This document shows positions 1 through 64,000 of a DNA stretch of 64,000 nt, in pieces. The stretch lies in assembly GCA_014764515.1 (NCBI GenBank), contig JACXWD010000008.1, forward strand, positions 27,617-91,616, written 5' to 3'. Below the pieces are notes generated by a model. It had not been told where the DNA came from. It worked only from the letters and a program-made list of their open reading frames with translations, and ran no database searches. The translations under genes were made by a program, and so were the position numbers. How positions within the stretch are numbered: position 1 is the first letter of the stretch; each line of letters begins with the position of its first letter. Source of the DNA: Candidatus Polarisedimenticola svalbardensis (GTDB lineage Bacteria > Acidobacteriota > Polarisedimenticolia > Polarisedimenticolales > Polarisedimenticolaceae).

Positions 1-1
1 C

Positions 2-373
2 GAATCGTACCCTGAAGACTACGAAGTCACCCTGGCCGAACATGCGGTCTGGAAGGCGACCCAGTACAACGCCATGGTGGAGGCCAAGCTGGAGATCGCC
101 CTTGAGGAAACATCCAGGATCCCCGACCGGGTTCAGAACGAGCCGGACTACATGACTCACTTCCTGAACGGTGTGCGCACCGCCCGGGACAACCACCTGG
201 GCAGTTGCGAGCACATGATGGGGTACATGTTCAACGGACGCAGCGGCGACACCAGCGCTCCGGCATGGCGTGACGGCAAGAACCTGGTTTACGGGCTGGA
301 GATGATCCGGCAACTACCCCAGTGCTTCATTCCGGTTCCCAACCCTCCGATCCTCGAGACGGCCCGGAAGTAG
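2..373 (+). CDS. C-terminal part of an unidentified protein (5' end outside window)
   Basis: Open frame from base 2 (ESYPEDYEVTLAEHAVWK...) to TAG at 371-373; codon-like composition; family not recognised. Confidence 0.55.
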   Translation, partial: ESYPEDYEVTLAEHAVWKATQYNAMVEAKLEIALEETSRIPDRVQNEPDYMTHFLNGVRTARDNHLGSCEHMMGYMFNGRSGDTSAPAWRDGKNLVYGLEMIRQLPQCFIPVPNPPILETARK

Positions 374-380
374 GACCTGG

Positions 381-2441
381 TCAGGGCGCTCCGAGTCGCT
401 CTTCCAGCACCGGCGTCAGGGGGTAGCCCGGGTGGGCCTGTTTAAGCCTGCCCAGCCACTCCCTGGCCGCCTGCACCTCGCCCAACCGCAGCGAGACCTT
501 GGCTGTATTGAACAGGGCGTCGGCATGATCCGGCGCCAGTTCCAGGGTCCTGAGATAGGCCGACCGGGCGGCCGGTAGATCCCCGCCCTTCTCTTCAAGG
601 ATCCCCAACTGGTTCCAGGCGTCCGCCATGGCCGGCTCCTGGTCCAGGGCGGCGCGGAGCATCTCCCTGCCGCCGTCCAGATCGCCACGTTTCCCCAGTG
701 TGGTTCCAAGAGCGGCCCGCACCGCCGGCTGCTCCCGGTCCAGGGCCAGAGCCTGGCGATACGCTTCTTCGGCATGGACCAGGTCTCCTGCGGAAAACAG
801 GGCGTTGCCCAATCCGAACCAGGTGGAAGGATCGGCAGGCTGCAGTTCTGCAGCCGCCTGGTATTCCCGGGCCGCTCCCCCCGGATCCCCGGAGATGTGC
901 AGGGCGTTGGCCAGGTTCCTGCGGATCTCCCAGTTCCCCGGCGCCAGTTCCGCCGCCCGGCGCAGATCGGCCAGCCCCTCTAGCGCGCCGGACACCGCCA
1001 GCACACCGGCCAGGGCCAGGGCGCCCGGGTTGTCCGGATCAACGGCCAGCACTTCATCGGCCACTACCCCGGCCTGCTCCGGATTACCTGTCGCCAGCAA
1101 GGCTCCGGCCCGGATCAGCTGGTTATGAATCGCCACACGGTCCTTGGGATCCGCCGACGATCCTGCCGTTCCCTCGACGCCGTCCCCGCCGGACAGGTAG
1201 CCGAGACTCATGAGCCGGCGGCGCTCCTCGCTGTCCAGCCCCGGCCCTTCGCTCATAGGCGGCGGCGGGAGGAGGTCCACCATGGCGGCAAGCCTGCGTT
1301 GCCACTCCCGGACCTCTTCCGGCCGGCTGCCGGCCAGGTTGTTCAACTCTTCCCTGTCCGCCGCCATGTCGTAAAGCTCCGGCCTGGGGGCTGCGATGAA
1401 CCGTGTTGCGCCGTCATGGAGGGAGTACAGGGGAGCCCAGCCGTAAGCCCTCAGGGAGAGTTCGCCCTCGGCATAAACCAGCGGCTGCTCCACTGGAAGG
1501 GACATCGGTGGAACCTTCATGATCTCAAGGAGGGTCGGAACCAGGTCCACCACGCTCACCGGGTCGTCGCGAACCGTCCCGGCGTCCAGAATACCGGGCA
1601 TGTGGAGGATCAGGGGGACCTGGATGGTGGAGCGGTAAATGAACAGGCCGTGGGTGTTCTCCCCATGTTCACCCAGGCTCTCACCGTGGTCCGACAACAC
1701 GGCAATCAAAGTGTTTTCAAGCATCCCCCGGGACTCGAGCCCGGACAGCAGCCTGCCGATCTCGGAATCGACATACGCCACTTCACCGGCGTAAAGATCA
1801 TCCCGGTAACGTGACGCAAACGGCTCGGGAGGATCGTACGAAGAGTGGGGGTCGTAGTAATGCACCCATTGGAAAAACGGCTTGCCGCTCTGGGGCAGCA
1901 GTCCGGCCAGCACCTGGTCGGTAGTCTCCCCTGCTTTCCGTTCCAGGATCTCACGGAACTCCACCGACGCGCCCCCTGGTCGGATCGGAGCGCCGGCGTG
2001 TGGCTCGTCGTAGGTGTCGAAACCCTGGTCCAGGCCGAATATTTTCGAGAGCACGATGCTGCTCACCGCCGCCCCGGTGCTGTACCCGTTTTCGCCAAGG
2101 TGCTCCGCCAGGGTCCGGACCCCTTCAGGAAGCCGGAAGTTGGTGTTCTCCCGGATACCGTGGGACGGCGGCTGGAGACCTGTCAAGATCGAGGCGTGGG
2201 ACGGCAGGGTCAGGGGCGTCACGGTCCAGGCGTTGTCGAATCGGACCCCTTCCGCCGCCAGCCGGTCCATGACCGGTGTCTCCACCGATCCGCCGTAACA
2301 ACCGAGGACGTCGGCACGGGTGGTGTCCACGGTGATGAGCAGGAGGTTGGGCGGCCGGCCATCTGAACTGGTCCCCCCTCCACAGCCCACCGCTGCCAGC
2401 AGGAGCAACAGGGATAGTGCAACCCTGCTGCCGGCGTTCAT
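381..2441 (-). CDS. Sulfatase-like (alkaline phosphatase superfamily) lipoprotein with C-terminal TPR repeats
   Basis: Lipoprotein-like signal (LLLLLAAVGCGGG), NLLLITVDTTRADVLGCYGG metal site, LPSHASILTG, LSDHGESLGEHG; C-terminal TPR repeats. Confidence 0.9.
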   Translation of the reverse strand: MNAGSRVALSLLLLLAAVGCGGGTSSDGRPPNLLLITVDTTRADVLGCYGGSVETPVMDRLAAEGVRFDNAWTVTPLTLPSHASILTGLQPPSHGIRENTNFRLPEGVRTLAEHLGENGYSTGAAVSSIVLSKIFGLDQGFDTYDEPHAGAPIRPGGASVEFREILERKAGETTDQVLAGLLPQSGKPFFQWVHYYDPHSSYDPPEPFASRYRDDLYAGEVAYVDSEIGRLLSGLESRGMLENTLIAVLSDHGESLGEHGENTHGLFIYRSTIQVPLILHMPGILDAGTVRDDPVSVVDLVPTLLEIMKVPPMSLPVEQPLVYAEGELSLRAYGWAPLYSLHDGATRFIAAPRPELYDMAADREELNNLAGSRPEEVREWQRRLAAMVDLLPPPPMSEGPGLDSEERRRLMSLGYLSGGDGVEGTAGSSADPKDRVAIHNQLIRAGALLATGNPEQAGVVADEVLAVDPDNPGALALAGVLAVSGALEGLADLRRAAELAPGNWEIRRNLANALHISGDPGGAAREYQAAAELQPADPSTWFGLGNALFSAGDLVHAEEAYRQALALDREQPAVRAALGTTLGKRGDLDGGREMLRAALDQEPAMADAWNQLGILEEKGGDLPAARSAYLRTLELAPDHADALFNTAKVSLRLGEVQAAREWLGRLKQAHPGYPLTPVLEERLGAP

Positions 2442-2551
2442 TCCTGTGGCCTCGCCGCCGCGATTTTTTCCAAGCGGCTGGCGACGCCGACCGCACAGGA
2501 CAACAGGTGGGCCTTGATCTCGGTGCGGTTAATGACGTGCTGTCGGATCAT
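2438..2551 (-). CDS. Possible 37-aa small ORF overlapping the start of the downstream sulfatase-like gene
   Basis: MIRQHVINRTEIKAHLLSCAVGVASRLEKIAAARPQE; its TGA overlaps the ATG of the 381..2441 gene (ATGA). Confidence 0.25.
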   Translation of the reverse strand: MIRQHVINRTEIKAHLLSCAVGVASRLEKIAAARPQE

Positions 2552-2632
2552 GGGGCGAAGTTTAACAGACTAGACGGGGAACCTTCCCGATTCCGTTACA
2601 CCGGAAGAATAAGCAAGAAGGAGATGTTCGGC

Positions 2633-2830
2633 TCAATGTTCCTGGAGATCACGGCGGAGATTCTGGACTGAGGGTTTCTCCGGCAGGTCACGGGGAGCCA
2701 GTTTTCTGCGGGACTCGAGCTTGCCGGTCCACTCGCGCGGGTGGAGACCGTAGGGGCGCAGATCGGACGAGGTTTCCATCCCGGCCCTCCGGGATAACCA
2801 GCCCGCAATTTTCCGCGTGACGTTGTTCAT
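2633..2830 (-). CDS. Possible small basic hypothetical protein
   Basis: 65-aa ORF MNNVTRKIAGWLSRRAGMETSSDLRPYG... in an otherwise unassigned gap downstream of crcB/DUF190. Confidence 0.3.
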   Translation of the reverse strand: MNNVTRKIAGWLSRRAGMETSSDLRPYGLHPREWTGKLESRRKLAPRDLPEKPSVQNLRRDLQEH

Positions 2831-2931
2831 GGCATGTCCGATTCCAAACAGCTGCCTTGAAGGTACCACGGTTCAGGTGGTCACGGTCGCATTGGCAATG
2901 GAGTTTTTCGGTGGCCGGACCGGTCAATCCG

Positions 2932-3270
2932 TTATTTTTTTGATCCACGGTAAAGACGGATCTCCACTTTCTCCAGTGTTGCCAACCCTTCTTCCACCGC
3001 CTGGTCCACCAACGGCATGAACGCATCGATCTTTTCCCGGGCGTCAACGATCTCCACAACCACCGGCAGGTCGGCGGACATCCGCAGGACCTTGGCCGTG
3101 TGCAGCCGGCTGTTGGCGCCGAAACCTTCAAGGCCTCTCAGCACCGTGGCGCCGGCCAGCCCATGCTCACGGGCCTTCAGCACCAGCCACTCGTACAACG
3201 GTCGGCCCTCGTGGTGATCGCCTTCCCCGATGAAGATCCTGAGCAGAACACCTTCTTCCGGAAGAACCAT
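2932..3270 (-). CDS. DUF190 domain protein
   Basis: LRIFIGEGDHHEGRPLYEWLVLKAREHGLAGATVLRGLEGFGANSRLHTAKVLRMSADLPVVVEIVD matches the DUF190 pattern; adjacent to crcB as often seen. Confidence 0.88.
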   Translation of the reverse strand: MVLPEEGVLLRIFIGEGDHHEGRPLYEWLVLKAREHGLAGATVLRGLEGFGANSRLHTAKVLRMSADLPVVVEIVDAREKIDAFMPLVDQAVEEGLATLEKVEIRLYRGSKK

Positions 3271-3278
3271 GGGTCACC

Positions 3279-3671
3279 TCACAACAGGCCGGAGGCGGCA
3301 TAACCGGCCCAGACCGCAAACACCACCAGCAACAGGTGGATCCCGACATAGACAGCGGCCCGCAGGTGCTGGCCGTCCTGCAGCAGGCCGAAGGTTTCAT
3401 ACCCGAACGTGGAGAAGGTGGTGAACCCTCCCAGAACCCCGATGAACAGGAACAGGCGCATTTCGGGGCCGATCAGCTGTCTCGCCTCCGCGAGCCCTGC
3501 CAGGAACCCGATGGCGAGGCAACCGGCGGCGTTGACGGCGAAGGTGCCGTACGGAAAGGTCGTGAACGGGAGCATCCGGTGCACCGCGCCGCCCATGGCG
3601 TATCGCAGCACCGAGCCTATGAACCCGCCGGAGCCGACCAGGATCCCCTGCATGAGCCAATCGGTTTTCAC
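3279..3671 (-). CDS. crcB: Fluoride channel CrcB/Fluc
   Basis: GGFIGSVLRYAMGG, FPYGTFAVNAAGCLAIGFLAGL, GVLGGFTTFSTFGYE motifs; GTG start. Confidence 0.93.
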   Translation of the reverse strand: MKTDWLMQGILVGSGGFIGSVLRYAMGGAVHRMLPFTTFPYGTFAVNAAGCLAIGFLAGLAEARQLIGPEMRLFLFIGVLGGFTTFSTFGYETFGLLQDGQHLRAAVYVGIHLLLVVFAVWAGYAASGLL

Positions 3672-3727
3672 CGGAGCAGTCTACAACGAGGCTAGAGCTG
3701 AACGGTAGTTCGGGTTACCATGGCTCC

Positions 3728-4465
3728 ATGCTTCGCCGTCGATTTTCCGTCATCCTGGTCAGCATCGCCCTGGCAGCCCTGCCAGTGGCGGCGGAAGTGC
3801 TGTTCCCCGAGTTCCTGGAGGAGGCCGGCCCGGCGATTGGCGCCGCGGATCAGTCCTGCCCGGTGGCCGAGAGCACGCCCTGGACCGAATCCGGGCAGTT
3901 CTCCACCTGTGCCGCCGTGGATTCGGATTTCAAACAGTTCAAGAAACTATGGCGGCGCCTGCTCCTGGACAGTCCGTCATTCCAGATCGCCCCGAGGGAG
4001 AACTGGAACCGACTGGCCAGCGGCATCCGCACCAACCTGTTCCGCTACTACGGTTTCCCGGGCAACGTCTACTTCGACGAGGAACAGGCCCTGGTGTTCT
4101 TCACCGTCCATGCCACTCTGTCCCCCTGCCCCGGCCCGAATCCGATGTTCCCGGGTAAGGATGAAACGGTCTACCGGGTCGGGTCTCCGGGAGTGATCAA
4201 ACCTGAAAAGGCGATCTCCGTGGACCCCCGTTTCCCTCGCTCGCTCCGGAAGGTCCGCACCGGAGGCGCCGTAATCCTGCGATCGATCATCGACCCCAGC
4301 GGCGTGCCGACCCGCCTCTGTGTCCTGCAGTCCAACCCGGACAACCAGGACATGAAAGACTCGGCCATGGAAGCGGTGCAACGCTGGCGCTATGACCCGG
4401 CACTGAAAGACGACACACCGGTGCCGTTTTACCTGACGATCCAGGTGAATTTTGCGTTGCAGTAG
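3728..4465 (+). CDS. Secreted protein with TonB C-terminal-like domain
   Basis: Signal peptide; C-terminal GGAVILRSIIDPSGVPTRLCVLQS...AVQRWRYDPALKDDTPVPFYLTIQVNF. Confidence 0.75.
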   Translation: MLRRRFSVILVSIALAALPVAAEVLFPEFLEEAGPAIGAADQSCPVAESTPWTESGQFSTCAAVDSDFKQFKKLWRRLLLDSPSFQIAPRENWNRLASGIRTNLFRYYGFPGNVYFDEEQALVFFTVHATLSPCPGPNPMFPGKDETVYRVGSPGVIKPEKAISVDPRFPRSLRKVRTGGAVILRSIIDPSGVPTRLCVLQSNPDNQDMKDSAMEAVQRWRYDPALKDDTPVPFYLTIQVNFALQ

Positions 4466-4528
4466 CCGTAGGGCCCTCGTCTTCTTTTCCCTGTACCTCC
4501 GCCCGGTTCTCCTGTAAGTTTTTAGCTT

Positions 4529-6373
4529 ATGCCGCCGGCTGACGGGCCGGATCAGGAGGAAACCGTGGCTGAAACCAAGCAGGGGCTGCTGAGTATCATC
4601 AAGAGCTACCCTTCCCAGTTCTGGGTCGCCAACACCATGGAGATCTTCGAGAGGATGTCCTGGTACGGCTGGTTCACCGTCATGGCGTTGTACGTCACCG
4701 GGTCGGTGGAGACCGGCGGACTCGGCTTCACCACCGAGACCCGGGGCGCTCTGCAGGCGATCGTCCCGTTCTTCCTGTACGTCATCCCGGTGTTCACCGG
4801 GGCGCTGGCGGATCGTTACGGGTTCAAGAAAACATTCATCACCTCGTACTTCGTAATGATTGCCGCTTACTACCTGCTGGGGCAGTTCACCACGTTCCCG
4901 ACGTTCTTCATGGCGTTCATGTTCGTGGCGGTCGGCGCCGCGCTGTTCAAACCTGTCGTGGTCGGCACTGTGGCCAAGGTAACCACCGAAGGCAACTCCG
5001 CCACCGGGTTCGGCATCTTCTACATGATGGTGAATATCGGCGGGTTCGCCGGGCCGATCGTGGCCGGCATCGTCCGGGGCCAGGGCTGGAAGTGGGTGTT
5101 CGTGGCCTGCTCGTTCTGGGCGTTCATCAACCTGATCATCGTTCTTACCCTGTACCGAGAACCGAAGATCGAGGACAGCCAGCGCCAGGGCGGGCTACAG
5201 AAGGTGCTGGACAACATGGTGGAGGTGCTGGGCAACGTCCGGTTCTTCCTGACCGTGTTCGTCGTTCTGTTTGCACTGATGTTCGCAAACTTGCGGATCG
5301 GCTGGTTCGAGCACTTCACGTGGCTGCACTGCGCCATCTTCGTGCCTGTCTGGCTGATAGGCAACGCCGTCTACGATCTGATGCTTCCCAAGGGTAGCGG
5401 CCAACCGACCCCGGCCGGTGAGATCAAACGGCCGGCGATGATGAAGCGGATGCACTGCAGCAACTGGCGGTTCGCCCTGTTCCTGCTGATCATGTCCGGG
5501 TTCTGGACCAGCTTCAACCAGATCTTCTACACAATGCCGGAATATATCCGTGACTTCACCGAAACCCGCCCAATGATCGAATTCGTCCAGAACACCTACG
5601 ACAACACTTTGGAATGGGCCTTCGGGGCACGAGATATCTCCCCGGCAGTCGCGACCATCAACCAGGATGAGCAGGCACAGATCGTCCACCACCTCCGAGC
5701 CGCCATCGACGGCGGGCTGACACCTGCCGCGCTGGAAGAGGCTTCACGGGAACTGCTGCACAGCAAGGTCCGGATCACTCCGGATGCACTCCAGGTGGCC
5801 ATCGACCGAGGTGGAGGGGATGTTGATTCCATCACCGCCGGGATCATGGAGAGCTCGCGGCAGTTCAACCCCGAGTTCGTCGTCAATATCAATGCCGGTG
5901 CGATCGTTCTCTTCCAGGTATTCATCTCCTTCCTCATGGCCCGGTTCCATCGATTCACCACCATGATCGTCGGGATGGTCATCGCAGCTGTCGGCATTGG
6001 ATTTGCCATGTTTGCCGGAACTCAGGGAATAATCGGCCTCGGCGGGTCGATCTGGGTTGTCGCACTCGGCCTGTTCATATTCTCGTTCGGGGAGATGATG
6101 GCCAGCCCCACCAGCCAGGAGTATGTAGGCAGGATCGCCCCTAAAGACAAGAAGGCGCTGTACATGGGGTATTACTTCGTCGCCATCGCCCTGGGCAACC
6201 TGTTCGGGGGCATCCTCTCCGGTGAGCTATACGGCAAACTGGCCCGGGACATGCAGCGACCGGATCTGATGTGGCTTACGTTCGGCGCCCTGATGCTGTT
6301 CACGGCGCTGATTTTCGTGCTGTACAACATATTTGCCCTGCCTAAGCACAAGGCCGAGGCACTGACACCTTGA
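4529..6373 (+). CDS. POT/PTR-family MFS peptide transporter
   Basis: NTMEIFERMSWYGWFTVMALYV start, ADRYGFKKTFITSY, multiple TM segments. Confidence 0.85.
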   Translation: MPPADGPDQEETVAETKQGLLSIIKSYPSQFWVANTMEIFERMSWYGWFTVMALYVTGSVETGGLGFTTETRGALQAIVPFFLYVIPVFTGALADRYGFKKTFITSYFVMIAAYYLLGQFTTFPTFFMAFMFVAVGAALFKPVVVGTVAKVTTEGNSATGFGIFYMMVNIGGFAGPIVAGIVRGQGWKWVFVACSFWAFINLIIVLTLYREPKIEDSQRQGGLQKVLDNMVEVLGNVRFFLTVFVVLFALMFANLRIGWFEHFTWLHCAIFVPVWLIGNAVYDLMLPKGSGQPTPAGEIKRPAMMKRMHCSNWRFALFLLIMSGFWTSFNQIFYTMPEYIRDFTETRPMIEFVQNTYDNTLEWAFGARDISPAVATINQDEQAQIVHHLRAAIDGGLTPAALEEASRELLHSKVRITPDALQVAIDRGGGDVDSITAGIMESSRQFNPEFVVNINAGAIVLFQVFISFLMARFHRFTTMIVGMVIAAVGIGFAMFAGTQGIIGLGGSIWVVALGLFIFSFGEMMASPTSQEYVGRIAPKDKKALYMGYYFVAIALGNLFGGILSGELYGKLARDMQRPDLMWLTFGALMLFTALIFVLYNIFALPKHKAEALTP

Positions 6374-6389
6374 AGAACCGGAGATCACG

Positions 6390-7619
6390 TTGAAATATCG
6401 AATCCTGATGGCAGCCGCCCTGCTGCTGACCGCTTGCGGATCACCTGCCGATGTCACACCGCCGGGCGGGCCGGGGGCCCAGGATGTCTCGGCGGAACAG
6501 ATCGCCCGGGACGTTCTGATCATAGACACCCATGTTGATGTTCCCTATCGCCTGAGGGAAAGTCCCGACGATATTTCGGAGCGGACCGAGGGCGGCCACT
6601 TCGATTTTCCCCGTGCCGTGGAAGGGGGTCTGAACGCGCCGTTCATGTCGATCTATGTACCCTCGAAGTACGAAGACAACGGCGCCAGGGCGGTGGCGGA
6701 CGAGCTCATCGACCTGGTGGAGCAATTCCAGAACGACTGGCCGGACAAGTTTGCCGTGGCGACTTCCCCGGACCAGTTGCTGGAACACAAGGACAAGGGA
6801 CTGATCTCCCTGCCCATGGGGATGGAGAACGCCTCCCCCATGGAAGGGGACCTGAAGAACCTGCACCACTTCTTTGATCGGGGTATCCGGTACATCACCC
6901 TGACCCACGACAGGTGCAACCATATCGGCGATTCTTCTTACGATAAGGAGCGGATCTGGCACGGTCTCAGCCCGTTCGGTGAAGAGCTTGTGCAGGAGAT
7001 GAACCGGATCGGGATGATGGTGGACATCACCCACGTATCCGACGAGACCTTTTACGCCGTGATGGAGATCAGCAAGGCTCCGGTCATCGCATCCCACTCC
7101 TCCTGCCGGGAATTCACACCGGATTTTGAACGCAACATGAACGACGACATGATCCTCAAGCTGGCGGGCGGCGGCGGCGTGATCATGATCAACTTCGGAT
7201 CCGCATTTCTGGACGGCGCCGCCCAGAAACAGACCTGGGGGTACTGGGACGCCTGGAAGGAATACTCGGAGGCCAACGGCGGTGAGATGAAGCATGGCGG
7301 CATGGACGGCTTCAAGGAACAGTACTGGACAGAACACGAGAAGATCACCGGGGACGTGGGAACGATCGCCGATCATATAGACCACGTCGTCGCCCTGGTC
7401 GGGATAGACCATGTGGGCATCGGATCCGATTTTGACGGCATCGGCACCCTCCCCAAGGGTATGGAGAACGTTACCGGGTATCCCAACCTGGTCCGCGAAC
7501 TCCTTTCCCGGGACTATTCTCGTGAAGAGATCGAGAAGGTCCTTTCGGGAAACATCCTCAGGGTATGGCGGCAGGTGGAACAGATTTCCGGGGAAATCCG
7601 GACCGGAGAACAGTCTTGA
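6390..7619 (+). CDS. Membrane dipeptidase (peptidase M19), lipoprotein
   Basis: VLIIDTHVDVPYRL, YITLTHDRCNHIGDSS, VDITHVSDETFYAVMEISKAPVIASHSSCREF, GIGSDFDGIGT. Confidence 0.93.
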   Translation: MKYRILMAAALLLTACGSPADVTPPGGPGAQDVSAEQIARDVLIIDTHVDVPYRLRESPDDISERTEGGHFDFPRAVEGGLNAPFMSIYVPSKYEDNGARAVADELIDLVEQFQNDWPDKFAVATSPDQLLEHKDKGLISLPMGMENASPMEGDLKNLHHFFDRGIRYITLTHDRCNHIGDSSYDKERIWHGLSPFGEELVQEMNRIGMMVDITHVSDETFYAVMEISKAPVIASHSSCREFTPDFERNMNDDMILKLAGGGGVIMINFGSAFLDGAAQKQTWGYWDAWKEYSEANGGEMKHGGMDGFKEQYWTEHEKITGDVGTIADHIDHVVALVGIDHVGIGSDFDGIGTLPKGMENVTGYPNLVRELLSRDYSREEIEKVLSGNILRVWRQVEQISGEIRTGEQS

Positions 7620-7795
7620 TCAAACTCATAAAGGTCGTGGATACCGATGGCATGGCGGTGCACTTCAACCCGGAACATGTCACCCATGTGCAACCGGCGT
7701 CGAACGATACGTCCGTCATCACCTTCACCCACGGGGAAAAGGTCGAGGTCAAGCTCCACGTCGACGACGTGGCCAGCCGCATCACCCGCGCCTGA
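7616..7795 (+). CDS. Small FlbD-like protein
   Basis: TTG start overlapping the M19 stop; IKLIKVVDTDGMAVHFNPEHVTHVQPASNDTSVITFTHGEKVEVKLHVDDVASRI resembles FlbD-type small proteins. Confidence 0.6.
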   Translation: MIKLIKVVDTDGMAVHFNPEHVTHVQPASNDTSVITFTHGEKVEVKLHVDDVASRITRA

Positions 7796-7796
7796 C

Positions 7797-7892
7797 GGGG
7801 ACAGCAACCGAAACCCGGGTTTCGGTGACAGCATTACAGTTTTGCGGAAACGGATAGGTGTCCCTGAAACTAGGGTTTCGGTTGCTGTCCCC
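7797..7892. repeat. Inverted pair of REP-like units (BIME-like)
   Basis: 20-nt perfect inverted repeat GGGGACAGCAACCGAAACCC (7797-7816) / GGGTTTCGGTTGCTGTCCCC (7873-7892); each arm begins a hairpin-forming unit, the left one containing the 20-bp palindrome 7807-7826. Confidence 0.85.
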
Positions 7893-8382
7893 GAATCTTT
7901 TTGAAGCCGTACTCTACCGAGCGGGAGAGGTCGTGGAGGGCGCGGGTCTCCCCGGTGCGGACGTACCCTACCGCCTCGTACGCCCGATGTGCCGCCTCGA
8001 ACCGGGTGTCGGACCAGCAGATCAGCCGGAGGATACCGAGTTCGGCGGCGTATGCCTCCGGGTATTCGATCAGTTTCCGGCCCAGCCCTTTTCCTCGCCG
8101 GGAGACGGCCAGGTAGACCTTCTTGACCTCCAGAACCTTCTCGCCGGCGCTGTCCGGGAACACCCGGCAGGCGGTGCAGCCGACTACCCTGCCCTGATCC
8201 TCCAGCACCCAGAACCGCGTATGGGACCGGGCCGGGGCCAGCAGGCCCGCCTCTTCCCGCTCCACGTCCATGACGCAGCCCGGGTACTCCAGGAACGCGG
8301 CGGTGATCAGCCGGATGATCGCCGGGGAATCCCCGGGCACCGCATCCCGTAGTCGGATCGAATCACTCATCGGTTTCATCAT
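7870..8382 (-). CDS. GNAT-family N-acetyltransferase
   Basis: IRLRDAVPGDSPAIIRLITAAF, VYLAVSRRGKGLGRKLIEYPEAYA, AHRAYEAVGYVRTGETRAL; ends inside the REP-like element. Confidence 0.88.
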   Translation of the reverse strand: MMKPMSDSIRLRDAVPGDSPAIIRLITAAFLEYPGCVMDVEREEAGLLAPARSHTRFWVLEDQGRVVGCTACRVFPDSAGEKVLEVKKVYLAVSRRGKGLGRKLIEYPEAYAAELGILRLICWSDTRFEAAHRAYEAVGYVRTGETRALHDLSRSVEYGFKKIRGQQPKP

Positions 8383-10314
8383 ATGATGGACCGCATGGAA
8401 CCGTCACTGAAACAACTCCAGGTTCTTGCGGACCGCTACGGCGTAGCCACCGTCTACCGGGACGGGCTGGGCAGGGAATGCCGGCCCGGGCCTGAAGCTG
8501 TCGCGGAGATCCTGAAGGCGCTGGGGTGTCCCATGGACTCCCCCATCGAAGCGGTCGAGACCCGGGCGTTGCCTCCGGCAGTGGTTCGGTTCGGCGACGG
8601 GACGTCACTGGTGGAGCTTGATCCGCGGGTCGGCCATTCTTTCGCAGCCGACCTGGAACTCGAGGACGGCCGCAGCCGTGCCCTCCCTGCCGGCGATGGC
8701 GCCATCCAGATCCCTGACGGTCTGCCCCACGGAATCCACACACTGAACCTTGAGTTCGGATCGGTCCGCGAGAGCTGCCTGCTCCTGTGTGCCCCGGCCA
8801 CGGTCTACCCGCCGGAGCGACTGTTCCCCGATCGCGCCTGGGGACTGTTCCTGCCGCTGTACGCGGCCCGGTCCGGGCCGGACAGCGGGGTCGGCGATCT
8901 CGGCGACCTGGAACGGCTCATGGACTGGACCGGCTCCCTTGGCGGTTCCCTGGTCGGCGTCCTGCCGATGAACGCGGCGTTCCTGGACCGGCCTTACGCT
9001 CCCAGCCCGTTCACACCAGCCAGCCGGCTGTTCTGGAACGAGCTGTTCCTGGACGTTGAAGGCGTCGGCGGGGCGGGAGCGGCAGACACCGTCGATTACC
9101 GCACCGTCATGGCAGCGAAACGAAAGGTGCTGGAGGCTGCCGCCGCCGGCTCACGGGAGTACCGCGGGCTGGTGGAGGAGGATCCCTACCTCCTGCCGTA
9201 CGCCCGGTTCCGTGCCGAAACCGAACGCCACGGCACCGGCTGGAAGATCTGGCCGGAGGGCCCGCGGTCCGGAGAACTGACGGTAGCCGACACAGACCCG
9301 GCTGTGCAGTACCACCTGTACGTCCAGTGGCTGTTCCATGACCGGCTCGGGAAGATCGTGTCCCAGGAAAAGCCGGGCCGGGAGCTCTACTCCGACCTCC
9401 CCCTGGGGGTCCACCCGGACAGCTTCGACACCTGGGCCCATCCCGCACTTTTCGCTTCAGGGGTCACCGTCGGCGCACCGCCGGACGTCATGTTCTCCAA
9501 CGGGCAGAACTGGGGGTTCCCGCCCCTCCTCCCGGAGGCCAACCGGGCCGAAGGTTATCGCTATGTCACACAAACGATCCGACGCCAGGCCCGCTTTGCC
9601 TCCATGCTGCGCATCGACCACGTCATGGGGCTGCACCGCCAGTTCTGGATCCCCGAAGGCGGAGACCCGTCGGAGGGCACCTACGTCACCTTCCCGGCCG
9701 ATGAACAGTACGCCATCCTGGCCATGGAATCCCACCGCAACCGCTGCGCCGTGGCCGGCGAGGACCTTGGCGTCGTGCCGGACGGTGTTCGGGAAGCGAT
9801 GGCCAGGCACAGGATCCAGCGGCTTTACGTCGGCCAGTTCCGGCATCCGCCGTCATCGCCGTCCCAGGAAATGGTTGCGGCGCTGAATACCCATGATCTT
9901 CGCCCGTTTGCCGGGTTCCTGGAAGGGCTGGACATCGACGACAGGCTGCAGCACGGGTTCATGGCGCCTGACGCGGAAGATGCGGCCCGAGCCCAGCGCA
10001 CCGAATCGTTCCGCCTCGCAGCCGCCGCCCTGGTGGAGGCCGGATTCCTGCGGCACGGCAATCCAGAACCTGCGGTCCTACTGGACGCCTGGCTGCAATG
10101 GCTGGGGGCAGGCCCGGCCCGGCTTGTCCTGGTGAACGCCGAGGACCTGTGGCTGGAGACCCGGGCCCACAACGTGCCGGGCACCAGGGACGATCGGCCG
10201 AACTGGGTCGGGAGATCTTCGCAGTCCCTGTTAGATATGGAACAATCAGACCGGATCACCGCCATGCTGCAGCGGCTCACTGCCGCCCGGCAACCGGTGA
10301 AGGAGAAGCGATGA
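8383..10314 (+). CDS. malQ: 4-alpha-glucanotransferase (amylomaltase, GH77)
   Basis: WGLFLPLYAARSGPDSGVGDLGDLERL, ASMLRIDHVMGLHRQFWIPEG, AGEDLGVVPDGVREAM. Confidence 0.93.
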   Translation: MMDRMEPSLKQLQVLADRYGVATVYRDGLGRECRPGPEAVAEILKALGCPMDSPIEAVETRALPPAVVRFGDGTSLVELDPRVGHSFAADLELEDGRSRALPAGDGAIQIPDGLPHGIHTLNLEFGSVRESCLLLCAPATVYPPERLFPDRAWGLFLPLYAARSGPDSGVGDLGDLERLMDWTGSLGGSLVGVLPMNAAFLDRPYAPSPFTPASRLFWNELFLDVEGVGGAGAADTVDYRTVMAAKRKVLEAAAAGSREYRGLVEEDPYLLPYARFRAETERHGTGWKIWPEGPRSGELTVADTDPAVQYHLYVQWLFHDRLGKIVSQEKPGRELYSDLPLGVHPDSFDTWAHPALFASGVTVGAPPDVMFSNGQNWGFPPLLPEANRAEGYRYVTQTIRRQARFASMLRIDHVMGLHRQFWIPEGGDPSEGTYVTFPADEQYAILAMESHRNRCAVAGEDLGVVPDGVREAMARHRIQRLYVGQFRHPPSSPSQEMVAALNTHDLRPFAGFLEGLDIDDRLQHGFMAPDAEDAARAQRTESFRLAAAALVEAGFLRHGNPEPAVLLDAWLQWLGAGPARLVLVNAEDLWLETRAHNVPGTRDDRPNWVGRSSQSLLDMEQSDRITAMLQRLTAARQPVKEKR

Positions 10315-12185
10315 CCCGGGATGACCTGGCGCGACTGCAGGACGGCCGTCACGACACACTGTACGAACATCTGGGCGCCCATGTCGCCACCCGGGACGGC
10401 GTCGACGGCGTACAGTTCGCGGTCTGGGCCCCTGCCGCCGAAACCGTGGCGGTCATCGGTGATTTCAACAGTTGGGACCCGGCGGCGGCCCCGATGGAGC
10501 GGCGCAAGGATACCGGTTTGTGGGAACGGTTCATCCCGGAGGCCACAACCGGATCGATGTACAAGTTCCACGTTGTGTCCCGCTACCAAGGCCATACCGC
10601 CGACAAGTCCGACCCGTTCGGGTTCCACCACGAAACCCCGTCTCGCACCGCTTCGGTGGTCTGCTCTCTCGAATACGACTGGAACGACCGGGAATGGATG
10701 GAAGCCCGAACCGCCGGCCTGGACAGGCCGATGTCCACCTACGAGGTCCATCTCGGGTCCTGGATGCGGGACGAGGACGGCAACCATCTCGGGTACCGGG
10801 AAGCGGCCAAACGGCTGGCGCAGTACGCCCGGGAGACCGGGTTCACCCATGTGGAACTGTTGCCGGTGATGGAACACCCGTTCTACGGATCCTGGGGATA
10901 TCAGGTCACCGGCTACTTCGCCCCGTCCAGCCGGTTCGGATCGCCCTCGGACTTCATGGCCCTGGTGGACGAGCTGCATCAGGCCGGCATCGGCGTAATC
11001 CTGGACTGGGTGCCGTCCCACTTCCCGTCGGACGGTCACGGCCTGGCGTTTTTCGACGGCACCCACCTGTTCGAACACGCCGATCCCCGGCAGGGGTTCC
11101 ACCCGGACTGGAAAACGTACATCTACAACTACGGCTCGGGATGGGTGCGCAGTTTCCTGATCAGCAGCGCCCTGTTCTGGCTGGACTATTTCCACGTGGA
11201 CGGGCTGCGTGTGGACGCGGTCGCCTCCATGCTCTACCTGGACTATTCGAGAGATGAGGGTCAGTGGGTGCCGAACCGGCACGGAGGCAGAGAGAACCTG
11301 GAGGCTGTGCAATTCCTGAAGGACGTCAACACCGCCGCCTACGGCAGGTTCCCCGGCGTGCACATGATCGCCGAGGAATCGACGTCCTGGCCGATGGTCA
11401 CCCAGCCGGTGGAATCCGGCGGACTCGGCTTCGGACTGAAATGGGATATGGGCTGGATGAACGACACCCTGGAGTACATGGCCATGGATCCCGTCCACCG
11501 GCGGTTCCATCACAGCAAGCTGACCTTCCGGATGATGTACGCCTGGTCCGAGAATTTTACCCTGTCCCTTTCCCACGACGAAGTGGTCCACGGCAAACGG
11601 TCCCTTCTGGACAAGATGCCGGGCAACCGGGAGGAAAAGGCGGCCAACCTGCGCCTGCTGTTCGGCTACATGTTCGCCATGCCGGGGAAGAAGCTGCTGT
11701 TCATGGGCTGCGAATTCGGCCAGTGGAAGGAGTGGAACCACGATGCCGCCCTTGACTGGGAGCTGCTGGACGATCCGCTCCATGCAGGGATCCGGAACTG
11801 GTACATGGACCTGAACCGGTTGTATGCCGCCGAGCCGGTTCTACATCGCGGCGAGTCGGATCCTGGGCGTTTCCGTTGGATCGACTGTAACGATGAGGAA
11901 CAGTCCGTGCTGACCCTGCTGCGCTCCGGCGGTGACGGGGAATCGCCGGTGCTGGTTGCATTGAACTTCACCCCGGTGATCCGCCGGGACTACCGGGTAG
12001 GCGTCCCCCTGGCCGGTGGCTGGCGCGAGACGCTGAACAGTGACGCAGAAACGTACGGCGGAAGCGGCGAGGGCAACCTGGGGCTGGTGACGGCGGAGGA
12101 CTCGCCGCACAACGATATGGAGCAGTCGGTGCTCCTGACCCTTCCCCCGATGTCCGCCCTGTTTTTCAAACATCAGGAGAGCTGA
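10311..12185 (+). CDS. glgB: 1,4-alpha-glucan branching enzyme
   Basis: YEHLGAH, WAPAAETVAVIGDFNSWD, YEVHLGSWMR, ELLPVMEHPFYGSWGYQVTGYFAP, VDGLRVDAVASMLYLDYSR; ATG overlaps the malQ stop (ATGA); ORF-track start at 10098 is over-extended. Confidence 0.95.
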   Translation: MTRDDLARLQDGRHDTLYEHLGAHVATRDGVDGVQFAVWAPAAETVAVIGDFNSWDPAAAPMERRKDTGLWERFIPEATTGSMYKFHVVSRYQGHTADKSDPFGFHHETPSRTASVVCSLEYDWNDREWMEARTAGLDRPMSTYEVHLGSWMRDEDGNHLGYREAAKRLAQYARETGFTHVELLPVMEHPFYGSWGYQVTGYFAPSSRFGSPSDFMALVDELHQAGIGVILDWVPSHFPSDGHGLAFFDGTHLFEHADPRQGFHPDWKTYIYNYGSGWVRSFLISSALFWLDYFHVDGLRVDAVASMLYLDYSRDEGQWVPNRHGGRENLEAVQFLKDVNTAAYGRFPGVHMIAEESTSWPMVTQPVESGGLGFGLKWDMGWMNDTLEYMAMDPVHRRFHHSKLTFRMMYAWSENFTLSLSHDEVVHGKRSLLDKMPGNREEKAANLRLLFGYMFAMPGKKLLFMGCEFGQWKEWNHDAALDWELLDDPLHAGIRNWYMDLNRLYAAEPVLHRGESDPGRFRWIDCNDEEQSVLTLLRSGGDGESPVLVALNFTPVIRRDYRVGVPLAGGWRETLNSDAETYGGSGEGNLGLVTAEDSPHNDMEQSVLLTLPPMSALFFKHQES

Positions 12186-12186
12186 G

Positions 12187-13695
12187 TTGTCCAAACCAGA
12201 TCGCTGCATCTGTATCCACGGTCACTTCTACCAGCCTCCCAGGGAAAATCCCTGGACCGGCCGGGTGGAAGCCCAGCCTTCGGCGGCTCCGTTCCATGAC
12301 TGGAACGCCCGGATCACCGACGAGTGCTACCGGCCCAACGGGGAATCGAGGATTCTTGACGATGAAGACCAGGTGGAGGCGGTTGTAAACAATTACGCCT
12401 CCATCAGCTTCAACTTCGGGCCGACCCTGCTGGCCTGGCTGGAAGCCCACGCGCCGATGGCGTACGCCAGGATCCTCCTGGCGGACCGGGACAGTGCAGC
12501 CCTGTTCGGCGACCACGGGTCGGCCCTGGCCCAGGCTTACAGCCACATGATCATGCCCCTGGCCGATGACCGGGACCTGCGCACCCAGGTCCTTTGGGGG
12601 ATGGAGGACTTCCGCCACCGGTTCGGCCGTGAGCCGGAGGGGATGTGGCTTCCGGAAACCGCCGTGGACATCCCGACCCTGGAGGAGATGGCCGGGGCCG
12701 GCATCTTGTTCACCATCCTGGAGCCGGGTCAGGCCTCCCGCTTCCGGGAGATCGGACAGGAGGAGTGGCAAGAGGTCGCCGAGGGCGGCATCGATCCAAG
12801 CCGCCCCTATACCGTGCACCTGCCGTCGGGACGCTCCATGGCGCTGTTCTTCTACGACGGCCCGATCTCCCGGGGAGTCGCCTTCGAAAACCTGCTTGAC
12901 GACGGGACGGTTTTCGCCGAACGGCTGATGAGCGGATTTGACGACAGTCGCAACCGGGCCCAACTGGCGCACATCGCCACCGACGGCGAATCCTACGGCC
13001 ACCACCACCGCCATGGCGACATGGCCCTGGCCTTCGCCCTCCGGCGCATCAGGCGGGACAAGGAGGCCAGGACCGTCAACTACGGCCAGTACCTTGAGCT
13101 TCATCCGCCGGACCACGAGGTGGAGATCCATGAGAACACCGCATGGAGTTGTGCCCATGGAATCGAACGCTGGCGTTCGGACTGCGGCTGCGAGACCGGG
13201 CTGAACCAGGACTGGAACCAGGCCTGGCGGGAACCTCTGCGGAAAGCGCTCGACCGCTTGAGGGACCGTCTCCGGCTGCCGTTCGAGGCTGCCGGCGCCG
13301 CCCTGTACCACGACCCATGGCTGGCCCGTGAAGATTACATCCGGGTCATCCTGGCGCCGGGCAAGGATTCGGAAGACCGGTTCCTGGCACAGCACGCCTC
13401 GGCGTTCCTGGATGAGGATCGGCGGAGCCGGGCGCTGGACCTGATGGAGCTACAGCACCACGCCATGTTGATGTTCACGTCCTGCGGCTGGTTCTTCGAT
13501 GATCTGGCCGGCCTGGAAGGCGTACAGATCCTGCGCTATGCAGGCCGGGCGATCCAGCTGGCCGAGCATCTGTTCGGAGACGATTTTACCGAGCCGTTCC
13601 TTGTGGACCTGGAACCGGCGGTGAGCAACGACCCGGTCAACGGCAACGGCAGACAGCTGTTCGAGAGGGAAGTCGCCCCTCTCAGCTCTCGTTGA
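12187..13695 (+). CDS. GH57-family glycoside hydrolase (DUF3536-type)
   Basis: CICIHGHFYQPPRENPWTG, ISFNFGPTLLAWLE, RFGREPEGMWLPETAVD, IATDGESYGHHHRHGDMAL; TTG start. Confidence 0.9.
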   Translation: MSKPDRCICIHGHFYQPPRENPWTGRVEAQPSAAPFHDWNARITDECYRPNGESRILDDEDQVEAVVNNYASISFNFGPTLLAWLEAHAPMAYARILLADRDSAALFGDHGSALAQAYSHMIMPLADDRDLRTQVLWGMEDFRHRFGREPEGMWLPETAVDIPTLEEMAGAGILFTILEPGQASRFREIGQEEWQEVAEGGIDPSRPYTVHLPSGRSMALFFYDGPISRGVAFENLLDDGTVFAERLMSGFDDSRNRAQLAHIATDGESYGHHHRHGDMALAFALRRIRRDKEARTVNYGQYLELHPPDHEVEIHENTAWSCAHGIERWRSDCGCETGLNQDWNQAWREPLRKALDRLRDRLRLPFEAAGAALYHDPWLAREDYIRVILAPGKDSEDRFLAQHASAFLDEDRRSRALDLMELQHHAMLMFTSCGWFFDDLAGLEGVQILRYAGRAIQLAEHLFGDDFTEPFLVDLEPAVSNDPVNGNGRQLFEREVAPLSSR

Positions 13696-13927
13696 CCGTC
13701 GGCTGCACCGGCTCGGCGTAGATGACCCTGGGCGCTTCCGGAACGATCAGCCACGCCACCAGGTAGGCCAGGATACCGGGGACCACCCCGGTCATCGCCG
13801 TGCCGAACACCCAGGCCAGTCGGATCAGCACCGGATCCAGTTGGAAGTACTCACCGATGCCGCCGCAGACCCCGGACAGCTTGCGATCATCCAGGCTGCG
13901 GGTCAGTTTTCGTCCTCTCAGATCCAT
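13682..13927 (-). CDS. PspC domain protein
   Basis: LTRSLDDRKLSGVCGGIGEYFQLDPVLIRLAWVFGTAMTGVVPGILAYLVAWLIVPE. Confidence 0.9.
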   Translation of the reverse strand: MDLRGRKLTRSLDDRKLSGVCGGIGEYFQLDPVLIRLAWVFGTAMTGVVPGILAYLVAWLIVPEAPRVIYAEPVQPTVNES

Positions 13928-14070
13928 TGCGAGTCTCCCCTGGGGGATACCGTTCCCCTGCCCTGTGTAACGGCCTGGATTGCCCCCGGTTCCAACTTTT
14001 TTCCCGAATTGAGAAATTCGGCCCGATCGGCTTGCTTTTCCGGGTTTCCGGGCCGAACTTTCTCTTTACT

Positions 14071-15288
14071 ATGGCACTTTACGGAGATTTCAGATCATTC
14101 CCGGTCACCGACCTGCTTCAGTGGGTCGAGAGCTCGCGGAAAACCGGCGTTATCGAAATCGAGCAGCGCCACATCAAGAAGGCGATCGTCTGCCGTGAAG
14201 GGCGGATCGTCGCCTGCACTTCCGACGACCCTTCCACCCGCCTGGGCCAATCGCTCCTGGCCCAGCGCAAGATCACCGAATCCCAGCTTCAGGACGCACT
14301 GGCGGTCCACGAGGCCAGCGGCAAGATCCTGGGCGAGGTCCTGGTGGAATCCGGCATGGTCACCCTGGAAGTGGTGGTGGAACATGTGGCCGCCAAGGCG
14401 GAAGAGGCGATCTACGGCCTGTTCGACCAGGAGGACGCCTTTTTCCGTTTCGACGAAAACGGCGAGGAGCCGGTTTACCTGGTAGCGGTGGACCTGAACG
14501 TCCAGGAAATCCTGCTGAAAGGCCTGAAGCGTTACGACGAGATGAACCAGATGCGGGAGGTGTTCACCGATCCTGGAGTCATCCTCGCCCGCACCATGAA
14601 GGACCTGCCTGCCGGAGTCTCCGGCAGCCGGGCTTCCCTGAGGCTGCTCCAGGCGGTGGATGGCGAACGCACTCTGGAAGAAATACTGCTGCACACCCGG
14701 GGCTCCGAGTATCTGGTCACCCGGTTCCTGTTCCAGCTCTTCCGGAGCAACCTGCTGGAGATCCGCGGGATGCGCCCAGTGGCGCCCCTGGTCCCCTCGG
14801 ATCAGCCGCAAAACGATTCGCGTAGCGAGACCGGTAGCGGAGTGTCCGGTGAGATCGAGCTGGCCGGCCAACTGATGGAACGAGGTGAGCACGACGCCGC
14901 CATCGCAGTGCTGGAGGCGACCAGCCGGGCCTGGCCCGGAGCGCCGACGGTCCGCCAGATGATCAGCCGGGCCGAAGCGGAGTACTTCGAAAAGATCAGC
15001 CAGCTTATACCTTCGTCTGCAGTCCCGATCATGGACACCGAACTGAACGAGTTGGCCTGCGAGTCCCTCTCCCCCGGTGAGGCCTACCTGACGACCCTGA
15101 TCGACGGTGTGGCCGAAATCAAGTCGATCCAGTGGATCGCTCCCATGCGTGCCCTGGACGTTCTGCGGAACCTGCAACGGCTACTGGACCGGGGCATGAT
15201 CCGGCTGGTGGACCGGCAGCCCCTTGACCCGGCGGCCTCTCTCCCCGAGGATGACACCCGGGGAGGCGTCCATGGCGGGGAAAGGTAG
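14071..15288 (+). CDS. DUF4388 domain-containing protein
   Basis: MALYGDFRSFPVTDLLQWVESSRKTGVIEIEQRHIKKAIVCREGRIVACTSDDPSTRLGQ; start moved to 14071. Confidence 0.8.
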   Translation: MALYGDFRSFPVTDLLQWVESSRKTGVIEIEQRHIKKAIVCREGRIVACTSDDPSTRLGQSLLAQRKITESQLQDALAVHEASGKILGEVLVESGMVTLEVVVEHVAAKAEEAIYGLFDQEDAFFRFDENGEEPVYLVAVDLNVQEILLKGLKRYDEMNQMREVFTDPGVILARTMKDLPAGVSGSRASLRLLQAVDGERTLEEILLHTRGSEYLVTRFLFQLFRSNLLEIRGMRPVAPLVPSDQPQNDSRSETGSGVSGEIELAGQLMERGEHDAAIAVLEATSRAWPGAPTVRQMISRAEAEYFEKISQLIPSSAVPIMDTELNELACESLSPGEAYLTTLIDGVAEIKSIQWIAPMRALDVLRNLQRLLDRGMIRLVDRQPLDPAASLPEDDTRGGVHGGER

Positions 15289-15661
15289 ACCGTACCGAAC
15301 CTATCCATTTGAGGGGTTTGAGATCCTGGTAGGGAAAGGTGCCTCCGAAAACGACGTGCTGTCGTTCCAGGTGGCCGAGCCCCGGGATTTCTGGCTTCAC
15401 GCCGCCGGCTACGCCGGCAGTCACGTGGTGATCCGCAACCCCGACCTCCTTGAGGATCCGCCGGCCGGTATCCTGGCACAGGCGGCCCGCCTGGCGGCCT
15501 GGCACTCCAAGGCCCGGGGCAGCCGGGGCAAGGTTGAGATTCACTGGTGCCGGGCAGCAGACCTGAGAAAGCCCGGCAGGTTTCCCGCAGGGAAGGTGCT
15601 GCTGAAACGCTGGGAAACGATCCGGGTCTATGCACTCCCGCCCATTGACGAGGAAACCTGA
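15272..15661 (+). CDS. Stand-alone NFACT-R (DUF814) RNA-binding domain protein
   Basis: YRTYPFEGFEILVGKGASENDVLSFQVAEPRDFWLHAAGYAGSHVVIRNP; 17-nt overlap with the upstream gene. Confidence 0.85.
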   Translation: MAGKGRPYRTYPFEGFEILVGKGASENDVLSFQVAEPRDFWLHAAGYAGSHVVIRNPDLLEDPPAGILAQAARLAAWHSKARGSRGKVEIHWCRAADLRKPGRFPAGKVLLKRWETIRVYALPPIDEET

Positions 15662-15698
15662 TCTACAATACCGGTTCTCAACGAGGAGGTGGACCGCC

Positions 15699-16307
15699 AT
15701 GACTGACGAAGCGAACCGCGAACAACCCGAGATGGCCCCCTACGTCATCGAGCCGGCCAGATCAGGCCGCTCCAAGTGCAAAACCTGCCGACGGGCGATC
15801 CAGAAAGGTCACACGCGGATCGGGATCCTGATTGTCGGACCGTTCGGTCCCGGCTACCTGTGGCACCACATGAACTGCGCCGCCCGTCGTCAGCTGGCCA
15901 AGGTGGAAGAAGCCTACGCATCGAAAGTATGGGCAGATGGCGTGGACGTCCCGCCTATCGAAAAGCTCAGACTCCTGGCTGAGAAGGCGGAGCAGGACAA
16001 GGCGGAACGCAAGACTTCGCCCCACACCGAGAAGGCTCCTACCGGGCGTGCGAAGTGCAAGCACTGCGGTGACCCGATCGCCAAGGACACCTACCGGGTC
16101 ATCCTGCTCCGGGGTGTGGAGTTTGCCGGGCAGGTCCGCAGCGGTCCGATCAATGTCCACCCGGGTTGCGTTGTGCGGGAACTCATGGCGGAGGACTGCA
16201 CCACCGAGCCGGAAGGGTTCGAGGATGCCCTGCGAACCAACAGCACCGGTGTTGCGCCTGAAGATGTGGACCGTGTCCTGGCGGAGATCGGTCCTATTCC
16301 CGGCTAG
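15699..16307 (+). CDS. Protein with two PARP-type zinc fingers
   Basis: EPARSGRSKCKTCRRAIQKGHTRIG...WHHMNC (C-x2-C-x26-H-x2-C) and KAPTGRAKCKHCGDPIAKDTYRV...NVHPGC (C-x2-C-x30-H-x2-C); GAGGAGGT RBS. Confidence 0.75.
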   Translation: MTDEANREQPEMAPYVIEPARSGRSKCKTCRRAIQKGHTRIGILIVGPFGPGYLWHHMNCAARRQLAKVEEAYASKVWADGVDVPPIEKLRLLAEKAEQDKAERKTSPHTEKAPTGRAKCKHCGDPIAKDTYRVILLRGVEFAGQVRSGPINVHPGCVVRELMAEDCTTEPEGFEDALRTNSTGVAPEDVDRVLAEIGPIPG

Positions 16308-16653
16308 CGCCTTCGCCCAGTTTCCCCTGGGCGTGGCGGTCCAGAATCTCCCGCAGAGCTTCCTGGGGCAGCGCCCCCGGGATCTGTCCGATCGGTTCGC
16401 CGGCGGTGTAGAACAGCAACGTCGGTATCGACTGGATCCCGAACCGTCCGGCCACTTCCGGATTCTCGTCCACGTTGACCTTGAGGATCCGAACCTTGTC
16501 CCGGTAATCGGGAGCCACCTCGTCCAGGGTCTTCCCCATGGTCCGGCAGGGCGCGCACCATGGCGCCCAGAAATCCACCATCACCGGGATGCCGGCCTGG
16601 GTGATGTCACTGTCGAAGGTTGCATCGGTGGTATGGATAATAGCTTCGCTCAT
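16294..16653 (-). CDS. trxA: Thioredoxin (WCAPC active site)
   Basis: VMVDFWAPWCAPCRTMGKTLDEVA, VNVDENPEVAGRFGIQSIPTLLFY. Confidence 0.93.
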   Translation of the reverse strand: MSEAIIHTTDATFDSDITQAGIPVMVDFWAPWCAPCRTMGKTLDEVAPDYRDKVRILKVNVDENPEVAGRFGIQSIPTLLFYTAGEPIGQIPGALPQEALREILDRHAQGKLGEGASRE

Positions 16654-16711
16654 GGTTTCGTCCTCCATCTGACTTCTTGGATGCCCGCCCCGCTGCTTAA
16701 GTCACAAACAT

Positions 16712-16742
16712 AAAAAAAGGCCGCCAAACGGCGGCCTTTTTC
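16712..16742. terminator. Rho-independent terminator (likely for mdh, potentially bidirectional)
   Basis: AAAAAAAGGCCGCCAAACGGCGGCCTTTTTC: GGCCGCC/GGCGGCC stem with A/T tracts on both sides. Confidence 0.9.
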
Positions 16743-16766
16743 AAAGCTGGTAGCAGGGACGAAGAC

Positions 16767-17726
<960 letters not shown>

Positions 17727-17807
17727 TCAAGAATAGGCTGGAAAAATGGCAGAATTGCAGCCTAGCACCGGCCTCTAAAAGGGTCAACGCAGCATCAGGA
17801 GAGAAAT

Positions 17808-17827
17808 GGGGACAGATCTATTTTCAG
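17808..17827. repeat. Possible REP-like half element (GGGGACAGATCTATTTTCAG)
   Basis: Shares the GGGGACAG head with the 7797-7892 element and lies at a gene 3' end; no inverted partner found. Confidence 0.35.
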
Positions 17828-18630
17828 TACTGCACCAGGGATCCTTCCTGCTTCGCCTTCCGGATGGCGATTCGGGAAAGGAACAGGCCGGCAGGGAGCA
17901 AGACGGCGGTCAGCACCGCCAGGGCAGCCAGGTCCGACTGGAGTTCGGCGAACCCCTTGCCCTGGAGCAGGGCGCCACGGACAACCCTCAGCGACCAGGT
18001 GATCGGAAGGTAGTCGGATACTCCCTGAAGGAACGCCGGCAGCTGTTCCGCCGGGAAGAACACGGTGCCGAAGAACGTGGTCATGCCGCTGAGGAAGAAG
18101 TTGATCGGATCCCCGCGCTTGAAATACAGGATGAACGAGGCGGACAGCATCCCCAGGCCGACGGAAGACAGCAGGGTGAGCACGATCCCCAGAAGGAGAA
18201 CCGGGAAGTTTTCCAGATGGAAACTGATCCCGAATATCAGCCAGGCCCCACCCAGGTACAGCAGCACCCTGAAACCGGCGTAAGTGAAGTCCCATGCCGC
18301 CGAGGAGAAAATGACCAGGCCGGTGCTGGTAGGCGAAACCAGCATCGCCTCCAGGGTGCCCATCATCTGTTCGCTGCGGACCTTGGCGGAAAAGGCGTAC
18401 AGGGCGGTGGAGAAGTAGTACTGGAACGCCAGGCCCAACAGCATCCACTCGAACGGGTTCATCCCGTCCAGACCCTTGGCGTTGGGATCGATCATCCTTG
18501 TCAGGAAGAAGAACGCCCCCAGGGAGAGGAACATCCCGCCGATCTGGAGGAGGAACGCCAGGCGGTAGGAGACCTGCTGCTGGAAATCCCGGACGATGAA
18601 CGCCCACAGCTTGGCGGCGACCCGGATCAT
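17824..18630 (-). CDS. ABC-2 type transporter permease
   Basis: Six-TM-like ABC-2 pattern; 4-nt overlap with the upstream ATPase gene. Confidence 0.88.
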   Translation of the reverse strand: MIRVAAKLWAFIVRDFQQQVSYRLAFLLQIGGMFLSLGAFFFLTRMIDPNAKGLDGMNPFEWMLLGLAFQYYFSTALYAFSAKVRSEQMMGTLEAMLVSPTSTGLVIFSSAAWDFTYAGFRVLLYLGGAWLIFGISFHLENFPVLLLGIVLTLLSSVGLGMLSASFILYFKRGDPINFFLSGMTTFFGTVFFPAEQLPAFLQGVSDYLPITWSLRVVRGALLQGKGFAELQSDLAALAVLTAVLLPAGLFLSRIAIRKAKQEGSLVQY

Positions 18631-19592
18631 TCCGCCTCCAGGATCCGGGCGAACGCCCCTTCAAGATCGGCATCCACCTGGGTGCAGCCCCGGATGGTCA
18701 CACCCTGCTCCAGCAGGTACGCCAGCATCGGGTTGAGACCGTCATCGCCGCTTAGACCGATCCGGATCCGGCGGCCGTCTTCCCAGGCCCGGTCGGAAAG
18801 GACGTTGAACCGGCCCCCCGCCTCCGCCGGCCAGCGGTCCAGTTCCAGCTCATAGTTCCGCGTGTCCAGGCCCCAGCGCCGGACCTCCTCCACTGTTCCG
18901 ACCTGCCGGACCTTGCCCTTCATCAGGACGGCGATCCGGCTGCACAGCAACTCCGCCTCGTGGAGGTTGTGAGTCGCCAGGACGATGGTCTTGCGGTCCC
19001 TCCCGGACAGTTCGTCCTGGATAAACCGCCTCAGGGACAGGGCCGCCGCCGGATCCAGGGACCGGGTCGGCTCATCCATGAGCAGGATCGGCGGGTCGTG
19101 AAGCATGGCCCGGGCGATAGACATGCGCTGCTTCATGCCGGAGGAGTAGTCAGCGAACGGGCGGTCCGCAGCATCGTCCATATCCACTTTCTGGAGAAGC
19201 TCGGCTATGCGGCCGTCCCGGCGCTCTCTGGGCACTTCATACAGTGTGGAGAAGAAATTCATGTTCTGCCGGCCGCTGAGCCGCCAGTAGAACGAACGCT
19301 CGTCGGAATGCACCAGCCCGATCAGCGGCTTGACCTCCTGTTCCCGGGAGGTAGGGTGCCCGCCGATGGTGGCGGAGCCTTCATCAGGCAGCACCAGACA
19401 GGACAGGATCTTGAGGAGGGTGGTCTTCCCCGCCCCGTTCGGCCCCAGGAGGCCGAAGATCTCCCCTTCCCGGATGGTCAGGTCGACCCCCCGCAGCGCT
19501 TCCACCACCTCCGCCTTCCGGAAGGGTTGGAAGAGGAGCTCACGGATCGACCGCTTCCGGGTGAACCGCTTCTCCAGCCGTCGTGCCTCCAC
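18627..19592 (-). CDS. ABC transporter ATP-binding protein
   Basis: GLLGPNGAGKTTLLKILSCL, YSSGMKQRMSIARAMLHDPPILLMDEPTRSLDP; GTG start at 19592 proposed. Confidence 0.92.
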   Translation of the reverse strand: MEARRLEKRFTRKRSIRELLFQPFRKAEVVEALRGVDLTIREGEIFGLLGPNGAGKTTLLKILSCLVLPDEGSATIGGHPTSREQEVKPLIGLVHSDERSFYWRLSGRQNMNFFSTLYEVPRERRDGRIAELLQKVDMDDAADRPFADYSSGMKQRMSIARAMLHDPPILLMDEPTRSLDPAAALSLRRFIQDELSGRDRKTIVLATHNLHEAELLCSRIAVLMKGKVRQVGTVEEVRRWGLDTRNYELELDRWPAEAGGRFNVLSDRAWEDGRRIRIGLSGDDGLNPMLAYLLEQGVTIRGCTQVDADLEGAFARILEAE

Positions 19593-19736
19593 GGCGTGTC
19601 CCAAGGGCCTGATCCTCCAAGGGTTAGACTCGGGAGCGAGCGGAATTCTACCACGCTCCCGGACCCCCTTTCCCAACGAATCCTGTATGCAATAATGAAA
19701 GGTCACACGCCTTCCGCCTCATTCATGGAGAGTCCG

Positions 19737-20903
19737 ATGCCCGAACCGACCAGCCTGAACCCTGCCCTGACCGTTCTTGCCGAAGACGAAACGATGTTCC
19801 GCGACGCCGTACGGGACTTTGCCGAATCGGAAATCCGACCCAGGGTCGGCGAGATGGATAAGAACGGCCGCTATGATCCGGACCTTCTGAAGTCGCTGTT
19901 CGACATGGGGCTGATGGGTGTGGACATCCCGGAGGAACTGGGTGGATCCGGAGGAACCTTCTTCCAGTCGATCCTGGCAGTGGAGGAAGTCTCAAGGGTG
20001 GACGCCGCCGTCGGCGTCATGGTGGACGTGCAGAACACCCTGTTCAACAACGCCATCGCCCGCTGGGGAACCGAGGACCAGAAGAAAGAGTTTCTCAGTC
20101 GCGTCGCCACCGATACCGTCGGCGCCTACGCCCTGTCCGAAGCCGGTTCCGGCTCCGACGCCTTCGCCCTCAAGCTCAAGGCGGAGCAGGACGGTGAGCA
20201 GTGGGTTCTGAACGGCAGCAAACTCTGGATCACCAACGCCGGCGAGGCCGACCTGTTCCTGACCTTCGCCACCATCGACACCGCCAAAGGGTACAAAGGG
20301 ATCACCGCCTTTATCGTGGACCGCAACGACCCCGGCTTCACCGTGGGCAAGCGGGAATCCAAACTGGGGATCAAGGCTTCCAGTACCTGCGAACTGGTGT
20401 ATGACAACTGCCGCATCCCGGCGGATCGGGTCATCGGAGAAGTCGGCAAGGGATACAAGATCGCCATCGAGACCTTGAACGAGGGCCGTATCGGCATCGG
20501 CGCCCAGATGGTCGGGGTCGGCCAGGGAGCCCTGGAAGCAGCCTGCCGTTACACCAAGGAGCGGGAACAGTTCGGTAAACCGATCGCATCGTTCCAGGCT
20601 GTCCAGCACCAGCTCGCCAGGTCCGCCATCGAGCTTGAAGCATCCCGTCTCCTGGTCTACAACGCCGCCAGGCTGAGAGACGCCGGCCTGCCGTTCACGA
20701 AGGAGGCGGCCATGGCGAAGATCTATTCGAGCGAGGCGACGGAACATATCACCTCCGCCGCAGTGGAACTGTTCGGTGGATACGGCTACACCTCCGAGTA
20801 TCCGGTAGAAAAATTCTACCGGGACGCCAAGATCGGAAAGATCTATGAAGGGACCTCCTTCATGCAGTTGAATACGATCGCCAAGATCATCCTGGCCGAT
20901 TAG
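19737..20903 (+). CDS. Acyl-CoA dehydrogenase
   Basis: YALSEAGSGSDAFALKLKAEQDGEQWVLNGSKLWITNAGEAD, RIGIGAQMVGVGQGALEAACRYTKEREQFGKPIASFQAVQHQLA. Confidence 0.95.
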   Translation: MPEPTSLNPALTVLAEDETMFRDAVRDFAESEIRPRVGEMDKNGRYDPDLLKSLFDMGLMGVDIPEELGGSGGTFFQSILAVEEVSRVDAAVGVMVDVQNTLFNNAIARWGTEDQKKEFLSRVATDTVGAYALSEAGSGSDAFALKLKAEQDGEQWVLNGSKLWITNAGEADLFLTFATIDTAKGYKGITAFIVDRNDPGFTVGKRESKLGIKASSTCELVYDNCRIPADRVIGEVGKGYKIAIETLNEGRIGIGAQMVGVGQGALEAACRYTKEREQFGKPIASFQAVQHQLARSAIELEASRLLVYNAARLRDAGLPFTKEAAMAKIYSSEATEHITSAAVELFGGYGYTSEYPVEKFYRDAKIGKIYEGTSFMQLNTIAKIILAD

Positions 20904-20922
20904 GCCCGCACGGAGAACCGAG

Positions 20923-21945
20923 ATGAACGACCGATTCTTGCGAGCCTGCCGTGGGGAGAAGCTGGACCGGCCGCCGATCTGGATCATGCGCCAGGCCGGC
21001 CGCTACCTGCCGGAGTACCGGGCCATCCGGAAGGAGATGGACTTCGTAACACTCTGCAAAACGCCTGAGAAGGCGGCGGAGGTCACCATTCAGCCGATCG
21101 ACCGCCTGGGTGTGGACGCGGCGATCCTGTTCTCCGACATCCTCGTCCCTGTGGAACCGATGGGGTTCAACATCTCCTTCAACCCCGGCCCGGTGCTGGA
21201 CCACGCCGTGCGGACCATGCAGGACGTGGACAACATCCGGATCACCGATCCGGAAGAGACGGTGCCTTACGTTTACGAGGCGATCCGCATCCTGCGCCGG
21301 GAGCTTGAAGGGAGGGTGCCGCTCATCGGGTTCGCCGCCGCGCCGTTCACTCTGGCGACCTACATGGTGGAAGGCAAGGGCTCCAAGAATTTCAGCAAGG
21401 TCAAGGGCCTGCTGTTCTCCGAACCGGCCACCGCCCACGCCCTGCTTGAAAAAATTACCGTGGCCACCGAGAAGTACCTGCTGGCACAGATCCGGGCCGG
21501 GGCCCAGGCGGTGCAACTGTTCGACAGCTGGGCCGGCCTGCTCTCCGCCGAAGACTTCCGGGAGTTCGGCATGCCGTACGCCCGCCGGATCCTGGACACC
21601 TTGAAAGACGCAGGAGTTCCCCGGATCTATTTCGCCCTGAACAACGCCCACCTCCTGGACGAGATCAAGGACTGTGGAGCGGATGTGGTCGGCATGGACT
21701 GGCGCATGAACCTGGCCGAGGCCAACCAACGCCTGGACGGCCGCTACCCGCTGCAGGGCAACCTGGATCCGACGGTGCTCCTGTCCGGTTCTCCCGAGAC
21801 GATCCGGGAACGAGCCCGCAGGGTGGTGGCCGCAGGGAAAGAGCTGCCCGGCCACATCTTCAACCTGGGCCACGGCATCCTTCCGGAAACCCCGGTAGAG
21901 CATGCCCAGGCGCTGGTACAGGCGGTCCAGGAGGTCACTTCGTGA
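20923..21945 (+). CDS. hemE: Uroporphyrinogen decarboxylase
   Basis: PPIWIMRQAGRYLPEYR, AAILFSDILVPVEPMG, IGFAAAPFTLATYMVEG, FNLGHGILPETP. Confidence 0.96.
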   Translation: MNDRFLRACRGEKLDRPPIWIMRQAGRYLPEYRAIRKEMDFVTLCKTPEKAAEVTIQPIDRLGVDAAILFSDILVPVEPMGFNISFNPGPVLDHAVRTMQDVDNIRITDPEETVPYVYEAIRILRRELEGRVPLIGFAAAPFTLATYMVEGKGSKNFSKVKGLLFSEPATAHALLEKITVATEKYLLAQIRAGAQAVQLFDSWAGLLSAEDFREFGMPYARRILDTLKDAGVPRIYFALNNAHLLDEIKDCGADVVGMDWRMNLAEANQRLDGRYPLQGNLDPTVLLSGSPETIRERARRVVAAGKELPGHIFNLGHGILPETPVEHAQALVQAVQEVTS

Positions 21946-23324
21946 GCAGTGCCCTGGAGCTACTCAAAAAATACAACCGGCCCGGCCCGCGTTACACCTC
22001 GTACCCAACCGCGGTGGAGTTCAACGAGGAGTACGATCACGGCGCGTATGTGGAATCGCTGAAGAAGATCAACGCCAGGGCGGACGAGCCGTTGTCGCTC
22101 TATATCCATCTGCCGTTTTGTGAAGAGCGCTGCAGCTTCTGCGGCTGCAACGTGGTGATCACCAGGAAGCGCGAGGTCTCCCACAAATACCTGGATTACC
22201 TCCATCGGGAAATCGACATGCTTGCCGAACACCTCCCGGACCGGCGCCGGGTCAGCCAGTACCACTGGGGCGGCGGTACTCCGACCTATCAGAACACCAC
22301 TGAAATGCGCGCCCTTCAGAACAAGATCACCGAACATTTCACCATCGACCCCGACGCCGAGGTCGCCATCGAAGTCGATCCCAGGGTCACGTCCAGGGAA
22401 CAGGCCGACCTGCTGAAAGAGATGGGGTTCAACCGCATCTCCATGGGTGTCCAGGATTTCACTCCTCGGGTGCAGGAGGCGATCAACCGCAATCAGACCG
22501 AGAAGGAAACCCGGGAGCTGTACGACTACTGCCGCAAGGTCGGCTTCGAGTCCATCAACCTGGACCTGATCTACGGACTGCCCCTCCAGAACCCTGCCGC
22601 CTTCAGCAGCAACATGGACATCATGCTGGACCTGAGGCCGGACCGGGTGGCGGTTTACTCCTACGCCTACGTGCCCTGGGTCAAGGCGAACCAGAAGAAG
22701 ATCAACACCGACGAACTCCCCTCCCCGGAGGTCAAGCTGGAGCTGTTCTGCATCGCCCGGGAGCGGTTCCTGGAGGCGGGCTACGCCCAGATCGGCATGG
22801 ACCACTTCGCCCTTCCCGGCGATGACCTGGCAAACGCCGCCGCCCGGAAGCGGCTGCACCGCAATTTCATGGGCTATACCGTGAAAATGGGTTCGGACAT
22901 GGTCGGGGTCGGAACATCGGCCATCGGCGATGTCGGTGGCGCCTTCGCGCAGAACGTCAAGAAGCTGTCCACGTACTACGAGGCCCTTGACGCCGGGAAG
23001 TTCCCGGTTGAGCGCGGCTATGTGCTGAACGACGACGACCACATCCGCCGGGAGGTCATCACCCGCCTGATGTCCAACCTGTACCTCAGGATCCCCGAGA
23101 TCGAGGATCGCTTCGGCATCGAATTCAAAAAGTATTTCGAACCGGAACTGGCCGAGCTGGCCGGCGCCGACGGGCCGGTGGATCACGGCTTCCTGACCAT
23201 CGCCGACGATCACCTGGCGGTTCACGGCGACGGCTGCCTGTTCATCCGGAACATCTGCATGGTGTTCGACGCGTACATGAAGGACAAGCGCGACGATACC
23301 CCGATGTTCTCCCAGACCGTGTGA
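21942..23324 (+). CDS. hemN: Oxygen-independent coproporphyrinogen III oxidase/dehydrogenase (radical SAM)
   Basis: YNRPGPRYTSYPTAVEF, LYIHLPFCEERCSFCGCNVVIT, YHWGGGTPTY; GTG start overlapping hemE stop. Confidence 0.95.
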   Translation: MSSALELLKKYNRPGPRYTSYPTAVEFNEEYDHGAYVESLKKINARADEPLSLYIHLPFCEERCSFCGCNVVITRKREVSHKYLDYLHREIDMLAEHLPDRRRVSQYHWGGGTPTYQNTTEMRALQNKITEHFTIDPDAEVAIEVDPRVTSREQADLLKEMGFNRISMGVQDFTPRVQEAINRNQTEKETRELYDYCRKVGFESINLDLIYGLPLQNPAAFSSNMDIMLDLRPDRVAVYSYAYVPWVKANQKKINTDELPSPEVKLELFCIARERFLEAGYAQIGMDHFALPGDDLANAAARKRLHRNFMGYTVKMGSDMVGVGTSAIGDVGGAFAQNVKKLSTYYEALDAGKFPVERGYVLNDDDHIRREVITRLMSNLYLRIPEIEDRFGIEFKKYFEPELAELAGADGPVDHGFLTIADDHLAVHGDGCLFIRNICMVFDAYMKDKRDDTPMFSQTV

Positions 23325-23325
23325 C

Positions 23326-24723
23326 ATGCCGAAAACCGTTGCAGTCATAGGCGGAGGAGTCGCCGGACTGACGGTGGCCTATGAACTGCAACAGTACGCC
23401 CGGCACCCGCCGGATGGTGTCCGGGCGATCTGCCTGGAGGCGTCCGACCGGGCAGGCGGCAACATCCGAACCCACAAGGAAGCGGGGTACACCTGCGAGT
23501 GGGGCCCCAACGGCTACCTGGACAACGTCCCGGCCACGCCGGCACTGGTGCGGCGGCTCGGTCTGTCCGAACTGCTGCAGCAGGCCGACGAACAGGCGGC
23601 GATCCGGTACATCTACCGGGCAGGCGCACTCCGGGAGGCTCCCACCGGCGCCGGCGCATTCCTGAAGTCAGGGATCCTGTCCCCCCTGGGGAAGCTGAGG
23701 TTGCTGGGAGAGCCGTTTGCACGGAAACGGCCCGGGTCGGGAGACGAGTCGGTGTACGACTTTGCGGCCCGAAGAATCGGAAGTGAGGCGGCTGAAGTTC
23801 TGGTAGGCGCCATGGTCAACGGGGTGTACGCCGGCAACGTCCGGGAGCTCTGCCTGAAATCCACGTTCCCGAAAATGTATGCCATGGAGACCGATCACGG
23901 CTCCCTGTTCAAGGCGATGCTTGCGAAGAAGAAGACGAAGTCGGGAAAAAGCGACAACGCCGGGCCGGCAGGGCCAGGTGGCGTCCTGACATCGTTCCGG
24001 CCCGGCCTTGAAACATTGATCCAGGGGCTGGTGAAAGCGAACGGCAACGCCCTGCGGCTGAACACCCCTGTGCAGGCGATCTCCGACATGGGCAGCCGGG
24101 GATTTCGGGTTCTGCTGGAGTCCGGACCGCCACTGGACGTCCAGGGCGTGGTGCTGGCCTGCCCGGCACGGGCGGCGGAAGCGATGGTCCGGGAGATGGA
24201 CCCGGTGATGGCCGACGCCATGGGAGCGATCCCGTCCTCTCCCCTGGCGGTAATCCATCTCGGTTACAACCAGGCGGCGCTGGACAGCATGCCCCGCGGC
24301 TTCGGATTCCTGGCTCCCCGGGGACAGGGCGTCCGGATACTCGGCTGCCTGTGGTCGTCCAACATATTCCCGGGACGGGCCCCCAAGGGAAAGGTCCTGC
24401 TCACCGCCATGATCGGCGGCGCAGAGGATACCGGGGTCATGGATCTGCCGGATGCGAAACTGGTGGAACTGGCTCGCCACGACATCCAGATCACCATGGG
24501 GATCGGCGTCGCGCCTGAATTCGTGAAGGTGTTCCGCCATGCCCACGGCATCCCCCAGTACACCCTGGGACACCAGGACCGGCTGCGTATTATCAAGGAA
24601 CGTCTGGAAAAACATCCCGGCCTGCTGGTTGGAGGGAATTCCTACGGCGGGATCGCCGTTAATCACTGTGTGGAAGAAGCCCCCGGGCTGGCCGACGAAC
24701 TGGTCCGCCACCTGGAAAGCTGA
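23326..24723 (+). CDS. hemG: Protoporphyrinogen oxidase (HemG/HemY type)
   Basis: VAVIGGGVAGLTVAYEL FAD motif, EWGPNGYLDN, GMVNGVYAGN-like segment (VGAMVNGVYAGNVREL), LLVGGNSYGGIAVNHCVE. Confidence 0.92.
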   Translation: MPKTVAVIGGGVAGLTVAYELQQYARHPPDGVRAICLEASDRAGGNIRTHKEAGYTCEWGPNGYLDNVPATPALVRRLGLSELLQQADEQAAIRYIYRAGALREAPTGAGAFLKSGILSPLGKLRLLGEPFARKRPGSGDESVYDFAARRIGSEAAEVLVGAMVNGVYAGNVRELCLKSTFPKMYAMETDHGSLFKAMLAKKKTKSGKSDNAGPAGPGGVLTSFRPGLETLIQGLVKANGNALRLNTPVQAISDMGSRGFRVLLESGPPLDVQGVVLACPARAAEAMVREMDPVMADAMGAIPSSPLAVIHLGYNQAALDSMPRGFGFLAPRGQGVRILGCLWSSNIFPGRAPKGKVLLTAMIGGAEDTGVMDLPDAKLVELARHDIQITMGIGVAPEFVKVFRHAHGIPQYTLGHQDRLRIIKERLEKHPGLLVGGNSYGGIAVNHCVEEAPGLADELVRHLES

Positions 24724-24763
24724 TATCCTCCGCGCTTCGATTTGACGGATAGGGATAGACTCA

Positions 24764-25189
24764 ATGCCATTTCGCGTTCGCAGCTTGATACTTGCGCTGA
24801 TTGTCTGCCTTGCGGCGGGTAGTGCCGCCGGCGCCGCCATCCGCGGCATCAAGGTGGAGCGTGCCAAGACCCGGGTCGGCCTCGCCAGGGTGGTCCTGAA
24901 CATCGACCACCTCACCCTGACCGAACAGGGACTGCGCGGCGAGTACGCCATCCGCATCCCACTGGCGCCGTTCATGGACGATTTCGGGACGATCCGGATT
25001 CCTGTCACCGACCAGCTCCAGGATGCGGTCGCTCCCGGAAACACGCTCCACGGAACAGCCAGCAGCAGGGAGGACGGCCGCACCCACGAGGTCGCCTGTA
25101 CCTTCACGGACAGCAAAAAGGTCCGTATCGTGGTCACTACAGCGGACCGTGTACTGTCGTTCGAGGCGCCCTACTCCCTCAGCGACTAG
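24764..25189 (+). CDS. Hypothetical secreted protein
   Basis: Signal peptide MPFRVRSLILALIVCLAAGSAAGA followed by a predicted beta-rich domain. Confidence 0.7.
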   Translation: MPFRVRSLILALIVCLAAGSAAGAAIRGIKVERAKTRVGLARVVLNIDHLTLTEQGLRGEYAIRIPLAPFMDDFGTIRIPVTDQLQDAVAPGNTLHGTASSREDGRTHEVACTFTDSKKVRIVVTTADRVLSFEAPYSLSD

Positions 25190-25270
25190 GGGCTATTTCC
25201 CAACAAATTAAGGGTTCTCCCTAGGGTTCTGTAACGGCTCCTGAATCAAGAAGAAGAGAATTTGACTACC

Positions 25271-25289
25271 TACTTTGCTTTGCAAAGTA
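25271..25289. promoter_or_regulatory. Candidate operator inverted repeat TACTTTG-CTTTG-CAAAGTA
   Basis: 7-nt arms around a 5-nt spacer, with a 10-nt palindrome CTTTGCAAAG; immediately precedes a -35 hexamer. Confidence 0.6.
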
Positions 25290-25290
25290 C

Positions 25291-25319
25291 TTGACAGAGC
25301 TAAAACCTGAACGTATCTT
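25291..25319 (+). promoter_or_regulatory. Sigma70-like promoter TTGACA-N17-TATCTT
   Basis: TTGACA 25291-25296, 17-nt spacer, TATCTT 25314-25319, 7 nt before ATG at 25327. Confidence 0.7.
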
Positions 25320-25326
25320 GATCTCC

Positions 25327-25935
25327 ATGAGCGATCCTCAGGAAAAACAACCGGCTGAAGTCACCGATATCCACAATCGGGCCATGGAGGACCTGGGTTA
25401 CATCCGCAAGGCGATGGAAGGCGGCGGCCCATTCACCGCCGTTCCCGGTATGGGGCAGGTCGCCGTCGGGTGTACAGCTGTTCTGGCGGCTGCGGTGGCG
25501 TTCCTCCAGCCGGACCGGACTTCCTGGCTTCTGGTCTGGACCGCGGAACTGGGTCTGGCGACGCTGATCGTCATTTCCGCCATGGTCCTGAAGGCGAAAC
25601 GGATGGGACACCTGCTCACGGCGGCACCGGCCCGGAAGACGTTCTTCGGTATGGCCCCGGCCCTGGCCGCCGGCGCAATCCTCAGCCTGGTGGCGGTGCG
25701 CTCAGGCGAACTGGACACACTCCCCGGCACCTGGCTGCTGCTGTACGGAGCCGCCGTCGCCTCCGGCGGCGTATCCTCGGTTCGGATCGTACCGGTGATG
25801 GGCGCTTCGTTCATGGTGTGCGGCCTGTTCACCCTGCTGTCACCACCCGGCTTCGCCGACCTGTTCCTGGCGCTGGGCTTCGGTGGGCTCCATATCTTTT
25901 TCGGAGCCAGGATTGCGAAACGTCATGGCGGTTGA
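25327..25935 (+). CDS. Hypothetical membrane protein
   Basis: Several hydrophobic segments; start moved to ATG 25327 because the listed TTG start coincides with the -35 box. Confidence 0.75.
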   Translation: MSDPQEKQPAEVTDIHNRAMEDLGYIRKAMEGGGPFTAVPGMGQVAVGCTAVLAAAVAFLQPDRTSWLLVWTAELGLATLIVISAMVLKAKRMGHLLTAAPARKTFFGMAPALAAGAILSLVAVRSGELDTLPGTWLLLYGAAVASGGVSSVRIVPVMGASFMVCGLFTLLSPPGFADLFLALGFGGLHIFFGARIAKRHGG

Positions 25936-26287
25936 GAAAAAACACCGATCGACTACGGCGCCGGCTTCCCGGCCTGCGATCCGTTCACGCCTGGTACAGG
26001 GGCTGGAAAGGCTGGTCCACGAACGAACCCGGCTGGGCATCGTAAGCTCCCTGGCCGTGGCCGACTCCCTCAGTTTCGCCGAACTGAAGGCGACCCTGGG
26101 GATATCCGACGGCAACCTCAGTTCCCACGCCCGCAAGCTGGAAGACGCCGGCTACATCGCGTGCGACAAACAGTTCTCAGGCCGCAAGCCGCTGACGACC
26201 TACCGGCTGACGCCGGAGGGCAGACAAGCCCTGGCCCGTTACATCACCCACATGGAAGCGCTGATCGAAACTACGAGGGAATCATGA
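25925..26287 (+). CDS. Winged-helix transcriptional regulator (MarR/ArsR-like, HTH_27 type)
   Basis: HERTRLGIVSSLAVADSLSFAELKATLGISDGNLSSHARKLEDAGYIACDKQFSGRKPLTTYRLTPEGRQAL. Confidence 0.88.
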   Translation: MAVEKKHRSTTAPASRPAIRSRLVQGLERLVHERTRLGIVSSLAVADSLSFAELKATLGISDGNLSSHARKLEDAGYIACDKQFSGRKPLTTYRLTPEGRQALARYITHMEALIETTRES

Positions 26288-26305
26288 TCAGCTCGGTGCA
26301 TCTCC

Positions 26306-26923
26306 ATGGCTGACATCCTCAGACGTTACGCCGCGCTTCAGCTCCGGGTGGAGGAGCGGTTGCCGTTGCTGTTCGACCATCTTCCCGGGACCGGGCTGAG
26401 GATCGTGGGCGAGCTTTCGAAAAAGGGCGCCACCAGCCCGCCGGCCTGGTACACGCCTCCCGGCACCGAGGGTGAGCGGCCCGGAATTCTCCACATCAAC
26501 CTGTGCCGGCCGGAGCAGCATTCACGGGAGAAAATGGAAACACTGTTTCTACGGGAAGGTTTGCCCGGCCGCCACCTGCAGACCGTTCTGGCCCGTGAAG
26601 CGGACAGCCGCGCCTGCCGGCAGCAGTTCGGCAGCCAGCCGGAATATGTCGCGGCCTGGGTTGAGTACGCCGCCTGCCTGGGCGACCGCCTGGGCCTCAG
26701 CAGGTACCTGGCGTGTGACGGCGGCGCCCTCATGGCCATGAGGGAAGCCGCCCGGAAGCTTCTGGGCAGCCGGTTCGACCTCAGGGAGTTCCACCGTCGG
26801 GTCCTGTCCAGCGGACCGGTCCCCCTGGAGCTCCTTGCCGCCGATCTGGATTGCTGGGCCAGGGATCAGGATCCGGCCAGGCCTGCCAGCCACGTCTCGA
26901 GGCGGGTGATCAACTTCTCGTAG
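26306..26923 (+). CDS. Reduced DUF885-family-like protein
   Basis: EGLPGRHLQTVLARE..., YVAAWVEYAACLGDRLG, LMAMREAARKLLGSRFDLREFHRRVLSSGPVPLELL resembles the C-terminal part of DUF885 proteins. Confidence 0.6.
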   Translation: MADILRRYAALQLRVEERLPLLFDHLPGTGLRIVGELSKKGATSPPAWYTPPGTEGERPGILHINLCRPEQHSREKMETLFLREGLPGRHLQTVLAREADSRACRQQFGSQPEYVAAWVEYAACLGDRLGLSRYLACDGGALMAMREAARKLLGSRFDLREFHRRVLSSGPVPLELLAADLDCWARDQDPARPASHVSRRVINFS

Positions 26924-28017
26924 TCGTACTTCCTCTCCGCCCGCTCCCGGGCCGCCCGGGCCATACGCTCACGGCGGGGAGCCTTTTCCAGCAGCCCCCG
27001 TATCGCCGTACCCAGGGCCCGAGGCGTACGCTCGGTGAGGATGCCGACTTCCGGCGAAACCACCGACGGCACACCGCCTCCCCTGTACGCCACCGGCACG
27101 GTGCCGCCGGCCAGCGCCTCGGCGTAAATGATCCCGAAGTGCTCCATCTTCTCCGGCGCCGCGGTCAGCACCGTGGCTGCGTTGACCAGGTGTGTGCGGT
27201 CTTCCGCAGACACAAAGCCGAGGAACCGCCCCCGCCTGCCGATATCCCCTTCAAGCTGCTCCCTGAGATCTCCATCACCGATGAACACGGTGGTAGCCAG
27301 ATCGTCGTATTCCCGGGAAGCCTCCACCACGTTCTGCGGCCCTTTGGCCCGGGTCAGCGCTCCGGGACAGAGCACGAATGAATCGGGCAGGCCGTACTTC
27401 TCCCGGACGCCACCGGTATTCCCCGGGGCGAAGGCGGTGAGATCGACGCCGCAAGGGAGGACCAGGAATTTTCGCTCAGGCAGGTCCACCACCGGCCGGA
27501 CGAGTGAATCCCGCACGTAGTCGGTGGTGACCAGGATGCCCGACGCCCCCTGGATGGCGTCCTCGATCCGGCTCCATACCCGCTCCTCGAAGCCGCCTTC
27601 CTTGCGAGGCTCGATGCCGGTGCCGTGGATGAACAGAACGTACGGCTTTCCAGCGGCCCTGGCAGCTTCCGCCACCGCTACCGAACTGAGGTTGGCGTGG
27701 TGGCCGATCAGGATGTCCACCTGGGGGATGATCGGCTGCAGCGCTTTCAGATACGACGGCAGGTAGGCTGTCGCTTCCTCGTACGACATGAGGGAGACCG
27801 CCTTCTGACGCCCTTTGGCCGACGGCAGGTACTCGTGAACCGGAACAGTGGCGGTATGGAGCTCCACATCCACGTTGACGGCGCCGGACACGCCGCTCCC
27901 CACTCCGGGGTGGATGAACCAGACCTTGTGTCCCCTGGCGGCCAGGTGAGCGGCATGGGCCCGGGCGACCTCGCCGCTTCCACGGCCCTGGTTGAGCAGC
28001 ACAATAGCGATATTCAT
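26866..28017 (-). CDS. Glycosyltransferase family 4 (GT-B)
   Basis: GSGEVARAHAAHLAARGHKVWFIHPG, GALTRAKGPQNVVEAS, EHFGIIYAEALAGGTVPVAYRGGGVPSVV. Confidence 0.9.
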   Translation of the reverse strand: MNIAIVLLNQGRGSGEVARAHAAHLAARGHKVWFIHPGVGSGVSGAVNVDVELHTATVPVHEYLPSAKGRQKAVSLMSYEEATAYLPSYLKALQPIIPQVDILIGHHANLSSVAVAEAARAAGKPYVLFIHGTGIEPRKEGGFEERVWSRIEDAIQGASGILVTTDYVRDSLVRPVVDLPERKFLVLPCGVDLTAFAPGNTGGVREKYGLPDSFVLCPGALTRAKGPQNVVEASREYDDLATTVFIGDGDLREQLEGDIGRRGRFLGFVSAEDRTHLVNAATVLTAAPEKMEHFGIIYAEALAGGTVPVAYRGGGVPSVVSPEVGILTERTPRALGTAIRGLLEKAPRRERMARAARERAERKYDYEKLITRLETWLAGLAGS

Positions 28018-28943
28018 GGTTCGATCCTACCTGCGATGCCCTCGATTTCAACCAGAAGGTCCTGGCGGCACAGATCCGCCGGGCAAAGCTCCACGGAAAT
28101 CAGGTTGGGAAAATGATCCCGAACCTGCTCCAGCACCGGCCCGGCGTCGTCATCCCGGACGACGTAAACCCGCAGCTCGGAATACTTCTCCGGCCCGCCG
28201 GCAAGCTCGTCCATATTGGAAAAAGTCTCGCGGCTCTGGGCTTCCACATCCTCAGGGTGCATCGATTCCTCCCCGACAACCGCAGCGGTTCCCGAAACCA
28301 GCAACGGCCCCCTGGCCAGCCTTGTGGCCCGGGCGAAGCAGGGGGGCAGGTCCCCGAAATCATCGGAATATTGGTACGCCGGGGTCTGCCGGGGATTTTC
28401 CACCGAATCCCCGGACCGGGCCCCGGCCAGGCCCAGGACCACCAGGCCTTCCCCCCGGTGACCGACGCCGGTGGCGGCGGTGATCCGGGAAGCGAACTCC
28501 TGTTGGCCGAACCAGGCCTTGAACGCCTTGAACCGTCCCCTGTTGAACGCCTCATACAGCAGGCCGCCGGTCTCCCCCGTTTCCAGGATCCTGGGGACGA
28601 AATTCCAGAACCGCACCGGGTGGGGAGTGTCGGTCCGCTCCATGGCCCGTGCGATCCGGAGGTACGCCTCCTCGGAAGCCCGCTCCAGCGAACCGGCGCC
28701 GTGGGCTGCCGCCCCGGGAACGAACGCCTCCACCAGGGTGAACCGGTCCGCCAGGGCAGTCCGGAGAGTGCCGCCGTCATCAAAGAACTCCGGCTTGGAC
28801 ATCGGTGCGCCGTCCAGCAGCCGGCCGACCCATGAGGGTGGCGTTTCGGCCTGGACGACCCGGACAGGAAGGCCGGGATAATCACCTTTCCAGGGATCGG
28901 TCATCGGATCGTGGTCACTCCATCCATGAATTCCTACAGACAT
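28014..28943 (-). CDS. FkbO/Hyg5-family chorismatase-like protein
   Basis: VRFWNFVPRILETGETGGLLYEAFNRGRFKAFKAWFG, ASRITAATGVGHRGEGLVVLGLAG, VENPRQTPAYQYSDDFGDLPPCFARAT, LLVSGTAAVVGEESMHPEDVEAQSRETFSNM; start moved to 28943. Confidence 0.82.
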   Translation of the reverse strand: MSVGIHGWSDHDPMTDPWKGDYPGLPVRVVQAETPPSWVGRLLDGAPMSKPEFFDDGGTLRTALADRFTLVEAFVPGAAAHGAGSLERASEEAYLRIARAMERTDTPHPVRFWNFVPRILETGETGGLLYEAFNRGRFKAFKAWFGQQEFASRITAATGVGHRGEGLVVLGLAGARSGDSVENPRQTPAYQYSDDFGDLPPCFARATRLARGPLLVSGTAAVVGEESMHPEDVEAQSRETFSNMDELAGGPEKYSELRVYVVRDDDAGPVLEQVRDHFPNLISVELCPADLCRQDLLVEIEGIAGRIEP

Positions 28944-29037
28944 CGTTATTTTGCCACAATTATGTGCAAAATCAGACGGATTCACTCGATATTCCGTCGG
29001 CTGGTCGGTGGTAAATTCGTGTCGGAGGATGAACACC

Positions 29038-30246
29038 ATGAGTGACAGCCGCAAACTGAAACCGAACTCACGCCCGATCCACGCCGGCCCGGATCCGGAT
29101 CCTGTGAACGGCGCCGTCTCAACACCGATCTACCAGACGTCCACGTTCTCGTTCGACTCGACGGACCAGGGCGCCAACCGTTTCGCCGGCACCGAGCAGG
29201 GCTATATCTACACCCGGCTGGGGAACCCGACGATCCGGGCCCTGGAGCAGGCGGTGGCTGAACTGGAAGACGGGTATGACGGCCTGGCGACGGCCACCGG
29301 GATGGCGGCGATCAGCACCACCTTCCTCTCCCTCCTGAAAACCGGCGACCACATGATCGGCACCGATTCGGTGTATGGCCCGACCCGGATCCTGATGGAA
29401 TCCCACCTGGACAAATTCGGGATCACGTCGGACTGGGTGTCGACGGACGATCTGGACAATATCCGCAAGGCGATCCGGCCGAACACGAAGATGATCTACA
29501 TCGAAACGCCGGCCAACCCGACGATCAAGATCACGGACCTTGAAGGGGCCGGCAGGATCGCCCACGAGAACGGCGCCTTCTTTGTCGTGGACAATACGTT
29601 CAGCTCACCGCTTCTCCAGAAACCGTTCGAGTACGGCGCCGACGTGGTGCTACACAGCATGACCAAGTACCTCAACGGCCACACCGACGTGGTGGCCGGC
29701 ATGATCGTTGCGCGGGAACAGGACCTGTACGCCCGGCTGAAGAAAAGTCTCCTCATCCTGGGCGGCACCATGGACCCCCACCAGGCCTGGCTGGTGCTCC
29801 GGGGCCTGCGCACACTGGCGATGCGGGTCAACACGGCCCAGACCAACGCCGAACGTCTGGCCACATGGCTGCAGGCCCACCCGGCGATCCAGTGGATCAG
29901 TTACCCCGGACTTCCCTCCCACCCGGGCCACGAGCTGATGAAGAAGCAGATGAAAGGCCCCGGCTCCATGATCAGCTTCGGCGTCAAGGGTGACCTTGAA
30001 ACGGCCAAGGTGGTTATCAACTCAATGAAGCTGGCCACTCTGGCGGTATCCCTGGGCGGCATCGAAACACTCATCGAGCACCCGGCCTCCATGACCCACG
30101 CCGGTATGCCCCGGGAAGAACGGGAGGAAGCGGGTATTACCGACGACCTCATCCGGCTGGCCGTCGGCTGCGAGGACTTCGACGATCTCAAGGACGATCT
30201 CGAACAGGCCATGGCAAAAGTGAACATCGAGGTCGAGGTCGGCTGA
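29038..30246 (+). CDS. Cys/Met-metabolism PLP enzyme (trans-sulfuration family; methionine gamma-lyase / cystathionine gamma-synthase-like)
   Basis: STPIYQTSTFSF, YTRLGNPTIRALEQAVAELE, VDNTFSSPLLQKPFEYGADVVLHSMTKYLNGHTDVVAG. Confidence 0.93.
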   Translation: MSDSRKLKPNSRPIHAGPDPDPVNGAVSTPIYQTSTFSFDSTDQGANRFAGTEQGYIYTRLGNPTIRALEQAVAELEDGYDGLATATGMAAISTTFLSLLKTGDHMIGTDSVYGPTRILMESHLDKFGITSDWVSTDDLDNIRKAIRPNTKMIYIETPANPTIKITDLEGAGRIAHENGAFFVVDNTFSSPLLQKPFEYGADVVLHSMTKYLNGHTDVVAGMIVAREQDLYARLKKSLLILGGTMDPHQAWLVLRGLRTLAMRVNTAQTNAERLATWLQAHPAIQWISYPGLPSHPGHELMKKQMKGPGSMISFGVKGDLETAKVVINSMKLATLAVSLGGIETLIEHPASMTHAGMPREEREEAGITDDLIRLAVGCEDFDDLKDDLEQAMAKVNIEVEVG

Positions 30247-30287
30247 ACAACTGCTGATATCATGGCGGGAGCTTCAGGGAGCCCGCC

Positions 30288-30689
30288 ATGCCGGCAAAGC
30301 TGCGAATATTCGAAACGGTTCTGTACGCCGACGACCTGACGGCCGCCGAGGTGTTCTACCGGGAAGTCCTCGGCCTTATCACCCTCCAGACCAGCGACCT
30401 GTTCATCACCTTGGCCTGCGACCAGGTCTACCTGCTTATCTTCGACCGCAATAAAAGCGAAGAGGAAGGCCGCCCGGTCCCCTCCCACGGCACTACCGGA
30501 CCCGGCCACCTGGCATTCGCCGTGGAAGCAGACGACCTGGACTCATGGCGCATCCGACTCCGCAACCACGGCGTACCGATCGAGGACGAGGTCGACTGGA
30601 AATCGGGAGGACACTCGATCTACTTCCGGGATCCCGCCGGCAACAGCCTGGAACTGGCCCCACCGGATCTCTGGAAATCCAGATCCTGA
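30288..30689 (+). CDS. VOC-superfamily (glyoxalase-like) protein
   Basis: ETVLYADDLTAAEVFYREVLGL, HLAFAVEADDLDSWRIRLRNHGVPIE, SIYFRDPAGNSLELAPPDLW. Confidence 0.92.
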   Translation: MPAKLRIFETVLYADDLTAAEVFYREVLGLITLQTSDLFITLACDQVYLLIFDRNKSEEEGRPVPSHGTTGPGHLAFAVEADDLDSWRIRLRNHGVPIEDEVDWKSGGHSIYFRDPAGNSLELAPPDLWKSRS

Positions 30690-30730
30690 ACTGGACCAAT
30701 CCGGTGCATGGTAGGCAGGGAGGATTCTCA

Positions 30731-31057
30731 ATGGCGCCTGATATGGATTTCGTGAAATTCGTTGTCGATCAAATGTCGGATGCCGGCTCTGTCCGGTACA
30801 GGATGATGTTTGGCGAATGTACGGTTTACTGCCAGGATAAAGTCGTAGCGCTGATTTGCGACAACCAGCTGTTTATCAAGCCGACGGACGCCGGGCGCTC
30901 GTTCATCGGAGAGGTTACAGAAGCGCCTCCCTATACGGGAGCCAAACCTTTTTTCCTCATTGAAGAACAGGTCGAGGACAGAGAGTGGCTCTGTGAATTG
31001 GTAAGACGGACCGAGGCGGAGCTTCCGAAGCCGAAACCGAAGAAAAAGAAGCAGTGA
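30731..31057 (+). CDS. TfoX N-terminal-domain protein
   Basis: VRYRMMFGECTVYCQDKVVALICDNQLFIKPTDAG...PPYTGAKPFFLIEE. Confidence 0.87.
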   Translation: MAPDMDFVKFVVDQMSDAGSVRYRMMFGECTVYCQDKVVALICDNQLFIKPTDAGRSFIGEVTEAPPYTGAKPFFLIEEQVEDREWLCELVRRTEAELPKPKPKKKKQ

Positions 31058-31058
31058 T

Positions 31059-31562
31059 ATGAACATCATCGATAACTGGAACGAGATCAAACGCCTGTTC
31101 AAGGATTCGTTCCGATCGTCTTTCCATTATGCGATTGCGACCGTGTCTGAAAACGGAGAGCCCCACGTGACGCCTGTCGGTTCACTGATCCTCGGCAAAC
31201 CGGGGCATGGGATCTATTTCGAAAAATTCCCCCAGCATCTTCCCCGGAACCTGGAAACCAACAAACAGGTTTGTGTTCTTGCCGTCAACAGCAGCAAATG
31301 GTTCTGGCTCAGGTCCCTGGTAGGCGGGAAGTTCACCACTCCACCTGCGGTTCGATTGCACGGAGTCGCCGGTGATCTTCGGGAAGCCACCGACACCGAG
31401 GTGGCAATCTGGCAGAAGAGAGTTCAGCGCGTCCGGTTCAGCAGAGGCCACGCCCTCATCTGGCGGGACATGAGCCTGGTTCGGGAGATCGAATTCACCC
31501 GGGTCGAGCCTGTTCTTGTGGGGAAAATGACCAGCGCTTCCTGGGATGTTCAATCGACCTGA
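31059..31562 (+). CDS. Pyridoxamine 5'-phosphate oxidase-like FMN-binding protein
   Basis: HYAIATVSENGEPHVTPVGSLILGKPGHGIYFEKFPQHLPRNLETNKQVCVLAVN. Confidence 0.85.
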   Translation: MNIIDNWNEIKRLFKDSFRSSFHYAIATVSENGEPHVTPVGSLILGKPGHGIYFEKFPQHLPRNLETNKQVCVLAVNSSKWFWLRSLVGGKFTTPPAVRLHGVAGDLREATDTEVAIWQKRVQRVRFSRGHALIWRDMSLVREIEFTRVEPVLVGKMTSASWDVQST

Positions 31563-31621
31563 GAATTTCTTTGCGAAGCGCCCGGTTATACTGTCTCCAG
31601 ACGATTCGATAAGGAGACGAG

Positions 31622-31879
31622 ATGGATATCGAGATTCACTACTGCCCCACGTGACAGAACAACCAGGCCAAGGCTGCGAGTCTCGCAGCCCTCATCAAGC
31701 AACAGCTTCAGGTCGAAGCTGTCCAAAAACCCGGAAAGACCGGCCAGTTCGATGTGCTCGTCGACCGGGAAACGGTCGTTACCCGTGGAGGCAACTGGTT
31801 CACCAGGAAGTTCGGCGCAGGCTACCCGGACTTTAAGGATGTAATCGAACTGCTCTCGACGCGTCGCACCAGTTCATGA
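31622..31879 (+). CDS. SelW/Rdx-family selenoprotein with in-frame UGA (Sec) at codon 11
   Basis: MDIEIHYCPT(U)QNNQAKAASLAALIKQQLQVEAVQKPGKTGQFDVLVDRETVVTRGGNWFTRKFGAGYPDFKDVIELLSTRRTSS; TGA at 31652-31654; AAGGAGA RBS; absent from the ORF track. Confidence 0.85.
31672..31690 (+). promoter_or_regulatory. Bacterial SECIS element
   Basis: GGCTGCGA-GTC-TCGCAGCC: perfect 8-bp stem, loop beginning with G, 25 nt between UGA and loop. Confidence 0.82.
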
Positions 31880-32003
31880 CGAGGGAATAATGCCGTACTG
31901 GGAACTGCCCGAGGATGTGGCCCGAGATGACACTGCCTCCCTGGAGTGGGCCCGGTTGTCCATCGCCATCGCCTCAGGGCAACGGTAGTTTTCGAGTCCT
32001 GGT

Positions 32004-32804
32004 ATGGCGCGGGTCGAACGGAACACCAGCAGTATCTACTACGAGGTCACCGGATCCGGTCCTGCGATCGTGCTGGGGCACAGTTTTCTGTGTTCCGGGA
32101 AGATGTGGGAGCCGCAGATACAACCACTTTCCTGGGGATACCAGGTCATCAACGTGGACCTTCGAGGCCATGGCCGCTCCGGCATCATGGATCAGCCGTT
32201 CGATCTCTACGATCTGGTGGACGATGTCCTGTTTGTGCTCGACCATCTCGCGGTCGAGCAGGCCGTCTGGGCCGGGCTGTCCATCGGAGGCATGGTCGCC
32301 CTTCGCGCCGCCCTGGTCGCGAGGGAACGGGTCGCCGGCCTCATCCTGCTGGACACCGACGCCGGCGCCGAAACCCGGGTCAACAGACTGAAGTTCGGGA
32401 CGATGGTGGCGGTGACAAGACTGCTGGGAACCGGGTCACTGGTGCCCCAGGTCGCCCGGATGTTCTTCGGCCGGCAGACACGGTCTTTAAACCCCGGCCT
32501 GGTCGAGGAATGGAAAGAGCATTTCTCCAACGTGCCGCTACCGGCCATCCTTCGGACCGTTCAGGCCCTGAAGGAGCGGGACTCGATACTGGAGAGGCTC
32601 TGCGAGATTACCGTCCCCGCCCTGGTCATCGTCGGCGAACAGGATCGGCTCCTGCCCCCGGCCTGCTCCAGGGAGATCGTGGAGCTACTGAACGACGCTT
32701 CCCTGGCGGTCATCGCCAACGCCGGGCACCTGCCGACCCTTGAACGGCCGGAGGCGACCACATCCGCGATGCTTTCGTTCCTGGGCGGGCTGCAAGTACG
32801 GTAG
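32004..32804 (+). CDS. Alpha/beta hydrolase
   Basis: VDLRGHGRSG, GLSIGGMVALRAAL nucleophile elbow, VPALVIVGEQDRLLPP, NAGHLPTLERPE. Confidence 0.92.
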   Translation: MARVERNTSSIYYEVTGSGPAIVLGHSFLCSGKMWEPQIQPLSWGYQVINVDLRGHGRSGIMDQPFDLYDLVDDVLFVLDHLAVEQAVWAGLSIGGMVALRAALVARERVAGLILLDTDAGAETRVNRLKFGTMVAVTRLLGTGSLVPQVARMFFGRQTRSLNPGLVEEWKEHFSNVPLPAILRTVQALKERDSILERLCEITVPALVIVGEQDRLLPPACSREIVELLNDASLAVIANAGHLPTLERPEATTSAMLSFLGGLQVR

Positions 32805-32856
32805 AATTTCCACAGCCTTCACCGGACCTGAACCGATATGGATGCAGGAGTTGGCC

Positions 32857-33060
32857 ATGTGGACCTATTTCGACAGGCGCGCCCGACGACTGGGACTTCT
32901 CGACACCAAACTGGCTCAGGGTGCGACGTTCTGTTTCGCACTGATTGTCGCCAAGCTCATCCCCCAGGTTTTGACCATCAACCTGTGGGTACTCGTCGTG
33001 CTGTGCATCCTGTTTGCGATCAAACCGATACTGACATTTTTCGGGGAAAACTCGGAATGA
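32857..33060 (+). CDS. Small membrane protein
   Basis: MWTYFDRRARRLGLLDTKLAQGATFCFALIVAKLIPQVLTINLWVLVVLCILFAIKPILTFFGENSE; overlaps the next start. Confidence 0.65.
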   Translation: MWTYFDRRARRLGLLDTKLAQGATFCFALIVAKLIPQVLTINLWVLVVLCILFAIKPILTFFGENSE

Positions 33061-33392
33061 GGGCGAAACTTACGGTCCTGATTGTCATCGGTATGATCGT
33101 CATGTTTTGGGCAGGAATGCGGGTCGGTTCTTATTTGACCGATCAAAGACAAAAGATGCTGAGGCAGGAGATCGTTCTCGAGCACTACAGGGGCGGTTCG
33201 GACGCAGATACCATCGCTGAAGCGGAGAAGTGGCTTCAAGAGTCCAACCAGCCGAAAGGTCTGCTGGGATCGTGGCAATTTGCCTTGATTGTTGGGGCCA
33301 TCGGAATGCAGGGGGCCTTTTGGGCCAAAGGAAAACTGGCCGCCCTGAACGGAGGCCGCCGGAAGCAAGATATTCCGGGTTCGGAATTTTGA
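33057..33392 (+). CDS. Small hypothetical membrane-anchored protein
   Basis: ATGA overlap with the upstream gene; N-terminal TM segment MRAKLTVLIVIGMIVMFWAGMRVGSYL. Confidence 0.65.
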   Translation: MRAKLTVLIVIGMIVMFWAGMRVGSYLTDQRQKMLRQEIVLEHYRGGSDADTIAEAEKWLQESNQPKGLLGSWQFALIVGAIGMQGAFWAKGKLAALNGGRRKQDIPGSEF

Positions 33393-33403
33393 ACAAAGCA
33401 TCC

Positions 33404-34789
33404 ATGAACCGCCGCGCCGATCTTCACTCGGTTGCGGACCAGGCGGCCGATTTCCTGGAATCCCTTGCCCATCGCCATATCACCGGGACGGGTACACCGG
33501 AGTCGCTGCTCCGGGCCATGGACAGGCCGTTCCCGGAAAGCGGCTCCCCTGCCTCCCAGGTCATACGGGACCTGGTGGCCGATGTAGAGGAAGGTCTGAC
33601 AGGAAGCGCCGGCCCCCGCTATTTCGGGTTCGTCACCGGGGGAGCTACTCCTGCAGGGTTGATGGCCGACTGGCTCACATCGACCTGGGACCAGAACGCT
33701 CAGGTCTACGCCACCTCCCCGGCCGCAGCGGCGGCGGAAACCATCGTGGCGCGCTGGATCGTGGAACTGCTGGGGCTGCCTGCAGGATCCTCGGTGGGCT
33801 TCGTCACCGGCTGCCAGATGGCCAATTTCACCGCCCTGTTGTGCGCCAGAAACACGGTGCTGGAACGTGCCGGCTGGGATCTGGCCAAGAACGGCCTGTT
33901 CGGCGCACCGCCGGTTACGGTTCTCATGAGCGATTGCGGCCACGGCACCGTCCATTCGGCCCTCCGCATGATCGGTGTCGGTTCGGACCAGATCCTTGAA
34001 ATCCCTTCCGATTCCGAAGGGCGACTGAAGCTGGATGCCCTTGAAGACGCGATCCATAACGCATCTGGGCGGCCTATGATCCTCTCCCTCCAGGCAGGGA
34101 ACGTCAATACCGGAGCGTTCGAGCCGGTAGGCGCCGTGGCCGACCTTGTGAAGAAGGAGAATGCCTGGATCCATGTGGACGGCGCCTTCGGACTGTGGGC
34201 CGCCGTATCCCCTGATCTGGCCCGACACCTGGTCGGATTGGATCGCGCCGACTCCTGGGCCACCGACGCCCACAAGTGGCTCAACGTTCCGTACGATTCC
34301 GGCATCGTGATCCTGAAAGATCCCAAGCGACACCGCACCCTCAAGACCAGTCGCTGCGACTACGCCGGCGTAGAATCGGCGGACAGGCGGGACGGCTCCA
34401 CATGGAGCCCCGAGAACTCGCGGCGGGCCAGGGCGTTCGTGCTATACGCCCTGCTGCGGGAGCTGGGCCGATCCGGTGTGCGGGAGATGGTGGAACGGTG
34501 CTGTTCCCTGGCTCGCAAGTTCGCCGAGGGCGTCTCACACGTTGAACAGCTCACGGTGTTGAACGAGGTGGTCCTGAACCAGGTTCTGATCGCTATCAAC
34601 CTGCCGGGCCACGGCGACAAAGTAGCGCTTCACGATGAAGTAGCCTCACGGATACAATCGGAGGGAAGATGCTGGCTGGGAACGACTACCTGGAAAGGGA
34701 GGCCGGCTCTACGGGTATCGGTCTGCAACTGGTCCACAACTGAAGAGGACATCGAGACAGCTCTGGGCGCACTGAGACGGACTGTATAA
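33404..34789 (+). CDS. PLP-dependent group II amino-acid decarboxylase-like protein
   Basis: PRYFGFVTGGATPAGLMADWLTSTWDQN, GFVTGCQMANFTALLCAR, WIHVDGAFGLWAAVSP, DSWATDAHKWLNVPYDSGIV; start moved to 33404. Confidence 0.9.
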   Translation: MNRRADLHSVADQAADFLESLAHRHITGTGTPESLLRAMDRPFPESGSPASQVIRDLVADVEEGLTGSAGPRYFGFVTGGATPAGLMADWLTSTWDQNAQVYATSPAAAAAETIVARWIVELLGLPAGSSVGFVTGCQMANFTALLCARNTVLERAGWDLAKNGLFGAPPVTVLMSDCGHGTVHSALRMIGVGSDQILEIPSDSEGRLKLDALEDAIHNASGRPMILSLQAGNVNTGAFEPVGAVADLVKKENAWIHVDGAFGLWAAVSPDLARHLVGLDRADSWATDAHKWLNVPYDSGIVILKDPKRHRTLKTSRCDYAGVESADRRDGSTWSPENSRRARAFVLYALLRELGRSGVREMVERCCSLARKFAEGVSHVEQLTVLNEVVLNQVLIAINLPGHGDKVALHDEVASRIQSEGRCWLGTTTWKGRPALRVSVCNWSTTEEDIETALGALRRTV

Positions 34790-34850
34790 CTGAGCCCGGA
34801 TCGCAACAATGGATGATACGAAATCGTACCCACAACCGAGGCAGGACATT

Positions 34851-35627
34851 ATGCGAAAACTGATTATCGTTCTCCTCGCCCTTGCCATGGCAACGTCAGC
34901 GGCAACCGCGAAGAAAAACAAAAAGTCCGGCAAGGAAGACATCTCGGTCCTGCGCTACCTCCTCCTGACCGAGGGGGCGGTGCGAACCACGGCCACCGCG
35001 GCGGAAAAGGATGGTGAGCCGATCTGGAACTCGGTGAACACCACCACGATCCTTCCGAAGGAGTCCATCGAGTACATCCCCGTGACCCCCAGGCGAACGG
35101 TTCGGAAGATCGAGCTTCCCGGCGGCGAGGTCCGGGAATCGGACATCACCCGATTCCAGTGGACCAAAGACGTCATCAGCTGCCGGTTCGCCTACGCTCT
35201 CGGTGACGATGAGAAGGTACTGGATGAGTGCAAATTCATCGAACTGGAAGGGCCGGTAGAACTGGATCATTCCTGGGAGTTCCACTCCACACGTCTTGAA
35301 CCGGAACCTCCCCTGGCTTCCGGCCTGGCCTTCGATTACCGCGGCCGGATCGGCAGCGCCGAGCTGGGGCTGAGCTTCGGCGAATCCAGTTACACCGGCT
35401 GCCTTACCATCACCACCTCCGGCCGGACCACAACCACCGAAGGCGACACCTGTGCCGACGGCACAACCGTGAGCGCCGGCACCGTGGAATCCACATCCAC
35501 CCGCTGGTATTGCCCCGGCGTGGGACCGCTCAAGGAAGTCACTTCAGTCCGCCTTAAAACCGCCGACAAGCTGTGTACCGAGTACCGCTACGTGGAGATG
35601 TTGCAGTCCATCGAGATCCCGGAGTAA
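34851..35627 (+). CDS. Hypothetical secreted protein
   Basis: Signal peptide MRKLIIVLLALAMATSAATA; family unknown. Confidence 0.7.
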   Translation: MRKLIIVLLALAMATSAATAKKNKKSGKEDISVLRYLLLTEGAVRTTATAAEKDGEPIWNSVNTTTILPKESIEYIPVTPRRTVRKIELPGGEVRESDITRFQWTKDVISCRFAYALGDDEKVLDECKFIELEGPVELDHSWEFHSTRLEPEPPLASGLAFDYRGRIGSAELGLSFGESSYTGCLTITTSGRTTTTEGDTCADGTTVSAGTVESTSTRWYCPGVGPLKEVTSVRLKTADKLCTEYRYVEMLQSIEIPE

Positions 35628-36610
35628 TGGCCGGTTTCCCTACACGGCCAGTGATCCGAATCGCTTCGGCGGTACTGATCGTCCTGCTGATCGGCGTATT
35701 CGGGCTGAAATGCGCCATCAACCAGTCCGTAGTCGGGTCTGATCCGAGAATCCTGGCCACCGACTCCCGTCCCGACGAACTAGAAAGACACGTACGATTC
35801 ATGGCGGAAGATGCCTTTCCCCGAAATTTCAGAAACCCGCTGAAGTTGGATCAGGTAGCCGACTACATCAGGGACCATTTCCTGGCCGCCGGGATCGAAG
35901 CTTACGAGCAGACCTACGAGGTACGTGGATTCACGGCACGAAACATCATCGGGAGGATCGGACCGCAGGATGGACCCCGGATCGTACTGGGGGCCCATTA
36001 CGACATCTGCGGGGACAAACCGGGAGCAGACGACAACGCAAGTGGGGTTGCAGGACTTCTGGAAGCGGCGCGCCTGCTGGCAAGTGCGAATCCGAAAATC
36101 CGGATCGACCTGGTGGCATGGTCCACGGAGGAGCCGCCATTTTTCGGGACACCGGAAATGGGCAGCGCCATCCATGCCGACAGCCTGAAAGAGAACCAGG
36201 TCGAGGTCAGGGCGATGGTCTGCCTGGAGATGATCGGTTACTTTTCGGATGAGCAACCGGCGCCGTCACCGTTTTTCAAACTGCTGTATCCCTCCACCGG
36301 GAATTTCATATTGATCGCCGGGAGATGGCAGGATCGAGACCTGGTCGGGAAGGTCAAACGGAGTTTCCAGGGCATCTCCGGCCTTGAAACGGAAAGCTAT
36401 TGTGGGCCTACCGGAATCGGCACCGACCTCTCCGATCATCGCAATTACTGGGCCGCCGGCTACCCCGCCGTCATGGTGACCGACACCGCTTTCATCCGGA
36501 ACAGGAACTACCATACCGAACAGGACACTTCCGACTCCCTGGACTACAGGCGGATGGCCCAGGCGGTGGACGGCGTGGTGAACGCCGTGCTTCATCTGGC
36601 GGAGGACTGA
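35627..36610 (+). CDS. M28-family metallopeptidase
   Basis: IVLGAHYDICGDKPGADDNASGVAGLLEAARLL, AWSTEEPPFFGTPEMGS, TGIGTDLSDHRNYWAAGYPAVMVTDTAF. Confidence 0.9.
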   Translation: MAGFPTRPVIRIASAVLIVLLIGVFGLKCAINQSVVGSDPRILATDSRPDELERHVRFMAEDAFPRNFRNPLKLDQVADYIRDHFLAAGIEAYEQTYEVRGFTARNIIGRIGPQDGPRIVLGAHYDICGDKPGADDNASGVAGLLEAARLLASANPKIRIDLVAWSTEEPPFFGTPEMGSAIHADSLKENQVEVRAMVCLEMIGYFSDEQPAPSPFFKLLYPSTGNFILIAGRWQDRDLVGKVKRSFQGISGLETESYCGPTGIGTDLSDHRNYWAAGYPAVMVTDTAFIRNRNYHTEQDTSDSLDYRRMAQAVDGVVNAVLHLAED

Positions 36611-36615
36611 GCCCT

Positions 36616-37635
36616 ATGAAGCCGACAACCGCTGAAGAAATCCTGAGCCTGCTGGATGCGCCGTTCACGTCCACCGCAGTAGGGGCCGCTCTAGAATTCG
36701 GCCTGTTCTGGTTGTTGGACGAAAATCCGATGGATCGGAACGGAATAGCCGAGGCACTGAAGCTACCCAGGGTCCGTTGCGGGTACTGGCTGCAACTGCT
36801 CGTGGGGGCCGGCCTGCTGGAGGAGAGCCCCCAGGGCTATGAACCCTCCCCTGCTGCCCGGCAGGCGATACTTCAGGAGTTCAGTCCTCAATCCTGGTCC
36901 CTGCTGGCCCAGGAGGCTCGCGAGAGGCTACCCGGGCTTTGCGACCTCCCGGCCCAGCTCCGCGCGAACCACCTTTCCCGGGAAAATCTGCCTTCGGCGT
37001 ACGTCACCCGGATGTCCTCCGACCTGGATCAGGCCCGCCGCTTCACCCGCATGCTGTATGAGCTGCATCAGGAACTTGCGGACCAGGTGACCGGAAGACT
37101 GGACATGACCGGAGTAAAGCGTCTTATGGACCTGGGAGGAGGGTCCGGAGTGATCGCTTCGGCGCTGGCCAGACGGCACCAGGAGCTCGAAATCCTTGTA
37201 GTGGACATTGAGAACGTCTGCATCGCCGGCCATGAGCTGGCTACTCAAGACCGGATGGAGGATCGACTCACCTTCCAGGCAGTGGATTTCGCGAAGGAGG
37301 CCCTGCCATCCGGTTTTGACATGATCCTGGAATGCGACGTCGATATCTACAGCGACGAACTGTTCCGCAAGGTATTCGATGCCCTGGTTCCTGGGGGGCG
37401 GTTTGTCATCGTGGACCAGCTCGCCCCTGGAGACGGCATCGCGCCACCGTCCAGGGTGCACTGGGCGCTGGATGGGTCCCTGCACGATCCTGAGTTCATG
37501 TTCCCTACGGCGGCAAGGATCGGGCGCCACCTCAAGAACGCCGGCTTCCAGAACCTCTCCCAGACACCACTCGCCATCACCGGCCCCGACGATCGCTTCA
37601 CCGAAGGGATGATCCTGACCGAAGCCTGTCGATGA
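36616..37635 (+). CDS. O-methyltransferase-like SAM-dependent methyltransferase
   Basis: N-terminal winged-helix-like dimerisation region, KRLMDLGGGSGVIASALARRHQELEILVVDIENV, DALVPGGRFVIVDQLAP. Confidence 0.82.
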   Translation: MKPTTAEEILSLLDAPFTSTAVGAALEFGLFWLLDENPMDRNGIAEALKLPRVRCGYWLQLLVGAGLLEESPQGYEPSPAARQAILQEFSPQSWSLLAQEARERLPGLCDLPAQLRANHLSRENLPSAYVTRMSSDLDQARRFTRMLYELHQELADQVTGRLDMTGVKRLMDLGGGSGVIASALARRHQELEILVVDIENVCIAGHELATQDRMEDRLTFQAVDFAKEALPSGFDMILECDVDIYSDELFRKVFDALVPGGRFVIVDQLAPGDGIAPPSRVHWALDGSLHDPEFMFPTAARIGRHLKNAGFQNLSQTPLAITGPDDRFTEGMILTEACR

Positions 37636-37685
37636 ACAGAATAAAGTCAACTGTCGTGTGATACTTAGAGACAGGGAGGCATCCA

Positions 37686-38285
37686 GTGAAAACCATCCGT
37701 ACCGGAGCCCTGTTCGCCCTTCTTGGAATACTCCTCGGACCTGTGTTGCTCAACCTGGTCGGTTTTATCTTGCCGTTCCTCTCGATGGCTGTGGACTCGG
37801 TCGATGCGGCCACAGGCGGCCGGGAACTGTTGATCCAGGCCAGACGGTTTGTTGCTCCGACATCGATCCTGTTCGTTATCGCCGCGTGGCTTCTGACGCC
37901 GGCTGAACCGAAGGAAAACCGCAGCCTGTTTGCATTCAGGATGATGGCTCGATTCTCTGCCGTGGCCTGGCTTGGGGTTTCCATCCTGATCATGCTCCGT
38001 ATCGACGTTCGTCAGTACAGTTCGATAGCGTTCACCGCCCTGGCCCTGTTCGGCCTTCTCCAGCTTGCCAGGATCTGCCGGAACCTGGGACACCGTCGTT
38101 TGGCCGCCGTCACGGTGGTCGCTCTGGTGGCAGGCGGGACCACCGGGCTGCTGCCTTCCCCCGACATCAATTCGCCGTCATCCCTCATGCTGTGGAGTAC
38201 CGCTTGGACGGCTCTCACTGTCGCCGCCACCGTGGCGGTGATCGTGGTTCTCATCCGGCTTCGCAGGATCCCGGCCAGCCCATGA
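37686..38285 (+). CDS. Hypothetical multi-pass membrane protein
   Basis: Repeated hydrophobic segments; 4-nt overlap with downstream methyltransferase. Confidence 0.7.
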   Translation: MKTIRTGALFALLGILLGPVLLNLVGFILPFLSMAVDSVDAATGGRELLIQARRFVAPTSILFVIAAWLLTPAEPKENRSLFAFRMMARFSAVAWLGVSILIMLRIDVRQYSSIAFTALALFGLLQLARICRNLGHRRLAAVTVVALVAGGTTGLLPSPDINSPSSLMLWSTAWTALTVAATVAVIVVLIRLRRIPASP

Positions 38286-38917
38286 ACATCCAGGACGAGA
38301 TGGACCGGATCTACCGGGACAAGCCGCTGGACGACATACCCTGGGTTCAGAACGATCCGCCTAGAATCCTGGCCGATCTGGTTGAGTCGGGGATGATCGC
38401 TCCCTGCCCCACTGCGGATCTGGGTTGCGGCGCCGGCGGTTACGCCGTCTGGCTGGCCCGGAAAGGTTTCAAAGTCACCGGGTTCGACTGTTCCGGAGAA
38501 GCGATCAGCCACGCCGAGGGGCTGGCATCGGAACAGGGACTGCCCTGCCGTTTCGAGGTGGCCGATCTCACCAGGCCGCTGGATATTCACCAACCGCAAT
38601 TTGATTTCGTTTACCACTGGGCCCTGCTGCACCACCTGTTCCCTGAACATCGACAGGCGTTCGCAGGCAACGTGGAGCGGATGCTGAAGCCGGGCGGGAA
38701 GCACCTGTGCATGTGCTTCAGCGAGGAAGACACCGGGTTTGAAGGCTCAGGGAAGTATCGCAAGACTCCTCTGGGGACCACGCTGTATTTCTCATCGGAA
38801 CAGGAGATCCGGGACCTGTTCGAACCGGGCTTCAGGAACCTGGATCTCTACACCACCGAAATCCCCGGCAAGCACAGCCCCCACAGTGCGGTGGTGGCGT
38901 GGATGGAGAAGTCATAG
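38282..38917 (+). CDS. Class I SAM-dependent methyltransferase
   Basis: TADLGCGAGGYAVWLARKGFKVTGFDCSGEAISHAE, LLHHLFPEHRQAFAGNVERMLKPGGKHLCMCF. Confidence 0.9.
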   Translation: MNIQDEMDRIYRDKPLDDIPWVQNDPPRILADLVESGMIAPCPTADLGCGAGGYAVWLARKGFKVTGFDCSGEAISHAEGLASEQGLPCRFEVADLTRPLDIHQPQFDFVYHWALLHHLFPEHRQAFAGNVERMLKPGGKHLCMCFSEEDTGFEGSGKYRKTPLGTTLYFSSEQEIRDLFEPGFRNLDLYTTEIPGKHSPHSAVVAWMEKS

Positions 38918-38966
38918 TCTCGGTAGTTTCAGGTTACAATCTACGCACCACACGGGAGGGAGACGC

Positions 38967-39401
38967 ATGGGGAAGCGCCCTCATTGGAGCATTGACTACC
39001 GCAAGGGATTGATCGGCGCCATCTCTGCGGTGCCTTTTCTCATCGGGTTCTGGTATTTCTTCCGACCATTTCCGCGGTGGCCGACGACTATTGGCCTGCC
39101 GCTGGGGATCCTGGTCGGCTGCCTGCGGACCTCGGGGATGAAGGTCGATCCGGCCAGATTCCTGGAATGCAGTGACGAGCTTGGCCTGCGGCAGGCGTAC
39201 TTTGCCAGCCCGGCCGGCACCTGGGCGATGTACCTGAGCTATATCGCCTGGCTGGCAGGCCCTGGCCTGATCGTCTTTCAGCAGAGCGATTTCGGAGCTG
39301 CCTTCGGCCTGCTGGTATTCCAGGAATGCAGCGAGCTGTTCGCCCTTCCCGGCAAGAAACTTCTTTCCGAAACCGTTCCGTCCCAGGAGATGGGGACATG
39401 A
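38967..39401 (+). CDS. Hypothetical membrane protein
   Basis: MGKRPHWSIDYRKGLIGAISAVPFLIGFWYFF...; GGGAGGG RBS. Confidence 0.65.
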   Translation: MGKRPHWSIDYRKGLIGAISAVPFLIGFWYFFRPFPRWPTTIGLPLGILVGCLRTSGMKVDPARFLECSDELGLRQAYFASPAGTWAMYLSYIAWLAGPGLIVFQQSDFGAAFGLLVFQECSELFALPGKKLLSETVPSQEMGT

Positions 39402-39730
39402 ACAGCCGGATCATCCTCATGGCCGTCCTCGGCCTGGGGCTGCTCCTGCTGATTTCCATGTGGCCGATGGTGGTCCGGAGGTTCTTCCGGGGAGTGGAGG
39501 ATCGGTCCGCCGGGAACCGGGCAAGGAGGGAACTGGAATCCGGCTCCGCTGAGGGGATCCTGGCGGAGGTCGACTCCCGGATCGCCGAGCAACAGGAATT
39601 GGTGGACAAGTACACCGAAGGGCCGGCCGACCTGCTGCAGGCAGCCCGGCGGGAACTGCGGGAACTCAAGAGCTACCGGGAGCGGGTGATCCACGAGGCC
39701 CGGGAGCGAGGCCTGGACATTCCGGACTAG
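39398..39730 (+). CDS. Hypothetical protein with N-terminal TM segment
   Basis: MNSRIILMAVLGLGLLLLISMWPMVVRRFF...; 4-nt overlap with the upstream gene. Confidence 0.65.
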   Translation: MNSRIILMAVLGLGLLLLISMWPMVVRRFFRGVEDRSAGNRARRELESGSAEGILAEVDSRIAEQQELVDKYTEGPADLLQAARRELRELKSYRERVIHEARERGLDIPD

Positions 39731-40332
39731 CTATCCGGTTCCTTCTCGTACGCCGATCCGATACGGCACAGGCCGTGGAGTGATGCGGCGAAGATCGAAT
39801 ACAGCCGTTCCAGTTTCCCAAGATCGGCGATGGCGCCGCCCACTTCCAGGACGATTTCGTCTACACCGTCGGGGAATTCGGACTCCCACCACACGCCGGA
39901 GTCCCGGACGTACAGGTGGGCTTCCGGCTCCTGAAGGAGCAGTTCCCGGAGGCGCGGGTCATCGAACAGGTCCTTGACCTTGTCCTCGTCACTGCCCCGG
40001 ATCCTAAAGTGGTCGTCGAAGGAGGAGTCCCCTACTTCCACGTCCTGGCCGCCGAACACCGCGGAAACGTCATCCCACATGGAGGCTTTGAATACGTTGA
40101 AACGGAAGCCGTCCGGGTTGATGTACGGAGCCCTCAGACGGGTGTGGATATCCTCGTGGGCGTAGGAAGCGTCGGCATGGAGGTCCAGCGTGATGGTCCA
40201 CGGTCCGACCTTGGCCTTCACCGTGTCGAAGCGACCCTCACCCTTTTCCTCGTGGTTGAACCGGCCCCCGATCTCCTCGCTGAGCCGGGTCCAGACCTCT
40301 TTCTCGTGTTCCCTGAAGTTCTTGTTCAGCAT
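39727..40332 (-). CDS. Hypothetical protein
   Basis: 201-aa protein MLNKNFREHEKEVWTRLSEEIGGRFNHEEKGEG...; family not confidently recognised. Confidence 0.7.
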   Translation of the reverse strand: MLNKNFREHEKEVWTRLSEEIGGRFNHEEKGEGRFDTVKAKVGPWTITLDLHADASYAHEDIHTRLRAPYINPDGFRFNVFKASMWDDVSAVFGGQDVEVGDSSFDDHFRIRGSDEDKVKDLFDDPRLRELLLQEPEAHLYVRDSGVWWESEFPDGVDEIVLEVGGAIADLGKLERLYSIFAASLHGLCRIGSAYEKEPDS

Positions 40333-40375
40333 GACGCCATTTCCTCCGCCCCTGATCCGGGGAACGGGGATTCTA

Positions 40376-42520
40376 TCACCTGCAGACCGACTGGGAACGG
40401 TCGATCTCAACCCCGGCCCCATCGAGCCCTGCAGGCGATTCCACGTCATCCACGTGGCCGGTCAGCAGGAAATAGGCGCTTTCCGCCGGCTGGTCCGCCG
40501 AACCGACCACCATCTGGGTTCTACCGCCCCCCAGGTCGCTCACCCCGGCGTCGCACAGCGGGGTTGCCGGCCCGGAAGAGCCGTGGTCGTAGCCCGGCAG
40601 GGCCGCAAGTCGGCCGAAGTACAGGTTGTAGCGGTCCGCACTGGCCAGGGTGTCGAAGGTGAGGATCAGGTCCCCGGCTCCCCGGGAAACGGCGATACCC
40701 TCAATCTCCCCGGGCCGCGGCTTTTCGGACCCGTACAGGTCCAGCCATGCTCCGTCCAGTTCCACCTGGTAGTTGTCGTTACCCAGGGTGCCGGCCACAG
40801 GGGCCGCCACGACCCGGACGGCGGTTGTGGACAGGTCTTCGTGGGTTACTGCCGGCCAGCGGTAGTGCACAGCCCCGGCGTCCTGGACCGGGTTCACCGT
40901 CACCATGGCGGAGGCCTCCCGCAAGGATGTGACGTCCGGCACCACCAACAGCTCTGCTCCGGCGTAGTCGGAGTTGGAGGCAGGAGCGTTCGGCCCGCCA
41001 CCGCCGACGATCGGGGTGTAGTAGTTCCAGTCGAACGGCGTGTAGTCGTGTCCCGGCGGCGGCCGGAACGCGCCGCTCAGAGACGCTTCCATACGGTAGA
41101 AATCGTCGTTCACCGTTCCGGTTGTGCGGTAGCGCACGCCGGCGATGACGCGGACGATCTCGATCTCGTCGTAATAGTCCGGGAACCCGTCCAGCCGGAA
41201 CTCCTCCTGGCCGGCGCCCAGGGTGATCGAAGCGGTCAGGCCGCCGTCGGCATCGTCAAAGGCCGCCTCCTGGTTCACCGACTGGCCGCCGTTCAGGTCG
41301 GCGAAGGAGATAGGCAGGATCCGTCGCACCCGGCGGAGCAGGCCGTAGTCCACGCCGGTCATGGCGGTGCGGCCGACCGCATCCCCACCGCCCAGGCTCA
41401 CACCTCCAGCGGACTCCCATACCTTCTCACGCAGGATCTGGTAACCGTTGTTGGTGGGATGGATATTGTCGGTTGGGATGCCACCCCGGCAGATCATGCC
41501 GTCGAACCCGGTGCAACTCCCCGGCGGGTTGCCGTCCAGATCCTCCACGGCAAACTCGGCGGCGATCTCGCTGACAGCCACAGGCCGGATCTGGCCCCAG
41601 GCCAGATCCCTGAGAATCTGGTCCATGATCGGAACCCAGGTGCGATGGAACGCCGAGGTAGCCGTTCCGGCGTAGCAGTCCCAGGTCAGGTTGTCGTACA
41701 GGGTGTTCAGGGCGATGTCGGTTCCCGGAACCTCGGTGAGTAGGGCCGACAGGGTTTCCTGAAGGTTCTGCCGGGAGTCCAGGACTTCATCCACCGCCCG
41801 GTTGAGCTCCGCCTGGGTCGGCGCCCCCGCCGGGTCCACGTTGAGCAGGTCGTTCCCGATGATGGAAATGGTGATCTTTTCCGGCTGGTCGGCGATCATG
41901 GCGAACAGATTGTTGTGGTCGGAGGCGCCGTCGTTCACCAGAAGGTCGTCGGTATGTTCCCCCTTCACCGCGTTCTCATCCAGGGACACCGCAGCGGCAG
42001 GCGCCACACATTGCAGACGGTCCCGCACGGCCCGGCTGTACACGAAGTACGGACCGAAGAAATTACATGAGCTCCAGTTGTACGCGATGCTGTCCCCCAG
42101 AGCGGCGAAGCGCAGGGCGCCGCCCTTGAGGTTTGCGATGCCGTTCTCCATGGTGCCGAACCTTGGCATCCCCACAGGGAACCCGAACGGAGTGCTTCCT
42201 TCCGGGTAAAGGTCCTGCCGGGTGCCGGAGAAGCGGTAATCCGGGCCCGGATTGATGTTCAACAGATAACAGCCGTTTCCCGGCGTGAAGGTGTAGTCAC
42301 CGGCTGCGCCGGTGAGGGAAGTCTGGTCCACCGTACCGCCGGCAGCGGGGCTACCGTACAAGGCGACCGGGATCCCCGGGAGGGCCGGTTCACCGGCGTC
42401 ATGGATACCGTTGCCGTTCAGGTCTTCGAACAAGGTCCCTTCAACCGACTGAGCCATCAGCGACGGGACGGCGGCGGCCACGAAGACCAGGGCCAGGAGT
42501 GAGCTCCTGCGACGGATCAT
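40376..42520 (-). CDS. Secreted SGNH/GDSL hydrolase with N-terminal SdrD-B-like domain
   Basis: Signal peptide; VEGTLFEDLNGNGIHDAGEPALPGIPVALYG; FAALGDSIAYNW, DNIHPTNNGYQIL. Confidence 0.82.
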   Translation of the reverse strand: MIRRRSSLLALVFVAAAVPSLMAQSVEGTLFEDLNGNGIHDAGEPALPGIPVALYGSPAAGGTVDQTSLTGAAGDYTFTPGNGCYLLNINPGPDYRFSGTRQDLYPEGSTPFGFPVGMPRFGTMENGIANLKGGALRFAALGDSIAYNWSSCNFFGPYFVYSRAVRDRLQCVAPAAAVSLDENAVKGEHTDDLLVNDGASDHNNLFAMIADQPEKITISIIGNDLLNVDPAGAPTQAELNRAVDEVLDSRQNLQETLSALLTEVPGTDIALNTLYDNLTWDCYAGTATSAFHRTWVPIMDQILRDLAWGQIRPVAVSEIAAEFAVEDLDGNPPGSCTGFDGMICRGGIPTDNIHPTNNGYQILREKVWESAGGVSLGGGDAVGRTAMTGVDYGLLRRVRRILPISFADLNGGQSVNQEAAFDDADGGLTASITLGAGQEEFRLDGFPDYYDEIEIVRVIAGVRYRTTGTVNDDFYRMEASLSGAFRPPPGHDYTPFDWNYYTPIVGGGGPNAPASNSDYAGAELLVVPDVTSLREASAMVTVNPVQDAGAVHYRWPAVTHEDLSTTAVRVVAAPVAGTLGNDNYQVELDGAWLDLYGSEKPRPGEIEGIAVSRGAGDLILTFDTLASADRYNLYFGRLAALPGYDHGSSGPATPLCDAGVSDLGGGRTQMVVGSADQPAESAYFLLTGHVDDVESPAGLDGAGVEIDRSQSVCR

Positions 42521-42999
42521 CGCGGCGCCCTTTCGAAGCGGGAGGTCAGAACGAACGATCCTCGAGGCTCACCGTCCCGCCGGAAAGAAACAGTCATCGT
42601 CCCGATCAGTGCATCTCCCTCCGGAGTCAGGCGGTATTCCTCCGCAACGTCGAACTCGAACCCGGGGTCGGAAGGAGACGCCAACGTGAACCGGGCCTCC
42701 ACCGTTCCGGCAGCCGGGTCCACGGTCCGTTCCTGGAGCGTCACGGCGGCAGGCCCATCCGGTCCGATCCAGACCGGCCAGCTCGCAGCCGGGTGGTCCC
42801 CGGCGCGGATCATCACCGCCGGGCCGCCGGCGCCCAGGTGGATCGACAACCGGACCGGCAGTTCGTCACCCAGGATGTTCCGGGCGCCCTTGCCGTAATG
42901 CTGCTCCACCAGCACCCAGTCCCCTTCCAGGGAGGCCGGCAGGCCGGCGCCGGTACAGAGAAGAAGTATAAGAATGAGCGAGACGATGGTTCCACGCAT
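42517..42999 (-). CDS. Hypothetical secreted protein
   Basis: Signal peptide; 4-nt overlap with downstream GDSL gene. Confidence 0.7.
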   Translation of the reverse strand: MRGTIVSLILILLLCTGAGLPASLEGDWVLVEQHYGKGARNILGDELPVRLSIHLGAGGPAVMIRAGDHPAASWPVWIGPDGPAAVTLQERTVDPAAGTVEARFTLASPSDPGFEFDVAEEYRLTPEGDALIGTMTVSFRRDGEPRGSFVLTSRFERAPR

Positions 43000-43053
43000 G
43001 ATTCTTTTATACTCTTGTTACCGATCCTGAACCATTACAAATGGAGAACCTGC

Positions 43054-43830
43054 ATGGCAAACCTCAAGGAACAGGTCGTTTTCATCACCGGGGCCAGCTC
43101 CGGAATCGGCGCCGCGTGCGCCCATGCCTTCGCATCCGGGGGCGCCTCCCTGGTCCTGGCGGCCCGGCGCCTGGACCGTCTCCAGGCGATGGAAGCGGAT
43201 CTCCTCAAGGCCGGCGCAGGGGCGGTGCACGTTGCCGGACTGGACGTCCGTGACCAGCCGGCGGTGCAGTCGATGGTGGAACGGCTGCCGGAGCGTTTCC
43301 GTAACATCGATGTTCTCGTCAACAATGCCGGCCTCAGCCGGGGGCTGGACAAGCTCCACGAAGGCGAGCTCAACGACTGGGAAGAGATGATCGACACCAA
43401 CGTCAAAGGTCTCCTGTACGTGGATCGGGCGGTGGTGCCCGGAATGGTTGCTCGGGAAAGCGGGATGGTGATCCATATCGGGTCCATCGCCGGCAGCCAG
43501 GTCTATCCCGGGGGCAATGTGTACTGCGCCACCAAGCATGCCGTGCGCGCCCTCTCCCAGGGGCTGCGTATCGATCTGCTGGGGACCGGTGTGCGAGTGG
43601 TCTCCATCGATCCGGGGCTGGTGGATACCGAGTTCAGCCAGGTTCGCTATCACGGCGATACGCGGAAAGGGAAGATGACCTACCTGGGGATGACGCCCCT
43701 TGAAGCGGAGGACGTGGCCGAAGCCGTGCTGTTCGCAGCCACCCGGCCCGGCCGGGTGCAGGTGGCGGAAATGCTGCTATTGCCCACCGATCAGGCCGCA
43801 GCGGTGCATGTTCACCGCAGGAGGGGGTAA
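43054..43830 (+). CDS. SDR-family oxidoreductase (YdfG-like)
   Basis: VVFITGASSGIGAACAHAFASGGASLVLAARR, DVLVNNAGLSRG, YCATKHAVRALSQGLR. Confidence 0.95.
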   Translation: MANLKEQVVFITGASSGIGAACAHAFASGGASLVLAARRLDRLQAMEADLLKAGAGAVHVAGLDVRDQPAVQSMVERLPERFRNIDVLVNNAGLSRGLDKLHEGELNDWEEMIDTNVKGLLYVDRAVVPGMVARESGMVIHIGSIAGSQVYPGGNVYCATKHAVRALSQGLRIDLLGTGVRVVSIDPGLVDTEFSQVRYHGDTRKGKMTYLGMTPLEAEDVAEAVLFAATRPGRVQVAEMLLLPTDQAAAVHVHRRRG

Positions 43831-43884
43831 AAATCTGTAAACCAGCTTGCCCTGCACCTGCGGACCGGGGATATTAGGCTGACG

Positions 43885-45936
43885 ATGGGGGTGCAGACGG
43901 TGCGTTGTTCGATCCAACCTGGGCTGGCAGGACTGTTGGCGCTCCTGCTCTGCCTGCCGGTGGCGGCTCAGGAAGAAAGAGAGCCGAAGGAGTTGGGACT
44001 CCACACCCGCACCACCAGCCGGCTGTTCCAGGTCGATCTTTCCGTCAGCGGCGATCCGGACGTGATCCGGTCCCTGCAGCCGGCGGATTTCAAAATCAAA
44101 ATCGGCATCCACAAGCTGACCGATTTCATTCTGGACCGGGTGTGTGAATATCCCGAGGCCGCTATCGACGAGAGTACCGGCGAGCGGGTCGAGAGCGTGC
44201 CGGTCTCCCGTCCGGGATCGTACCTGTTCTACTTCGACCAGCCCCACCTGACGCAGGCCGGCCGGCACAACTCCCTGGTGCAGGCCCGGGAGCTGATCCC
44301 GATGCTGATACGGGACGGCAACCAGGCGATGATCGTCTCCAATGCCGACCGCCTGGTCACCCTCACCGGTTTCACCAGCGACCACGGCGAGCTGCTGGCG
44401 GCGCTGGACGTGCTGGAAAACGATCCGACCCAGCTCAGCACCTGGGCCACCATGGAATCGATGCGCATGGATTCCATCATTACCGCCATGAACGATATCG
44501 ATACGGTGGAGCACGCAGCCGCCGTGGCGCGACAGCACCAGCGGGAGGACCGGCAGATCACCGAGAGGAACTTCCACCGGCTGGAAGCGACCCTCCCCAG
44601 GCTGGCCGGCCTGCCGCCGCCCAAGGTTGTGATCTACTTCGCCGATACCCTGCGGTACAACGCCGGCGAGCTCTACCTTGGATTCTTTTCGCCGGAGGTC
44701 ATCGCCGTAGTTTCCACCCTGTCCAACATGCGGACCGACGCGCTGACCGCAAGATTAGGCTTCGACCGGGTGGTGCAACAGGCATCGGCCAACAGCATCA
44801 GGTTCTACCCGATTCACGCCGAGGGTTTGACTTTCGAAGTTCAGCGCCTGGGCCTTACCGGCCTGGGCCTGAGCAAGTCCGGAGACATACCGACGGTGAC
44901 ATCCGATCGCAGCCGTATGGCCCAGGACACCCTGGCTTCACTGGCGGTGGAAACCGGCGGCTCGCACTTCATCAACGGGCCGTCATCCCGGGTCATCGCC
45001 GACAGGATCCGGGCCGACCTGAACTGCCTGCTGATCGTCAGTTTCGACCCGGCGCCCTATTCCATGGACAAACCCCATCGCCTGCTGGTCAAGCTCAAGC
45101 GCAAAGGGGCGAAACTGCACTCCCGTGGCCAGGTTCTGTTCCAGAGTGAATCCAAGAAACTGACCGACAGGCTTCTGGCGGCGTTCACGGCGCCGGGCTC
45201 CGACGATCCCCAGATCTCCGTGATCGAGTCGCTGATCCCCCTGGACTACGAGGGTGGCGAATTCAAGGCGCTTCTGCAGGTTGCGGTCTCCGGCGTGCCG
45301 GTGCCCGGGGCACGCTGGGATGTAGGCGCCTCGGTGGTGGACAGCCATTCGGGTGTGATCGACGCCTCGGGGCAGATGACCGTCTCCGCCCCGGGAGCGC
45401 CTGTCATTTTTGAGCAGGAAATGTCCTTGAGCCCAGGTCCGTTCCAGATCGTGTCGGTGGCCCATGAACACGTCACAGGTCTGGTGGCGTCCAGCGAAGG
45501 CGGTACCGACTGGCCGAAGCCGGACCCGGATCATCCCAGCATGGGGCCGATCGCCCTGGTCCAACCTGTTGAAGCGGTGTTCGTCCGTGACGGCAACGTC
45601 CGGGGGCAAGGCTCACTCGCCCTTGGGGACGACAGGCCGGCGCTCACCGATCGCCCCACCGCCCTGGTCGGTCTGGTATGCACCGGCAAAGGCAAGAACC
45701 GTTGGGACAACACCAGGGTGGAACGGCGATTGATCGGCGACGCCGCGGTGTCGTTCCCGGACCTCATGCCGGAATCCAGCCGGGATCGATGCATCCAGGT
45801 CCGGGACGTCATACCGGCGTACACCCTTGTGGAAGGAAGTTTTCGCTACGAGATCGAACTCTATCGGGATGACGAGAAACTGACCGGGTCGTCCCGGATA
45901 TTCAATGCGACCAAGCCGGAGGAGACCGGAGAATGA
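43885..45936 (+). CDS. VWFA-related-domain secreted protein (paralogue 1)
   Basis: Signal peptide, RLFQVDLSVSG...PADFKIKIG, YLFYFDQPHLTQAGRHNSLVQARELIP, VETGGSHFING; close homology to the next ORF. Confidence 0.75.
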   Translation: MGVQTVRCSIQPGLAGLLALLLCLPVAAQEEREPKELGLHTRTTSRLFQVDLSVSGDPDVIRSLQPADFKIKIGIHKLTDFILDRVCEYPEAAIDESTGERVESVPVSRPGSYLFYFDQPHLTQAGRHNSLVQARELIPMLIRDGNQAMIVSNADRLVTLTGFTSDHGELLAALDVLENDPTQLSTWATMESMRMDSIITAMNDIDTVEHAAAVARQHQREDRQITERNFHRLEATLPRLAGLPPPKVVIYFADTLRYNAGELYLGFFSPEVIAVVSTLSNMRTDALTARLGFDRVVQQASANSIRFYPIHAEGLTFEVQRLGLTGLGLSKSGDIPTVTSDRSRMAQDTLASLAVETGGSHFINGPSSRVIADRIRADLNCLLIVSFDPAPYSMDKPHRLLVKLKRKGAKLHSRGQVLFQSESKKLTDRLLAAFTAPGSDDPQISVIESLIPLDYEGGEFKALLQVAVSGVPVPGARWDVGASVVDSHSGVIDASGQMTVSAPGAPVIFEQEMSLSPGPFQIVSVAHEHVTGLVASSEGGTDWPKPDPDHPSMGPIALVQPVEAVFVRDGNVRGQGSLALGDDRPALTDRPTALVGLVCTGKGKNRWDNTRVERRLIGDAAVSFPDLMPESSRDRCIQVRDVIPAYTLVEGSFRYEIELYRDDEKLTGSSRIFNATKPEETGE

Positions 45937-47987
45937 ACGGAACGAGGATATTGGGCATGCTGCTGGCGCTGGCAGTACCGATCCCGATCGCCATGCCGGC
46001 CCAGGACGAGAAGCCCCGGTCTATCGACATGCTGGAGCGAACCGGCAGCAGGCTGGCCCAGCTGGACGTCAGCGTCACAGGCCCCAAAGGGTTCGTGGAC
46101 GACCTCACCGCCGCCGACTTCGAGCTGCGGGTTGGAGGCAAATTCATCGATTCCTTCATCGTGGACCGGGTGTGCGGCGACTCCCCGGTCGCGACCCCGA
46201 CTCTGGATTCCACGGAAACAGGCGATACGCCGCCGATCCCGATATCTAGGCGATCGATGGCGACCTACATCTTCTTCTTCGACCAACCCCACCTGACCCA
46301 GGCCGGAAGGCAGGAGTCCATTGACCTGGCCCACGAACTGATCCCCGATCTGATGGACGGCAACGCCCAGGCAATGATCGTCTCCGGCGCCCGGAAACTC
46401 GAGGTGATCCAGGAGATGACGTCGGACCCGGTGGAGCTGGCCGCCGGCCTGGACCGGCTGCAGCGCAACAGGAACCAGTGGTCCACCTGGGCGGTGGAAG
46501 AGGACAAGCGGATCCAGGAACTGCTGTACGCCCTCTGGGAGGAGAAGAATACCGATCATGCCATCAGCATCGCCCGACTCCACCAGCGTGCCGAGATCTG
46601 GGAGGCGGAGAAGTCGCTGCACCGGGTGAACATGGTTATGGGACGCCTGGCGGAAATGGACCCGCCAAAGGCGTTCCTGTACTTCGCCGACACCATGCGC
46701 AAAAATCCGGGCGAGCATTATCTGACCTATTTCGGCAACAGGATGCTCCGGGATCAGAACTTCGCCGGAAGCTCCCTGTCCACCAGCGCCATGATGGCCG
46801 GCAACGCCATGGACCGGATTATCAACAGCGCCTCCGCCCTTGGGATCCGGTTCTACACGGTGCAGGGTGAAGGGCTGGTTTCCGAATCGATGGTCACCGC
46901 CTGGTCCGGATCACAGGCCGACGCCGGGCGGCCCAACCTGGTCCGGGTTCGGGACGCCCAGGACACCCTGGTCGGGCTTGCCCGGGAGACCGGCGGCGCC
47001 TGGTTCCTGAACGGGGTGCGGGCCGAGAAGATCGTGAGCCGGATCCACGACGACCTTTCATGCCTTTACCTGGTCAGTTTCCCGCCAGGTGACTTTCCGG
47101 AAGACACCCCGTTGCCGGTAAGGCTGACAACGTCGCGGAAGAAGGTCCGGATTCAGACCCGGGGAAGACTGGTGATCCAGAGTGAATCGGCCCGGCGCAC
47201 CGCCCGGCTCCTTTCCACCTTCGCCACGGCGCCTGCCGGAGCCGCCGACCTCCGCATCTCCGGTGTGGTGGTGCCTACCGGCTATGAAAACGGCCTGTTC
47301 TCGGCACTGGTGCAGGTCACCGTCCCCGGTTCCCGTGTCCGCGGCGCCACCTGGGACCTGGGCGCCTCCCTGGTCACTGAGGAAAAGGTCCGTGACGACG
47401 CCTCCGGCCGCCTGCTGGCGGCCACGCCCGGCATCCGGGTGGTGTTCGAGGAGGAGATGAAATTCCCGCCGGGGCCTTTCGAACTGGTGGCGGTGGGACA
47501 CGAGATCACCACCGACCAGGTCGTCTCCCGAAAACTGGAGGGCAACTGGCCGAACCCGAACAAGCTGCCGGTAACCTTGAGCCCGATCGTGGTGCTGCAG
47601 CCGGAAATCGCCGCGTTCCTGAGGAACGGCATTCTGCGGGAAGATGGCCCCCTCGGTTACCGGGAGCAGGAACCGGTGGATACTACACGCCCCACCGCCA
47701 TGGTCGGCCTGGTCTGTCGTTCCAAAAACAACCGCAACGACCTCACCGTCCTGCGCACTCTCAGCGGAGACACGGAAGCCGAGTTTCCTCCCCTGCAGTT
47801 CGACGCCGGAGGCGATCGCTGCGTGCAGTACCGGGACATGGTGCCGCCGGATCTGATGACCGACGGCGAATTCAGATTCCTGGTCACCGTGCTGGAAAAG
47901 GGAGAGATCATCGCCACCACCGAGAGGACCTTTGCCGCCGTGGGTAACGGAACCGAAGTTTCGGAGCGCCGCAGCGATGAGCCGTAA
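45933..47987 (+). CDS. VWFA-related-domain secreted protein (paralogue 2)
   Basis: Same architecture: RLAQLDVSVTGPKGFVDDLTAADFELRVGGKFIDSF, YIFFFDQPHLTQAGRQESIDLAHELIP, ETGGAWFLNG. Confidence 0.75.
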   Translation: MNGTRILGMLLALAVPIPIAMPAQDEKPRSIDMLERTGSRLAQLDVSVTGPKGFVDDLTAADFELRVGGKFIDSFIVDRVCGDSPVATPTLDSTETGDTPPIPISRRSMATYIFFFDQPHLTQAGRQESIDLAHELIPDLMDGNAQAMIVSGARKLEVIQEMTSDPVELAAGLDRLQRNRNQWSTWAVEEDKRIQELLYALWEEKNTDHAISIARLHQRAEIWEAEKSLHRVNMVMGRLAEMDPPKAFLYFADTMRKNPGEHYLTYFGNRMLRDQNFAGSSLSTSAMMAGNAMDRIINSASALGIRFYTVQGEGLVSESMVTAWSGSQADAGRPNLVRVRDAQDTLVGLARETGGAWFLNGVRAEKIVSRIHDDLSCLYLVSFPPGDFPEDTPLPVRLTTSRKKVRIQTRGRLVIQSESARRTARLLSTFATAPAGAADLRISGVVVPTGYENGLFSALVQVTVPGSRVRGATWDLGASLVTEEKVRDDASGRLLAATPGIRVVFEEEMKFPPGPFELVAVGHEITTDQVVSRKLEGNWPNPNKLPVTLSPIVVLQPEIAAFLRNGILREDGPLGYREQEPVDTTRPTAMVGLVCRSKNNRNDLTVLRTLSGDTEAEFPPLQFDAGGDRCVQYRDMVPPDLMTDGEFRFLVTVLEKGEIIATTERTFAAVGNGTEVSERRSDEP

Positions 47988-49815
47988 GCCGAACCATCTC
48001 CTGGGCCAGACCAGCCCCTACCTCATCCAGCACCTCTACAACCCGGTGGACTGGAGGCCCTGGGGAAAGGAAGCCCTGGACGAAGCCCGGGAAAGGGACC
48101 TGCCGATCTTCCTGTCCATCGGGTATGCCGCATGCCACTGGTGCCACGTCATGGAACGGGAATCGTTCGAAGATGAGCAGGTGGCGGAGTTCATGAACAG
48201 CCATTTCATCCCGGTGAAGGTGGATCGGGAGGAGCGGCCGGACCTGGACGAGATCTACATGAATGCGGTGCAGGTCATGACCCGCCAGGGAGGCTGGCCG
48301 CTGAACGTGTTCCTCATGCCGGATCAGCGGCCGTTCTTCGGCGGAACCTACTACCCGCCTGCCTCAGGCTACGGCCGGCCCGGTTTCCTGGACCTGCTGG
48401 TGCGGGTCCACGACACCTGGGACAAGCGCCGGAACCAGGTGGAGGAGGCGGCAGGCGGACTCACGGAGCAACTCCGTGCGATTTCCGCCGGGATCCATGC
48501 CGGCGACCTGGAAGCCCCGGCCCTGGACGAAGCCGCCACCGCTGCAGCCGATCGGATCACCGCCAGTTTCGATACCGTGAACGGCGGGTTCACCCACGCA
48601 CCCAAGTTCCCGCCGGACACCCAGCTGGCGTTCCTCCTCCGGCAGTACCGGCGAACCGGCCAGGACATTCTGTGGGAGATGGTGGACCGCACCCTGACCC
48701 GGATGGCCCTGGGCGGGATGTACGATCAGGTCGGCGGAGGATTCGCCCGCTACAGCGTGGACGAACGCTGGCTGGTCCCCCACTTCGAGAAGATGCTGTA
48801 CAACCAGGCGCTGCTGGCGCCGGTCTACTGCGACGCCTGGCATGTGGACAACCGGCCGCTGTTCCGCAGGACGGTATGCGACACCCTGGACTTCGTCCGC
48901 CGGGAACTGACCCACGAGGAGGGCGGCGCGTACTCGTCCCTGGACGCCGACAGCGAAGGGGTTGAGGGCAGGTTCTACGTCTGGAAGCCGGAACAGGTCG
49001 TGGAGATACTGGGCAAAGAGGACGGCACGCTTTTCAACGACACCTACGACATCACCGCCGGGGGCAACTTCGAAGGCGACAGCATCCCCAACCTCCTCCA
49101 CGGGGAACCGGACGGGGCGATCCAGGAAAAGCTGGCGACGCAGAGAGCCCGGCTCCTGGCTGCACGGGAAACCCGCGTCCGCCCGGGAACCGACGACAAG
49201 ATCCTGACCGCATGGAACGGGCTGATGATCACCGGCTTCACCGCCGGGTACCAGGCGTTCGGCCGCAGCGAAGACCTGGAGTCGGCACGAAGCTGCGCCG
49301 ATTTCATCCTGGCCAACCTCCTCCAGGAGGGCCGCCTGCTGGCTTCGTGGCGGGAAGGGAGCGCAGCCCATCCGGCGTACCTGGACGATTACGCCTTCCT
49401 GGCTCGGGGTCTCCTGGACCTGTTTGAGGCCGGAGGCGGCGACCGCTACCTGGACGCGGCCGGGGAACTGGGCCAGGTGCTGCTGGACCGCTTCGAGGAC
49501 AAGGAACGTGGAGGCTGGTACTTCATCGCCGACGATCACGAAGACCTTCTGGTTCGCAACCGCTCCGGCCTGGACGGCGCCCTGCCGTCAGGAGCAGGAG
49601 TGGCCACCGAAACACTGGTGCTGCTGGCGGCACGACTCAACCTCGACCGCTATCGGGAAGCAGCGCTTCGCGCCCTCTCATCTTATGCCGGCGAACTTCA
49701 CCGGGCGCCTAACGGATGCTCCTCGTTGCTGGCGGCACTGGACTACCTGGAAACCGGTGTCCCGGAACGCCGGGTCTGCCGCGACGGTGTCTGCTGGGTG
49801 GACCGGAAGTCATGA
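47977..49815 (+). CDS. Thioredoxin-domain protein, YyaL/DUF255 family (SSP411-like)
   Basis: NHLLGQTSPYLIQHLYNPVDWRPWGKEAL, LSIGYAACHWCHVMERESFED, VKVDREERPDLDEIYM, GGWPLNVFLMPDQRPFFGGTYYPP. Confidence 0.95.
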   Translation: MSRKPNHLLGQTSPYLIQHLYNPVDWRPWGKEALDEARERDLPIFLSIGYAACHWCHVMERESFEDEQVAEFMNSHFIPVKVDREERPDLDEIYMNAVQVMTRQGGWPLNVFLMPDQRPFFGGTYYPPASGYGRPGFLDLLVRVHDTWDKRRNQVEEAAGGLTEQLRAISAGIHAGDLEAPALDEAATAAADRITASFDTVNGGFTHAPKFPPDTQLAFLLRQYRRTGQDILWEMVDRTLTRMALGGMYDQVGGGFARYSVDERWLVPHFEKMLYNQALLAPVYCDAWHVDNRPLFRRTVCDTLDFVRRELTHEEGGAYSSLDADSEGVEGRFYVWKPEQVVEILGKEDGTLFNDTYDITAGGNFEGDSIPNLLHGEPDGAIQEKLATQRARLLAARETRVRPGTDDKILTAWNGLMITGFTAGYQAFGRSEDLESARSCADFILANLLQEGRLLASWREGSAAHPAYLDDYAFLARGLLDLFEAGGGDRYLDAAGELGQVLLDRFEDKERGGWYFIADDHEDLLVRNRSGLDGALPSGAGVATETLVLLAARLNLDRYREAALRALSSYAGELHRAPNGCSSLLAALDYLETGVPERRVCRDGVCWVDRKS

Positions 49816-50087
49816 TCGTTGGGAAGCGTCTCGTAGTCAGCGGCCGGGTGCAGGGAGTCGGCTTCCGGTACTTCGTCCTTCAGGCGGCGGAGCCGCTGGG
49901 GATCACCGGATTCGTCCGCAATCTCCGGGACGGTACGGTTGAGATTGTTGCCGAGGGTAGCCCGATAGGCGTCCGGGCACTGGCCATGGATGTTCTCGCC
50001 GGTCCCCGCCACGGCCGCGTGGACGAAGTCGACAAGACGGACATCCCGGTCACCGGACAGTACGCCGGCTTCGAAATCCGCTACTGA
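49812..50087 (+). CDS. acyP: Acylphosphatase
   Basis: KRLVVSGRVQGVGFRYFVLQAAEPLGITGFVRNLRDGTVEIVAEG. Confidence 0.95.
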   Translation: MIVGKRLVVSGRVQGVGFRYFVLQAAEPLGITGFVRNLRDGTVEIVAEGSPIGVRALAMDVLAGPRHGRVDEVDKTDIPVTGQYAGFEIRY

Positions 50088-50125
50088 TCCTGAGAGGAGG
50101 GGATGGTTACGCCCCTCCCCACTCC

Positions 50126-51220
50126 TCAGTAACCGACACTCGACAGCGGTATGCAGGTCCTGCGAGGCTGGAGGACGTCGCTGAGGGCGTCCACGCTGTC
50201 GGCGTCGAACATGTGGCCCCGGCCCTGCTTGAGGTACTCCAAAGCGTCTTCCGGTGAAATCTGGGCCCGGACCTGGGACCGGGTCATGGCGTCGTAGTTC
50301 TCAGCCACCGCCAGAACCCGGGAAGTCACCGGAACGCTGCGGCCGGACTTGCCGTAATAGCCGGTGCCATCAGGGCGTTCGTGATGGTAGAGGATGGTGC
50401 GAACAACCTCTTCGTCCCGATCCAGGGCACGCATCAGGGCAGCACCTTTCTGGGGATGGGTCCGCATCAGCCGCATCTGGTCCTCTTCCAGCGGCCCTTC
50501 TTTCTTGAGAAGTTCCATCGGGATTCCGACCTTGCCGATATCGTGGAGCATGGCCGCCCTGAGGAGTGAATTGGCCTGGTCCCGGGGAAGCCTCAACCCT
50601 TCGGCGATCATGTTGCAGAACATGGTCACCCGTTCGGCGTGACCCGGCTCCATCCCATCCCGGCGGTCGGCCCAGTCCGCCACCCTGGCGGCCACTTCGG
50701 CATAGGGGCCCAGCGGCTTGGTGTATCGAGGGACCCGGGAGCCAAGCACCGCGGTGAGCTGGCGGCCGAGCCTTTTGAAGGTACCTGTCCGTTCGCTGCC
50801 GTCGTCTTCTTCAGCCTCCGAAAGCTGTTCCACGCCACTGCGCCGGATGACTTTCCGCACACGGATCAGGGCGTCGGCCCGGGCCAGGAGTTCCTCCCGC
50901 ATGAACGGGCTCGTGATCTGGTCTATCAGGCGGTCCGGTTCGAACTGTTCCTGAAAAAGATCGGCCTCGTTCTGAACGAACAACAGCGGCGCCGGGAACC
51001 CTCGAGGTTTCCTGCCCCCGGCTTCAAGCATGCGGTCACACTCCGATACCGCCGCGATCACCAGGTCGGGAAGAATCTCCCGTTCGGCATCCAACCATCC
51101 TTCGACAATACGGGCCCAGGCGACCTCGTGGCCGTCTTCCTTCATCAGGGACCGGATCCCGGAGGCTCGCTCCCGGTTGGGTCCTACCAGCAGTATCTTG
51201 GCCACATGAACCTCCTCCAT
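50126..51220 (-). CDS. HD-GYP domain protein with N-terminal receiver-like domain
   Basis: LLRAAMLHDIGKVGIPMELLKKEGPL, HPQKGAALM, ILYHHERPDGTGYYGKS, RVLAVAENYDAMT. Confidence 0.9.
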   Translation of the reverse strand: MEEVHVAKILLVGPNRERASGIRSLMKEDGHEVAWARIVEGWLDAEREILPDLVIAAVSECDRMLEAGGRKPRGFPAPLLFVQNEADLFQEQFEPDRLIDQITSPFMREELLARADALIRVRKVIRRSGVEQLSEAEEDDGSERTGTFKRLGRQLTAVLGSRVPRYTKPLGPYAEVAARVADWADRRDGMEPGHAERVTMFCNMIAEGLRLPRDQANSLLRAAMLHDIGKVGIPMELLKKEGPLEEDQMRLMRTHPQKGAALMRALDRDEEVVRTILYHHERPDGTGYYGKSGRSVPVTSRVLAVAENYDAMTRSQVRAQISPEDALEYLKQGRGHMFDADSVDALSDVLQPRRTCIPLSSVGY

Positions 51221-51280
51221 TCCAATATAGGCCGGAATACCCGGAAGTCACGCTGGTGGAGGGACAGATCGCAGGGCTGG

Positions 51281-51715
51281 TTACAGATCCGTAACCCCGG
51301 ATGTAAATCGACGCCAGGCACGCCATCCGGAGCAGGATGCGATGAACAAACCGAAGCCGGCGGCAATGTAGACGAACCCGATGAGCGAGACCGGGAGCCC
51401 GGATCTCCTCACCACCATTCCGAGGATCATGAAGAAACCGGCAATCCCCCAGGAAGACAGGGAGAATGAGGCGCCGATCCATGACGTCGCCGGTCCGGAC
51501 TCGATCCGGGATGCGTTCTCCCTGGCTATCTTCGCCAGGAGGAAACGGCCCTTGAGCGCACCCAGGATCAGGCCCGCCAGAACGGCCGCTACGCCAGGTT
51601 TCCACCCGGAGGCAACGGCGAACCTCCCGCCGGCGATCAGCAGGCCAAGGCCGACCAGGGTCCAGACCAGCGCCGCCACCAGGAGGCGGGACGACCGGCT
51701 GGCCCCTTGCAACAT
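51281..51715 (-). CDS. Hypothetical membrane protein
   Basis: Four hydrophobic segments in 144 aa. Confidence 0.65.
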   Translation of the reverse strand: MLQGASRSSRLLVAALVWTLVGLGLLIAGGRFAVASGWKPGVAAVLAGLILGALKGRFLLAKIARENASRIESGPATSWIGASFSLSSWGIAGFFMILGMVVRRSGLPVSLIGFVYIAAGFGLFIASCSGWRAWRRFTSGVTDL

Positions 51716-51723
51716 GACCGGCT

Positions 51724-53376
51724 TCAGACCTTGCGCGCCACGAGCATGGTGATGTCGTCGTCCGGTGGAGCACCCTGGGTCCAGTCCTGCAGCGCGTCAT
51801 TCACATGCTGGATGATCGCCTCCGCCGACTGGTTGCGGTGCTGCACTACCAGATCCCGCAGCCGATCTTCACCAAATTCATCTTCGGTGCCCAGCTTCAC
51901 CGCCTCGGTGACGCCGTCGCTGTAAAGGACAACCATGTCGCCGGCGGCGAGATTCAAGGAGCTGTCCTCATAACCCAGTTCCGGAAGGATGCCGAGTACC
52001 GTGCCGGAGCGGGTCAGGAGCTCGTAGTTGCCGTCTGCCCGGACCAGGATGGCAGGGTTGTGGCCGGCGTTGCAGAAGCTCATATCGCCGCTGGCCGAAT
52101 CCACCACGCAGTAGAACAAGGTGATGAACCGGTTCTGGGGGCACTTGGTCGATATGTGGCGATCCAGCCGGGCGACTGTTTTGGCCGGGGTCACATCCTT
52201 GTCCGCCATGACTTCCACCCGGGCCTGCAGACCGGTCATCATCAGGGCGGCGGGCATCCCCTTGCCGGCCACGTCTCCCAGGATCAGGCCGACCTGGTTG
52301 TCGCCGAACTCCAGGTAATCGTAGTAGTCGCCGCCGACGGTCTTGCAGGCGGCGTTGTAACCGGCCAGGTCCAGCCCCGCGATAGTCGGGGCCTTCAGCG
52401 GCAACAGGCTGGACTGGATCTCCGCCGCCTGCTCCAGGTCCCGGAACATGATGCGCTCGTTCTGTTCCACCTCGGCGAGACGTTCATGCTCGATGCGGAT
52501 CGCCGCCACGTTGGCCAGCACGGTAAGCAGGTTCAGATCGTTGGCGGCGAAGCGGCGGGCCATGGAACTGGAATCGACGTACACCAGGCCGATCACCTTT
52601 TCGTCGGTCTGCAGCGGCACGGCGATCACCGTCCGGATGTTGTGGCCCAACAGGCTGACCCGGGCCTTAAAGGCGTCGTCGGCGGTGACGTCCCGGATCA
52701 GGATCGACGCCTTCTCGTTGATCACCTTGTCCCGAACCGCTTTGCTGACCCGGAACCCTTCCCCGTGAAATCCCCGGGGAACCAGCTCACCGTCCTCGAA
52801 GGTCATCAGGACTCCCCGCTCCGCCTTCACCGCATGGATCGACAGATCCAGGATCAGGTCGAACAGCTCGTTCAGCGGACGGTCCTGGGCCAGTTCCCGG
52901 CCGGCGCGGATCAGGGCGGATACCGCTTCGTTGGTGAACGGCGCCGGGCTGTCCGCCCGCTCACCCTTCCCGGGGGATGAGGAGTCGCTGGCCAGCACCC
53001 CTTCCAGGCTGGCGACGATGGTGTCTCCGGTGCCGAGCGGCGCATCGTCCCAGATGATGTCGCCTGCGGTGGAAGGGCCGCCGGCCCCTTCAAGGCTCAG
53101 AACCAGATGACCGGCTGTGATGCGATCCCCGGCCTGAATACGGAACCGGTCCACGATCAGGGTGTCGTTGACCCGGGTGCCGTTCTTGCTTCCCAGATCC
53201 CGGACATACCAGCGGTCCTCGGTCCGTTCCAGCACCATGTGCTTTCTGGACAGGCTGATATCGTCCGGATAACTCAGGTCGTTTTCGTGGGAACGGCCCA
53301 GACTCACCTTGTCGCCGGACATCTCCAGACGACGGTTACTGCCGTCCGCCGCTTTGATATTTAGATACTCTTCCAT
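51724..53376 (-). CDS. FHA-GAF-SpoIIE (PP2C-type) phosphatase
   Basis: VSLGRSHENDLSYPDDISLSRKHMVLERTEDRWYVRDLGSKNGTRVND (FHA); GAF-like region; VGGDYYDYLEFGDNQVGLILGDVAGKGMPAALMM (SpoIIE); start moved to 53376. Confidence 0.92.
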   Translation of the reverse strand: MEEYLNIKAADGSNRRLEMSGDKVSLGRSHENDLSYPDDISLSRKHMVLERTEDRWYVRDLGSKNGTRVNDTLIVDRFRIQAGDRITAGHLVLSLEGAGGPSTAGDIIWDDAPLGTGDTIVASLEGVLASDSSSPGKGERADSPAPFTNEAVSALIRAGRELAQDRPLNELFDLILDLSIHAVKAERGVLMTFEDGELVPRGFHGEGFRVSKAVRDKVINEKASILIRDVTADDAFKARVSLLGHNIRTVIAVPLQTDEKVIGLVYVDSSSMARRFAANDLNLLTVLANVAAIRIEHERLAEVEQNERIMFRDLEQAAEIQSSLLPLKAPTIAGLDLAGYNAACKTVGGDYYDYLEFGDNQVGLILGDVAGKGMPAALMMTGLQARVEVMADKDVTPAKTVARLDRHISTKCPQNRFITLFYCVVDSASGDMSFCNAGHNPAILVRADGNYELLTRSGTVLGILPELGYEDSSLNLAAGDMVVLYSDGVTEAVKLGTEDEFGEDRLRDLVVQHRNQSAEAIIQHVNDALQDWTQGAPPDDDITMLVARKV

Positions 53377-53439
53377 CGCTATTCCTTCCGTAGTGACCGA
53401 CATGATACCCTGCCCGGGCTTTTTTGAGGAGACGCATCG

Positions 53440-54180
53440 GTGTGCACCGTAGCGGTAGTGGCAGGACCGGGCGGCGGTTACATTGTCGCCCAAAACCGGG
53501 ACGAGCGGCGGACCCGTTCCCGGGGGACCCCCCCGGTGGAGGGTGATTTCCCCCTGCTCTGCCCCCGGGATCCTGATGGCAGCGGGACCTGGGTCGGGGT
53601 GAACCGGGCCGGTCTGACACTCTGCATGCTGAACGCTCCCGACCCGGCGCCGGAACGGCTGCCGCCGGAGCCGGTGAGTCGCGGGACCATCCCGCTGGAG
53701 CTGGCATCGGCCGGTACGCAGTGTGAGGCAAGGTCCCTGATTGAGGCGATGGACATGGCCCACTTCCGTCCGTTCCACCTGGTCGTGGTGTCTCCTGGAG
53801 GAGGAGCGCCCGGCATTCTGGAATGTCGCTGGGACGGAACACGAACGGCTTGGGCCTCGTACAGAGCGCCGGCTATGTTCGTCTCTTCTTCCCTGCACCA
53901 GATCTCGGCGGATCAGGCCCGGGGAGAAGTCTGGGTGCGATTCCTCGCCGGGAACCGATCTCCGGACTTAGCTGCACTGACAGGGTTCATGGAAAATCAC
54001 GAGCCGGAGAAGAGCTCCCTGTCCACCTGCATGCACCGGGAAGACGCCGTCACCGTCAGCCGGACAATGGTTGAGGTCCGCCGGGACCAGATCATCATGG
54101 CGTATACCGACGGCTCGCCGTGTGATCCCGGATCCCCATCCTCGAACTACGAGGTTTCCCTCACCGACTCACCCAGGTAG
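53440..54180 (+). CDS. NRDE/TANGO2-family protein
   Basis: MCTVAVVAGPGGGYIVAQNRDERRTRSRGTPP, GTWVGVNRAGLTLCMLN; GTG start. Confidence 0.9.
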   Translation: MCTVAVVAGPGGGYIVAQNRDERRTRSRGTPPVEGDFPLLCPRDPDGSGTWVGVNRAGLTLCMLNAPDPAPERLPPEPVSRGTIPLELASAGTQCEARSLIEAMDMAHFRPFHLVVVSPGGGAPGILECRWDGTRTAWASYRAPAMFVSSSLHQISADQARGEVWVRFLAGNRSPDLAALTGFMENHEPEKSSLSTCMHREDAVTVSRTMVEVRRDQIIMAYTDGSPCDPGSPSSNYEVSLTDSPR

Positions 54181-56084
54181 GTGTACCGCTCCAGCCGGGA
54201 AGTGTAATCCTCCAGGATCGAATCCCGTTCTCCACCGGCCAGGTCGCCGTTCCTCTCCATCTCTTCGAGAATCCTGTCAACCCCCGTGGTCAGGGTGGCG
54301 GGGTCATGACCGAAGATCCCCAGGGTCTCCCGGGCGACATGCCCGGGCCGGAGATTCCGGAAGACGGTTGAACCGTCTTCAGCCAGGAGCACCTCCGCCT
54401 CGTGAACCCTGCCGAACAGGTTGTGGTGGCAGCCCATGGTGTCCTGGTAGGCGCCTACCAGCAGAAACCCGATGTAGTACTGCTTTCCGGGGATCAGCTC
54501 GTGGAGTTCCAGGGCGTCCTTGATATCCCGCAGGTCGATGAACTTGTCCACTTCGCCGTCGGAATCGCAGGTGATGTCCACCAGGCTGGCAAGCGCCGTA
54601 GGCTCCTCGTCCAGGCGGTGCACCGGGACCACAGGGAACAGCTGGTCCAGGGCGAAATGGTCCGGCAGGGACTGGAACACCGACAGGTTGCAGATGTATT
54701 TCTTGCGCAGCCTGGTTTTCAGATCGCTGAACTCCTCAGGCAAATACCTAGCCCGGCGGGCGTACGCCATCGCCTTGTCGGCGATGGACCAGAACAGGGT
54801 CTCGCCGTCGGCCTTGTCCGCAAGTTCCAGCATGCCGTGGTCGAACAGGGAGTACATCTGGTCCCGGTACTCCAGGGCGTCGTGGTAATACTCCCGGTAA
54901 TTCTTGACGGTGATCCCCTCCTCAATCTCCATGAGGTTGGTGATCACCTGGGGAGGCTCCGGGTCCAGCCGGACCTTTACCGTATCGGTGCCGGACAGGG
55001 AACCCCGCACATCGGTGACCAGGATGCTGTGGTACCCGGTGAGCATCCTCCCCGATTCGCTGACGATCACAGGATACGGGACCTCTTCTTCGTCGCAGAT
55101 CTCGTGGATGCCGAACACGACGTCGTTGGCGTATTCCTGGATGCCGTAGTTCACCGAGCCGTCCGCCGAGGTTCGGGAGCCGTCGTAATCGATACCCAGG
55201 CCGCCGCCTACATCCAGGTACCGGATGGCGACGCCGGCCTTGCGAAGCTTGGCGTACACACGGGCCGCCTCCCGGACCGCTGTCTTGATCTTCCGGATCT
55301 GGGTGATCTGGCTGCCGATGTGGAAGTGCAGGAGACTGATTTTTTCTCCCAGTCCGGCGGATTTCAACCGGCTGATCTCCTGGATCAGCTGGAGGGTGGT
55401 GAGCCCGAACTTGGATGTGAACCCGCCGGATTTCTCCCACAGCCCCGAACCCCGGGCCTGCAGCTTGACCCGGAGGCCGATGCCCGGGACCGTGTCCCAG
55501 TCCGGCGCACCTTCGAGGATCTGATCTACCTCGAACGGCTTCTCCACAACCACGATGACGTTGCGACCCAACCGGGCCGCCATGGCCGCCGTGCCCAGAT
55601 AGTCCGGATCCTTGTAACCGTTGCAGATCAACAGGGAGCCCCGGGGTATGTCCAGGCCGATGGCGCCCAGGAGTTCGGCGGAGCTGCCGGCTTCCAGCCC
55701 CAGGCCGTACTGCCGGCCGTATTCCAGCAACCCCCGGACCACCGAGGACTGCTGATTGACCTTGACCGGATATACGGGCAGGTACGGTTCCGGGTAATCG
55801 AACTCCTTCGCCGCCCGGCGGAAAGCACCCACCAGGGAGCGAACCTGGGCTTCCAGCAGCTGGGGGAACCGCAGGAGTACCGGGGTGCGAAACCCTTCGC
55901 TCCTCAAATGCTGCACCGCGTTGAAAATGTCGATGGAGCCGCCGGCTTCATCCCCTGGTTGCACCGCCAGGTGGCCGTCGGCCAGGACCTTGAAGTACCC
56001 CTGGCCCCATGCGTTCAGCCGGTATGTGGATCTGGAGTGCTCCACCGTGTAGCGGTCAGTCTTTGCCAGCTTCGATTTACCCAT
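54147..56084 (-). CDS. speA: Biosynthetic arginine decarboxylase
   Basis: YPVKVNQQSSVVRGLLEYG, GLEAGSSAELLGAIG, LLHFHIGSQITQIRKIK, YLDVGGGLGIDYDGSRT. Confidence 0.95.
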   Translation of the reverse strand: MGKSKLAKTDRYTVEHSRSTYRLNAWGQGYFKVLADGHLAVQPGDEAGGSIDIFNAVQHLRSEGFRTPVLLRFPQLLEAQVRSLVGAFRRAAKEFDYPEPYLPVYPVKVNQQSSVVRGLLEYGRQYGLGLEAGSSAELLGAIGLDIPRGSLLICNGYKDPDYLGTAAMAARLGRNVIVVVEKPFEVDQILEGAPDWDTVPGIGLRVKLQARGSGLWEKSGGFTSKFGLTTLQLIQEISRLKSAGLGEKISLLHFHIGSQITQIRKIKTAVREAARVYAKLRKAGVAIRYLDVGGGLGIDYDGSRTSADGSVNYGIQEYANDVVFGIHEICDEEEVPYPVIVSESGRMLTGYHSILVTDVRGSLSGTDTVKVRLDPEPPQVITNLMEIEEGITVKNYREYYHDALEYRDQMYSLFDHGMLELADKADGETLFWSIADKAMAYARRARYLPEEFSDLKTRLRKKYICNLSVFQSLPDHFALDQLFPVVPVHRLDEEPTALASLVDITCDSDGEVDKFIDLRDIKDALELHELIPGKQYYIGFLLVGAYQDTMGCHHNLFGRVHEAEVLLAEDGSTVFRNLRPGHVARETLGIFGHDPATLTTGVDRILEEMERNGDLAGGERDSILEDYTSRLERYTYLGESVRETS

Positions 56085-56135
56085 GACGCGCCGATTATAG
56101 AACGGGTGTTCGGGAAATGCGCTACGCTCCTGCCC

Positions 56136-56861
56136 ATGGGCAGGGGCGAAAGCAATGGTGGGGCCCGGCTCAGGGCCCTGGTGGACATGATCCCGGAGGG
56201 ATCCAGGGTGGCGGATATCGGCACCGACCACGCCCTGCTGCCAAGAATCCTCCTGGAGGAACGGCGGGCGGCGCACTGCATCGCCACCGAGATCACGCCG
56301 GCCGCCCTGGACCGGCTCCAGGACCGGATCGGTCGGTTTCCCCTGCCCGCGACCCTGGAACTGCGGGCCGGCGACGGTCTGGCTCCCCTCCTCCCGTCGG
56401 ATCGTCTGGACGTCCTGGTCCTGGCCGGGATGGGCGCCGGGACGCAAGTCGCCATACTGTCTTCACCCCTGCGCACCGGCCTGGGAAGCTGCCGGCTGGT
56501 CCTCCAGCCCCAGGGGGAGCCTGCGGTGTTGCGCCGCTGGCTGGCCGGCAATCACTACCGCATCATCGCCGAGCGTCTCCAGGAGATCCGGGGGTTCTTT
56601 CACCTGACCCTGGCGGCAATACCCCATCAGCGGGAATCCCCCGCCGACCATCCGGTTCTGTTTAGTGAGGACCTCATGGCCGCCGGCCCCCTGCTGGTAC
56701 GGAGCGGCGATCCGGTGGTCCGGAGATTCTGGGAAATTCAACTCCATCGCCTCCGCCGGCTGGAGGCGGCAGGCGCCAGGGGGGCCGGCGGGAAACAGGC
56801 AGCCGAGGACCGGCAGCAGGCGAAACGGGTGCTGGAAGCACTCCCCACCGATGCGTTATAG
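56136..56861 (+). CDS. trmK: tRNA (adenine(22)-N(1))-methyltransferase TrmK-like
   Basis: RLRALVDMIPEGSRVADIGTDHALLPRILLEERRAAHCIATEI, LDVLVLAGMGAGTQVAIL, RLVLQPQGEPAVLRRWL. Confidence 0.88.
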   Translation: MGRGESNGGARLRALVDMIPEGSRVADIGTDHALLPRILLEERRAAHCIATEITPAALDRLQDRIGRFPLPATLELRAGDGLAPLLPSDRLDVLVLAGMGAGTQVAILSSPLRTGLGSCRLVLQPQGEPAVLRRWLAGNHYRIIAERLQEIRGFFHLTLAAIPHQRESPADHPVLFSEDLMAAGPLLVRSGDPVVRRFWEIQLHRLRRLEAAGARGAGGKQAAEDRQQAKRVLEALPTDAL

Positions 56862-56907
56862 TTATGTGATTGACGGACTGTCCATCCGCCGGGAGATCCA
56901 GATTGCT

Positions 56908-58275
56908 ATGGGCCAGAGTTCCAGGTTCCTGAAAGCCGGCGCCGTTGTACTGGCGTGTACCCTGCTCAGCGCCTCAAACGGTGCGCCCCGGACCGTGTCC
57001 CGCGGCGAACTCCCCGATATCCTGCTGGTCTCGGTGGACACCCTGAGGGCCGATCACCTCTCGATTTACGGGTACGAACGAAAAACCTCTCCCAGGATCG
57101 ATCGACTGATGGCCGGTGGGGCGATCTTCGACCAGGCCCGGACCGTGGAGCCGCTTACCGCCCCGGCCCTGGTCTCCATGCTCACTTCCATGGCGCCTCA
57201 CGAGCATGGCGCATCCCGAAACGGGCTCAGGATGCGTCCCGGATTGCCGTCCCTCCCGAAAGCGCTGGAAGCGGCCGGCTACGATACGGCGGCCATCCTC
57301 GGGAACTGGACCTTGAGGGACAAGTTGACCCACCTGGGCGAACATTTCCAGGAATACGACTTGGTGCTGAACCGCCGGCGCTGGTTCGGCCTGGTGCGCG
57401 GTGAAGCGACCGCCGAGGACCTCAACGAGCGGACGCTGGCGTTTCTCGAAAGCCGTGCCTCCGCGGCGGAAGATCGCAAGCCGCTGTTCCTCTGGGTGCA
57501 CTACACGGAGCCCCATGCACCCTACCGGCTCTGGCGGGACGACGCCGACAGCATCGGTCTGCCGCAAAACAACCTGACCAAGCTGGACCGGTACGACAGC
57601 GAGATCCGGTTCGTGGACCGCCAGATCGGAGACCTGCTGGACAGCCTCGCAAGGGGCGACCACCTCCAGGATCCGATCGTCGTTTTCACCTCCGATCACG
57701 GCGAGAGCCTGGGGGAACACAACTACTGGGGGCATGGCCGAAACCTGTACGAGCCGGGGCTGCATATCCCGATGTCGATTACCTGGCAGGGCCACGTCAA
57801 GCCGATGCGCCTCCCGGCGCCGGCGCTGAATACCGATCTGGCCCCGACGCTGCTGAGCCTGGCCGGCCTGCCGGTTCCCGAGCGTTTCAGCGGGTACGAC
57901 TGGGCCCCGGTGCTGGTCGGTGGAGGCGAGCAGCCTCTGGACCGGGTAACCACCTATCAGGCCCACAAGGGCGCGGTGATTTCCAACCACAGCTCGGAGA
58001 TGGCACGGCAATCAGGCCTGCTGGAGGTCGGCAGAATCGAGGGCCCGGACAAGGAGGTCTTCCGGATCGGAAACAACCGGCGGAGGCTGTTCAACCTGTC
58101 CAGGGATCCGCAGGAGACCCGGAACCTGAGTTCCCGCAGGGAGGAACCGACCGAGAGCCTGGTCGGATGGATGGAATCGGTTTACGACAGCCTGCTGACC
58201 TTCGAGGACATGCCGCCGGAGACGCTGGACCAGGCAAGCATCGAGCAACTCAAGTCGCTGGGGTACGTGGATTAG
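56908..58275 (+). CDS. Sulfatase-like hydrolase (alkaline phosphatase superfamily)
   Basis: PDILLVSVDTLRADHLSIYGYERKTSPRIDRL, FTSDHGESLGEHNYWGHGRNLYEPGLHIP; alternative in-frame start at 56851. Confidence 0.9.
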   Translation: MGQSSRFLKAGAVVLACTLLSASNGAPRTVSRGELPDILLVSVDTLRADHLSIYGYERKTSPRIDRLMAGGAIFDQARTVEPLTAPALVSMLTSMAPHEHGASRNGLRMRPGLPSLPKALEAAGYDTAAILGNWTLRDKLTHLGEHFQEYDLVLNRRRWFGLVRGEATAEDLNERTLAFLESRASAAEDRKPLFLWVHYTEPHAPYRLWRDDADSIGLPQNNLTKLDRYDSEIRFVDRQIGDLLDSLARGDHLQDPIVVFTSDHGESLGEHNYWGHGRNLYEPGLHIPMSITWQGHVKPMRLPAPALNTDLAPTLLSLAGLPVPERFSGYDWAPVLVGGGEQPLDRVTTYQAHKGAVISNHSSEMARQSGLLEVGRIEGPDKEVFRIGNNRRRLFNLSRDPQETRNLSSRREEPTESLVGWMESVYDSLLTFEDMPPETLDQASIEQLKSLGYVD

Positions 58276-59057
58276 CCTTTGGGCGGGTCCGGCAACCTGC
58301 CGTCCAGGGCAGCCTGTACCACCACCTTGGAATCGTCAGGGAAATCCGACCGCAGGACCCACTCCAGGTAGCCCCGGTTGCTGTCCCGGACCGACGCCAG
58401 GGTCTGGTCGCGATACTTCCCGAACGTGAACACGATCTCCTTTTTTTTCCACACGAACTTGCCGGACCGGTCCACCGCATCCTCTCGGACCGGGTTGCAC
58501 CAGGCCGCAAGGTCTTCCACCGTATCGGGCAGATCGTCATAGCGGGCCAGCTGGGCGTCCAGCACCTCGGCGGTGGCGGCCACATCTTCCTCGGCGCTGT
58601 GGGCCCCTTCCAGCTCCTTCCCCAGGAAGAAGCGCACCGCGGCGGAGAGATCCCGGCGTTCCTTGCGGTGGTAGATGGTCATGGCGTCCACGACCCTCAC
58701 GCCATCCATGGGCAGGTCCGTTCCGATGTCCCGAAATTCCCTGCGGATCAGGGGGATGTCGAAGCGCTGGACGTTGTATCCCGACAGATCGGCGCCTTCC
58801 AGCATCCCCAGATACGTTGCGGCCCTTTCACGGAATCCGGGGCAATCCCGGACGTCATGATCGTAGATTCCGTGGACCGCAGACGCTTCCGCCGGGATCG
58901 GCCGCTCCGGGTTCAACCGCTCCACCAGGGACTCTCGCCGACCGTCGGGGAACACCTTGAGGATACATATTTCCACGATACGGTCCGACCCTGCGTCAAT
59001 TCCGGTGGTTTCCAGGTCGAAGAAGGCCAGAGGCCGGGTTAATTTCAGGTTCTTCAT
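58272..59057 (-). CDS. 3'-5' exonuclease (DnaQ-like, DEDD)
   Basis: RPLAFFDLETTGIDAGSDRIVEICILKV, GYNVQRFDIPLIRREF, AHSAEEDVAATAEVLDAQL. Confidence 0.92.
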   Translation of the reverse strand: MKNLKLTRPLAFFDLETTGIDAGSDRIVEICILKVFPDGRRESLVERLNPERPIPAEASAVHGIYDHDVRDCPGFRERAATYLGMLEGADLSGYNVQRFDIPLIRREFRDIGTDLPMDGVRVVDAMTIYHRKERRDLSAAVRFFLGKELEGAHSAEEDVAATAEVLDAQLARYDDLPDTVEDLAAWCNPVREDAVDRSGKFVWKKKEIVFTFGKYRDQTLASVRDSNRGYLEWVLRSDFPDDSKVVVQAALDGRLPDPPKG

Positions 59058-59158
59058 GACGGCTCCCTTCGGATGGCAAGCCTAACCGGGCCGGGGGGCC
59101 AAGGCAACGCCGGCCTGCTATATTTTCGGTCGCCAACCTTGAATCATGGAGCGTGTGG

Positions 59159-61312
59159 ATGAAAGAGTTTGACATTCCGACACTGGAACCGTCGGAGCTG
59201 GAAATCCCGGAGGAACTGAACGGGCTGCGTGAACTCGTCTACAACCTCTGGTGGTGCTGGTCCCCTGAGGCCCACCTGCTGTTCCACCGCATCGACGGCC
59301 CCCGCTGGCAGCACTACCGCAACCCAGTGGAACTGCTTCTCGGCCTGGAGCCCCACCGCTGGGAACAACTTCAGAACGACCCGGTGTTCATGGGCGGTCT
59401 CCACGATGTGGTCGGCCAGCTGAGACGCTACATGCAGGGCGATCCCTCACCCTGGTTCCGCCAGTCCTTTCCCGACTACGGCCAGGGGCCGTTCGCCTAC
59501 TTCTCCACCGAATTCGGATGGCACGAATCACTGGGGATCTACTCCGGCGGCCTGGGGATCCTGTCCGGCGATCATTGCAAATCGGCCAGCGACCTCGGAC
59601 TCCCTTTCATCGGCATCGGCCTGATGTACCGCAGGGGCTATTTCAGGCAGACCATCGACCTGGACGGGCTGCAGCAGCACTTCTACCCCGACTACGACAA
59701 CAGCAGGCTTCCGCTGGAACTGGTGGCCGGCAAGGACGGCAGGGAACTCCGGATCTCCGTCGACTTCCCAGGCCGGGAAGTGCAGGCCAGGGCCTGGCGG
59801 GCCCAGGTCGGCCGGGCGCCGGTGCTCCTCCTGGACACCGACCTGCCGGAGAACAGGCCCGAGGACCGTCCAATTACATCGATACTGTATGTCCGGGGCC
59901 GGGAGATGCGGCTGTGCCAGGAGATCATCCTGGGAGTCGGCGGAGCCCGGACGCTGGAGGCGCTGGGGATTCAGCCTGCGGTCTGGCACATGAACGAAGG
60001 ACATTCGGCGTTCCTGGGCCTGGAACGGACCAGGCTCCAGGCCGCTGCCGACGGAACCGGATTCCACGACGCCATGGAGGCCGCCAGGCAGAACGCCGTA
60101 TTCACCACCCACACTCCTGTCCCGGCAGGGAACGAATCGTTCCAGAACAACCTGATCCGCAAGTACTTCACCGGCTTCGCCGAAAAGTGCGGCATTGAAA
60201 TGGATACGGTCCTGGCCACCGGCCGGATTCACGACGACAAGCCCGACGAAGGGTTCAACCTGACCGCCCTTGCGATCCGGACCGCCGGTTCGGTGAACGG
60301 GGTGTCCGCCCTCCACGGCGACGTTGCCGACGGCATCTGGCGCCACATGGGAAGGGACCTTGCCGATGACGACCGTCTGGTCGGCTCGGTAACCAACGGC
60401 GTGCACACACCGACCTGGATCGGCCCGGAGATCAGGGCCCTGCTCCAGGAGCACCTTGGAACCGACTTCCTCATGAACCTGATGGGTTCGGATTTCTCCG
60501 ACAGGGTCCTTGCAATTCCGGATGAGGCGATCTGGTCCGCTCACCAGGAGCAGAAGAAACGGCTGATCGAGCTTACCCGGGACCGGCTGATGGAACAGTT
60601 CGCACGCCACGGCAAGGGACCGGACGAACTGGCTGAGCTCGAGAACCACCTGAGCCCGGACCATCTCACCATCGGCTTCGCCCGCAGGTTCGCAACGTAC
60701 AAGCGGGCAGCCCTGGTGTTTCGGGATGTGGAGCGGCTCAAAGCGATCGTCGCTTCAGACGACCGGCCGGTACAGATCCTGTTCGCCGGCAAGGCCCACC
60801 CGGCGGACCGGCCGGGGCAGGACCTGATCCGGGAGATCTTCGTCAAGACCTTGTCGCCGGACTGGAGAGGCCGGATCCACTTCATCGAAAACTACAACAT
60901 GCGCATAGCCCGCTTCCTGGTTCAGGGGGTGGACGTCTGGCTGAACACGCCCAGGAGGCCCCAGGAGGCCAGCGGCACCAGCGGGATGAAGGTGGCCCTG
61001 AACGGCGGCCTGAACTGCAGCATCCTGGACGGCTGGTGGTGCGAGGGGTTCGACGAGGCCCACGGCTGGGCCATCGGCAACAATCACCATACCGACGACC
61101 ACGACGAGCAGGACAAGCAGGACGCCGACGCTCTCTACCATGTCCTGGAAGATATGCTGGTGCCGGCGTATTACCAGGAAGGCGGCGGGCCGCCTGCGGG
61201 CTGGATCGCAAGGATGAAACGCGCCATCGCCGACCTGGCGCCTCGTTTCAGCACCGCCCGGATGGTCCGGGAATACACCGAGCGCTACTACCTGCCTGCC
61301 TCCCGAAAATAA
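59159..61312 (+). CDS. glgP: Alpha-glucan phosphorylase
   Basis: AYFSTEFGWHESLGIYSGGLGILSGDHCKSASDLGLPFIGIGLMYRRGYF, VWHMNEGHSAFL, VNTPRRPQEASGTSGMK-like segment (LNTPRRPQEASGTSGMKVALNGGLNCSILDGWW). Confidence 0.96.
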   Translation: MKEFDIPTLEPSELEIPEELNGLRELVYNLWWCWSPEAHLLFHRIDGPRWQHYRNPVELLLGLEPHRWEQLQNDPVFMGGLHDVVGQLRRYMQGDPSPWFRQSFPDYGQGPFAYFSTEFGWHESLGIYSGGLGILSGDHCKSASDLGLPFIGIGLMYRRGYFRQTIDLDGLQQHFYPDYDNSRLPLELVAGKDGRELRISVDFPGREVQARAWRAQVGRAPVLLLDTDLPENRPEDRPITSILYVRGREMRLCQEIILGVGGARTLEALGIQPAVWHMNEGHSAFLGLERTRLQAAADGTGFHDAMEAARQNAVFTTHTPVPAGNESFQNNLIRKYFTGFAEKCGIEMDTVLATGRIHDDKPDEGFNLTALAIRTAGSVNGVSALHGDVADGIWRHMGRDLADDDRLVGSVTNGVHTPTWIGPEIRALLQEHLGTDFLMNLMGSDFSDRVLAIPDEAIWSAHQEQKKRLIELTRDRLMEQFARHGKGPDELAELENHLSPDHLTIGFARRFATYKRAALVFRDVERLKAIVASDDRPVQILFAGKAHPADRPGQDLIREIFVKTLSPDWRGRIHFIENYNMRIARFLVQGVDVWLNTPRRPQEASGTSGMKVALNGGLNCSILDGWWCEGFDEAHGWAIGNNHHTDDHDEQDKQDADALYHVLEDMLVPAYYQEGGGPPAGWIARMKRAIADLAPRFSTARMVREYTERYYLPASRK

Positions 61313-61314
61313 AA

Positions 61315-61343
61315 CCGGGGGACCGTGCAACACGATCCCCCGG
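61315..61343. terminator. Convergent intergenic hairpin, probable terminator
   Basis: CCGGGGGACCGTG-CAA-CACGATCCCCCGG between glgP and the convergent Ig/TIG gene; no clear U-tract. Confidence 0.5.
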
Positions 61344-61375
61344 CCTTGCAGTCAGGAAGCGGAACCTGCCGGCGC

Positions 61376-62632
61376 TCAGGGCGCCGCGGGCTTGGTGTCG
61401 GTTCGCTCCACGTTCGCTACCGTGCTCGGGCTGGCGTTCGCTTCGGTGGTGAACCCGCTGGACTGGACCCAGGTGGAGTCCATCGGTTCGCCCTCGGTTG
61501 TGAGAACACCGCCGGAGCCGCCTATGACGCGGATCCGGTACGTCGTGCCGTAGTTCAGGTCCTGGGCAGGAATGATGGTCACCGTTACACCGTCACCTGC
61601 CAGCTGTGGAGAGCCTGAGGTCTGGGCGATCGGGTTCCCGTCGGGGTTCAACAGTTGCACCGTCTCCGAACGGATCGATGCCGGATCCATCGGCACGTTG
61701 AACACCACCACCGGCCGGGCCGTACGGGCCACACCGGACGCGCCGTCCACCGGCGCAGTGGAAATCACGATCGGCGGCACAATCACATCAACCGTCAACC
61801 TTGCTGCTCCGGAAACATCGTTACCGGAAGCGTTGGAGACTCGGCAGGTGAACAGGGCGCCGTCATCCGACGGGGTCACAGGCGGCGTCGTGTAGGACGG
61901 GTTTACCGCTCCTGCGATATCCGAACCGTTCCTGCGCCACTGGTACGTCAGCGGAGCAGTGCCTGAAGCGGTCACGGAGAATGTCGCGGTCTGGCCTTCC
62001 TGAACGGTGGTGTCCACCGGGTTGGAGGTGATGCTGGCCGGGACCTGGGGTTCGATAACGGTAAAGAGGTTGAGGCCGGTTCCGTACACCTGATCCAGGT
62101 TGATCACCTCGATGTCGGTGGGTCCAAGGGGAGTTGACGGTGCAACGCTGATGTTGACCGTCATGTCATTACATGAGTTCACCGTAACCGAGTTCACCGT
62201 GATGCCGGACTCTGCAAACTCGACGGTTGCGCCGGACTGGAAGTTCGATCCGGTAATGATAACGGCGGCATCGGCCCCCTGCTGGCCGGTGTTCGGTGTG
62301 GCGTCGGTTATCACCGGTCTCGCCCAGCCGGTTATCTCCGCTGAAAAGTTCTCGCTCTCCAGTTGCTGGGTATCGTACGCCTTCACTGCGGCGAACCACA
62401 TGGTGCAGTCGGCCAGGCCGGTAAGCGTGTAAGAAGTTACATTACCAACGTCCACGAACTGGTCATAATTACCCGATACATTTCCGTAATAGATGCGGTA
62501 TCCGTCCAGATCACCGTCTGGAACCGGATCCCACTGCATCGATATGGTGCCCGCCATACTAAATGTGGCGGAAAGCATAAGGATCGTGATTGCCAGGAGA
62601 AAGTAGCGGACCGGATTCGATTTCTTAAGCAT
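61376..62632 (-). CDS. Secreted multi-domain protein (FN3 / IPT-TIG / Ig-like / Big_5-like)
   Basis: Signal peptide; MQWDPVPDGDLDGYRIYYG, PVITDATPNTGQQGADAAVIITGSNFQSGATVEF, VQEGQTATFSVTASGTAPLTYQWRRNG, GASGVARTARPVVVFNVPMDPAS. Confidence 0.85.
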   Translation of the reverse strand: MLKKSNPVRYFLLAITILMLSATFSMAGTISMQWDPVPDGDLDGYRIYYGNVSGNYDQFVDVGNVTSYTLTGLADCTMWFAAVKAYDTQQLESENFSAEITGWARPVITDATPNTGQQGADAAVIITGSNFQSGATVEFAESGITVNSVTVNSCNDMTVNISVAPSTPLGPTDIEVINLDQVYGTGLNLFTVIEPQVPASITSNPVDTTVQEGQTATFSVTASGTAPLTYQWRRNGSDIAGAVNPSYTTPPVTPSDDGALFTCRVSNASGNDVSGAARLTVDVIVPPIVISTAPVDGASGVARTARPVVVFNVPMDPASIRSETVQLLNPDGNPIAQTSGSPQLAGDGVTVTIIPAQDLNYGTTYRIRVIGGSGGVLTTEGEPMDSTWVQSSGFTTEANASPSTVANVERTDTKPAAP

Positions 62633-62636
62633 GGCG

Positions 62637-62686
62637 CAGCTCCGTTTTTATCGGACCTTGTTTTCAGGTCTTTCGTGTCGGAGCTG
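62637..62686 (-). promoter_or_regulatory. 5'-leader nested hairpin overlapping the SD of the 61376..62632 gene
   Basis: CAGCTCCG...CGGAGCTG perfect 8-bp outer stem, inner GACCT/AGGTC stem; minus-strand GGAG lies 7 nt before ATG. Confidence 0.5.
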
Positions 62687-62815
62687 TCTAATAGCGAAAT
62701 CCGTACCACATTGCTGTTGCCCGGAAAACCGGTAATTCTTAATTGGGACCGTCGGAGTCTGCTATCCACAACGGTTTTCGGAAAGAACGATCCTGTAAGC
62801 GAACAGCCCGGACCT

Positions 62816-63910
62816 TCAGTCGGACTTCCTGCTCCAGAACTTCCACGAACGGCGTTTACCGGCCGGCAGCATTTCGTGAACCACATCGTGGACCGCAACC
62901 TTCGATACTTCGGAACCGACCTTTTCGAGGAACCGGGGAGGGGCTGCGGTGACGCCCGAAACCGGATCGTGGGGGTTCAGCGCCACCGCCAGCAGAGGTG
63001 TGCTGTGGACGACACGGTACTCTCCGCCACCCTTGAGCCACGCCTTGAAATATATCGGGGCGACCCGCATGCGGGTGACGTCTTCCGCCACGAAGGTCCC
63101 GGACATGCCGGACTGCACCAAGGGTCGCACCAGATCGTCGTTCAGCTTCCCGGGCACGATGACCGTCACCGTAGAGGGGGCATCTCCACCGGTGATCCAG
63201 CGGGCGGCAGCGGCAGGATCCCGGGTCAATGTGCGCAGCACCCGGCCCTCTACGTCGGTCACCACGATCTCGTTCTTCGATCGGGCCACTTCAAACGAGG
63301 TCCTGGCCAGGGCGTCGCATTCAGGGAGATCGAGGGCGTCGACCTCGTAGCCGATGGCGGCGATCGCCCGCTCTTCCGATGGGGCGATACCCAGGCCGGC
63401 GCTCAGGACCACACCGTCGAACAGGCCGGTTTTCAGGAAAGCCTGGTGTTCCCGTCCGGCGGTCACGACCTGCCGCAGGGCGCCGTGGGTTCTTAGAAGA
63501 CCTGTAACCGCATGGATCGAATCCGGTTCGGACGGACCGAACAGGGCGGCCTCGCCTTCCTCCCGCACTCGCGCCACAACCAGTTCACCCAGGGAACTGC
63601 TGATCCCCGTATCCTGGAGAATGTCCAGGCCGGCGCTGCCCTCCGAAAGGATATCCCGGGCCGTGAGCACGATAGTCCCGGCAGGGAGCGGCACTACCGT
63701 CGGCAGTTCCCGGGAGTAGTCATCATCATGAACCAGGCGAGGGGCGGCCCCGATCCCCAAAGGGTCGCCCGAGGCGGCAGCCTCCCTGGCAAGACCTTCC
63801 ACCACGGTGCGCTTGCCGGCTCCGCGGTGCAGGCCCAGCACCAGAATGCGCGGATACTTCCCGGTGGTGATCCGATGCAGGAGTCCGGCGTCTGAGGGTG
63901 TTGCACTCAT
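62816..63910 (-). CDS. KamB-like P-loop protein (aminomutase-reactivase-subunit-like), tentative
   Basis: PRILVLGLHRGAGKRTVVEGLAREAA, GTIVLTARDILSEGSAGLDILQDTGISSSLGELVVARVREEGEAALFGPSE. Confidence 0.5.
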   Translation of the reverse strand: MSATPSDAGLLHRITTGKYPRILVLGLHRGAGKRTVVEGLAREAAASGDPLGIGAAPRLVHDDDYSRELPTVVPLPAGTIVLTARDILSEGSAGLDILQDTGISSSLGELVVARVREEGEAALFGPSEPDSIHAVTGLLRTHGALRQVVTAGREHQAFLKTGLFDGVVLSAGLGIAPSEERAIAAIGYEVDALDLPECDALARTSFEVARSKNEIVVTDVEGRVLRTLTRDPAAAARWITGGDAPSTVTVIVPGKLNDDLVRPLVQSGMSGTFVAEDVTRMRVAPIYFKAWLKGGGEYRVVHSTPLLAVALNPHDPVSGVTAAPPRFLEKVGSEVSKVAVHDVVHEMLPAGKRRSWKFWSRKSD

Positions 63911-63945
63911 CGCTGTTCAGCTTCGCTTCCCGGGGGGGGCCTTAA

Positions 63946-64000
63946 TGGAGGCGGCGACCGGATTTGAACCGGTGAATAAAGGTTTTGCAGACCTCTGCCT
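63946..64000 (-). tRNA. tRNA-Cys (GCA), 3' part; 5' end beyond window
   Basis: Reverse complement: ...GTCTGCAAAACC...CACCGGTTCAAATCCGGTCGCCGCC-T-CCA; anticodon GCA, T-arm, U73 discriminator, encoded CCA. Confidence 0.93.

What the first reader, a model, noticed from the sequence alone, without database searches (positions are those of the whole stretch)
31622..31879. Unannotated SelW/Rdx-like selenoprotein gene read through an in-frame UGA (C-P-T-U motif)
Seen directly: from ATG 31622 (RBS AAGGAGA) the frame reads MDIEIHYCPT-TGA-QNNQAKAASLAALIKQQLQVEAVQKPGKTGQFDVLVDRETVVTRGGNWFTRKFGAGYPDFKDVIELLSTRRTSS and stops at TGA 31877. The UGA sits in CxxU, the redox motif of SelW/Rdx proteins. The sequence after it keeps the Rdx pattern (G-x-F-x-V-x-V-D...), so this is not a simple nonsense mutation. 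ORF callers that treat UGA as stop miss it; the track has only an unrelated frame here (31546..31836). The organism would then need SelA/SelB/SelD and tRNA-Sec, which are not in this window.
Basis: partly seen in the sequence, partly recalled or inferred. Interest (0 to 1): 0.85.

Follow-up and report, generated by a model that had tools for sequence, protein, structure and literature searches.

The report
SelW/Rdx-like selenoprotein gene with UGA
A small redox-protein gene that standard gene finders miss carries an in-frame UGA that the bacterium almost certainly reads as selenocysteine; it is a real but divergent member of the well-known selenoprotein W-like family.

Summary
From ATG 31622 the frame runs through TGA 31652-31654 (C-P-T-U) to TGA 31877-31879, and the protein matches Pfam Rdx (E=1e-7). 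The genome has selA, selB, selD and a tRNA-Sec with anticodon UCA. Homologues align across the UGA, and all 19 matches in the class carry one TGA. The region after the UGA is under purifying selection against the closest relatives. It meets the published consensus and is kept by compensatory changes. The predicted fold matches solved SelW-related proteins. The gene belongs to a divergent SelW-like subfamily (CxTU, GQF[DE], extra C-terminal segment) found in about 14 of 396 genomes of the phylum, always with UGA; NCBIfam cut-offs miss it. One relative elsewhere has Gly at the Sec position together with a damaged hairpin. SelW-like selenoproteins have been known for about 20 years, so this is a new member of a known kind. 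Sec insertion itself is inferred, not measured.

The parts
31611..31616 (+). ribosome-binding site AAGGAG
   Evidence: sequence; most relatives also have GGAG before the start
31622..31879 (+). SelW/Rdx-like selenoprotein CDS, 85 aa, UGA at codon 11 read as selenocysteine, UGA terminator
   Evidence: predicted fold
31643..31654 (+). redox motif C-P-T-U (TGC CCC ACG TGA)
   Evidence: motif C-x-T-U kept in the subfamily
31652..31654 (+). selenocysteine UGA codon
   Evidence: TGA at the same alignment position in the relatives read here, except the Gly variant L042
31672..31690 (+). bacterial SECIS hairpin GGCUGCG-AGUCU-CGCAGCC, apical loop 31679-31683, 24 nt after the UGA
   Evidence: consensus in PMC13188914

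Best explanation
This is a functional gene for a SelW/Rdx-type selenoprotein. SelB carrying Sec-tRNA(Sec) binds the SECIS hairpin 31672-31690 and decodes UGA 31652 as selenocysteine, giving an 85-residue thioredoxin-like-fold protein with a C-P-T-U redox centre after its first strand. The Cys/Sec pair most likely does thiol/selenol redox chemistry (selenenylsulfide formation) on an unknown partner, as proposed for SelW. Shown here: gene structure, homology across the UGA, presence of the Sec machinery, conservation and covariation of the hairpin, predicted fold. Inferred: actual Sec insertion, redox activity, substrate.
For: Rdx homology on both sides of the UGA. Complete Sec machinery: selB 326 bits, tRNA-Sec 73.3 bits with anticodon UCA, selA 485 bits, selD 366 bits and itself with a UGA. 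All 19 class-level homologous stretches have exactly one TGA. In 396 genomes of the phylum the subfamily-level matches (E<=2e-13) all have TGA and none has Cys; the query profile held C at that column, so Cys forms would have been found. Hairpin: 7-bp stem, -14.2 kcal/mol; covariation score reached by 0/500 shuffles in two alignments, 97% of cells paired against 35-66% when slid. dN/dS after the UGA 0.12-0.31 against the four closest Sec relatives. Predicted fold, pLDDT 82, best PDB matches SelW-related. Cys homologues lack a 7-bp stem at this place. A covariance model built from these genes ranks this gene and the second Rdx gene far above everything else in the genome, though this gene and that one were in its training set.
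Against: No protein or Se-labelling data. The single-sequence folding z-score is modest (-1.7). One relative (L042, 59% identical) has Gly at the Sec position although its genome carries selB, so Sec is not indispensable everywhere, or that copy is decaying or holds a sequence error. dN/dS against distant members is uninformative (saturated dS, high dN). NCBIfam SelW models score below their cut-offs.
Confidence: 0.95

Rival explanations
1. Pseudogene or sequencing error: a Cys codon (TGC/TGT) turned into TGA, leaving a dead or mis-sequenced Rdx gene.
For: TGA is one base from TGC/TGT; the window comes from an assembly in 180 contigs.
Against: Independent genomes carry TGA at the same position; purifying selection after the UGA against close relatives; covarying SECIS hairpin; complete Sec machinery.
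Confidence: 0.02
2. UGA is reassigned to another residue (Cys, Trp or Gly) in this organism, so no selenium is involved.
For: Reassigned UGA codes exist in other bacteria (own knowledge).
Against: 23 of 45 ORFs taken as gene proxies in the window end in TGA, and so does this gene; tRNA-Sec(UCA) and selA/B/D are present; the UGA is followed by a SECIS hairpin.
Confidence: 0.01
3. The UGA mainly terminates, so the gene makes a 10-residue peptide and read-through is only occasional or regulatory.
For: RF2 competes with SelB at UGA; 30-40% recoding is reported in vivo (PMC4513850, abstract).
Against: The part after the UGA carries the domain and is conserved; ten residues cannot fold.
Confidence: 0.02

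Closest known systems
Bacterial SelW-like (SELENOW-like) selenoproteins, Pfam PF10262 Rdx, motif CxxU (PMC1088965, PMC1794560, PMC9312934)
   Same: Family match, CxxU motif, UGA plus SECIS inside the coding region, predicted fold, size
   Different: C-x-T-U instead of the common CxxUNY; GQF[DE] instead of GG[VI]F[DE]; a longer segment (RGGN...GAGYP) in place of FSK...GRFP; below the NCBIfam SelW cut-offs
Second SelW-like selenoprotein of the same genome (C123:2075-2281, L001; CMEUNYEP)
   Same: UGA at the same place, SECIS-like hairpin with loop GGUCU
   Different: Classical subfamily, 72 aa, over both NCBIfam cut-offs
SelW-related proteins of known structure: 3dex (SAV_2001), 2fa8, 2p0g, 2obk
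   Same: Predicted fold, TM-score 0.67-0.76
   Different: About 20-32% identity; Cys-type proteins (own knowledge), so no SECIS is needed

Membership tests
SelW-like / Rdx (PF10262) | Profile match over the domain | tested here: met
   E=1e-7, 32.5 bits against cut-off 22.6, positions 2-72/74
SelW-like / Rdx (PF10262) | CxxU/CxxC redox motif after strand 1 | tested here: met
   C8-P-T-U11; strand 3-7, then helix 12-29 in the model
SelW-like / Rdx (PF10262) | SelW/Rdx thioredoxin-like fold | tested here: met
   predicted model, pLDDT 82; best PDB matches are SelW-related proteins
NCBIfam SelT/SelW/SelH models (TIGR02174, NF041051) | score over the curated cut-off | tested here: not met
   20.3 against 34.2 and 28.3 against 88 bits: related, but outside those curated models
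Bacterial selenoprotein gene | in-frame UGA kept as Sec (or replaced by Cys) in homologues | tested here: met
   one Gly exception, L042
Bacterial selenoprotein gene | SECIS: stem 4-16 bp, loop 3-9 nt with G in its first two positions, 16-37 nt from the UGA, MFE <= -7.5 kcal/mol (PMC13188914) | tested here: met
   7 bp, loop AGUCU, 24 nt, -14.2 kcal/mol
Bacterial selenoprotein gene | selA, selB, selC and selD in the genome | tested here: met
Bacterial selenoprotein gene | selenium in the protein product | not testable with these tools
   needs 75Se labelling or mass spectrometry

The most novel reading that the evidence does not exclude
The CxTU / GQF[DE] / RGG proteins form a separate, Sec-only offshoot of the SelW family with its own C-terminal segment and its own redox partner, which has escaped annotation because no Cys form exists in the lineage to reveal it.
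Probability: 0.4. Interest if true: 0.45.

Novelty: new member of a known kind. Interest (0 to 1): 0.33.

Why it matters
It adds a divergent SelW-like subfamily to the bacterial selenoproteome that standard ORF calling breaks and curated family cut-offs miss, so selenoproteomes of this phylum are probably under-counted. The lack of Cys forms here fits the earlier report that SelW-like proteins have few Cys homologues in Sec-using organisms (PMC1794560). The one Gly variant with a damaged hairpin is a natural case for asking what the Sec does.

Tried and rejected
2) A second SECIS-like stem with the same AGUCU loop at window 14607-14625 lies inside an ordinary ORF (13927-15288) and its upstream TGA is out of frame: chance. 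3) Of eleven other window TGAs with loose SECIS-like stems, the ten scanned give no Pfam match when read through. 4) Plasmids and PHROGs hold no relative. 5) Conserved gene neighbourhood: apart from the gene's own locus, the window neighbours are not found beside the relatives' genes within 1.5-2 kb flanks, save one weak alpha/beta-hydrolase match in L026 (loci L080-L107 were fetched later and not checked), so context gives no partner. 6) Weaker SECIS-model hits elsewhere in the genome (E>0.009) show no convincing UGA gene. 7) One alignment used wrong minus-strand offsets (A3) and was redone (A4). 8) The organism was not identified; the nearest named relative is an Acidobacteria MAG, so Acidobacteriota is a guess.

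Full report
OBSERVATION. Window 31622-31879 (+) reads MDIEIHYCPT-TGA-QNNQAKAASLAALIKQQLQVEAVQKPGKTGQFDVLVDRETVVTRGGNWFTRKFGAGYPDFKDVIELLSTRRTSS and ends at TGA 31877-31879. The RBS AAGGAG lies 5 nt before the ATG. Read with Cys at the UGA, the protein matches Pfam Rdx PF10262 at E=1e-7 over residues 3-78, that is, across the UGA. The overlapping 96-aa ORF 31546-31836 has no Pfam match. Its best similarity to relatives (50% to L080, against 60% for the Rdx frame) begins at about residues 23-30, near the Rdx start, as expected for an out-of-frame shadow.

SEC MACHINERY. The window lies in G000:C180. The same assembly (100% complete, 4.9% contamination) holds selB (C143, 326 bits over the cut-off of 242), tRNA-Sec (C143:84218-84312, 73.3 bits over 47, ARAGORN anticodon TCA), selA (C74, 485 bits) and selD (C54, 366 bits). 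SelD has its own UGA (CAGU), followed by GGCGCAG-GUG-CUGCGCC. The genome has a second Rdx gene with UGA (C123, 56 bits), of the classical CxxUNYEP type.

HOMOLOGUES. In the class (41 genomes held), 17 genomes have a match and all 19 matching stretches contain exactly one TGA. Reading them in frame puts the TGA at the fourth position of the CxxU motif wherever the frame was recovered. In 396 genomes of the phylum, 116 have an Rdx gene and nearly all full-length matches contain one TGA; the best-scoring exceptions are a CTQC clade. A profile of the window protein and close relatives (A2) finds 15 places in 14 of the 396 genomes at E<=2e-13, all with TGA and none with Cys, although the profile carried C in that column. 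Those read in frame share C-x-T-U (C-T-S-U in the most distant one) and GQF[DE], and most have an R-G-G type segment followed by a P. In a FastTree tree nine of them group with support 0.97; the CDTU/CQTU members (L083, L086, L087) fall elsewhere, so monophyly of the wider set is not shown.

SECIS. After the UGA come 17 nt, then GGCUGCG-AGUCU-CGCAGCC (31672-31690). The loop starts 24 nt after the UGA; the fold is -14.2 kcal/mol. This meets the published bacterial model: stem 4-16 bp, loop 3-9 nt, G in the first two loop positions followed by G or U, spacing 16-37 nt, MFE <= -7.5 (PMC13188914). Across 13 Rdx genes, 96.7% of pair cells are standard pairs (35-59% when slid), with 11 double-changed cells and a covariation score reached by 0 of 500 shuffles. 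In 11 genes of the subfamily the figures are 97.4%, 10 and 0 of 500. Pair 24-36 alone appears as CG, AU, GC, GU and UA. Related sequences can exceed shuffles without structure, but the slid controls keep relatedness and fail. The Cys homologues in L050-L057 that could be read show at most 4-5 bp here. A covariance model from these genes finds this gene (E=5e-16) and the second Rdx gene (7e-15), both in its training set, in the whole genome; the next hit is at 0.01.

SELECTION. Codons after the UGA give dN/dS 0.31, 0.25, 0.12 and 0.23 against the four closest Sec relatives, as expected of translated sequence. dS is near saturation for several pairs, and ratios against distant members go up to 0.98, so only the close pairs are informative.

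A NATURAL VARIANT. L042, from an Acidobacteria MAG (JAJPIE010000047.1), is 59% identical and has GGA (Gly) for the UGA. Its hairpin has lost a central pair and the continuous stem is 4 bp; the predicted structure is rearranged. Its genome still has selB. Loss of Sec together with decay of the hairpin fits a hairpin kept for Sec insertion, but this is one sequence and could include an assembly error.

FOLD. AlphaFold2 on A2 gives pLDDT 82 and pTM 0.71, with the motif between strand 3-7 and helix 12-29. The top PDB matches are SelW-related proteins (3dex, 2p0g, 2fa8, 2obk; TM-score up to 0.76), and MIEN1 and mouse SelW follow. The subfamily-specific segment 51-70 is among the least certain parts (block means 70 and 60).

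WHAT IS KNOWN. SelW-like CxxU selenoproteins were the most abundant family in the Sargasso Sea set (PMC1088965). Few Cys homologues occur in Sec-using organisms (PMC1794560). They are listed as PF10262/CxxU in reviews (PMC9312934, PMC13188914). SelW genes missed in annotation are on record (PMC4607533). The novelty is therefore a divergent subfamily below NCBIfam cut-offs, not a new kind. Sec insertion, redox activity and partner remain inferred.

Noticed in passing
L020 974-976 (-), own genome C54, beside selD: A peroxiredoxin-like ORF with in-frame UGA in GYWUPFC and a SECIS-like CUGCAA-GGU-UUGCAG downstream: a probable further selenoprotein of this genome.
   Followed up: partly
L020 1531-1533 (+): SelD is itself a predicted selenoprotein (CAGU) with hairpin GGCGCAG-GUG-CUGCGCC downstream.
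   Followed up: partly
L042 2001-2264: Relative with Gly (GGA) at the Sec position and a damaged SECIS stem, in a genome that still has selB.
   Followed up: partly
window 31890-31988 (+): 32-aa ORF directly after the selenoprotein gene resembles the C-terminal end of TfoX_N (E=0.001, under the cut-off); a fuller TfoX_N gene lies at 30545-31057.
   Followed up: partly
window 14607-14625 (+): Perfect 7-bp stem with AGUCU loop inside an ordinary ORF; the nearby TGA is out of frame, so probably chance.
   Followed up: yes
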